A DNA stretch of 32,722 bases from Methanomassiliicoccaceae archaeon (GTDB lineage Archaea > Thermoplasmatota > Thermoplasmata > Methanomassiliicoccales > Methanomethylophilaceae). Shown here piece after piece: positions 1 through 32,722 of the stretch; positions within the stretch are counted from its first letter, which is position 1, and each line of letters opens with the position of its first letter. The position numbers and the translations under genes were made by a program. A model generated the notes under the pieces. That model was not told the DNA's origin, did not search any database, and saw nothing but the letters and a program-made list of their open reading frames with translations. The DNA is taken from positions 1 to 32,722 of the forward strand of contig PWHV01000004.1 in the NCBI GenBank assembly GCA_003555025.1. Reading direction: 5' to 3'.

Positions 1-2
1 CG

Positions 3-53
3 GTGGAGAAGGAATACCATAAGTTGCGGGAGCGTAAGGAACGGACTAGATGA
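3..53 (+). CDS. C-terminal end of a truncated gene (uncertain frame)
   Basis: The window opens inside what may be a gene. Reading from position 3 gives 16 very charged residues (VEKEYHKLRERKERTR) and a TGA at 51-53. A second frame, from position 1, stays open to a TGA at 139-141 and also reads plausibly after about position 45 (DERTARIDKGKPKCQEG). Either the first reading is the true end of the protein or a frameshift joins both. Function cannot be told from so short a tail. Confidence 0.3.
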   Translation: MEKEYHKLRERKERTR

Positions 54-171
54 ACGGACCGCTCGCATCGACAAGGGCAAACCCAAATGCCAGGAGGGGG
101 ATCGTGCCCCGCACCGGCCGGTCTTCCAGCCATGGGCCTGAGCTGCTTGGCCCGCAGCACAGCGCCTTGGA

Positions 172-188
172 GAAAAAGGTAAAATACG
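172..188 (+). promoter_or_regulatory. Promoter of first ferredoxin
   Basis: An A-rich element, GAAAAAGGTAAAATACG, ends about 31 bases before the ferredoxin ATG. It fits an archaeal BRE/TATA box that would start transcription roughly 10 bases ahead of the ATG. Almost the same element is repeated before the second ferredoxin at 407-425, so the duplication included the promoter. Confidence 0.55.
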
Positions 189-219
189 CACCCCGGCGTT
201 CCATCGGTGAGGTTTCCTA

Positions 220-387
220 ATGGTCGTGAAGATCGATGAGATCGGGTGCGTCGCCTGCGGCGCCTGCGCTGATGTGTGCCCGGAGGACGCCGTGGCCGTG
301 GACGACGTCGCCATCGTTGACGCCGATGCCTGCATAGACTGCCACAACTGCGTAGAGGAGTGCCCGTCGGACGCCATCAGCGAGTGA
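220..387 (+). CDS. 2[4Fe-4S] ferredoxin, copy 1
   Basis: A 55-residue bacterial-type ferredoxin, a soluble low-potential electron carrier. Two cluster motifs are visible: CVACGACADVCP at residues 10-21 and CIDCHNCVEECP at 38-49, eight cysteines in all, which is the usual set for two [4Fe-4S] clusters. The protein is strongly acidic. The start is supported by a GGTGAGGT Shine-Dalgarno sequence at about 206-213. It is 41/55 identical (counted by hand) to the next gene, and a ferredoxin-NADP reductase-like gene lies just beyond, so electrons may pass between them. Too short for automatic callers with a 60-residue limit. Confidence 0.9.
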   Translation: MVVKIDEIGCVACGACADVCPEDAVAVDDVAIVDADACIDCHNCVEECPSDAISE

Positions 388-406
388 CGCCCACCCTCGG
401 AGTGCT

Positions 407-425
407 GAAAAAAGGTTAAAATACG
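407..425 (+). promoter_or_regulatory. Promoter of second ferredoxin
   Basis: GAAAAAAGGTTAAAATACG ends 31 bases before the second ferredoxin ATG and nearly matches the element at 172-188. The two ferredoxins are therefore probably transcribed from separate, duplicated promoters and not only as one operon. Confidence 0.55.
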
Positions 426-456
426 ATTATCAGCTTTCATGCGCTGAGGTTTCGAA

Positions 457-624
457 ATGGTCGTTAAGATAGACATTGACGAATGCACCGCCTGCGGCGC
501 GTGCGCGGACATATGCCCCGAGGACGCCATCACCGTGGATGACCACGCCGTGGTGGATGCCGACCTGTGCATTGACTGCCACAACTGCATCGACGAGTGC
601 CCGGTTGACGCCATCACCGAGTGA
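457..624 (+). CDS. 2[4Fe-4S] ferredoxin, copy 2
   Basis: A 55-residue paralogue of the preceding gene with the same layout: CTACGACADICP-type first motif at residues 10-21 (read as CTACGACADICP) and CIDCHNCIDECP at 38-49, giving eight cluster cysteines. It should carry electrons at low potential. Differences from copy 1 lie mainly between the motifs and are mostly conservative, which suggests that both copies are functional. A GAGGT ribosome site precedes the ATG. It ends 59 bases before the stop codon of the convergent ferredoxin reductase-like gene. A T-rich stretch with the AAACC signature (648-670) follows and probably ends the transcript. Confidence 0.9.
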   Translation: MVVKIDIDECTACGACADICPEDAITVDDHAVVDADLCIDCHNCIDECPVDAITE

Positions 625-647
625 GCGCTCCGCAGGAAAAACCTGAG

Positions 648-670
648 AAACCTCTTCCTTTTACTGTTTT
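648..670 (+). terminator. Pyrimidine/T-run terminator after ferredoxin 2
   Basis: AAACC followed by a C/T tract and TTTTAC, then a further TTTT run, directly after the ferredoxin gene. The same arrangement recurs after several other genes in the window (see findings). No hairpin is needed for archaeal termination. Confidence 0.4.
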
Positions 671-683
671 AAGGGCCAGATGA

Positions 684-1622
684 TCAGGCCCAGTAAGGCT
701 TCTTCACGTACTTGTAGGCGCTGTTGGCGGCGGTGGCGGCCTCGCCGCAGGCGGTCACGATCTGCCTGTACTTTCCGGTGTAGATGACCACGTCGCCACA
801 GCCGAAGACCCCTGGGCGCGAGGTCCTCATGTCACTGTCCACTCTGATGAGGCCGTTGTCGTCCATGTCGAGACCCCAGTTCTTGAGGTCCTCGAGGTCG
901 GGGGTGCTACCGATGTTGATCACCACCAGGTCCGCGGGGATATCGAACGTCTCCCCTCCCCTCTCCACCGTCACTGACTCCACCTGGGAGCCGCCGTTGA
1001 TGGACAGGGGGACGGTCTCCATCATGCAGCTCACGCTGCTCTTTTGCAGCGATTCCACGACGCTCTCGTCGGCGCGGTAGCAGTCGCGGCGGTGCATAAG
1101 CACGGCGTCAGCGACGCTGTCGGCGATGATGGCCATCTCCAGGGCGCTGTTGCCGCCGCCGACCATCACCACCCTCTTGTCCACCAGCTTGTCCTTCTCC
1201 GGGAGAACGTAGTCCACTCCCTTGCCGCAGAACTCCTCTTCGCCGGGCACGCCGAGGCGGCGTGGTTTGAACAACCCCATGCCTATTGCCACGACCACCG
1301 CCTTGGAGCGGTGCTGACCCTCCTCGCATCCGACCACGAAGCACTCGCCATCCCGCTCGATGGTGAGGGCGCGGCAGCCCTCGGCGATCTCGCATCCCAT
1401 GGACTCCGCGTGCGCCACCAGCCTCTCCGACAGCTTCTTTGCCTGGACCTCGGCGAAGCCAGGATAGTTGTGTATGCCCTTGTCAGGATATAGGCTGATG
1501 AGCTGTCCGCCGGCGGAGGCGGCATCGAGGACCAATGTCTTCATCTTCCTCGACCTGGCATAGATCCCGGCGGTCAGACCGGCGGGGCCAGCGCCGATCA
1601 CGATGAGGTCGTGGGTCATCAT
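684..1622 (-). CDS. Thioredoxin-reductase-like ferredoxin-NAD(P)+ reductase
   Basis: A 312-residue flavoprotein with an N-terminal FAD Rossmann motif (VIGAGPAG near residue 6) and a central NADP motif (VGGGNSALE) followed by HRRDCYRAD, whose arginines usually hold the NADPH phosphate. It lacks the CxxC that thioredoxin reductases carry between these two domains. It has the GGQLISLYPDK and PGF features and the C-terminal GEAATAANSAYKY tail seen in the TrxR-like ferredoxin-NADP reductases (YumC type). The neighbouring ferredoxins support this role. I start at the ATG at 1620-1622 (a second ATG follows at once); the frame stays open 31 codons further upstream but into the promoter region. Divergent from the ferritin gene. 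A generic pyridine nucleotide-disulfide-family enzyme is the alternative. Confidence 0.8.
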   Translation of the reverse strand: MMTHDLIVIGAGPAGLTAGIYARSRKMKTLVLDAASAGGQLISLYPDKGIHNYPGFAEVQAKKLSERLVAHAESMGCEIAEGCRALTIERDGECFVVGCEEGQHRSKAVVVAIGMGLFKPRRLGVPGEEEFCGKGVDYVLPEKDKLVDKRVVMVGGGNSALEMAIIADSVADAVLMHRRDCYRADESVVESLQKSSVSCMMETVPLSINGGSQVESVTVERGGETFDIPADLVVINIGSTPDLEDLKNWGLDMDDNGLIRVDSDMRTSRPGVFGCGDVVIYTGKYRQIVTACGEAATAANSAYKYVKKPYWA

Positions 1623-1782
1623 TCTTCCAACCGATACAATGTATAATAATTTTGTCCAGTGTTTCAACGGGACTCTCCGCGACCACCGTCCTCCTTCAAG
1701 GAGGGGACGGTCCAAACAAGAATCTGGGAGGCGGGAAAACCTTAAATCCGTCCGGTCGCAATCGATTCATGAGGTAAGACGA

Positions 1783-2301
1783 ATGCTGTCTAAGACCATG
1801 GAGAAAGGCCTCAACGAGCAGATGGTGGCGGAGACCTACTCCGCCTACCTGTACTGGTCGATGGCCGCCCACCTGCACGACCAGGACTATCCCGGGATGG
1901 CTCATTGGATGGAATGCCAGGCCAAAGAGGAGCTGTCCCACGCGGTCAAGATCTACGGCTACATGATGGAGAGGGGCTCGAAGGCGAGGATGTCAGCCAT
2001 CGACGAGCCCCCCTCGGAATGGGACTCCCCCCTCCATGTGATGGACAGCGTCCTCGACCACGAGAGGAAGGTCACGGCGATGATAAACGCCCTGATGGAC
2101 AAGGCCATCGACGAGAAGGACCATGCCAGCAACCAGTTCCTGGCATGGTTCGTCACCGAACAGGTGGAGGAGGAGAGCACCGCCTCCGCGATACTGTCGC
2201 GGATGAAGAAGATGGGGGATTACGTGCAGGGGCTCATCATGCTCGATGACGAGCTGGGGTCCCGCAAGCCCCTCTACGACCTGCTTCCCAAGTCCGAATG
2301 A
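1783..2301 (+). CDS. Ferritin (non-haem iron storage)
   Basis: A 172-residue ferritin, the usual length for FtnA-type proteins. It oxidises Fe(II) at a di-iron ferroxidase centre and stores iron inside a 24-mer shell in the cytoplasm. The helical bundle ligands are visible: E17 in the ETYSAYLYW segment, E-x-x-H in KEELSHA at about 50-53, E in DHERKV near 94 and the EQVEEE segment near 127. The start is the ATG at 1783 behind a GAGGT site; the frame is open upstream but that part covers the promoter (CTTAAATC near 1741). It sits opposite the ferredoxin reductase-like gene, which could supply electrons for iron release. Confidence 0.92.
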   Translation: MLSKTMEKGLNEQMVAETYSAYLYWSMAAHLHDQDYPGMAHWMECQAKEELSHAVKIYGYMMERGSKARMSAIDEPPSEWDSPLHVMDSVLDHERKVTAMINALMDKAIDEKDHASNQFLAWFVTEQVEEESTASAILSRMKKMGDYVQGLIMLDDELGSRKPLYDLLPKSE

Positions 2302-2310
2302 GCCGGCCGT

Positions 2311-2333
2311 CAAACCATTTTTTCCCTTTTACC
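2311..2333 (+). terminator. Pyrimidine/T-run terminator after ferritin
   Basis: CAAACC followed by a long T and C tract ending in TTTTAC, nine bases after the ferritin stop codon. Same pattern as at 648, 3964 and 9398. Confidence 0.45.
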
Positions 2334-2343
2334 TCAACAAACA

Positions 2344-2352
2344 TGATATACT
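2344..2352 (+). promoter_or_regulatory. TATA box of the nfeD-stomatin operon
   Basis: GATATACTC lies about 25 bases before the ATG at 2373. With the usual archaeal spacing the transcript would begin at or next to the ATG, so the NfeD-like mRNA is probably leaderless; no Shine-Dalgarno sequence is present. Confidence 0.45.
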
Positions 2353-2372
2353 CTTGATACAATACAATCCAC

Positions 2373-2837
2373 ATGTCAGCATTGGCAACCAGCGTTGCTT
2401 TGGCATTCGTGATTATCGGGATCCTGCTTCTAATAACCGAAGCGGTCAGCCCCGGCACGTTCCTGGTGGTGCCAGGGACGGTGTTGCTCATACTCGGCGC
2501 CCTCGGCTTGATCTATCCCCCCCTGCTTCTAAGCTGGTGGGCGCCGCTTATAGCGGCTGTGGTGATGATACCCACCACTGTGCTGACGATCAAGTTCTAT
2601 CAGAAGCTGGGGGAGCCCATCCCTCCTACGACCACGGTGTCGACCTCCCTTATAGGGAGAACGGGCACCGTCATCGTGAAGGTGACCCCCGGGAACCTGC
2701 GGGGGAAGGTCAGGGTCAGCAACGACACCTGGAGCGCAACGTCCCATAGCGAGATAGAGGAGGGCGCCAAGGTAAAGGTGGTGGGCAGCGAAGGGGTGCA
2801 CATAAAGGTGGATCCCGTCGAAGAGGAGGTTAACTGA
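2373..2837 (+). CDS. NfeD-like membrane protein
   Basis: A 154-residue integral membrane protein of the short NfeD (NfeD1b) type. Two to three hydrophobic helices occupy residues about 5-70, followed by a soluble C-terminal domain (about 85-150) with the LIGRTGTVIVKVTPGNLRGKV pattern typical of the OB-fold NfeD tail. Such proteins pair with stomatin-like SPFH proteins and are thought to organise membrane patches; the exact role is not settled. The stomatin gene starts three bases after its stop codon, an arrangement that is widely conserved. The start is supported by the leaderless promoter. Confidence 0.85.
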   Translation: MSALATSVALAFVIIGILLLITEAVSPGTFLVVPGTVLLILGALGLIYPPLLLSWWAPLIAAVVMIPTTVLTIKFYQKLGEPIPPTTTVSTSLIGRTGTVIVKVTPGNLRGKVRVSNDTWSATSHSEIEEGAKVKVVGSEGVHIKVDPVEEEVN

Positions 2838-2839
2838 AA

Positions 2840-3961
2840 ATGGTAGCAGCAATAGCACTTGTCATCTTCGTAATAGTTGCGGTCCTGGTCATACTGGTGA
2901 GCGGCGTTAAGATCGTCCAGCCGTATGAGCAGGCCATATACATGAGGCTTGGCAAGTACATCAAGACACTCGACCAAGGCTTCAACGTGGTCGTGCCGCT
3001 GATAAACGAGGTGGTGAAACTGGACCTCAGGACCCAGGTCCTGGACGTCCCCCGGCAGGAGGTCATAACCAAGGACAACTCCCCGGTTTTCGTGGACGCG
3101 GTCATCTACACCAAGGTGATAGACCCGGTGAAGGCCTTCTTCGAGGTCACCAACTACCGCACCGCCACCATGTATCTGGCGCAGACCACCCTGAGGTCGG
3201 TCGTCGGCGAGATGGAGCTCGACCAGATATTCTCCAACCGCGAGAGCATCAACACGCAGCTCCGCGACACCCTCGACGAGAGCACCGACAAGTGGGGCGT
3301 CAAGGTCGAGGCGGTGGAGATACGCGAGGTGGACCCGGCGTCCCGCGTCAAGGAGTCCATGGAGGAGCAGACCTCCGCGGAGAGGAAGAGGCGCGCCGCC
3401 ATCCTCGAGGCGGACGGCAAGAAGAGAGCGGCCATCCTCGAGGCGGAGGGCAAGAAGAGGGCCCGCATCCTCGAGGCGGAGGGACTGCGTCAGTCGAAGA
3501 TCCTCGAGGCGGAGGGAGAGAGGACGGCCATCGTCCTGCAGTCCCAGGGAGAGGCGCAGAAGCTGCGCATCCTGTCGCTGGGCGCTTCCACTCTGGATTC
3601 CAAGGCCATAACCGTCCTGTCTCTGGAGACCCTGAAGGACCTGGGCGAGGGCGAGGCTTCGAAGTTCTTCTTCCCCATGGAGCTCACCCGCCTGGCGCAG
3701 GGAATGTCCGAGTACATGGGCAGCGGAGCGAGCGTTCCCGAAAGGGGCGTATCGGACCTCAAGGAGCTGACCAAGGCTCTGGGTCTCCCCGAGGACCTGC
3801 TCGGGCCGGTGCCGAAGGTGGACGAACTCCGCGCCGAGGCCGACGCCATCTACGAGAACATGGACAAGGAGATGAAAGAGTCCGCGGAGATAGCCCAGAA
3901 GGCCGCCGGCAAGGCGACCAAGGAGGAAGTGGAGAAGCTCATCCAGGATCAGAAGGAATGA
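2840..3961 (+). CDS. SPFH/Band 7 stomatin-like protein
   Basis: A 373-residue stomatin/prohibitin-family protein. A hydrophobic N-terminal anchor covers residues about 3-23, the SPFH domain about 24-190 (QPYEQAIYMRLGKY, DLRTQVLDVPRQEVITKDN), and a long coiled coil follows. The coil holds an 11-residue repeat (ILEAEGKKRAA type) copied four times with nearly identical DNA. The C-terminal part (from about 300) is charged and helical. These proteins oligomerise at the membrane and scaffold microdomains. A strong GAGGAGGT site at about 2824-2831 sits inside the end of the NfeD gene, so the two are translated from one message. Confidence 0.9.
   Translation: MVAAIALVIFVIVAVLVILVSGVKIVQPYEQAIYMRLGKYIKTLDQGFNVVVPLINEVVKLDLRTQVLDVPRQEVITKDNSPVFVDAVIYTKVIDPVKAFFEVTNYRTATMYLAQTTLRSVVGEMELDQIFSNRESINTQLRDTLDESTDKWGVKVEAVEIREVDPASRVKESMEEQTSAERKRRAAILEADGKKRAAILEAEGKKRARILEAEGLRQSKILEAEGERTAIVLQSQGEAQKLRILSLGASTLDSKAITVLSLETLKDLGEGEASKFFFPMELTRLAQGMSEYMGSGASVPERGVSDLKELTKALGLPEDLLGPVPKVDELRAEADAIYENMDKEMKESAEIAQKAAGKATKEEVEKLIQDQKE
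3401..3532 (+). repeat. Four tandem 33-bp coding repeats in the stomatin coil
   Basis: The block ATCCTCGAGGCGGA recurs at 3401, 3434, 3467 and 3500 (the last with one or two changes further on), exactly 33 bases apart. Each unit encodes 11 residues beginning ILEA. The close DNA match, not only protein match, suggests expansion by slippage or unequal recombination. Confidence 0.8.
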
Positions 3962-3963
3962 GC

Positions 3964-4000
3964 CAAACCTTTTCCCGTAAACCCCTTCCCTTACTTTTTA
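3964..4000 (+). terminator. Pyrimidine/T-run terminator after stomatin
   Basis: CAAACC, then TTTTCCC, a further C/T tract and a TTTTT run, starting two bases after the stop codon. Fits an archaeal U-tract terminator for the nfeD-stomatin operon. Confidence 0.45.
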
Positions 4001-4028
4001 ACCCTGTTCCACCATAACGGAAGACGCG

Positions 4029-4661
4029 ATGCGCGAGATCTACATGCAAGGCGATGACGACGCCACGGTGTTGCTGCAGGGTCTGGAGGGTCGGGGCGCA
4101 GAGCCTTGGTCGCTGCGGGCGAGGCCGGCGCTGCTGGTCATGGACATGCAGTCGTTCTTCCTCGACGAGTGCTCCCCCGCATTCCTGCCCTCGGCGCCGG
4201 CCATACTCCCGCGCCTGAGATTGCTGGTGGACTCTTTCCGCTCCCGCGGCCTGCCGGTGGTCTTCACCGTGCACCGCGACCGCGACGGTCCGATGCAGCG
4301 CTGGTGGGGCCGCAGCCTGGACGAGGAATGGTCGCAGGCGCCCGCCATAGCCCCCGCCGAGGGGGAGGGGCTGCTGGTCAAAGACGTCTACGACGCGTTC
4401 TGCGATCCTGACCTCGAAGCTCTACTCGAGCGCGCCGAGGTCGGTACGCTGGCGGTCACAGGCGTCTGCGCCCATCTCTGCGTGGAGTCCACCGCCCGCT
4501 CCGCCTTCTGCCGTGGCTATCAGGTGGTGCTGCCCGCCGACTGCGCCGCCGCCCATAACCTGAACCTGCACCGCGGGTCCCTGGCCTCTTTGGCCCATGG
4601 GTTCGCCCACGTCACCAGCTGCCATGAGCTCATCTCCAAGTTGGAGGGCCGTCATGGTTGA
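4029..4661 (+). CDS. Isochorismatase-family cysteine hydrolase
   Basis: A 210-residue cysteine hydrolase of the isochorismatase/nicotinamidase superfamily. The catalytic triad can be placed: D39 in LLVMDMQ, K118 in LLVKDVYDAF and the nucleophile C151 in TGVCAHLCVESTAR. The cis-peptide region TGVCA just before C151 is also typical. The substrate cannot be read from sequence; nicotinamide, isochorismate or other amides and ureides are possible. It is the first gene of a four-gene operon in which every neighbour overlaps the next, so it probably acts in the same process as the flavoprotein and radical SAM protein downstream. Confidence 0.85.
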   Translation: MREIYMQGDDDATVLLQGLEGRGAEPWSLRARPALLVMDMQSFFLDECSPAFLPSAPAILPRLRLLVDSFRSRGLPVVFTVHRDRDGPMQRWWGRSLDEEWSQAPAIAPAEGEGLLVKDVYDAFCDPDLEALLERAEVGTLAVTGVCAHLCVESTARSAFCRGYQVVLPADCAAAHNLNLHRGSLASLAHGFAHVTSCHELISKLEGRHG

Positions 4662-5517
4662 GATGGTGGTCATCGGCGGCGGCCCGGCGGGGATGGCGGC
4701 GGCGCTCCAGTGCTCGAGGTCAGGCATGGAGGCCGTACTCTTCGAGAAGGGGGAGCTGGGGGGCCTGCTGCGCGAGGCCAACCTGGTGGAGAACTACCTC
4801 GGCTTTCCTGGAGGGCTCCCCGGCGCCGAGCTGTGCTCACGGTTCAGCGAGCAGCTCCGCCGCCAGGGCGTGGAGGTCCGTAGGGAGGAGGTCCTTTCCC
4901 TAGACCACGACGGCGAACGCTTCGTCATCCGTACCGCCGAGGGGGAGGAGAGGGCCGAGATGGCGATCATGGCCACGGGCACCGTCCCTTCCCGCCCCGG
5001 GACGGGTCTCGCCGCCGACGGGGAGCTGGTGTTCGACAGCGTGCTTCCGCTGGCGGATTGGAGGGGGATGAGCATCGCCGTCCTGGGGGGAGGGGATGCC
5101 GCCTATGACTACGCCCTACGCCTGTCGGCGGCGAACACCGTGACGATAGTCAGCCGCTCTTGCCCGCGCTCCCTCCCCCTGCTCCGGAAGAGGGCGGAGG
5201 GATCGCCCTCGGTGTCGATACTTGACCGCGCCGCGTTGACGGGAACACGGCGGACGGGAGGCCGCCTGTCCATTGATCTGATGCACAACGGCAGCCCCCT
5301 CGCCCTGGAGACGGACGCGTTGCTGCTGGCAGTGGGGAGGGATCCCGCCGACGGCCTGCTGAGAGGGCCCTTGCGGGACCGATCGGAATCACTTATCAAG
5401 GATGGCGTGTTCTACATTGCGGGCGACGTCGTCAACGGCCATCGGCGTCAGGCGGCCATCGCCGCCGCCGACGGCATCAGGGCGGCCATGGGGGCCCGGG
5501 AGACGAGGGAACGATGA
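4654..5517 (+). CDS. FAD-dependent pyridine-nucleotide oxidoreductase (TrxR-like fold)
   Basis: A 287-residue flavoprotein. The FAD-binding GGGPAGMAAA is at the N-terminus, a central NAD(P) motif (VLGGGDAAYDYA) near residue 146, and a C-terminal FAD-contact motif (YIAGDVV) near 250. No CxxC is present, so it is not a classical thioredoxin reductase. It probably passes electrons from NAD(P)H to an unknown partner, perhaps the radical SAM enzyme or a ferredoxin. The ATG at 4654 overlaps the previous gene by eight bases; the frame is open further upstream inside that gene, but that extension has no family resemblance. Its stop overlaps the next start by four bases (ATGA). Confidence 0.82.
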   Translation: MVEMVVIGGGPAGMAAALQCSRSGMEAVLFEKGELGGLLREANLVENYLGFPGGLPGAELCSRFSEQLRRQGVEVRREEVLSLDHDGERFVIRTAEGEERAEMAIMATGTVPSRPGTGLAADGELVFDSVLPLADWRGMSIAVLGGGDAAYDYALRLSAANTVTIVSRSCPRSLPLLRKRAEGSPSVSILDRAALTGTRRTGGRLSIDLMHNGSPLALETDALLLAVGRDPADGLLRGPLRDRSESLIKDGVFYIAGDVVNGHRRQAAIAAADGIRAAMGARETRER

Positions 5518-6440
5518 TGGATGTCCTGGCATCTACAGGCAGGGACGATGTGGCAACGGTCTATGTGGCGGAAGGCACCCGCGGCCGGCGCCTGGAGTTC
5601 GTGGAGTCGGTGCAGCCTCCGTTGACGCGGGAGGAGAAATGGGTCCTCATCATCTCCACGCTCTACGGCTGCCCGGTGGGATGCAGGTTCTGCGACGCCG
5701 GCGGCTCCTTCCACGGACGGGTGGACAAGGCCGAGATGCTCGCCCAGCTCGACCACATGGTCCTGCGGCGCTACCCCGACGGCAGGGTCCCTTCGGAAAA
5801 GTTCAAGGTGCAGTTCTCCCGCATGGGCGAGCCCGCTTTCAACGACGACGTTCTGGAGACCATGCGGGAGCTGCCGCGGCGATATGACTCCCCCGGGCTG
5901 ATGCTGTCCCTCTCCACCATCGCCCCTGCGGGAAGAGACGGGTTCTTCGACCGCCTGCTAAATGTGAAGAGGGAGCTTTACCAGGACAGCTTCCAATTCC
6001 AGTTCTCCCTGCACAGCACTGATGAGGAAAGAAGGTCGTGGCTCATTCCTCGCAGGACCTGGAGCATGGAGCGCATGGCCGCCTACGGTGCGGAGATGCG
6101 CCGCGGAGACAGCAGGAAGGTCACGCTGAACTTCGCTGTGGGCGAAGGGAGCGAGATCGACCCCGATGCGCTGCTACGTTATTTCGACCCCCGCGACTTC
6201 GTCCTCAAGCTCACCCCCGTCAACCCCACCCACAACGCCAGGAGCAACCATATCCGCAACAGCCTGGACAGCGGACTGGCCGACACCCTGGGACAGGCAG
6301 GCTATGATGTCATACTGAGCATAGGCGAGGCCGAGGAGAACCTCATCGGCAGCAACTGCGGCCAATACCTGAAGGCGTACGAGTCCGACGGAGGGCTCCC
6401 TGGAGGGTACAGCTACCCGTTGCAGGACACGAGGGGATGA
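5514..6440 (+). CDS. Radical SAM protein related to RlmN/Cfr
   Basis: A 308-residue radical SAM protein. The cluster motif CPVGCRFC lies at about residues 53-60. Further features match the RlmN/Cfr RNA-methylating family: a SRMGEP motif near 103, SLHSTDEERR near 163, and NCGQ near 286, corresponding to the C-terminal CGQ whose cysteine carries the methyl group in RlmN. The cysteine that RlmN has seven residues before the cluster motif is replaced by isoleucine here. It may therefore methylate or modify a different substrate, or act by another route. Starts within the preceding stop (ATGA) and overlaps the next gene the same way, so all are coupled. Confidence 0.78.
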   Translation: MMDVLASTGRDDVATVYVAEGTRGRRLEFVESVQPPLTREEKWVLIISTLYGCPVGCRFCDAGGSFHGRVDKAEMLAQLDHMVLRRYPDGRVPSEKFKVQFSRMGEPAFNDDVLETMRELPRRYDSPGLMLSLSTIAPAGRDGFFDRLLNVKRELYQDSFQFQFSLHSTDEERRSWLIPRRTWSMERMAAYGAEMRRGDSRKVTLNFAVGEGSEIDPDALLRYFDPRDFVLKLTPVNPTHNARSNHIRNSLDSGLADTLGQAGYDVILSIGEAEENLIGSNCGQYLKAYESDGGLPGGYSYPLQDTRG

Positions 6441-6820
6441 ACTCTCCGCACGCGTTGTACGGGACCCTTCGCCGCGGCGGCGCCCTGCATCATGCCTACC
6501 GCATCGACGAATGCCCGTTCATCGGCGAGGCCGAGCTTCCCGGTCTAGCGCTGGCGGTATGCCCAGGGGAGGGATTCCCCCGCGCTGTCCCCCGCGAAGG
6601 CAGCATCGTGAAGGCGGAGCTCTACCGGCTCCCTCCTCGGATGGCGGAGGCCGTACGCGCCATGGAGGAGGCCGCGGGCTACGTGCTGGAGCCTGCCAAG
6701 GCCATTAGCGGGGGAGAGTACGAGGATGTGCTGGTCTTCATGCACCGCGGCCCCTGGCGCGATTGCGAGCTGCTCGCCGGCGGCGATTGGGCCGATTTCA
6801 AAGGGTTCAAACCCCTTTGA
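6437..6820 (+). CDS. Gamma-glutamylcyclotransferase-like (AIG2/GGCT) protein
   Basis: A 127-residue protein of the AIG2/GGCT fold. The substrate-loop motif LYGTLRRGG is at residues 7-15, and a MEEAAGYV segment near 80 resembles the region that carries the catalytic glutamate. Members release 5-oxoproline from gamma-glutamyl amines, but small archaeal members are poorly characterised. The start overlaps the radical SAM stop by four bases (ATGA), making it the last gene of the operon. It meets a convergent gene at its 3' end, the two overlapping by 14 bases under a perfect hairpin. Confidence 0.7.
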   Translation: MNSPHALYGTLRRGGALHHAYRIDECPFIGEAELPGLALAVCPGEGFPRAVPREGSIVKAELYRLPPRMAEAVRAMEEAAGYVLEPAKAISGGEYEDVLVFMHRGPWRDCELLAGGDWADFKGFKPL

Positions 6821-6822
6821 AA
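6796..6822. terminator. Perfect hairpin covering two convergent stop codons
   Basis: TTTCAAAGGG and CCCTTTGAAA form a perfect ten-base inverted repeat with a seven-base loop. It contains the stop codons of both the gamma-glutamylcyclotransferase-like gene and the opposing membrane protein gene. It is symmetrical, so it could end transcription from both sides. Confidence 0.5.
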
Positions 6823-7955
6823 CTCTGGAACCTCTCGACGATGTCGTTGACAAGGTCGTTCTGGAAGAAGTTGTAGTAGATGAATATGTACACCATGGCG
6901 ATGCATACCGCCACCAGCAGGTAGAAGAAATACATCGAGGCGATGTCCATCAGCGTGGTTATCTGCAGCGCCAGTATGAACAGCAGCACCAACGTCCCCC
7001 ATCCCAGGAATCCCATCACGGTCTTCCTGAAACCTCTGCCGAGGTGGAAGTCGCGGCAGGGGTTCACCGCTCGGGCGTTGGTGTCTATGACGATGGAGAA
7101 GGGGAATATGGCCACTGGTATGAACAGCGACGCTCCGATGGCCAAGGACACCAGGTCTACGGTTTCGGTCTGGCTCAGGAACAGAGGGTTAAGCAGCACG
7201 TAGGAGGGGATGAGCACCGCGAAATACATTATGAAGAGGAAATTCTGCCGCAGCTTGTCATAGGGGAAGTCCTGGCGGGCGGGGACCGGACCGACCTCCA
7301 CCCGGTGGACGTCGATGATCGAGGGTATGGAAAAGGTCCCCATGGCAAGCTTGTTCTTGAACGAGTGGTCCTGGGTGTCCATCCTTCCTACGTAGGCCAA
7401 GAGCCTAGGGATGTCCCTGCGCAGCAGGGCGCAGGACACGCCGATGACCCCGAAACTGATCATGAAAGCCCAGATGAAAGTGGCGAATATTACCGCATAC
7501 GCGGCCATCAGATCCACCAGGAACGACTCGCCGGTGACCTCGGGCTGCATGTAGTACCGAAGGTCGAGACCCATCTTCAAAAGCAGGACCGAGCCCAGGG
7601 CCGCCACCAGCACCAGGGCCGCCACCACGAGCCATGTGCTGGCGTTCCTTATATAACCGCGATCCAACCTCTTCGCATAGAGGTACGCGCCCAGGAAAAA
7701 GAAGAACACCATCAGTGTGTGGACCAGCACATCGAGGAACAGCGCCATGCTCGGGGTCTTGCCGCTGGAGGCCACGTAGATGAAGGAGAAGAGGACGGAG
7801 ACAGTCAGCACGAGATAGAAGGCCTTGATCAACCCCCTGTCCAGAGCTATCCTCGCTTCTGTAGCCTCGGCGGGGATTTCTCGGGGAGTGAACAGACCCA
7901 TCATCCAGCGCAAGGCTATAGACGTATATATTTCCGGCGTTCGTTCATGGCGCAT
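6807..7955 (-). CDS. Polytopic membrane protein of unknown function
   Basis: A 382-residue membrane protein with about eight hydrophobic helices, for example residues near 45-62, 70-90, 106-126, 155-178, 238-260, 268-290, 315-335 and 340-362. A soluble loop between about 180 and 235 carries a conserved-looking stretch (GRMDTQDHSFKNKLAMG). I do not recognise the family. The gene begins inside the last codons of the small membrane protein upstream (11-base overlap), so the two are probably translated together and may form a complex. The C-terminus is cytosolic-looking and ends in FQSFKGV. Confidence 0.7.
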   Translation of the reverse strand: MRHERTPEIYTSIALRWMMGLFTPREIPAEATEARIALDRGLIKAFYLVLTVSVLFSFIYVASSGKTPSMALFLDVLVHTLMVFFFFLGAYLYAKRLDRGYIRNASTWLVVAALVLVAALGSVLLLKMGLDLRYYMQPEVTGESFLVDLMAAYAVIFATFIWAFMISFGVIGVSCALLRRDIPRLLAYVGRMDTQDHSFKNKLAMGTFSIPSIIDVHRVEVGPVPARQDFPYDKLRQNFLFIMYFAVLIPSYVLLNPLFLSQTETVDLVSLAIGASLFIPVAIFPFSIVIDTNARAVNPCRDFHLGRGFRKTVMGFLGWGTLVLLFILALQITTLMDIASMYFFYLLVAVCIAMVYIFIYYNFFQNDLVNDIVERFQSFKGV

Positions 7956-8220
7956 CCGTCGGCGGCGGCCGGCGCGTCCTCAGTTTGGATATAAGGAACT
8001 GCAGCAAGAACATGGACATGCCCGCCAACGCCATCCCGCCGAAAACAAAGCCCAACAGCAGGAGGAGGTTCTGGCCGGAAACAACCACCTCGGTGTAGAA
8101 GAGCTCCACGGCGATGCCCACGAACATCAGTAGGAGCGCCCCGATGAAACCGATGACCATGAGGAAGAGGCCCACTATGGCCAGGAAGGTCTCCAGTTTC
8201 TCACCCGCGCTCTTTCTCAT
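7945..8220 (-). CDS. Small membrane protein, partner of the downstream polytopic protein
   Basis: A 91-residue protein with two to three hydrophobic helices (residues about 11-37 and 47-72) and a basic, proline-rich tail (KLRTRRPPPTDAP). No family is recognised. Its stop codon lies inside the start of the 382-residue membrane protein gene. The start ATG lies about 24 bases from a clear TATA box (8244-8251), which fits a leaderless transcript. Confidence 0.7.
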   Translation of the reverse strand: MRKSAGEKLETFLAIVGLFLMVIGFIGALLLMFVGIAVELFYTEVVVSGQNLLLLLGFVFGGMALAGMSMFLLQFLISKLRTRRPPPTDAP

Positions 8221-8243
8221 TGATGTTTCATCGTTAAGCAGGA

Positions 8244-8251
8244 TATTTATA
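8244..8251 (-). promoter_or_regulatory. TATA box for the two-gene membrane operon
   Basis: TATAAATA on the minus strand, 24 bases before the ATG at 8220. The spacing predicts a start of transcription at or beside the ATG. Confidence 0.6.
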
Positions 8252-8312
8252 CCTGACCGAGCGGCCCGCAGCGCTGATAACGGCCTCGTTGCGGCAGAAC
8301 GTTTGCCGATTA

Positions 8313-8321
8313 GTTATAAAT
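8313..8321 (+). promoter_or_regulatory. TATA box for the PAS protein
   Basis: TTATAAATA about 38 bases before the ATG at 8359. A short leader with a GAGG ribosome site at about 8350-8353 would follow. It is only about 60 bases from the divergent TATA box at 8244-8251. Confidence 0.6.
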
Positions 8322-8358
8322 AGGGAATTTATGAATCTAATAAGCGAGGCCTGAGGAT

Positions 8359-8724
8359 ATGGCGACCGAGACGATATCCGACTATTGCGAGACTCTCCTG
8401 AACATAATAATGGACGTGATAGAGGACATAATACTGATCCACGACTCCGAGCACACTGTGGTATGGATGAACCAGGCGGGTTTGAAGGCCTGCGGCAAGC
8501 AGATAGACGAGGTGCTGGGCAAGAGCTGCCACTCGCTGATGGGGAGGAACTCCCCATGCGAGGACTGCGAGACCCCGTCATCGGCCAAGCACACGTCGGT
8601 CCTCAAGTTCAACAAATTCATTCCGAAGACCGGCAAGTACTACCAGTGCACCAGCACACCGCTCGAGGACAGCGAGGGCAGGATAGCGATGGTGGTCCAG
8701 CATCTGCGTGAGATCGACGAGTGA
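8359..8724 (+). CDS. Stand-alone PAS domain protein with cysteine motif
   Basis: A 121-residue cytoplasmic protein that is almost exactly one PAS domain (residues about 14-118), a sensory fold. It contains C57, C67 and C70 in a CHSLMGRNSPCEDC arrangement that is common in PAS domains of methanogens and may bind metal or respond to redox state; C45 may add a fourth ligand. There is no kinase or DNA-binding part, so it must act through another protein. The start has both a TATA box and a GAGG site. A histidine kinase with its own PAS domain lies two genes away on the other strand. Confidence 0.8.
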   Translation: MATETISDYCETLLNIIMDVIEDIILIHDSEHTVVWMNQAGLKACGKQIDEVLGKSCHSLMGRNSPCEDCETPSSAKHTSVLKFNKFIPKTGKYYQCTSTPLEDSEGRIAMVVQHLREIDE

Positions 8725-8778
8725 CCAGCGTCATGAATAAATAGTCAGTCAACATAACGGCGGAAGAGGCCTGACAAC

Positions 8779-8877
8779 ATGAGTCTGGAGCTTACTGATT
8801 TGGTACCGATCATCATCGCCATAGGATTCGTGGTGACACTCACCGTGTACATGAACCGCAAACCTTCCCGGCAGTGA
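8779..8877 (+). CDS. Very small membrane protein (32 residues)
   Basis: ATG at 8779 reads MSLELTDLVPIII and onward to a TGA at 8875-8877. One hydrophobic helix covers residues about 8-25 and a short basic tail (NRKPSRQ) suggests the C-terminus stays inside. A GAGG site at 8765-8768 precedes the ATG by 10 bases. An A/T-rich element (AATAAATAG near 8736) may be its promoter. No family is recognised. Confidence 0.55.
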   Translation: MSLELTDLVPIIIAIGFVVTLTVYMNRKPSRQ

Positions 8878-8990
8878 ATATCGGGATAAAAGGGAAAGGT
8901 ATGTCCTTTAAAGGACAATGTAATATATTATTATTGAATCATATTATAAAATATTAAATACGCCCGCATCCGATGTTTCCCGGTGATAAC

Positions 8991-9389
8991 ATGGCAGTGA
9001 TACCCGAGAATGTGATGGCTCTGTTGAACGACCCCGAGGCGGTGAAGGTTCTGGCCACGGTATCCGCGGAAGGCATGCCCCATGCCATCGTGGTGGGGAG
9101 CTGCATGGCACCCTCCCCTGACCTGATCGTCGCCGGCGAGGTGATGATGAAGACCACCAGCGCCAACCTGAACGCCACCAAGAAGGCGGCGATCAACGTA
9201 GTCAAGGGCACCGAGGCGTACCTGATAACCGCCGAGGACCCCGGATATCTGACCGAGGGCGAGATAGTCGACAAGATGAACGAGCAGCTGGCGAAGCTGA
9301 ACCTCAAGGCCCAGGGGGTATGGGCCTTCAAACCCTCCGGGGTGTGGAACGAGAGCGCCAGCCCCGATAGCGGCACCAAGCTGGCCTGA
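8991..9389 (+). CDS. Pyridoxamine 5'-phosphate oxidase-like flavin protein
   Basis: A 132-residue protein of the FMN-binding split-barrel (PNPOx-like) group. The features are the N-terminal LNDPEAVKVLATVSAEGMPHAIVV-type strand pair (two strands joined by a glycine turn), a middle GEVMMKTTSANLNATKKAAINV segment and a conserved AYLITAEDPGY strand. Such proteins bind flavin or F420 and reduce or bind small molecules; the substrate is unknown. I start at the ATG at 8991 behind GGTGAT, not at the in-frame ATG at 8973. A TATA-rich stretch lies at about 8925-8960. Confidence 0.75.
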   Translation: MAVIPENVMALLNDPEAVKVLATVSAEGMPHAIVVGSCMAPSPDLIVAGEVMMKTTSANLNATKKAAINVVKGTEAYLITAEDPGYLTEGEIVDKMNEQLAKLNLKAQGVWAFKPSGVWNESASPDSGTKLA

Positions 9390-9397
9390 TATCCGGC

Positions 9398-9418
9398 CAA
9401 ACCCATTCCCCTTTTTAC
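9398..9418 (+). terminator. Pyrimidine/T-run terminator after the flavin protein
   Basis: CAAACCCATTCCCC followed by TTTTTAC, nine bases after the stop codon, in the gap between two convergent genes. Same signature as at 648, 2311 and 3964. Confidence 0.45.
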
Positions 9419-9442
9419 ATTACAACAGCGGCTTCAAATCCC

Positions 9443-10867
9443 TCACAGGCGCCTGATATTGGCCAGTGGAACGGCGATCTCGAAGCGGGCGCCCTTGCCC
9501 TCGACGCCCACCTCCTTGATCTTGATGTCGGTGAGTTCGAGTATCTCCTTGCTAACGAAAAGGCCGTAACCTGTACCACGGCCGTAGCCGCGCTCGAATA
9601 TGCGGCCCTTGACGGAATCGGGTATGCCAGGTCCGTCGTCCTGGTAGACGATGACTCCCTCCTCTTGTCCATGTCCGTAGGTGACCTCCACCTTTTTCGC
9701 TTCGTCCCCGTGGCGGACGGTGTTCTCCAGGAGGTTGTAGAACACGTTCATGAACAACGGGTCGGCGAGGACCTCGACCGGGCAGTCCACGTTCACCTCC
9801 AAGTCCTGGAACTCCGCCCTCACCGCCATCTTCTTCACTTTCTCCGGAATGTTGTGCCACTCCGGGGCCTTGGCGCCGATGTCCTGGTACTGGCGGGTGA
9901 ACTCCATCTGCCTCACGATGTTTTCGATGGCATCGTTGACCTTCTTGAGGTAATCGTAGGATTTGGTGTCAGGGAGGATGTAGCCGTCGAGGTCCAGGAG
10001 GCCGAGGTACCCCTGGGCGGCGGTGATCTCGTTCAGTATGTCATGCCTGGTTATGTTCGAGAGGATGTTCAGCTTCTCGTTGGCGGAGACCACCGCCATC
10101 TGCTGGACAATGAAGGAGGTGATGTCCTCCAACACACCCACGAGTTTGATCACATCACCGTTCCTGTCCCGATTTATGGTCATATAGATGCGGACCCAAA
10201 TCTCCTCGCCGCTCTTGCGGTAGAGTTTGAGCTCCAGCTTGCTGTTGTCCAGGTCGCCGGCGCGGAGCTGGCTCTCCATGGTCTGGTACTGCTGCTGGAA
10301 TTCAGGATGCACGTGTACAGAGAAGACATCGCTGGGAAGGTCGTCCTTGGGGTCGTAGCCCATCAACGAGCGCCAGCGGGCGTCCACCTTGTCGCTCCCG
10401 TCGCGGTAGTCGTGCTCCCACACTCCCAGTCCTGCCCCCCACAGGGCGGTGTCGAGCAGATCCTTGTTGTCCTCCAATTCCTGGGAGGCCTCCTGCAGCT
10501 TCTCGCGGGCCTGTTCGCTGTTCATCACCAGGTAGGCTATCATCCACCCGATGACCACGAAAATGATCAACCAAACCAGCAGGAATATGGCGTAATCGGT
10601 CCCGGGGGTGTATAGGCCGTAGGCCACTGCAAAGGGGATCGTGCCGATGATCAGCGCCTGGAAGGGACCGTACTTAGGCATGTAGTACGATGCCAGGATC
10701 ATGGGGATGTAGAACAGGCTCAGATACGCCTGAGGATAGTCCTGTAAACCCTGAGAGAAGAATAATATCTGAACGAGTACGGCGAACACCAGCGTCCCGG
10801 ATATGCCTCCCAGCTTGATGAGCTCTCCCCTCTTTATATCACCGAGGCCGTCCAGCGCCGAAGCCAT
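9443..10867 (-). CDS. Membrane-bound PAS histidine kinase
   Basis: A 474-residue sensor kinase. About four membrane helices occupy residues 19-115, a PAS domain about 133-255, and the kinase part follows. The phospho-acceptor is H275 in NITRHDILNE, the form common in archaeal kinases. The ATP-binding motifs are the N box (LLENTVRH, N382), G1 (DDGPGIP, 410-416) and G2 (GTGYGLF, 431-437). No response regulator gene is adjacent, so the output partner is unknown. A TATA box (GATATTATAATC, about 10890) lies upstream on the minus strand. The membrane part and PAS domain suggest sensing of a small molecule or the membrane state. Confidence 0.88.
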   Translation of the reverse strand: MASALDGLGDIKRGELIKLGGISGTLVFAVLVQILFFSQGLQDYPQAYLSLFYIPMILASYYMPKYGPFQALIIGTIPFAVAYGLYTPGTDYAIFLLVWLIIFVVIGWMIAYLVMNSEQAREKLQEASQELEDNKDLLDTALWGAGLGVWEHDYRDGSDKVDARWRSLMGYDPKDDLPSDVFSVHVHPEFQQQYQTMESQLRAGDLDNSKLELKLYRKSGEEIWVRIYMTINRDRNGDVIKLVGVLEDITSFIVQQMAVVSANEKLNILSNITRHDILNEITAAQGYLGLLDLDGYILPDTKSYDYLKKVNDAIENIVRQMEFTRQYQDIGAKAPEWHNIPEKVKKMAVRAEFQDLEVNVDCPVEVLADPLFMNVFYNLLENTVRHGDEAKKVEVTYGHGQEEGVIVYQDDGPGIPDSVKGRIFERGYGRGTGYGLFVSKEILELTDIKIKEVGVEGKGARFEIAVPLANIRRL

Positions 10868-10952
10868 CTAAGGGAGTAAATCGCTCAGCGATTATAATAT
10901 CTTTGATACCATCACCGGCAACGGTTAGATAGTTGCGGAGCAATCACCGGGC

Positions 10953-11165
10953 ATGGAACTCAGCACGGGCGTATTGCGCCGCTTCCTGCTCTACGGCCTG
11001 GCCTTGGCGATAGTGGGGGCGTCCCTTATCGTGTTCTACGACCATGTTTGGGCAGGTGTCTTTCTCCTGGCGCTCGGCCTTTTCATGTCCATCCTGGGTA
11101 GGACAGGGTCCACACTGATGATGGAGAAGGAAGTGAGGGCCAAGGGCGATGACCGGCCCGGCTGA
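10953..11165 (+). CDS. Small two-helix membrane protein
   Basis: A 70-residue protein with two hydrophobic helices (about 9-28 and 33-50) and a charged cytosolic tail. No recognisable family. It ends eight bases from the convergent PrsW-like gene. Confidence 0.6.
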   Translation: MELSTGVLRRFLLYGLALAIVGASLIVFYDHVWAGVFLLALGLFMSILGRTGSTLMMEKEVRAKGDDRPG

Positions 11166-11172
11166 TGAATCA

Positions 11173-11724
11173 TCACCTCGAGCGATGCGCCAGCAGCACC
11201 AGCGTCGCCGCGGGGACGGCGATGCGCAGCACCAGAGAAGGAATGGCGGTCCACTCCCCCCATAGCACCACGCTCATGGCCAGGGTGTTGAACGCCATAT
11301 GCAGGGCGATGGCCATCAGCAGGCACACTGCCGCAGTACCTGCTCTTCTCGACCCGATGCCGTAACCCAACACCCCCGTGGCGGCAGCGTGGAGCGGCAG
11401 AGTGGTGAAGCTGCGCAAAAGAAGAAGATCGGTGTCCATCGACGCTACGAAATACCCGAGGTTCTCAATCATTCCGAACCCCGCGCCCGCTGACACTCCC
11501 AGCATAGCCCCTCTCTTCGCTGTCCTTATCATGCGTATCATAAGGATGAGGGGAACTGCCTTGACCAGCTCCTCAATGACCGGGGCGGCGACCAGGGTAT
11601 TCGCCAGCGATGATAAGGAGTCCTGAACGGCCAGGCCTATCCCGAGGGTCAAGAGTACAGCCAGCGCACCCAGGGCGAACGCTGTCAGTGCCGCCGACCC
11701 CGGTCCCAATTGCTTTCGGTCCAC
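11173..11724 (-). CDS. PrsW-family intramembrane metalloprotease-like protein
   Basis: A 183-residue polytopic protein with motifs of PrsW-type membrane proteases: APVIEELVKAVPL (E51, E52, K55), FGMIENLGYF (E87, N88), LPLHAAATG (H112) and LHMAFNTLA (H142, N146). These glutamates and histidines would hold a zinc ion within the membrane. PrsW in bacteria cuts membrane-bound anti-sigma factors; in archaea the target is unknown. No neighbouring gene is an obvious target. About five to six helices fit the length. Confidence 0.75.
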   Translation of the reverse strand: MDRKQLGPGSAALTAFALGALAVLLTLGIGLAVQDSLSSLANTLVAAPVIEELVKAVPLILMIRMIRTAKRGAMLGVSAGAGFGMIENLGYFVASMDTDLLLLRSFTTLPLHAAATGVLGYGIGSRRAGTAAVCLLMAIALHMAFNTLAMSVVLWGEWTAIPSLVLRIAVPAATLVLLAHRSR

Positions 11725-11933
11725 GTTCCTTCATACCGGAGTGGGTTGATATCATTTGCGCGTCATCATTCAGAGGCTACCGGGGTCTGTATAAACAACC
11801 CCATTATAATCCAAGTGGATGACGCCGTGAGGACGGTGCCGCAACATCTGATGCCCCGACAGGGTCTGCCAGAAGGTCTCCTTCTATCTCAATCAGCAGT
11901 TCGCGCCACGGCACATGAGCACGGGTGAGATCA
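11725..11933. other. Intergenic stretch upstream of the broken permease
   Basis: This 209-base gap contains no gene I can support. A frame ending shortly after 11930 reads CQKVSFYLNQQFAPRH, which looks like protein but has no start and is preceded by a stop near 11855, so it may be a leftover of a lost gene, perhaps the ATPase partner of the broken permease. A GGTGAG site at 11923-11928 belongs to the permease pseudogene. Confidence 0.3.
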
Positions 11934-12720
11934 ATGGCCGATAAACTACCAAGCGACCCTCGACAAGTCTAGCTTGCCGCCCGATTCGAGGTGTTGAAAT
12001 ACATCAGAGGTAAGAAGATCCTCTTCCTGGGCCTTCATCATCCTGGTCCTGGCCCTACTGAGCGCTGCACCCTATCTCCTGGTGGAGGAGATGTCCTCCG
12101 AGCCGCGGCCGTTCGTCGAGCTCTACATGATGTCCGCCACCATACTCATCATCATAGTGACGCTCTTACGTTCTGACTTATTGTCAAGCGAGTTCGCGCA
12201 CCGCGCCGGTCTGCTGATCTTCCCTCAGCCCATGAAGAAAGCCTCCCTGTTCGCCGGCAAGTTCCTCGCCAGCTCCTCGATGTCCCTGGCAATGATATTG
12301 GCCCATTATCTGGCGGTGTTCGCGTTGTCATACGCGGTCACCGGCTCCGTACACTCCAAGGCGTATACGTCATTCGGTCTCGCCCCGCTCTACGTGCTGG
12401 CGGCCACCGGTTTCTGTTTAATGCTCAGCCCTCTCCTCTCGCCCGGGGCAACGGCCGCCATACTGTCGTTCGCCTCGCTGATGCTGGTCTTACTCTTGGT
12501 GTAGACCGTGATCCTCATGGCCGACACCGAGCCATGGTTCAGCATCCATTCCGCCGGTGAAGCGGTATTCCACAGCACCGTGGGGGTTTGGCACGTCCAA
12601 ATGGTATTCGACGTGGTGCAATATCATCCCGGGACCAACAGGTCCGCCATCGTCATGGCCGTTTGGGCACTGGCCACGACAGGCCTGGCGTTCCTCAGGT
12701 TCAAGAGCAGGGAGATATGA
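11934..12720 (+). pseudogene. Degraded ABC-2 type permease, paralogue of the gene at 13824
   Basis: The reading starts at an ATG at 11934 behind an intact GGTGAG site and follows the intact permease nearly residue for residue (MADKLPSD against MAPQLPND, then AARFEVLKYIRGKK against AARYEILKYLRGRK). It is broken by a TAG at 11970-11972, a net one-base shift at about 12030, and a second TAG at 12502-12504, after which the same frame continues (DTEPWFS against SVDPWFS) to the TGA at 12718. The loop between PWFS and the end is also shorter. It once made the membrane half of an ATP-driven exporter; no matching ATPase remains upstream. Confidence 0.85.
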
Positions 12721-12882
12721 CCGTTTAACGTCAAGCAACGGGCATCAGGCCATGAGCGATTCGCGTAGCGGTTGGCATGCGGGAAGAAGTTGGCGAAGGA
12801 TGAGAAATGTCTGAGTTGTACACCATCGGGTTTACAAGGCATTATATATTGAATTCAGATACAAACAGGAAGGGGCATAACA
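12721..12882. promoter_or_regulatory. Leader and promoter region of the ABC transporter
   Basis: The gap holds an A/T-rich TATA box (GCATTATATATTG, about 12839-12851) and a GGAAGG ribosome site just before the ATG at 12883. No gene is seen in it. Confidence 0.5.
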
Positions 12883-13818
12883 ATGACCGACCCCATAGTA
12901 CTGGAGGGGCTCACCAAGGTGTATGGCGACCTGACCGCCGTCGACTCCGTGGACATGCGGGTGAAGAAGAACAGCTTCACCGGCTTCCTCGGACCCAACG
13001 GCGCCGGCAAGAGCACCACCTTGAAGATCCTCACCAACCTGACCAAGGCGACGTCCGGCTCCGCCTATCTGAATGGCATCGACGTCACCAAGGACTTCAA
13101 GCACGCCCTGCACAATGTGGGCGTGGTGGTGGAGACGCCGGAGTTCTATCCTTTCCTCACTCCCAAGGAGACCTTCCGCTACATCGGCGAGATCAACGGC
13201 ATGAGCAAGGAGAGTATCGACGCCAAAGGGCAGGAGCTCTTCGAGATGCTGAAGATGACCGAATGGCAGGACAAGAGGATCGGGGAGTTCTCCAAGGGCA
13301 TGAAGCAGAGGATCGCTCTCGGCCAGTCGCTCCTCGTCGATCCGGAGATAGTCATACTGGACGAACCCACCTCCGGTCTCGACCCCCGAGGGATGGTGGA
13401 GATGAGGGAGATACTGAGCAACCTCAACACTGAAGGCCTCACCATCTTCATGAGCTCCCACATGATGTACGAGGTCTCGGTGCTCTGCGACCACGTGGCC
13501 ATCATCGAGCGCGGCAGGATCATCGCCGAGGGCGATGTGGACGAACTCCTCGCTGACAACGGCAAGCGCCGCATCGAGGTCCACACCTCCAAGGAAATCA
13601 GCGACCAGGCGTTGGAGCTCATTACCTCCTTCGGGATGGTCAACAACGCTCAGAGGGTGACCCCCTATCAGATGCAGGTGAGCCTTGCCGGCGGCGACGC
13701 CGAGCAGGCGGAGTTCCTGCAGAAGCTCATACCATTGGAGCTGGGCGTGTACAACATATCCAGCAGCGGCGCCAGCCTGGAGAAGCTGTACCTGGAGTTG
13801 GTCCAGGACTCGAGGTGA
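12883..13818 (+). CDS. ABC transporter ATP-binding protein
   Basis: A 311-residue ATPase of the ABC-2 (drug/antibiotic or Na+ export) type. Visible motifs: Walker A GPNGAGKST (37-45), signature FSKGMKQR (136-143), Walker B IVILDEP (156-162) and the switch histidine H193 in SSHMM. The region after about 220 is a C-terminal accessory domain with a EVHTSKEI-type strand seen in this group. It energises the permease encoded by the next gene, whose start lies six bases after its stop. Substrate unknown. Confidence 0.92.
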   Translation: MTDPIVLEGLTKVYGDLTAVDSVDMRVKKNSFTGFLGPNGAGKSTTLKILTNLTKATSGSAYLNGIDVTKDFKHALHNVGVVVETPEFYPFLTPKETFRYIGEINGMSKESIDAKGQELFEMLKMTEWQDKRIGEFSKGMKQRIALGQSLLVDPEIVILDEPTSGLDPRGMVEMREILSNLNTEGLTIFMSSHMMYEVSVLCDHVAIIERGRIIAEGDVDELLADNGKRRIEVHTSKEISDQALELITSFGMVNNAQRVTPYQMQVSLAGGDAEQAEFLQKLIPLELGVYNISSSGASLEKLYLELVQDSR

Positions 13819-13823
13819 TCGTG

Positions 13824-14621
13824 ATGGCGCCCCAACTACCCAACGATTTCTCCCAGGCCTTAACCGCCGCCAGGTATGAGATACTCAAATACCTGAGGGG
13901 CAGGAAGCTCCTGGTTTTCCTGCTGCTCACCGGCCTGATACTCGTACTGCTCACAGCCGCCCCGTACCTGCTCGGCGTGGACCTTCCGGACGACCCGCGC
14001 AGCTTCATGACTCTCTACCTGTCGTTCGGGAGCATACTTGTCATCCTGGCGGCGACCCTGTTCTCCGCTGATTCGCTCGCCACCGAGTACGAGCACCGCA
14101 CCGGTTTCCTGGTGTTCACTCAGCCGATGAAGCGCGAGGCGCTCTTCGCCGGGAAGTTCATGGCCAGTTTCGCGGTCTCGGCGGTGATGATAAGCATCTT
14201 CTATCTGGCGGTCTACCTGCTGTCGCTGGCGATAACCGGCGAGGTCCTGAACGATGGATACACCTCCCTCGGCCTGGCCCTGCTCTACGTGCTGGCGGCC
14301 ACCGGTTTCGGCTTCCTGCTCAGCGCTTTCATGAGCCGCGCCACCACCGCCGCAATACTGGTGTTCGCCACGTTGCTGCTGGTGTTCCCCATCATAGACT
14401 CGGTGCTGATGTTCTCCAGCGTCGACCCCTGGTTCAGCATCACCCAGGCGGGCGAGTCGCTGTACTACGTGGTGACCGGTCAGGCGGGCGAAGTGGTGCC
14501 CATGCCCGGTTTCGGCGACGTCTACTATTCCGAGGTCAACACCTCGGCGGCGGTGCTGGCGGCCTGGGCCGCACTGACCAGCATCATCGCCCTGCTCAAG
14601 TTCAAGACCCGCGAGCTATGA
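13824..14621 (+). CDS. ABC-2 type permease
   Basis: A 265-residue membrane permease with about six hydrophobic helices (near 26-46, 65-85, 112-135, 145-165, 172-195 and 240-258). It pairs with the preceding ATPase to form an exporter. I use the ATG at 13824, behind a GAGGTGAT site at 13812-13819, and not the GTG at 13815, because the related broken gene at 11934 begins at the same residue. The loop 205-235 is rich in small residues and lies outside the membrane by hydrophobicity. Confidence 0.88.
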   Translation: MAPQLPNDFSQALTAARYEILKYLRGRKLLVFLLLTGLILVLLTAAPYLLGVDLPDDPRSFMTLYLSFGSILVILAATLFSADSLATEYEHRTGFLVFTQPMKREALFAGKFMASFAVSAVMISIFYLAVYLLSLAITGEVLNDGYTSLGLALLYVLAATGFGFLLSAFMSRATTAAILVFATLLLVFPIIDSVLMFSSVDPWFSITQAGESLYYVVTGQAGEVVPMPGFGDVYYSEVNTSAAVLAAWAALTSIIALLKFKTREL

Positions 14622-14629
14622 ACCTGGGA

Positions 14630-14653
14630 CAAACCACTTACCCCTTTCCATTT
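14630..14653 (+). terminator. Pyrimidine terminator between convergent genes
   Basis: CAAACCACTTACCCC followed by TTTCC and TTTATC, just after the permease stop codon and before the convergent MFS gene end. Weaker T-run than the other examples. Confidence 0.35.
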
Positions 14654-14654
14654 A

Positions 14655-16037
14655 TCATCTAGGCCGGCAAGCCCTTCTGGTGAGCAGCGCCAGGGTCACG
14701 GCGGCCACCGCGAACACCATGCCGAGGGCGAACCCAGCCTGGAACCCATCCAACATCATACCCGTGGCAGGAGCGGGGCCTGCCACCATCTGGTAGAGCG
14801 CCGGCATGGTGGCGGCGCCGATGACCATGCCCACCTGCCGTAGCATCTGATGCATCCCCGAGGCGGTGCCGATGTGCTCAATTGGCGCAGTGCAGAAGAT
14901 ACGCCGGTTGTTCGGCGGGTTGAACAGGCCGTGGCCCCCTCCCATGGCCAAAAGCCCCAGGGAGGCCAACAACAGGCCGTCCGCCCTGCCCATGACGGTG
15001 AAGACAAGCATGGACGCGACCATCAATCCTGTGCCCGCCAGGGTAATGACGTAAGAGCCTCGGCGGTCGGCGAAGGAGCCGGATAGGGGGCCGATAGTCA
15101 TTATTACCAGTGCCGGCAGCACGAACAGCAGGCCCATGGCGGCGGGGGTGAGGCCGAGGATGTACTCCAAGTAGAAAGGGAGCAGGACCATGGAGCCCGA
15201 GTACGCCATGTAGACGAACGCCATGCTGGCCATGGGAATCATCACCAGAGGGTCACGCACCAATGACCTCTCCAACAACGGCCGGGCGGCATGCCCCTGC
15301 CTATGCAGCACCGCCAGCGCCGCCACGGACGCTCCCGAGGCGGAGACCATGACCACCGGGGACGGTCCCTCCGCCAGGACCCTGTTGACGGCGACCACGA
15401 AGCACAGCAGCCCGATGAACAACGCCGCTGTCTGTGCCACATCGGCGGTCTCGCCCTTGCCGCCGCTCCGAGGTATGAAGAGCACGGCCAGCGCGAGGCC
15501 GAAGGCGGCGATGGCCGCGTTGGTGTAGAATATCCAGTTCCAATGGAGGAGGCTGATGAGCAAACCGGAGGCCAGGGGGCCGGTCATGAATCCCACCGCC
15601 CCGAAGACGGTGAATATGCCCAGACCACGGCCCCTCACCGCCTCGGGGAGGTTGACCGAAACTATGGCGAAGTTCACCGATACCATCATCGCCGTTCCCA
15701 GGCCGGCCGCGCCGCGCAGCAGCACCAAGGCGTAGAAGTCATCGAGATGGTAGCTTAGCCCGGCCCCGAGGTTGGCCACCGAGAACAGCGCCATTCCCGC
15801 GATGTAGAGGCGGCGGTGCCCGATCACATCGCCCGCCCGGCCAAAGGGAAGCAGCAGGCTGCAGAGCACCAACGCGTACACGATGACCAACCATGCGGAA
15901 GTGGCGACATCCAGGGAATAGTGCGCTGTGATGGTCGGCAGGGCGATGTTGACCATGTTCACATCGAATGAGAGCAGGAAGATGCTCACTGCGGCGGACG
16001 CCACCACCAGCTTGTGCCTGCCCCTCTGCTCGGACAT
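14655..16037 (-). CDS. MFS drug/proton antiporter (DHA2-like), copy 2
   Basis: A 460-residue transporter of the major facilitator superfamily, most like the 14-helix DHA2 drug:H+ antiporters. It has SFDVNMVNIALPT in helix 1, motif A FGRAGDVIGHRR after helix 2, and the GPLASGLL motif of antiporters in helix 5. It is a diverged tandem copy of the gene upstream. I start at the ATG at 16037 behind a GGAGG site; the frame runs open far upstream through the other gene by chance. It probably exports a small hydrophobic compound; the operon's methyltransferase suggests that compound may be modified first. Confidence 0.88.
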   Translation of the reverse strand: MSEQRGRHKLVVASAAVSIFLLSFDVNMVNIALPTITAHYSLDVATSAWLVIVYALVLCSLLLPFGRAGDVIGHRRLYIAGMALFSVANLGAGLSYHLDDFYALVLLRGAAGLGTAMMVSVNFAIVSVNLPEAVRGRGLGIFTVFGAVGFMTGPLASGLLISLLHWNWIFYTNAAIAAFGLALAVLFIPRSGGKGETADVAQTAALFIGLLCFVVAVNRVLAEGPSPVVMVSASGASVAALAVLHRQGHAARPLLERSLVRDPLVMIPMASMAFVYMAYSGSMVLLPFYLEYILGLTPAAMGLLFVLPALVIMTIGPLSGSFADRRGSYVITLAGTGLMVASMLVFTVMGRADGLLLASLGLLAMGGGHGLFNPPNNRRIFCTAPIEHIGTASGMHQMLRQVGMVIGAATMPALYQMVAGPAPATGMMLDGFQAGFALGMVFAVAAVTLALLTRRACRPR

Positions 16038-16087
16038 GCCTCCGCAATACCCCGCCGCCGCTAAATAACTTGCATCAGACCTCAAAG

Positions 16088-17467
16088 TCACGCGCGGTAC
16101 TGGCGGGATATGGTCGCGGTGAGGAGCATGGCGGCCACCGCGAACACCAGTCCAAGCTGGAAAGCGGCCTGGAATCCGTCGAGCATGACCGCCGGGTCCA
16201 GCGACGGACCCACCACGAACTGGTACACCGCGGGCATGGTGGCGGCGCCGAGGACGTTGCCGGTGTGCCTCATTGTCTGGTGGGTGCCGGAGGTGGTGCC
16301 GAGGTTCTCCACCGGCACGGAGCTGAAGACCCGGCGGTTGTTGGGGGCGTTGAACCCTCCGTAGCTGACTCCCATGAGTATGAGCCCCGCCAGGGCGATC
16401 AGCAGCATGTCGAGCCTTCCCAAGCTGAGGAAGAGCAGCATTGCGGCCACCATCGCCGCCGCCGCGCCCAGGGTGAGGCCGTAGGACCCGCGGTAATCGG
16501 AGGCCCTCCCGCTGGCCGGACCCAGGAAGGTAATGAGAACCGCCGGGATGAGGAACATCATTCCCATGGCGGCGGTGTCGAGGCCGCGGACGTCCTGAAG
16601 GTAGAAGGGCAGTATGACCATCGATCCGGAGTAGCACATGTAGAGGAGGGACATGGAGAACAGGGAGCGCATCACCCGGGTATTGAATATCACATTGGGC
16701 TCGAGCAGCGGCGACTTCGCCGACTTCTGCCTCCGCACCACCACTGCCGCGGCGGCCGCGGCGGCCAGGGCGGACAATGCTACTCCCGCGGTCAGGCCGT
16801 CTATCACCCCCCGGTTGATGGCCAGCACCGAGAACAATATCACGGCGAAGAACGCCGCCGTCTGCGGGATGTCGGCAGTAGAGCCGCCGCCGCCGCTGTG
16901 GGGTATGTGCCTGGCGGCCAGGAACAGGCCGGGCACGGCGATGGCGAAGAGCAGGAAGAACAACGAGCTCCAGGGAAGGTAGCTCAGCATGACGCCTGAC
17001 ACGATGGGGCCGGTCATGAATCCCATCGACCCGAAGACCGCTGACCATCCCAGGCCGCGTCCTCTCATTCCCGCCGGAAGGTTCACGGACATGATGGCGA
17101 AGTTGACCGACAGCATCATGGCCGCGCCCACGGCGGAGAAGGAACGCAACACCACCACTGCCAGGAAGGAGTCGAGCATGTAGCCCAGGCCCACGGCGAG
17201 GTTGGCGGCGGCGAAGAGCCCCATGCCCGTGATGAACAGGCGGCGGTGCCCGATCACATCGCCCGCCCGGCCGAAGGGAAGCAGCAGGCTGCAGAGCACG
17301 ATGCCATGGACGATGACCACCCAGGCGGCGGTGCCTAGGTCCATTTGGAAATGAGCGGCCATAGTGGGCAGAGCGATGTTCACCATGTTGATGTCGAAGG
17401 CTATCAGGAAATTGCTCATGGCGGCGGCGCTCACCAGCAACAGATGCCTTCTTCCAGCTTCGCTCAT
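16088..17467 (-). CDS. MFS drug/proton antiporter (DHA2-like), copy 1
   Basis: A 459-residue major facilitator transporter with the same layout as copy 2: AFDINMVNIALPT in helix 1, motif A FGRAGDVIGHRR at about 66-77 and MTGPIVSGVM in helix 5. About 14 hydrophobic segments are visible. It is the middle gene of a methyltransferase-MFS-MFS operon, 48 bases after the methyltransferase stop. Two tandem exporters could work on different substrates or form one unit. Motif-A DNA is almost identical to that of copy 2 over 59 bases although the flanks differ. Confidence 0.88.
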   Translation of the reverse strand: MSEAGRRHLLLVSAAAMSNFLIAFDINMVNIALPTMAAHFQMDLGTAAWVVIVHGIVLCSLLLPFGRAGDVIGHRRLFITGMGLFAAANLAVGLGYMLDSFLAVVVLRSFSAVGAAMMLSVNFAIMSVNLPAGMRGRGLGWSAVFGSMGFMTGPIVSGVMLSYLPWSSLFFLLFAIAVPGLFLAARHIPHSGGGGSTADIPQTAAFFAVILFSVLAINRGVIDGLTAGVALSALAAAAAAAVVVRRQKSAKSPLLEPNVIFNTRVMRSLFSMSLLYMCYSGSMVILPFYLQDVRGLDTAAMGMMFLIPAVLITFLGPASGRASDYRGSYGLTLGAAAAMVAAMLLFLSLGRLDMLLIALAGLILMGVSYGGFNAPNNRRVFSSVPVENLGTTSGTHQTMRHTGNVLGAATMPAVYQFVVGPSLDPAVMLDGFQAAFQLGLVFAVAAMLLTATISRQYRA

Positions 17468-17515
17468 GATTGGCCTATGGTGTGTGTGCGTGATTACAGT
17501 TGCTATGGCCGCGCA

Positions 17516-18148
17516 TCAGACGCCGCCCATCCGGTCCCCGATGACCGCCATCCAATTCATCTCCTCCACCAGATGCACCTCGGTCTCAAAGCCTTCGATG
17601 GCGATGAGGTCGGCGATCCCCTCCGGGTCCACCAGCGTGAATCCGTGGAGCCGGCTGTTCTCTTTGTTGCGGTCGTCGAAATCAGGATGGGGATAGGCCT
17701 CGCTGACGATCATCAGCGTCCCTCCGGGGGCGGTGACGCGGCCTAGCTCGGCGATTCCGGCGGCCAGGTCCTCCCAGAAGAAATAGCTCTCGACGGAGAT
17801 GACCAGGTCGAAGCTGCCGCTGCGATAGGGAAGGGAGCCGGCCGGCGCTTGGACGAGCTCCATCCTTCCGCTGTTCACCAGCTCGCGGTTGCGTTCGAAG
17901 CAGAACTCCAGAGCAGAGGCGGACACATCGGCGCCATACAGGGACGCCTTAGGCCAGCGTTGGGCGGCCAAGCTCAGGGCCAAACCCCCTCCGCAGCCCA
18001 CGTCGAGCACGCCCCCCGGCTCGACGCCCTCCAATCTGGAGAGCGCCCATTCGGTGAGCGGAAGATGATGCTCGTTCATGCTCTCCATGATTTTCCTCCC
18101 CTCCTCTCCGCGGGGGTGCGAGTACTGCGAGCCGCTACCTTGGTCCAT
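17516..18148 (-). CDS. SAM-dependent methyltransferase (class I)
   Basis: A 210-residue Rossmann-fold methyltransferase. The SAM-binding motif I VLDVGCGGG is at about residues 47-55, the acidic end of strand 2 (YGADVSASAL) near 71-80, and motif IV SFDLVISVES near 112-121. A methyl acceptor cannot be deduced. It begins the operon with two MFS exporters and faces a regulator gene 94 bases away, so it may act on the exported compound or provide resistance to it. Start: ATG at 18148 with GGTGG upstream. Confidence 0.87.
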   Translation of the reverse strand: MDQGSGSQYSHPRGEEGRKIMESMNEHHLPLTEWALSRLEGVEPGGVLDVGCGGGLALSLAAQRWPKASLYGADVSASALEFCFERNRELVNSGRMELVQAPAGSLPYRSGSFDLVISVESYFFWEDLAAGIAELGRVTAPGGTLMIVSEAYPHPDFDDRNKENSRLHGFTLVDPEGIADLIAIEGFETEVHLVEEMNWMAVIGDRMGGV

Positions 18149-18211
18149 AGAGCCACCAGCGACTAGCCCGTAGATTAATCTTTCATATCCGTCCTGGACG
18201 GCGGTGAATAG

Positions 18212-18221
18212 AATTATATCC
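18212..18221 (+). promoter_or_regulatory. TATA box of the two-HTH regulator
   Basis: AATTATATCC is centred about 26 bases before the ATG at 18243, which predicts a leaderless transcript. It lies in the 94-base gap shared with the divergent methyltransferase-MFS operon, where an operator for self-regulation could also sit. Confidence 0.5.
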
Positions 18222-18242
18222 GTTCATTAATATGTGAACAGG

Positions 18243-19124
18243 ATGGACGAGGTCGACATCAGGATGGCGATAGAGCTGACCCTGGAGCCCCGTGCCACAT
18301 TCAGGGACCTCTCCAGGGTCATGGGCCTGTCGGTGACCGCGGTGCACAAACGGTTCAGGTCCCTGGTGGTCCGGGGCATATTCAGGAGATTCACCGCCTC
18401 GCCCTCGCCATGGGCCTACGCCTGCCCGGTATGCATGATAAGCGGTCGCTTCGACCCCCATGAGGAGGAAGAGGTCCTATCGTCCATCGTGTCCGACGAC
18501 CGGGTGCATTCGGTGCACATCGGATCCGGCGAGTTCATCTATGTGGCGGCGATCGCTCGGCCGGGGGAGTCCATCGAGGACGTGAAGAGGGAAATTATCG
18601 CCGCGGGGGGGATCGAGGAACCGTTCACCGACTCCATGCACCCTCCTCGACCCTCTGCAGAGCTGCAACCGGAGGACCACCTCATCATATCCGCGCTTCG
18701 GGACGACTGCCGTCGGCCCCTGCAGGAGGTCGCTGAGCTCACCGGGATGAGCACCAAGACCCTGAAGAGGAGGCTGGACCGTATGCGGGACGAGGAGCTG
18801 ATATGGATGAGGCTGGAATGGTCGCCGCTCATCAGCGGCGACTACCTGGCGATAATGAACGTCACCCTGGCCGATGGAAGTCCGAATCTGGACGCGGTCA
18901 ATGAGATCCGCCGTCGATACATGCCGCCGGTGGTTGGCCTGAGCGCCTTGGTAGAGCATCCCCGACAGCTCCTGCTCGGAGTATGGGCCCGGAACCTGGT
19001 GGAGCTGCATGAGACGCGCCGCGAGCTGCAGGGCTGCGGTCTGTTCGGATCTTTGCGCTACCACATACTCACCGACATGCTTGATTGCCGATGCTGGATA
19101 GACACGGTATCGGGTCCGTCCTGA
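18243..19124 (+). CDS. Lrp/AsnC-like regulator with two HTH domains
   Basis: A 293-residue transcription regulator. The first winged HTH spans about residues 2-50 (EVDIRMAIELTL, RDLSRVMGLSVTAVHKR), a ligand-like domain about 55-130, and a second HTH about 143-195 (EDHLIISALRDD, LQEVAELTGMSTKTLKRR). The C-terminal part resembles a second sensor domain. Two HTH units in one chain are typical of some archaeal regulators, unlike single-HTH bacterial Lrp. It faces the methyltransferase-MFS operon and may control it in response to the exported compound. I use the ATG at 18243 from the TATA spacing; a GTG lies nine bases upstream. Confidence 0.8.
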   Translation: MDEVDIRMAIELTLEPRATFRDLSRVMGLSVTAVHKRFRSLVVRGIFRRFTASPSPWAYACPVCMISGRFDPHEEEEVLSSIVSDDRVHSVHIGSGEFIYVAAIARPGESIEDVKREIIAAGGIEEPFTDSMHPPRPSAELQPEDHLIISALRDDCRRPLQEVAELTGMSTKTLKRRLDRMRDEELIWMRLEWSPLISGDYLAIMNVTLADGSPNLDAVNEIRRRYMPPVVGLSALVEHPRQLLLGVWARNLVELHETRRELQGCGLFGSLRYHILTDMLDCRCWIDTVSGPS

Positions 19125-19399
19125 GCGCGTCACGCACGGTCCCTATGACTTTCGAAAGAAACCACCGTTCATAAAAGGCCAGAACCGACGGGGAGCGGCC
19201 GTGAGCGACCGATGCCAATGGGCGGTCGGCGGAATCGGAACAATGCATGCGAATGCACGCACAGGCCGGTCACCAATCGTCTTTCGGTCGCTAGCGTGAC
19301 AGCATGGGCATTGTGGCAAGGCATCGCTTGTTATAATAATGGATTAAAGAATGAATAAAGTGTTTATTTTCGATCACGCTTATTCAGCGCGCCAAATCT
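19125..19399. other. Intergenic region with inverted repeat
   Basis: No gene is supported here. AGCGACCGA (19204-19212) and TCGGTCGCT (19284-19292) form a nine-base inverted repeat with a 71-base spacer, and the last 70 bases are A/T-rich (TTATAATAATGGATT). It could fold into a small RNA or serve as the terminator region of the regulator gene. Confidence 0.3.
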
Positions 19400-19561
19400 T
19401 CAGAACCTGTCGCGTCGCGGGGGTGCGTGCTTCTTGTAGCAATCCCTGCAATAGACTGGCCTGCCCTGGGTAGGCTTAAAGGGGACTTCGCATTCCTGAT
19501 TGCAATCAGAGCATGTCGCCTTGTGGAATTCCCTGGGTGGTCTATCCCTGTCAAAAGACAT
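19400..19561 (-). CDS. 53-residue CxxC-x17-CxxC zinc-ribbon protein, copy 1
   Basis: Reading the minus strand from the ATG at 19561 gives a 53-residue protein. CSDC (17-20) and CRDC (38-41) are separated by exactly 17 residues, a small zinc-binding unit known from archaeal and some bacterial genomes (CxxC-x17-CxxC motif). The N-terminus is basic (DRDRPPREFHKA) and the tail is basic and proline-rich. A GAGAAAGGA site precedes the ATG. Role unknown; such ribbons often bind nucleic acid or serve as adaptors. 43 of 53 residues match copy 2. Confidence 0.82.
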   Translation of the reverse strand: MSFDRDRPPREFHKATCSDCNQECEVPFKPTQGRPVYCRDCYKKHAPPRRDRF

Positions 19562-19788
19562 CCTTTCTCAACTCCTTTTCCTATAAGACCGTACACCGTA
19601 CTCCCTATGCCTAACTTAACTAGCGTCTTGTTCTTAGGGATATGACCAGGCTTAGCGTACCGTTCCACGGTCCAAAAGTGTAGACATCGTTCTAGTATAA
19701 AAAATATTAGTAGCGACCGTTGCAACACGTGACCAACCCTTAAATAAGAATCACCAGGAAACACCATGCCACGGGCGGGAAGGACATG

Positions 19789-19801
19789 AAAAAGGGTTTG
19801 G
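19789..19801 (-). terminator. Terminator after zinc-ribbon copy 2
   Basis: CCAAACCCTTTTT on the minus strand, 12 bases after the stop codon of the gene at 19814. Same CAAACC-T-run signature as on the plus strand. Confidence 0.4.
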
Positions 19802-19813
19802 CCGCTCCGCCGA

Positions 19814-19975
19814 TCAGAACCGTTCCTTCCGCGGCGGGGCGTGTATCTTGTAGCATTCCCGGCAATACACCGGCCTGTCCTGCACCGGTTTGAAAGGGAC
19901 CTCGCATTCCTCTCCGCAGTCCGAGCAGGTCGCCTTGTGGAATTCACGTGGCGGTCTGTCCCTGTCCTGTCTCAA
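19814..19975 (-). CDS. 53-residue CxxC-x17-CxxC zinc-ribbon protein, copy 2
   Basis: On the minus strand a TTG at 19975, with a GGAG site nine bases before it, starts a 53-residue protein ending at 19814. CSDC (17-20) and CREC (38-41) are 17 residues apart, as in copy 1, with the same basic N- and C-terminal arms. No in-frame ATG exists, so TTG is the likely start. A TATA element (GTATAAGG) lies directly before the ribosome site. The spacer to copy 1 is 252 bases and has its own promoter-like A/T stretch, so the genes are probably transcribed separately. Confidence 0.8.
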   Translation of the reverse strand: MRQDRDRPPREFHKATCSDCGEECEVPFKPVQDRPVYCRECYKIHAPPRKERF

Positions 19976-20141
19976 TTCTTCACTCTCCTTATACGCCGAG
20001 GCCTGCGGCCAATGGGCGCGTCAGGCACGGTCTGGAATACGAATCCGTTTTCCAGGTATAATAAAATTGAGTTGATGCAGACCGCGGGGCCGGCTCCGGA
20101 CCTAGCGCAAAGTTTTCTATTTGGACTCCCATAATAGCCTT

Positions 20142-20342
20142 ATGGTCGACTGCATGATGAACGCCTACCACGCCTTCCGCCGCGATGTCAGGCATTGCGG
20201 ACTCTCTGATGAACTGATATGCACCAACGGCGATTGCAGGATATGCAACATACCGCTCTGGTTCCTTCCTTGGAAGGAGGACACTGAGAAAGTGAAAGAG
20301 GAGTTCCACCGGCTATTGACCTGCTATGAGGAGCCGGAATGA
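20142..20342 (+). CDS. Small cysteine-rich hypothetical protein
   Basis: A 66-residue cytoplasmic protein with six cysteines, three in CTNGDCRIC (27-35) plus C4, C19 and C61. The spacing could bind a metal, but the pattern does not match a family I know. The C-terminal half is charged and probably helical (KEDTEKVKEEFHRLL). I start at the ATG at 20142; a TTG in frame at 20121 is possible. No clear Shine-Dalgarno site is seen. Confidence 0.5.
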   Translation: MVDCMMNAYHAFRRDVRHCGLSDELICTNGDCRICNIPLWFLPWKEDTEKVKEEFHRLLTCYEEPE

Positions 20343-20398
20343 AGGTGGCGAAATCATTATAACATCCCATCTCCAAATCTAAGACGGAGGTGAAACGA

Positions 20399-20683
20399 AT
20401 GCCAGTGTATGTAGTGCTTTCCAGGCTGACCAGCGATGGCAGGAAGACCCTCAAGTCCAACCCGGAGCGCTTGAAGGAGGTCAACAAGGAGATCGAGGCC
20501 ATGGGCGCCAAGGTGGTGCACCAGTACGCCCTGTTGGGGAGATATGATTTCCTCAACATCCTTGAGGTGCCGGACGAGAAGGTCATAGCCAAGGTGCTGG
20601 TCGAGATGGGGTCCCGCGGGACCCTGCAGACGGCCACGATGCAGGCGATGCCCATCGAAGAGTTCCTTCATTCCATGGACTGA
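20399..20683 (+). CDS. GYD-domain protein
   Basis: A 94-residue protein of the GYD family, named after the LGRYDFLNILEVP-type strand (here at about 47-59). The fold is a ferredoxin-like dimer of unknown function, common in archaea and some bacteria. The protein begins PVYVVLSRLTSDG, the usual family start, and the ATG at 20399 lies behind a near-perfect GGAGGTGA site at 20386-20393. A GTG nine bases earlier falls in that site and is not used. A strong hairpin terminator follows. Confidence 0.85.
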   Translation: MPVYVVLSRLTSDGRKTLKSNPERLKEVNKEIEAMGAKVVHQYALLGRYDFLNILEVPDEKVIAKVLVEMGSRGTLQTATMQAMPIEEFLHSMD

Positions 20684-20698
20684 AGGCGAAACGACAAA

Positions 20699-20733
20699 TC
20701 GCCCGGGCATTCCTCGGGCGAAGGTTCTTTTTT
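20699..20733 (+). terminator. Hairpin terminator after the GYD gene
   Basis: TCGCCCG (20699-20705) and CGGGCGA (20715-20721) form a seven-base stem, followed by TTCTTTTTT (20725-20733). It resembles a bacterial-style intrinsic terminator. A small ORF with its own ribosome site begins directly after it. Confidence 0.65.
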
Positions 20734-20743
20734 AGGTGATGCT

Positions 20744-20860
20744 GTGAGCGAGGAAAGAAAAAGGAAGATTCTGGCCCTGATAGTGGGGGCGCTGTTCGTG
20801 ATGGCGGTGGCCACTGGCTCGATATCGTATATCATCCAATTCCTGGTCGCCAACCCCTGA
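20744..20860 (+). CDS. Very small membrane protein (38 residues)
   Basis: A GTG at 20744 with AGGTGAT just upstream starts a 38-residue protein (MSEERKRKILAL at its N-terminus). A charged basic head is followed by one hydrophobic helix (residues about 8-34), so it is probably an inner-membrane peptide with N-terminus inside. No family is recognised. It lies beyond the terminator of the GYD gene, so a promoter of its own or read-through is needed. Confidence 0.5.
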   Translation: MSEERKRKILALIVGALFVMAVATGSISYIIQFLVANP

Positions 20861-20904
20861 GGCCTGCGGCCGAGGATAATTGTATATCCCCATAGGGTTG
20901 TTCG

Positions 20905-21519
20905 ATGTCCATGCCCCCCATGCCCGTCAGAGACGCGGTGGCCGCCAGGAGGGCGAAGAGGGCGATCTCTACCGCTTTCATCAGCGATGAGGAGACCCAT
21001 GCCATGGCGGAGGCGATGCGGCTGTCGCCCTCGTGCAACAACAAGCAGCCATGGCACGTCATAGCGGTGCGGGGCGCCGCGGCCCTGGAACGGCTCAAGG
21101 GCTGCCTGCCCCGCGGCAACGGGTGGGCCAAGGCATCGCCCCTCATATTGGCGGTGTGCTCCCGCGCCGAGGATGATTGCATGTTGTCCGATGGCCGCGA
21201 CTATCATCTGTTCGACTGCGGCCTGGCGGTGGGGGAGATGATGCTGGCTGCCACCGAGATGGGCATCATAGCCCATCCCATCGCCGGTTACGACCCTCTC
21301 ATGGCCAAGGAGGCGCTGTCGGTCCCCGAGGACTTCATCCTCATAACCTTGGTGGTCTGCGGGCGTCCAGGCAACGACAGCAGCATGCTATCGGAGAAGC
21401 AGCTTTTGGCGGAGGGGGAGAGGCCGGCGCGCAGGCCGAGTGGCGAGAACCTATTCGCCGACGCATGGGGGGCTCCGTTGTTTCCCGAAGTCCACTCAGA
21501 GCATCTCAGCGAGGACTGA
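20905..21519 (+). CDS. Nitroreductase-family flavoprotein
   Basis: A 204-residue FMN-dependent oxidoreductase of the nitroreductase fold. FMN-contact features are RRAKRAIS (near 16-23) and SPSCNNKQPWHVIAV (near 41-55), followed by the DYHLFDCGLAVGEMMLAA dimer helix near 98-115. Such enzymes use NAD(P)H or F420H2 to reduce nitro compounds, quinones or dehalogenate; the true substrate is unknown. The TATA element (GTATATCC near 20881) is about 25 bases before the ATG, so the transcript may be leaderless. Its 3' end overlaps the convergent flavodoxin gene by 24 bases. Confidence 0.85.
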   Translation: MSMPPMPVRDAVAARRAKRAISTAFISDEETHAMAEAMRLSPSCNNKQPWHVIAVRGAAALERLKGCLPRGNGWAKASPLILAVCSRAEDDCMLSDGRDYHLFDCGLAVGEMMLAATEMGIIAHPIAGYDPLMAKEALSVPEDFILITLVVCGRPGNDSSMLSEKQLLAEGERPARRPSGENLFADAWGAPLFPEVHSEHLSED

Positions 21520-21957
21520 GGCGAGGAAGGAATCGAGCTTCCCTCCCCATCCCTCTTCCAATGGGCCGGACATGGCAACGCATTCCAGCTCCAGCGAGCC
21601 TCGGTGCCTCATATGGCCTTTGGAGATTATGCCCTCCATCATCTCCGTGGTGCGGAAGCGCGGGCCTCCCTCGCCCTCGGGCAGCCTGGTGACCACCAGC
21701 GCGTAGTCACCGTCCCGTTGGACCGCGGACACCGCCTTCAGCAGCGAACGCATCTTGCGCGGCGGCCTCCCTATGTGGGTGGGGGAGCAGAACAGGTAGA
21801 GGTCGGCGCCCTTGACCTCCTCCGCGAGTATGTCATGCACATTGTGGCAATCGGCCTCGTGGCCGATGGCCCGTAGCGACTTGGCCATGTGCATGGAGGC
21901 CTCTCGGTTATGGCCGTAAGTAGTCTGGTATATGATGACGGCTTTGATGGCACTCAC
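21496..21957 (-). CDS. Flavodoxin-like protein
   Basis: About 153 residues with the flavodoxin fold. IIYQTTYGHNREA near the start forms the FMN phosphate loop, and SPTHIGRPPRKM (near 58-69) is the flavin loop typical of short archaeal flavodoxins. It would carry one or two electrons for cytosolic reactions. The GTG at 21957 fits a leaderless start 26 bases from a TATA box (TATTAAAA, 21980-21987); an ATG in frame at 21969 would lie before the predicted transcription start. It converges with the nitroreductase gene. Confidence 0.8.
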   Translation of the reverse strand: MSAIKAVIIYQTTYGHNREASMHMAKSLRAIGHEADCHNVHDILAEEVKGADLYLFCSPTHIGRPPRKMRSLLKAVSAVQRDGDYALVVTRLPEGEGGPRFRTTEMMEGIISKGHMRHRGSLELECVAMSGPLEEGWGGKLDSFLASVLAEML

Positions 21958-22054
21958 CGTTGCATGCATAGTTCAGCGGTTTTAATACCCTGTCCTCTCG
22001 GTGTGGGTAAAACTATTATTAATGCGCTGATGATTCAATGCGGCCGTAAGGAGC

Positions 22055-22588
22055 GTGCGACCTTTGACCCAGGGCGTTTTGGACCGATTGATGGATAGGT
22101 TGAGGCTGGAGAACGAGCCCGAAGAGAGGATAGACCCGCGGGCTTGGAAGGTATGGACCATAGCGGGGGCGATGAATTTCGTCATCCTGCTACCTTTGGC
22201 ACTGGCGTTCGACCGTTTCATCGTGGGACTGGTCAACCTGCCCCCGCTGGCGGGCACGGCGGCGCTGGCCTTGGCGCTAGCCTACGGCCCCTGGGGGATG
22301 GCCATCGCCCCGTGGCTCCGCATGCGTTTCTGGCGCTACGAGGTCCGCGAGAAGGAGATGGAGATCCAGCACGGCATATTCATCATCAAGAGGCACTTGA
22401 TCCCCATGGTGAGGGTGCAGCATGTGGACACCGAGCACGGGCCGCTGATGCGCTACTTCGGCCTCGCCACGCTCTTTGTGAACACCGCCGCCACCCGTTT
22501 CCCCATCCCCGCCCTGCCTCAGGGCAGGGCGGAGGAGCTGCGGGGAGAGATATCCGCCCTGGCCGGGGTCAGTGATGAAGATGTCTGA
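22055..22588 (+). CDS. YdbS-like membrane PH-domain protein
   Basis: A 177-residue protein with two hydrophobic helices (about 33-52 and 60-87) and a bacterial PH (bPH2, YdbS/YdbT) domain after about 90, with EKEMEIQHGIFIIKRHLIPMVRVQHVDTEHGP-like features seen as strand pairs and the NTAATRFPIPAL end. Function is unknown in detail; the Bacillus homologues protect against some antimicrobial compounds. It is coupled to the YdbT-like gene, which starts 14 bases before its stop. The start codon is uncertain: GTG at 22055 or ATG at 22091. Confidence 0.75.
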   Translation: MRPLTQGVLDRLMDRLRLENEPEERIDPRAWKVWTIAGAMNFVILLPLALAFDRFIVGLVNLPPLAGTAALALALAYGPWGMAIAPWLRMRFWRYEVREKEMEIQHGIFIIKRHLIPMVRVQHVDTEHGPLMRYFGLATLFVNTAATRFPIPALPQGRAEELRGEISALAGVSDEDV

Positions 22589-24014
22589 ATACAGACGGCA
22601 GCACCCGATGATGATGGTCTTCGAGGCCAGCCGCAGCGCCCCCGCCTTCATCGGCCTCGGATTCGTCACATCCATAAGCGCTCTCAGCGCCTCCCTGGCG
22701 CAGTTCGCTCTACAGTTCATCTCCGTTTTCCTGGTGCTGATGCTGATCTCCTCGGTGTTCAACAGCCTGAACTGGGCGTTCTTCTGGTACCGCCACGAGC
22801 CCGGGTACGTGCACATCCACCGCGGGGTGTTGTTCAAGAGCGAGCGCTCCATCAAGCGCGAAAGGGTCCAGTCCGTGAACGTCTACACCAACATTCTGCA
22901 GCGGGCCATCGGTTTGGCCACGCTGCAGATCAAGACCGCCGGCACCGGCACCGAGGCGGAGGTCAACCTCCGCGCCCTCACCCTCGACGAGGTGGAGGAG
23001 ATAAAGGCCAACCTGAAGAAGGAGCAACATCCTGGCATCGAAGCGGCGGAGGAGTCCGAGCAGGCGGTGCACCGCCTGGACGGCAAGGACCTATGGCTGG
23101 CGGCGATCACCTCCGGCCGTTTCCTGGTGCTGTTCTCGGTGGCGGCCCTACTCTTCTCCCAACTCTTCCCCTACGTGCCCGACCGGATGTACGAATACGC
23201 CTTGGAGCTCCTTATCGATGTGCCGGTGACCGCCATCGCCATCGCCGTCGTTCTCCTCTTCCTGCTTTCATGGGCGCTGTCGATAATCTCGTTCGTGGTG
23301 CAGTACGCCCGCTTCACCATCAGGCGCTACGAGGACCGCCTGGAGATAACATGGGGCATATTGAAGCAGAACCATGTCACCGTGGGGCTCAACCGCCTGC
23401 AGGCGCTGGTGGTCAAGGAGGGGGTGCTCAGACAGCCCTTGGGCCTCAGCACCCTTTTCATCGAGGTCGCCGGCGGCGGCGCCGAGGGCCAGGAGCAGAT
23501 ATCCATGCTCCACCCGCTGGTGCGGGTGAAGGGGCTCCCTGATTTCCTGGGCGCGATCCTTCCGGAGTACCGCGTTCCGTCGTCCCCGGTGGAGCTACCG
23601 CCGCGCTCTCTGCGGCGCTACATGCTGCGTGCCATGGCGCCCACCGCCCTCTTCGCCGCGGGGGCATGGGCGGTGTTGGCCGATCTCGACATCGGAATCG
23701 GATGGGCGGCGTTCGCCCTGCTGCTACCGGCCGCCGTGCTCGCTGTCTCCCGCCACGGCAACGGAAAGACCTCCATCAACGGTAACCAGCTGACACTCCG
23801 TTTCCGCGACCTCAATCGCTACACGGTATTGATCAACAAGCCCCATCTGCAGTCGCTCAGCATCCTCGCCAACCCCTTCCAGCGCTACAACGACCTGCGC
23901 ACGGTGGAGGCGGCGGTGCTCTCTTCCCCCGGCGGCAAGTCGTTCCGGGTCAAGGACGTCGACGCTGAGGAGACAGGGAGGCTCTGGGAATGGTACTCCT
24001 CCCGGAAGGCATGA
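22575..24014 (+). CDS. YdbT-like membrane protein with three PH domains
   Basis: A 479-residue membrane protein with PH-like units near 65-150, 245-320 and 375-470 and hydrophobic helix pairs between them (about 24-70, 180-240, 340-370). The YVHIHRGVLFKSERSIKRERVQS-type strands and the LGLSTLFIEVAGGG segment are typical of the bPH2 family. It follows the YdbS-like gene with overlap, an operon layout known in Firmicutes, where the pair contributes to resistance against bacteriocins and antibiotics. The start at 22575 is one of three near ATG/GTG codons. A GGCGGG hairpin (24042-24058) follows the stop. Confidence 0.78.
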   Translation: MKMSEYRRQHPMMMVFEASRSAPAFIGLGFVTSISALSASLAQFALQFISVFLVLMLISSVFNSLNWAFFWYRHEPGYVHIHRGVLFKSERSIKRERVQSVNVYTNILQRAIGLATLQIKTAGTGTEAEVNLRALTLDEVEEIKANLKKEQHPGIEAAEESEQAVHRLDGKDLWLAAITSGRFLVLFSVAALLFSQLFPYVPDRMYEYALELLIDVPVTAIAIAVVLLFLLSWALSIISFVVQYARFTIRRYEDRLEITWGILKQNHVTVGLNRLQALVVKEGVLRQPLGLSTLFIEVAGGGAEGQEQISMLHPLVRVKGLPDFLGAILPEYRVPSSPVELPPRSLRRYMLRAMAPTALFAAGAWAVLADLDIGIGWAAFALLLPAAVLAVSRHGNGKTSINGNQLTLRFRDLNRYTVLINKPHLQSLSILANPFQRYNDLRTVEAAVLSSPGGKSFRVKDVDAEETGRLWEWYSSRKA

Positions 24015-24041
24015 CGGTCCGAAAGCGGTTGCCACGCTGAA

Positions 24042-24058
24042 GGCGGGACTTCCCCGCC
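24042..24058 (+). terminator. Short GC hairpin after the PH-domain operon
   Basis: GGCGGG and CCCGCC pair around a five-base loop, 27 bases after the stop codon. There is no U-run, so termination is only possible, not shown. Confidence 0.3.
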
Positions 24059-24134
24059 GGGCGGGTCACCGGACGGGGGCACATCCGTAACGTTAATGAG
24101 CTCTGATGATGATGACAATCAGAGGTGGAGCGTA

Positions 24135-24227
24135 ATGGCGGATGTGATATTGGCTGCGGCGATGGTGCTTGTGGTGGCAATGGTGTTGCTGATTAGAAGA
24201 GAGAACGATTGGAATCTGGGACGCTGA
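24135..24227 (+). CDS. Very small membrane protein (30 residues)
   Basis: An ATG at 24135 with GGTGGAG four bases upstream begins a 30-residue protein: a short acidic start (MADV), one hydrophobic helix (about 4-20), then a charged tail (RRENDWNLGR). A small hairpin and a seven-T run follow (24226-24247). A promoter-like stretch with CGTTAATG lies near 24090. No family is recognised. Confidence 0.5.
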   Translation: MADVILAAAMVLVVAMVLLIRRENDWNLGR

Positions 24228-24247
24228 GCGGGCGCTCGCCTTTTTTT
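24226..24247 (+). terminator. Terminator after the 30-residue membrane protein
   Basis: GAGCG and CGCTC form a tiny stem, followed by CGCC and a TTTTTTT run. Typical of an intrinsic terminator. Confidence 0.5.
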
Positions 24248-24427
24248 GCACCGCCGCCGAACGGCATGTCGGCGTCGCCCCGCCCGCACATGCCCGTCCC
24301 GGCGCCAGCAGGTGGCCGGAATCCCCCTGCCGCATGACGCCATCCATCGCGGGGCAGGCCCGCCATCGCCGCTCAGCGGCCCCGAGCGATGGAAGGCTTT
24401 TATCCCGTCAGGCGTTGCATACTAGGG
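24248..24427. promoter_or_regulatory. GC-rich intergenic region with palindrome and TATA box
   Basis: No gene is seen. CCATCGC (24363-24369) and GCGATGG (24386-24392) form an inverted repeat around an inner CCGCT/AGCGG pair. Next comes a TATA-like CTTTTATCC (about 24397-24405), centred about 26 bases before the ATG at 24428, so the serine hydrolase message is probably leaderless. The palindrome could be an operator. Confidence 0.4.
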
Positions 24428-24538
24428 ATGAATGCAGAGTCTGCCGAGAGGGCCATCGAGGAAAGGTTCAAAAGGACCGTCGCCGCCGATGACAAGATAC
24501 ACATAGCCCACATGATGGTCCATTCCGACAAGCTCTGA
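24428..24538 (+). pseudogene. N-terminal 36 codons of the serine hydrolase, ended by TGA
   Basis: The ATG at 24428 reads 36 codons that fit the start of a beta-lactamase-like protein (helical head followed by the strand KIHIAHMMVHSDKL) and then meets a TGA at 24536-24538. The same frame continues at once with an ATG and the rest of the protein. A TGG to TGA change would explain it. Promoter spacing places the original start here. Confidence 0.65.
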
Positions 24539-25504
24539 ATGCACGTCGAGACCGCCGCCTCCGACGAGGGGATATACTCCCACCCGGAGCAGCACTATTT
24601 CACCGTCAGCATCGGCAAGATGTTCACATCGGTGATCCTCGCCAACCTTGAGGAGCAAGGAGCGTTCTCCTACGGGGACCGCATCGCCGAGCACCTCGAC
24701 GCCGACATAATACGTGGGCTGCACGTACACAAGGGCGTCGATCACAGCCAGGACATGACCGTAGGGCAGCTGCTGAACCACAGCTCCGGCCTGCACGACT
24801 ACTTCGAGGAGGGCAGGTCGATAAAGAAGATGGAATTGGATGTCTTATTGGATGGCACTGACCGGTTCTGGACTCCGCGGGAGATAGTGGAATACTCCAA
24901 GGCCACGAGGGAGACGCAGTCCCCTCCTGGCGAAGGGTTCTACTACTCCAGCACCGGATACCACCTCTTAGGGCTCTTGATCGAGGAGCTCATCTCGATT
25001 CCCTACCACCGGGCGTTGTCCTCGTACATATTCCGCACGCTGGGCAAGGAACGCTCCCATCTGATACAGTACTCCGAGCCGATGGAGGGGAGCGAGCACC
25101 CCGTAGCAGGCGTCTTTCTGGGTGATATCAACGCCATCGGCTATCGCAGCCTCAGCGAGGAGTACGCCGCCGGGGACGTCATCTCCACCTCCGAGGACCT
25201 GCTGCGCTTCACACGCTCCTTCGCCGAGCGGGGAATCGTCAGCGAGAGCGCCCTGGAGAAGATGCAGGATTGGAGGAAGTTATCCCCTGGCCTCGATTAC
25301 GGCTACGGGCCGATGCGCTTCCGCAGGATTCCTCTGCTGATGCCTTTCGAGCTGTGGGGTCACGCCGGCGGGACCGGGGCCTTCATGTTCCACAACCCTG
25401 AGGACGACCTGCATGTGATAGGCACCGTCCAACAGCTAGGCCACCACGGCAAGGCATTGAGCATGGCGTTCCGCGCCCTGGCGACCGCGTCCAAGGTGAG
25501 GTGA
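24539..25504 (+). CDS. Beta-lactamase/PBP4-like serine hydrolase (main part)
   Basis: A 321-residue open frame of the serine beta-lactamase-like superfamily. The SxxK motif is SIGK at 24-27, the second motif is YYSS at 135-138 (family usually YxN, so the N is replaced by S), and the third is HAGG at 275-278. Also present is a LLNHSSGL element near 78-85, usual in this family. Members act as peptidases or esterases; the archaeal substrate is unknown since archaea lack murein. Without the preceding 36 codons the first core strand is missing, so the frame may be inactive unless the TGA is bypassed or translation restarts at this ATG. Confidence 0.72.
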   Translation: MHVETAASDEGIYSHPEQHYFTVSIGKMFTSVILANLEEQGAFSYGDRIAEHLDADIIRGLHVHKGVDHSQDMTVGQLLNHSSGLHDYFEEGRSIKKMELDVLLDGTDRFWTPREIVEYSKATRETQSPPGEGFYYSSTGYHLLGLLIEELISIPYHRALSSYIFRTLGKERSHLIQYSEPMEGSEHPVAGVFLGDINAIGYRSLSEEYAAGDVISTSEDLLRFTRSFAERGIVSESALEKMQDWRKLSPGLDYGYGPMRFRRIPLLMPFELWGHAGGTGAFMFHNPEDDLHVIGTVQQLGHHGKALSMAFRALATASKVR

Positions 25505-25543
25505 GCGCTCTTCCCCTGCTGAGCCCGCGGCAGGCCATTGAAC

Positions 25544-25553
25544 AAAATATATA
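25544..25553 (+). promoter_or_regulatory. TATA box of the thiM-thiE operon
   Basis: AAATATATAC lies about 45 bases before the thiM ATG at 25595. The leader is about 20 bases and carries a GGAG site near 25579-25582. It has no room for a TPP riboswitch. Confidence 0.5.
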
Positions 25554-25594
25554 CCGGTCAGGAGATGACGCTCCCCGCAGGAGACGTTGAAAAC

Positions 25595-26398
25595 ATGAAT
25601 ATGGCCCGCGAGACCGCACGTCTGTTCGACAGGATGAGGGAGCGGAGGCCCCTTGTCCATCATATAACCAACTACGTGACAGTGAACGACTGCGCCAACA
25701 TCGCCATATGCGCCGGCGCGGCGCCGGTCATGGCCGACGCGACGGAGGAGATGGACGACATGGTCGCCATCGCCGGCGCCCTGGTGCTGAACATCGGGAC
25801 GTTGAACGAGCGCCTGGTGAGCTCCATGCTGCAGGCGGGCAAGAGGGCCAACGAGATGGACATCCCCGTAGTGCTCGACCCGGTCGGCGTCGGCGCCACC
25901 CCCTACCGGACCGAGACAGCGAAGATGCTGTTGGACAAGCTCGAGGTCAGCGTCCTCAAGGGCAACGCCGGCGAGGTGGCCACCCTGGCCGGTTCCGAGG
26001 CCAAGGTGGTCGGTGTTGATTCGAGAGAGGTGAGCGGGGACCTGCTCACCATCTGCGAGGAGTACGCCGTCCTCTCCGGTTGCAACGTGGCCATGACCGG
26101 CCCTCAGGACTTCGTCAGCGACGGGACGAGAAGCTACATGGTGGAGAACGGCGACGATATGATGGAGATGGTCTCCGGCACCGGCTGCATGGCGTCCACT
26201 CTGGTGGGCGCGATGGTGTCAGGGAAGGAGGACGCCCTGGCGGAGACCGCCGCCGCCCTGGCGGCATTCGGTCTCGCCGGCGAGCACGGCGCCCGGTCGG
26301 CTCAGGGGCCGATGTCCTTCAAGACGGCGCTGTTCGATGGGCTGCAGGCGTTGAAGGTCACCGAACTGGCTGCGGGAGCCAGGGTTACGAGGCTATGA
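25595..26398 (+). CDS. thiM: Hydroxyethylthiazole kinase
   Basis: A 267-residue kinase that phosphorylates 4-methyl-5-(2-hydroxyethyl)thiazole for thiamine salvage. Typical features are HHITNYVTVNDCAN (near 22-35), APVMADA, LDPVGVGAT (near 93-101), the ATP-binding LKGNAGEVATLAG (near 119-131) and GTGCM (near 195-199), whose cysteine is conserved in ThiM. The length is normal. I use the ATG at 25595 behind GGAG; an upstream in-frame ATG at 25538 lies before the promoter. Its stop overlaps the thiE start by ATGA, so the kinase and the coupling enzyme are made together. Confidence 0.95.
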   Translation: MNMARETARLFDRMRERRPLVHHITNYVTVNDCANIAICAGAAPVMADATEEMDDMVAIAGALVLNIGTLNERLVSSMLQAGKRANEMDIPVVLDPVGVGATPYRTETAKMLLDKLEVSVLKGNAGEVATLAGSEAKVVGVDSREVSGDLLTICEEYAVLSGCNVAMTGPQDFVSDGTRSYMVENGDDMMEMVSGTGCMASTLVGAMVSGKEDALAETAAALAAFGLAGEHGARSAQGPMSFKTALFDGLQALKVTELAAGARVTRL

Positions 26399-27033
26399 CG
26401 CGCTACGACCTCTACGTGATAACCGACCGCAAGGTATCCGGAGGTCGCAGCCATGTCCAGATCACGAAAGAGGCGGCCGGCGCGGGAGCGGACGTCATAC
26501 AGCTGCGCGACAAGACGATGTCCGACGAGGAGCTGTTGGAGACCGCCCGGGAGCTCAAGGGCATGACCCGCTCCACCGGAACCATCCTGATAGTGAACGA
26601 CAGTCTGGAAGCGGCTCTGCGCTCCGGGGCCGACGGCGTCCACCTGGGACAGACGGACTTGCCAGTGCGGGAGGCCAGGGAGCTTGCGCCCCTCGGTTTC
26701 ATAATAGGGGTCTCAGTCGCTGACGCCGAAGAGGCCCTCGAGGCCGAGAGGATGGGGGCGGATTACGTGGGCCTCGGGCCTATATACACCACCGGCTCGA
26801 AGGACGACGCCGGCCCCGCATGCGGCCTTGAAGCCCTCAAGAAGGTGAAGACGGCTGTCGGCATCCCGGTGGTCGCCATCGGCGGGATCACCAAGGGAAA
26901 CGCTGCGGAGACGCTGCGCAACGGCGCCGACGGCCTGGCGGTCATATCGGCGGTGCTGGCGCATCCGGACATAGGCGAGGCGGTGCGGGAGATGGCTGCG
27001 GTCATCGCCGCGGCGAAGGCTGGCCGGGCATGA
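26395..27033 (+). CDS. thiE: Thiamine-phosphate synthase
   Basis: A 212-residue TIM-barrel enzyme that joins hydroxyethylthiazole phosphate and HMP-diphosphate to make thiamine phosphate. Signatures are DLYVITDRKVSGG at the start, VIQLRDK (near 34-40), LIVNDSLEAALRSGADGVHLGQTD-type strand (N at about 67), GLGPIYTTGSK (near 129-139) and VVAIGGI (near 157-163). Length and motifs are normal for ThiE. It starts at 26395 inside the thiM stop codon. Confidence 0.95.
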   Translation: MTRYDLYVITDRKVSGGRSHVQITKEAAGAGADVIQLRDKTMSDEELLETARELKGMTRSTGTILIVNDSLEAALRSGADGVHLGQTDLPVREARELAPLGFIIGVSVADAEEALEAERMGADYVGLGPIYTTGSKDDAGPACGLEALKKVKTAVGIPVVAIGGITKGNAAETLRNGADGLAVISAVLAHPDIGEAVREMAAVIAAAKAGRA

Positions 27034-27093
27034 ACCGCCGAGGATCGGACATTCTCATTCAGGGTAGCGACACTGGGTCAGGCGTCCATGGCC

Positions 27094-27285
27094 TCAAATC
27101 CACACCTTGTTACGCAGAATGTATGTGGCGACAAAGAAGGCAATCACCAGCACCAATGCGGTCGAAGCTAGCGCCAGGTCTCCGGCCCCCAGCCATTGGT
27201 CGAAAGCAAGATAGCTGCCGAACAGAACGGCCAGAAGCGCGACCGCCACCGCCACCCGCAATACCAGCTGTCTCCTCATGTCCAT
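27094..27285 (-). CDS. Small two-helix membrane protein
   Basis: A 63-residue protein with two hydrophobic helices (about 7-27 and 36-56). The ATG at 27285 has a GGAG site eight bases upstream; a GTG two codons earlier lies too near that site. A TATA-like CTTAAAAC lies upstream on the minus strand near 27320. It is convergent with thiE. No family is recognised. Confidence 0.55.
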   Translation of the reverse strand: MDMRRQLVLRVAVAVALLAVLFGSYLAFDQWLGAGDLALASTALVLVIAFFVATYILRNKVWI

Positions 27286-27291
27286 TCTCAC

Positions 27292-27503
27292 AACTCCCGT
27301 CCGACCGTCTCGGTATGTTGTTTTAAGGGTTTCGCCCCGGACCGAAAATAACCCTAGCGGACGGTTATGTTACTCGATGATCATGCCGTGTCATCTGGAT
27401 TCCATGTGTTACGCATACACCTGGTGTCCCCGAGGATTCTGAACATACAGAAAAAACATTAGAGTGGAAGGGCCCTCATTGCATCTGAGAAGGAGGCCCC
27501 TGA
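27292..27503. other. Intergenic region, divergent promoters
   Basis: A 212-base gap between the divergent small genes at 27094-27285 and 27504-27737. Only promoter-like A/T stretches and a GGAGG site (27491-27495) for the gene at 27504 are seen; nothing else is supported. Confidence 0.4.
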
Positions 27504-27737
27504 TTGGAACTTAGGGTGGAGAGGACCGGTGAATACAATCGTGTGCTCAAAGCGCTGTGGAAACTCAGGATGGAGTTCATCCGCATCCAGTACCGGGACC
27601 CGCACGACCCCCGCCTGGACACCTTACGGACGGAGATGACCTTCCTGAAACGGTCCTTGATACTGATGGACTATGAGAGGGACGGCATGGAGCCTCCCAA
27701 GGCATTCAGGAGGGGCATCGAAGACATCGACGAGTAG
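27504..27737 (+). CDS. Small helical hypothetical protein
   Basis: A 77-residue charged protein, mostly alpha-helical by composition (EYNRVLKALWKLRMEFIRIQYRD). A TTG start at 27504 follows a GGAGG site by eight bases, and no ATG is in frame near it. The MTFLKRSLILMDYERD region suggests a second helix. No family is recognised and no membrane segment is present. Confidence 0.6.
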   Translation: MELRVERTGEYNRVLKALWKLRMEFIRIQYRDPHDPRLDTLRTEMTFLKRSLILMDYERDGMEPPKAFRRGIEDIDE

Positions 27738-27871
27738 GGATGGGTGCGGCCAGCAAGCGGTAGAAGATACCTATGCCCCATCATCGCCCATCGGTCGCGC
27801 CGTTCGCCACCATGGCCAGCAGTCCAGTGTCGAATGCCCTGTCCTCTCCTCTCATCCTTGCTCGTGGGAGT

Positions 27872-28015
27872 TCAGGAATCCGTGCCGATGGTCATGTAGG
27901 AACGGCAGCGCATGCCTCCGGCACACATGGCGTGGAGCATTGACTCTATGGCCTCCGAGTTCGGCTCGGTCTCGGTCGCCACCCGACCGTAGAACCTACC
28001 CCTAGATTTCGCTTA
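27872..28015 (-). pseudogene. Possible gene remnant, minus strand
   Basis: A frame with no ATG start, between a TAA at 28013-28015 and a TGA at 27872-27874, has good codon use and reads FYGRVATETEPNSEAIESML with a CAGGMRCRSYMT tail. It may be the end of a lost gene or start at the GTG at 27980-27982. The family is not recognised. Confidence 0.3.
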
Positions 28016-28020
28016 GGTAG

Positions 28021-28263
28021 CGGAGGAAAGACCTCATCCTCCGCGGTGCCCCTTCACACCCATACTACGGAAAACATCCACCTGAAACTGTGGTTAGACA
28101 TTATGCGCATCGAGATGTCAGGGCCGCTTCTCCGCTACTATTCGATGGAAGTGATGCTACGGTAAATGGGCGTACAACACTCGGTCATGAGTGGAGAATT
28201 GATGTCGATATCGTATCAAAGACCACGATGGTCAATCCAGTAATCAGAAAAATGAAAGAATAA
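28021..28263 (+). pseudogene. Possible gene remnant, plus strand
   Basis: An 80-codon open frame without a start codon near its beginning ends at TAA 28261-28263. It contains segments that read like protein (TLGHEWRIDVDIVSKTTM). It may be a decayed mobile-element gene or chance; the family is not recognised. Confidence 0.25.
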
Positions 28264-28357
28264 TTGTCGTTCATCCTTCATTACAAGACACGTGTGTATC
28301 GAATATCACTTTGGATGGGAGGGTAGTTTATTCCTGATTTATTGGTATAACGCATAA

Positions 28358-28365
28358 TTATATAT
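28358..28365 (+). promoter_or_regulatory. TATA box of the 55-residue repeat peptide
   Basis: TTATATAT lies about 40 bases before the ATG at 28402. A GTGAT ribosome site follows at 28394-28398. A second A/T element (GTATATATAAG) near 28384 is also possible. Confidence 0.45.
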
Positions 28366-28401
28366 ATGAAATACAAAGAAGGTGTATATATAAGTGATAG
28401 A

Positions 28402-28569
28402 ATGAATCCGCAGAATAGTAATTTAGGACAGGAGATATCCGGTGGAATACGTGATATCATAGAAAATATCAGGTCTGGAATCGGGAATTCCGGCCAGGAA
28501 ATATCAGAATCCATAACTGGTCTGTTAGGAGATATGATAGATCTCTTCCCATTCATATTCTCTTTATGA
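28402..28569 (+). CDS. 55-residue amphipathic repeat peptide
   Basis: The ATG at 28402, behind a GTGAT site, gives a 55-residue peptide. Two tandem units begin GQEIS (residues about 9 and 32), each followed by a hydrophobic amphipathic helix, and the C-terminus is very hydrophobic (DLFPFIFSL). No family is recognised. An in-frame ATG at 28366 lies in the TATA box and is not used. An antimicrobial or membrane-active peptide is possible but only inferred from composition. It stands alone in a low-GC area between gene remnants and a transposon. An AAACC-T-run signature follows (28597-28616). Confidence 0.45.
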   Translation: MNPQNSNLGQEISGGIRDIIENIRSGIGNSGQEISESITGLLGDMIDLFPFIFSL

Positions 28570-28596
28570 TAGCATAAACGAATAGGATTTTTCCAC

Positions 28597-28616
28597 CAAA
28601 CCTTTTTCTTCACTTA
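28597..28616 (+). terminator. Pyrimidine/T-run terminator after the repeat peptide
   Basis: CAAACC followed by TTTTTCTTCACTTA, 27 bases after the stop codon. Another member of the recurring signature. Confidence 0.4.
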
Positions 28617-28677
28617 CTCAAGCAAAAAGCGAGTTTTCTGAAGGATTCTCGGTGTATCCCATATCTTTCGTTTACAC

Positions 28678-28698
28678 CCTGAGTTCGACAGTTTGCAG
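28678..28698 (+). repeat. Left terminal inverted repeat of the IS
   Basis: CCTGAGTTCGACAGTTTGCA matches the reverse complement of the right end except at two central bases and near the inner end. Confidence 0.65.
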
Positions 28699-28765
28699 TC
28701 CTAGTATTTGTTCTGGGTAGTGTTTATGGAACCAAGCTATAGGAAGAATGAAGGTGTCCTGAGCC

Positions 28766-30238
28766 TTGCTTGGATTTGTGTCAAAACAAACTAAACTCAG
28801 TACGAATCTGATAGAGATTAACGACAACAAGTCAATTCCGATAGGGACCATCGCCGCGGTGCGGCATTTCATGGAAAAATTAGAGCTCGATTCCCTGTTT
28901 ACACAATTTAAGGGACGGGCCGGCGTTCTCTTCGCGCTCGCTGCCGCCTCGATCCGCTACTGATTGACGGAGAACTTTTCTATCGAGGGTTGTGGCCTTT
29001 GGCTTCAATCCAAGGAACTGCGACAGGAGTTGGGAATCCGGGGGAAAGTGAGTTTTCGCACCCTCAACCGTGCTGTGGAGATAGTCGGTGAGAACATGCC
29101 GGAGATCCTTCATGCCGTTCGAGAACGAATCTTCTCCATGTATGCGCTGGATCATACCGATGTGAACATTGACACCACGTCCGTCTCCGTCTATGGAAAC
29201 AACGGCCCCTTGAGTGCCTATGGCTACTCAAGGGGCCGTAGACCGGATTTGGAACAAGTTAACTTCGGTGTAGCGGAGATCAGACATCCCATCAACATTC
29301 CGATTGATTTAGCGGTTGACCGTGGAAACGCCGCCGATCCGATGCAGTTCCTGAACATCATTGAGAACGTCGTCAGCCACATGCGACCGGGTTCGATGTT
29401 TGTCTTCGACGCCGGAGGTGATCCGAAGAAGAATCTTGACCGTATCGCTGAGCACGGGATGCGCTACGTCACGCGGAAGAAGATGAACATGTCCGTTGAC
29501 AAGCGCATCTCCGAGAACAAATTGGGACGAAATCGACATCGTGGATGAGGTTCGGGGTCTTTGCTGCGTCAAGCACACTTTCACCTCTTCTGGACGGACC
29601 ACGTACCTCTTCTCTCGCTCTTTGTACGAAATGAAGATGGCGTCCGTTGATGGGTGCGCACGCAAATGCGTGCGCGATGCCAAGGACGCCATATCGTATT
29701 CGAAGAACGGTAAACTCCGCATATCCAAGACCGTGGTGAAGAAGTTCAATCCTTTGCTGAAGGTCAACATAACCGTGCAACAGGCCTTCTTTGACGGCGA
29801 AGACGCCATGTTCGAAATACACGAAAGAGATGATAATGAACCATCGAGGGGGGTTTTCAAGCTCCAGTCGTTGATGAATTTGACGCCGTTCGAGGTCTAC
29901 GGGATCTACCGTCGAAAAGACACCGTCGAGAAGCTCATCGAGTCTCTCAAGAACCACATCAACATAAAGCCTCTCAGGGTATAATCAGAGCACTCCGTCA
30001 AAGGCATTTTGTTACTGGGTTTCCTTGCTCAATTGATCGTCTCCATGATGCGTTTCGAGAACCTTAAGATACGCGAGAGATCGTCAAAATTCATCATCCG
30101 CTCGCTGGAAAAATGACAGTTACGCACATTTTTGATGCGACCGGACGCTCGACGCGCATATTCTCCAACTTCGAACCCCTAAACACCACGATTCTGCGGG
30201 AGATTATGATAAAACCGGGGGTGAACGGGGCCGTTTAG
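28766..30238 (+). pseudogene. Transposase of the IS4/IS1634 group, inactivated
   Basis: The reading follows a DDE transposase: an N-terminal part with GTIAAVRHFMEKLELD, a first catalytic-type segment HTDVNIDTTSVSVYGNNG, the SMFVFDAGG segment and a C-terminal part ending NTTILREIMIKPGV. It is broken by a TGA at 28961-28963, a one-base insertion near 29518-29521 (GAGAACAAATTGG), a TAA at 29982-29984 where the family has W, and another shift near 30110. Four lesions mean no active enzyme is made. The start is uncertain: TTG at 28766 or a GTG nearby. Confidence 0.8.
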
Positions 30239-30245
30239 GCCCCGT
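30225..30245 (+). terminator. Hairpin at the transposase end
   Basis: ACGGGGCC and GGCCCCGT form a perfect eight-base stem with a five-base loop that contains the start of the transposase stop codon. No T-run follows. Confidence 0.4.
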
Positions 30246-30329
30246 ACCGAGGGAAAAGGATGGTGAAATTGTATCACCACATTAGTGAAAGCTAAGTGTC
30301 GAGTTTTTTTCAGAACACTATATTCTCGA

Positions 30330-30350
30330 CATCAAACTGTCGAGGTCAGG
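30330..30350 (-). repeat. Right terminal inverted repeat of the IS
   Basis: Read on the minus strand it begins CCTGACCTCGACAGTTTG, matching the left end. A sub-terminal pair TGTCGAG/CTCGACA (30297-30331) overlaps it. Confidence 0.65.
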
Positions 30351-30361
30351 CTTTTAAATAG
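30351..30361 (+). promoter_or_regulatory. TATA box of the ferredoxin-DUF169 gene
   Basis: CTTTTAAATAG begins on the base after the IS right end. It would start transcription near 30380, leaving a leader of about 85 bases. A 24-codon frame from the ATG at 30393 overlaps the real start and may be a leader peptide, but has no ribosome site. Confidence 0.5.
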
Positions 30362-30466
30362 TTACAAACTATTTCAATTATTGTTGAAATACATGAACAT
30401 GATAAATGGAGATATGACAGGAGGCTTCGTGCTCAGAACTGACAAGGACCGAGGAGGGAATGAGTG

Positions 30467-31426
30467 ATGGAGAAAATATCGGTCGATTACACTGTCTGCA
30501 CCGAATGCGGCAAGTGTGTAAAGATCTGTCCCAACAATGCGTTGGGTTTCGAGGATAAGAAACCGGTACTATTGAATGAGGCAGGCTGCACCGAATGCGG
30601 CATATGTGAGGACCAGTGTCCGGTGTCCGCGATCACCCTTAACACGAGGACCATCCCTGATGAGGAGATCGTCAAGAAGGCCGGTGGAGTCAGATTCACC
30701 GAGACCAGTGATCTTCTGAAGGATTTGCTGGGTATGGACAACGAACCCGTCGGATTGAAATTGGTGGGACCTGATGACGAGATTGAGGAGAATTTCAACA
30801 CCTTCGGCTCGCCCACGCGACACTGTGTATCTATCCACATGGCCAGCCTGGGAGCGCCGCTGTACATATCCGCGTCCAATCATGCCTGCGCCGCCGGCAA
30901 GTCGTCGTTGGGAATGGGACCCCTCCCGGAGAAGGTAGCATCAGGACAGATGCCGTACATGCACGGCCTCGCCTCCAGCCCTGAATCGGCAGCGAGGGTG
31001 ATGGCCGAGGTCCCCAGATTGCCCGAGGGCTCTTCCATCGGCAGTCTCGTAGGTCCGCTTGACTCGTTCGAGAGCGAGCCTGACGTCATCGTTCTGGTGG
31101 TCAGTCCGAAATTGGCCATGTGGGTCGCCAACTCCTTGATCTACGAGAAGGGCACACCGCGCCTGACCGCGAATTTCGCCGGTATGCAGGCCTCCTGCGC
31201 TGATGCGACGACACTGCCCATAAAGACGGGGGATGTCAACTTCACTGTCGGCTGCTACGGTTGCCGTTCCGCCGGTAAACTGGAGGATGACCAGATGTAT
31301 GTCGGCATACCCTTCAGTAAACTCGGAAAGGTCGCCGAAGGCTTGAAGGGCCTACGCCGTGCCATGGGCAATCTCGAGGATGCATCCGTCCGTGAGAAGG
31401 AGAGCGGTAAAGGCTGCGGCGTCTGA
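30467..31426 (+). CDS. 2[4Fe-4S] ferredoxin-DUF169 fusion protein
   Basis: A 319-residue cytoplasmic protein. The N-terminal 55 residues are a ferredoxin with two clusters: C11, C14, C17, C21 (CTECGKCVKICP) and C41, C44, C47, C51 (CTECGICEDQCP). The rest is a DUF169 domain, an archaeal and bacterial family of unknown function, with the conserved GCYGCRSAGK segment near 262-271, DDQMYVGIP near 274-282 and SNHACAAGK near 138-146. Cysteines in these segments may bind a further metal or cofactor. DUF169 proteins often lie near redox genes in methanogens. I start at the ATG at 30467 behind GAGG. Confidence 0.85.
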   Translation: MEKISVDYTVCTECGKCVKICPNNALGFEDKKPVLLNEAGCTECGICEDQCPVSAITLNTRTIPDEEIVKKAGGVRFTETSDLLKDLLGMDNEPVGLKLVGPDDEIEENFNTFGSPTRHCVSIHMASLGAPLYISASNHACAAGKSSLGMGPLPEKVASGQMPYMHGLASSPESAARVMAEVPRLPEGSSIGSLVGPLDSFESEPDVIVLVVSPKLAMWVANSLIYEKGTPRLTANFAGMQASCADATTLPIKTGDVNFTVGCYGCRSAGKLEDDQMYVGIPFSKLGKVAEGLKGLRRAMGNLEDASVREKESGKGCGV

Positions 31427-31428
31427 AA

Positions 31429-31457
31429 CGGGCTTCGGCCCGATCAAACTATTTTCT
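31429..31457 (+). terminator. UUCG-hairpin terminator after DUF169
   Basis: CGGGC-TTCG-GCCCG, a five-base stem with a stable tetraloop, starts two bases after the stop codon and is followed by CAAACTATTTTC. A likely intrinsic terminator. Confidence 0.65.
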
Positions 31458-31900
31458 TATCATAAGCACCGAAAGGGTGAGTGAAATCGTTGTCACATTC
31501 GATGTTCAGCGGTGTCACACATAAAGCAACGATTTCGCTGTAAGAATGATTTTTCATCGGTTGTAACACGTCAGCCGATATATGTTCACGTGTCAAGAGA
31601 TCATTATGTGACTTCTGGTTCTTGGGGATATTGCTAGTACGTCACCGTCTTGAACAAAAGTGCGTTAACAATATCCACGCATCCACCTTCTTCATTCAAA
31701 TGCTGAACGTATGGTTATAACCGGGACCATCCGAATGTACCGTTTATGTATCCATCAATTCGATCGTCCTCATACCATCGATCTTCCTATCTGCAACGAT
31801 GAACCCAACGGCCTCTCCATGGAGTCATTATTGTATCTGTTCCTATCACACCGGCCATAACGGGGTAGTTGATTTATGCATCTGCCTCCCTTGATCATAT
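31443..31900. other. Low-GC intergenic region with inverted repeat
   Basis: No intact gene is seen in this 458-base stretch. AGTGAAATCGTTG (31480-31492) and CAACGATTTCGCT (31527-31539) pair at 12 of 13 positions around a 34-base loop containing two TGTCACA repeats. On the minus strand near 31750-31830 a 24-codon frame ending MRTIELMDT looks like a gene tail. A TATA box for the protease gene lies near 31872. Confidence 0.35.
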
Positions 31901-32512
31901 ATGACGGGGGAGGACGGGAGGATACGGGGAATCCTCAACGACCTGAAACAAAGGGGACTCGTACGTGATAGGGTGGCATTGATAATCGACGATGACATGC
32001 CCAGCTCCAAGGCATCGCTTCTCAAGCGGTCGATAAGGATCAATCCCGCCTATGCTGCTTTGTCTGATGACGGCGTTCGGTTCATACTTCTGCACGAGGA
32101 GGGACACATGGTTTTCTTCCAACGGACCTTGGCCATCTTGGCATCTCTCGCCTTGCTCCTCATTCCCGTCGGTATCATCTTGAGCAACGTTCTTCCATCG
32201 GTACTGGCGTCGATGGTGGGGTTCGTCATAAGTGTTGTTACGATAGTGGTGGTCTTCAGGTCGACATCCGAGATACGGCATGAGGATGAGTTTAGGAGCG
32301 ATCTTCATGCCGCAAGGATACTGCAGGAACAGTTCGGCGTCCGAAGACCGTCCCTTGTGGCTAAGGAATGCTTTGATCACGACGTTATGGATGTGGAAGG
32401 TGTGGACTTATTGCTCCTTATGGGGCGTGTACTCGAGACACATCCCGACGTGGTGGAAAGGGTACGTAGGGTCAAGGATGAGTTACAAACCGTCTGCAGC
32501 TCAACTCACTAA
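31901..32512 (+). CDS. M48-type membrane zinc metallopeptidase
   Basis: A 203-residue protease. The zinc motif HEEGH is at 65-69, two membrane helices at about 76-95 and 99-119, and the third ligand region DEFRSDLHA at about 129-137 (family pattern ExxxD). Near the C-terminus ETHPDVVERVRR resembles the THPP..eRI tail of M48 proteases. It is shorter than typical HtpX (about 290 residues) as it lacks the N-terminal helices. It would cleave membrane proteins from the cytosolic side. The TATA spacing fits a leaderless ATG. The gene is lower in GC than the main block, with no operon partners. Confidence 0.8.
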   Translation: MTGEDGRIRGILNDLKQRGLVRDRVALIIDDDMPSSKASLLKRSIRINPAYAALSDDGVRFILLHEEGHMVFFQRTLAILASLALLLIPVGIILSNVLPSVLASMVGFVISVVTIVVVFRSTSEIRHEDEFRSDLHAARILQEQFGVRRPSLVAKECFDHDVMDVEGVDLLLLMGRVLETHPDVVERVRRVKDELQTVCSSTH

Positions 32513-32603
32513 TGTACAAAGGGCATCCCGATATAAATCCGCGGTTTACGCTAGATTTTTATGTATGACTTTTATAAAATGTGGGTGCTAGAATGGGGAA
32601 TAG

Positions 32604-32678
32604 TGGGCCCAATGAGATTTGAACTCATGACCTCCCGGTTATCAGCCGGGCGCTCTAACCAACCTAAGCCATGGGCCC
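32604..32678 (-). tRNA. tRNA-Ile (anticodon GAU)
   Basis: On the minus strand the acceptor arm GGGCCCA pairs with TGGGCCC, the anticodon stem CCCGG/CCGGG encloses the loop CTGATAA (anticodon GAT), and the T-arm ATGAG/CTCAT encloses TTCAAAT. The discriminator is A and the CCA end is not encoded (CTA follows), as common in archaea. It reads isoleucine codons AUU and AUC. There is no intron. A promoter-like CTTTTTATCG lies upstream near 32707-32716. Confidence 0.95.
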
Positions 32679-32722
32679 CTGTGATGGAACCTCGAATAAA
32701 GCTAAACGATAAAAAGGTTTGC

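Follow-up and report, generated by a model that had tools for sequence, protein, structure and literature searches.

A conserved three-gene cassette of anaerobic archaea and bacteria couples a variant RlmN/Cfr-fold radical SAM protein to a flavoprotein and a cysteine hydrolase

Three adjacent genes of a Methanomassiliicoccaceae archaeon, encoding a cysteine hydrolase (g1), a flavoprotein (g2) and an RlmN/Cfr-fold radical SAM enzyme (g3), keep together in many anaerobes, archaeal and bacterial alike, and, therefore, very probably form one undescribed pathway. That the three constitute one functional module can be held with near certainty. As to their function, we infer a three-enzyme anaerobic pathway in which class-A-like radical C1 chemistry acts on a substrate that is not RNA and is probably small and anionic, a reading to which we give an even chance. 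The genes are located in a window of 32,722 nucleotides, i.e., the whole stretch of DNA that was analysed. The source genome, of 1.41 Mb, is 97% complete, and its two nearest named relatives are Methanomassiliicoccaceae MAGs.

In the window, four open reading frames on the + strand overlap each other between positions 4029 and 6820. The g1 and g2 frames share 8 bases, while g2/g3 and g3/g4 share 4 bases each, in both cases ATGA. This arrangement, which had been noticed in a first-pass annotation, was confirmed from the listing of open reading frames and the sequence. The enzyme families named in that annotation were borne out as well, by matches to PF00857 (g1), Pyr_redox_2 (g2) and PF06094 (g4) and by the similarity of g3 to RlmN and Cfr, and we agree with its statement that no known pathway matches these enzyme classes. 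The g1 gene (4029-4661, + strand) encodes a 210-aa cysteine hydrolase of the isochorismatase/N-carbamoylsarcosine amidase fold. It is followed by g2 (4654-5517, + strand), encoding a thioredoxin-reductase-like FAD/NAD(P)H oxidoreductase of 287 aa without a redox CxxC, g3 (5514-6440, + strand), encoding a 308-aa RlmN/Cfr-fold radical SAM enzyme without the N-terminal RNA-binding domain, and g4 (6437-6820, + strand), encoding a GGACT/AIG2-like protein of 127 aa. A longer mechanical start of g2 is present at position 4597; the start was put at 4654 because the aligned relatives begin at the equivalent position. All four genes end with a TGA stop codon, and the GC content at third codon positions is 0.80-0.85 in each of them, which fits real coding. 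A TATA-like element, TACTTTTTAA, was read directly at positions 3992-4001 of the + strand, ~28 bases 5' of the g1 start, suggesting a likely single promoter for the operon.

A scan of a genome collection for g3 yielded 33 loci besides the window's own record. The archaeal loci belong to Methanomassiliicoccaceae, other Thermoplasmata including DHVE2, Heimdall-, Loki- and other Asgard archaea, and a Methanospirillaceae MAG. The bacterial loci span about ten lineages, i.e., Fermentibacterota, Krumholzibacteriota, Cloacimonadota, WOR-3/Hydrothermus, Phycisphaerae, Zixibacteria, Fraserbacteria, Aegiribacteria, Polyangiaceae and a deltaproteobacterial MAG. Since nearly all hosts of the trio are MAGs, some of these taxonomic labels may result from misbinning. 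In nearly all of the 33 loci, the genes lie on the same strand in the order g1, g2, g3, mostly with overlaps, and the repetition of this order over phyla means that the adjacency is not due to chance. Where enough upstream sequence was available, g2 adjoins g3 at 85 of 89 loci, with some genomes counted repeatedly, and g1 lies at most 3.5 kb from g3 at 35 of 45 loci, counts that are incompletely deduplicated. In one genome (G098), g2 and g3 form a single open frame of 631 codons with a short linker (L075/L108). The genes flanking the cassette vary by lineage and offer no clue to a pathway. A comparison of the neighbourhoods of all four families thus disproves for g1-g3, which are found together across phyla, the possibility raised in the first-pass annotation that the genes are never adjacent elsewhere.

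The association extends to genomes in which the genes are unlinked. The g3 profile matches 58 of 390 Thermoplasmatota genomes and 25 of the 148 genomes of the sampled Asgard group. Over the 390 Thermoplasmatota genomes, no score of the g1 profile falls between 184 and 168 bits, and copies scoring at least 180 bits were considered to be of the cassette type. Such a copy is present in 54 of the 58 g3-positive genomes versus 1 of the 332 g3-negative ones (Fisher p ~3e-60), and in this sole exception (G051), the start of g3 is found, cut, at a contig end. Four g3-positive genomes lack a g1 of this strength: G343 contains a partial g1 match of 140 bits, G109 and G120 are 68-72% complete, and G090, 90% complete in 590 contigs, has no such explanation. 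When six genomes without g1 near g3 were checked (G343, G425, G098, G519, G078 and G333), a homologue of g1 (140-279 bits) turned up at another site in all six. Two of them, the Asgard genomes G519 and G078, have no g2 beside g3 either, and there g1 and g2 form a pair away from g3. The g1 profile was made from linked copies, which raises the scores of cassette-type g1, but the unlinked copies are outside the profile, so that circularity is limited. The g2 profile gives a poorer separation from other thioredoxin-reductase-like proteins.

Pairwise distances among g1, g2 and g3 are correlated (Mantel r 0.86-0.92). In the g3 tree, the archaea do not group as one clade (AU p 0.017), with the genus of the window placed among bacteria, away from the rest of its order, a topology consistent with transfer of g1-g3 as a horizontally mobile unit. 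The distribution of the cassette is patchy (9 of 61 relatives), which would fit an adjacency that arose by chance or within particular lineages without any shared function. This explanation, to which we leave virtually no weight, is refuted by the occurrence of the trio in unrelated contexts over two domains, by the co-occurrence of linked and unlinked copies, and by the g2-g3 fusion.

The fourth gene is a local addition. The g4 protein matches PF06094 (GGACT) with 47 bits against a cut-off of 22.8 (E 4e-12), a family with a GGCT-like fold. In its motif region, AMEEAAGY, an Ala may stand in place of the catalytic Glu; the alignment to PH0828 is weak. Among the loci compared, g4 was found in the window's genus only. 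At one locus (L012), it is arranged as in the window, whereas it is not beside the cassette at another locus of the same genus (L046). In the nearest relative (L011/G005), a 1.68-kb insertion interrupts it near codon 44, with g1-g3 being intact; this insertion contains a long transposase-like open reading frame and has perfect inverted ends, GCCTGACTTCGACAGTTTG and CAAACTGTCGAAGTCAGGC, and a TGGA target duplication. Judged by its distribution, g4 is a genus-specific passenger outside the conserved module, and it was rejected as a member of the system because it is restricted to the genus and broken in a relative. That all four genes form one pathway, in which g4 would trim a gamma-glutamyl or amide group, is therefore very improbable, even though g4 and g3 share 4 bases in the window and are arranged likewise at L012. 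Of the four-gene operon proposed in the first-pass annotation, g1-g3 stand as a conserved unit, whereas the adjacency of g4 is a feature of the same genus; with the cyclotransferase outside the system, a gamma-glutamyl trimming step has no basis.

The g3 protein gives a weak match to PF04055 and matches below cut-off to the NCBIfam models PRK14464 (47/422 bits), RlmN (35/290) and Cfr (28/550). Its AlphaFold2 model, built with 31 sequences (pLDDT 91.6, pTM 0.90), finds 6fz6, E. coli RlmN and Cfr as best fold matches in the PDB, and its best PDB profile match is Cfr 9p0p (E 3e-12). With RlmN, the class A methyltransferase of C2 in 23S rRNA A2503 and tRNA A37, g3 shares the fold (Foldseek E 1e-13 to 1e-17), the GEP motif and the cluster motif CxxxCxxC, whose cysteines C53, C57 and C60 are invariant. 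With Cfr, which methylates C8 of 23S rRNA A2503, it shares the beta-extension and the C-terminal loop. Active-site residues were mapped from alignments rather than from model coordinates. S165, H167 and N237 are conserved and correspond to SAM-binding positions in RlmN. The invariant C282 is the equivalent of C355, the methyl carrier of RlmN, and of C338 in Cfr. The equivalents of RlmN Glu105 and Met176 are kept as well: in a second homologue set, E28 and E31 are present in 40/40 sequences and M104, the counterpart of M176, in 39/40; E28 is also invariant in the first set, and E28, not E31, is paired with E105 by the profile alignment. In RlmN, E105 deprotonates the methyl-carrier cysteine, and M176 has a stabilising role (PMC9692996).

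In other respects, g3 differs from both methylases. The profile alignment begins at residue 66 of Cfr, and the N-terminal helical (HhH) RNA-binding domain is absent. None of the homologues checked has the resolving cysteine (C118 in RlmN, C105 in Cfr): its position holds I, L, M or V, with I46 in the window, whereas this cysteine is present in 10/10 RlmN copies from bacterial g3 host genomes. Its loss in RlmN or Cfr traps a protein-RNA crosslink (PMC9692996, PMC13001441). Polar active-site residues are altered relative to RlmN (K98, Q100, R103, Q163, N206, K232 and S269). Cfr residues Ser151, Ser153 and Arg327, which bind the RNA phosphate/backbone and the ribose of A2503 (PMC13001441), are replaced by invariant Lys98, Gln100 and Ser269, and Arg103 takes the place of the Gly preceding the MGEP motif; the extra Lys and Arg suggest that the substrate carries an anionic group. 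The net charge of g3 is below that of the RlmN from the same genome in 9/9 pairs. Nine bacterial hosts contain a full RlmN besides g3, and a role of g3 as an RlmN replacement was, therefore, rejected for them; a full-length RlmN was not seen in the archaeal g3 hosts checked. Together, the lost HhH domain, the changed RNA-gripping residues, the lower charge and the retention of RlmN by the host argue for a non-RNA substrate, which we hold with good confidence. Thus, of the label RlmN/Cfr-like in the first-pass annotation, the fold stands, but RNA modification is less likely than the label implies. Since the resolving cysteine is a defining feature of class A and is missing here, we regard g3 as a variant related to the class A radical SAM methylases and not as a member of that class. 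It also scores far under the NCBIfam cut-offs and is always coupled to g1 and g2.

Each of the three proteins belongs to a known superfamily. The g1 protein matches the isochorismatase family (E 1e-36), and its catalytic triad D39-K118-C151 is conserved. Its AlphaFold2 model (pLDDT 89.7) finds maleamate amidase and N-carbamoylsarcosine amidohydrolase as best Foldseek matches, with biuret hydrolase also close. N-carbamoylsarcosine amidase, maleamate amidase (NicF/Ami) and biuret hydrolase have the fold and the Asp-Lys-Cys triad in common with g1, but the identity is only ~22-34% in the best fold matches, and g1 has its own conserved set, i.e., H82, W92, W93 and R157. To our knowledge, none of the three has a radical SAM protein as a partner. 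The proximity of the model to them makes it likely that g1 hydrolyses a C-N bond of the amide or ureido type, and it is probable that g1 acts on the same substrate chain as its partners.

The g2 protein was identified as thioredoxin-reductase-like in the family search and retains both dinucleotide-binding motifs and the FAD motifs, as found in thioredoxin reductase and TrxR-like ferredoxin-NADP reductase. In contrast to thioredoxin reductase, it lacks the redox-active CxxC of the NAD(P)H domain, which is absent at the corresponding site in 27/27 homologues; no cysteine is conserved across these 27, and a CxxC near the C-terminus occurs only in six Fermentibacterota. With the redox CxxC missing, g2 is therefore no thioredoxin reductase but, by its motifs, an NAD(P)H-flavin oxidoreductase. 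The fusion described above suggests that g3 is the electron acceptor or channel partner of g2 and, together with the adjacency at most loci, strengthens the earlier idea that g2 may act in the service of g3. We lean towards g2 as the electron source for g3.

In the proposed mechanism, g3 would bind a 4Fe-4S cluster and SAM and would methylate its own Cys282, with Glu28 as the activator. A 5'-deoxyadenosyl radical would then generate a Cys-S-CH2 radical on Cys282, from which an sp2 carbon in a substrate other than RNA would receive the one-carbon unit; Lys98, Gln100, Arg103, Gln163 and Lys232 would hold this substrate. That Cys282 is the methyl carrier seems moderately probable. As the resolving cysteine is missing, the reaction must end differently, and the adduct might be resolved by another base or by a reductively supplied electron. 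Electrons from NAD(P)H could be delivered by g2 to g3, either to the cluster or to a thiyl radical, or be used in reduction of the product, and g1 would cleave a C-N bond (amide or ureido), either in the precursor or in the product, before or after the action of g3. However, the established turnover of RlmN and Cfr requires the resolving cysteine (PMC9692996, PMC13001441) and, hence, the methylation step may be absent in g3 altogether. Our broader proposal is tentative: a cross-domain class-A-type radical SAM family may naturally work without the resolving cysteine in a three-enzyme metabolite or cofactor pathway of anaerobes, ending the Cys-S-CH2-substrate state by a new route, perhaps via the flavoprotein.

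Two other explanations would change the role of g3. It could be a compact RlmN/Cfr-like rRNA or tRNA methyltransferase that uses another resolving base, with g2 as its reductase and g1 salvaging a base or repairing a side product. All nearest relatives of g3 in fold and sequence are RNA methylases, the beta-extension of Cfr/RlmN and the NCGQ loop are kept, and an RNA target is possible in the archaeal hosts, given that no full-length RlmN was seen in those checked. Nevertheless, this role is unlikely for a protein that has lost the HhH domain and the RNA-contacting residues of Cfr, that is less positive than the host RlmN and coexists with it in the nine bacterial hosts, and whose obligate partner is a C-N hydrolase, an activity without a place in known RNA methylation. 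Alternatively, g3 might not methylate at all, and Cys282 could donate a hydrogen atom, as happens in radical SAM epimerases, or be a redox relay of another kind, in which case the trio would epimerise, reduce or rearrange its substrate. Cys282 is the only other invariant cysteine and is placed where a substrate radical could be quenched, such chemistry works without a resolving cysteine, and g2 could re-reduce the thiyl radical. A donor cysteine, however, would not need the conserved E28/E31 and M104, which makes this option doubtful in comparison with the proposed one-carbon transfer to a non-RNA substrate.

Several links to other systems were considered and discarded. Short open reading frames (18-110 aa) near the cassettes recur, among the matches listed, mainly between close relatives and support no precursor peptide of RiPP maturation. 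None of g1-g4 matched a PADLOC model for anti-phage defence. The cassette lies downstream of a biotin operon only in Fermentibacterota, and CbiM/CbiQ-like cobalt-transport genes stand beside g3 at one Lokiarchaeota locus only. For a selenium trait, an isochorismatase-like gene is linked to orphan SelD in PMC9312934, whose passages on it describe no such trio.

In the full-text literature open to search, no description was found of the trio as an obligate unit or of a family-wide loss of the class A resolving cysteine. If the proposed reading is true, the trio would extend radical SAM class A chemistry beyond RNA, and it poses the question of how an RlmN fold turns over without a cysteine thought to be essential for product release. 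Moreover, three genes annotated to superfamily level only gain one shared function to test. Hosts of the trio include complete single-contig genomes, so that tests of it need not rely on fragmented MAGs.

In one Thermoplasmatota genome (G098), the flavoprotein gene g2 and the radical SAM gene g3 are naturally fused: at contig C95 (L075/L108, positions 393-2285, minus strand), they are joined as a single open frame of 631 codons. The pair formed by the hydrolase gene g1 and g2 lies apart from g3 in two Asgard genomes (G519:C3, 27720-29253; G078:C195, 3145-4699), and all three genes are kept. In one DHVE2 genome (L038 and L110), g2 is broken into two frames (L038:9209-10017) by a frameshift or an assembly error, and g1 is found on a separate contig.

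A second hydrolase subfamily was found in a profile search of Thermoplasmatota genomes, where it scored 141-169 bits against the g1 profile. Its hosts (G179, G181, G187, G193, G222, G239, G269, G278, and G299) belong to a single family of the phylum (f34) and all lack g3. This subfamily could provide a clue to the ancestral activity of g1.

Upstream of the cassette, the window encodes a second thioredoxin-reductase-like flavoprotein (684-1622, minus strand), which is 25% identical to g2 and is possibly a TrxR-like ferredoxin-NADP reductase. The CxxC motif is also absent from its same-genus orthologues, and its position upstream of the cassette is that found in the genus. It is adjoined by two tandem, near-duplicate small ferredoxin genes (220-387 and 457-624), each with two 4Fe-4S motifs. 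After a ferritin-like gene (1783-2301) come an NfeD-like and an SPFH/Band 7 gene type, and this run also precedes the cassette in the same-genus loci L012 and L046.

In the closest relative (L011, G005:C50), the GGACT-like gene is interrupted by an insertion sequence of ~1.68 kb (L011:11055-12734), which carries a long transposase-like ORF and has 19-bp perfect inverted ends and a TGGA target duplication.
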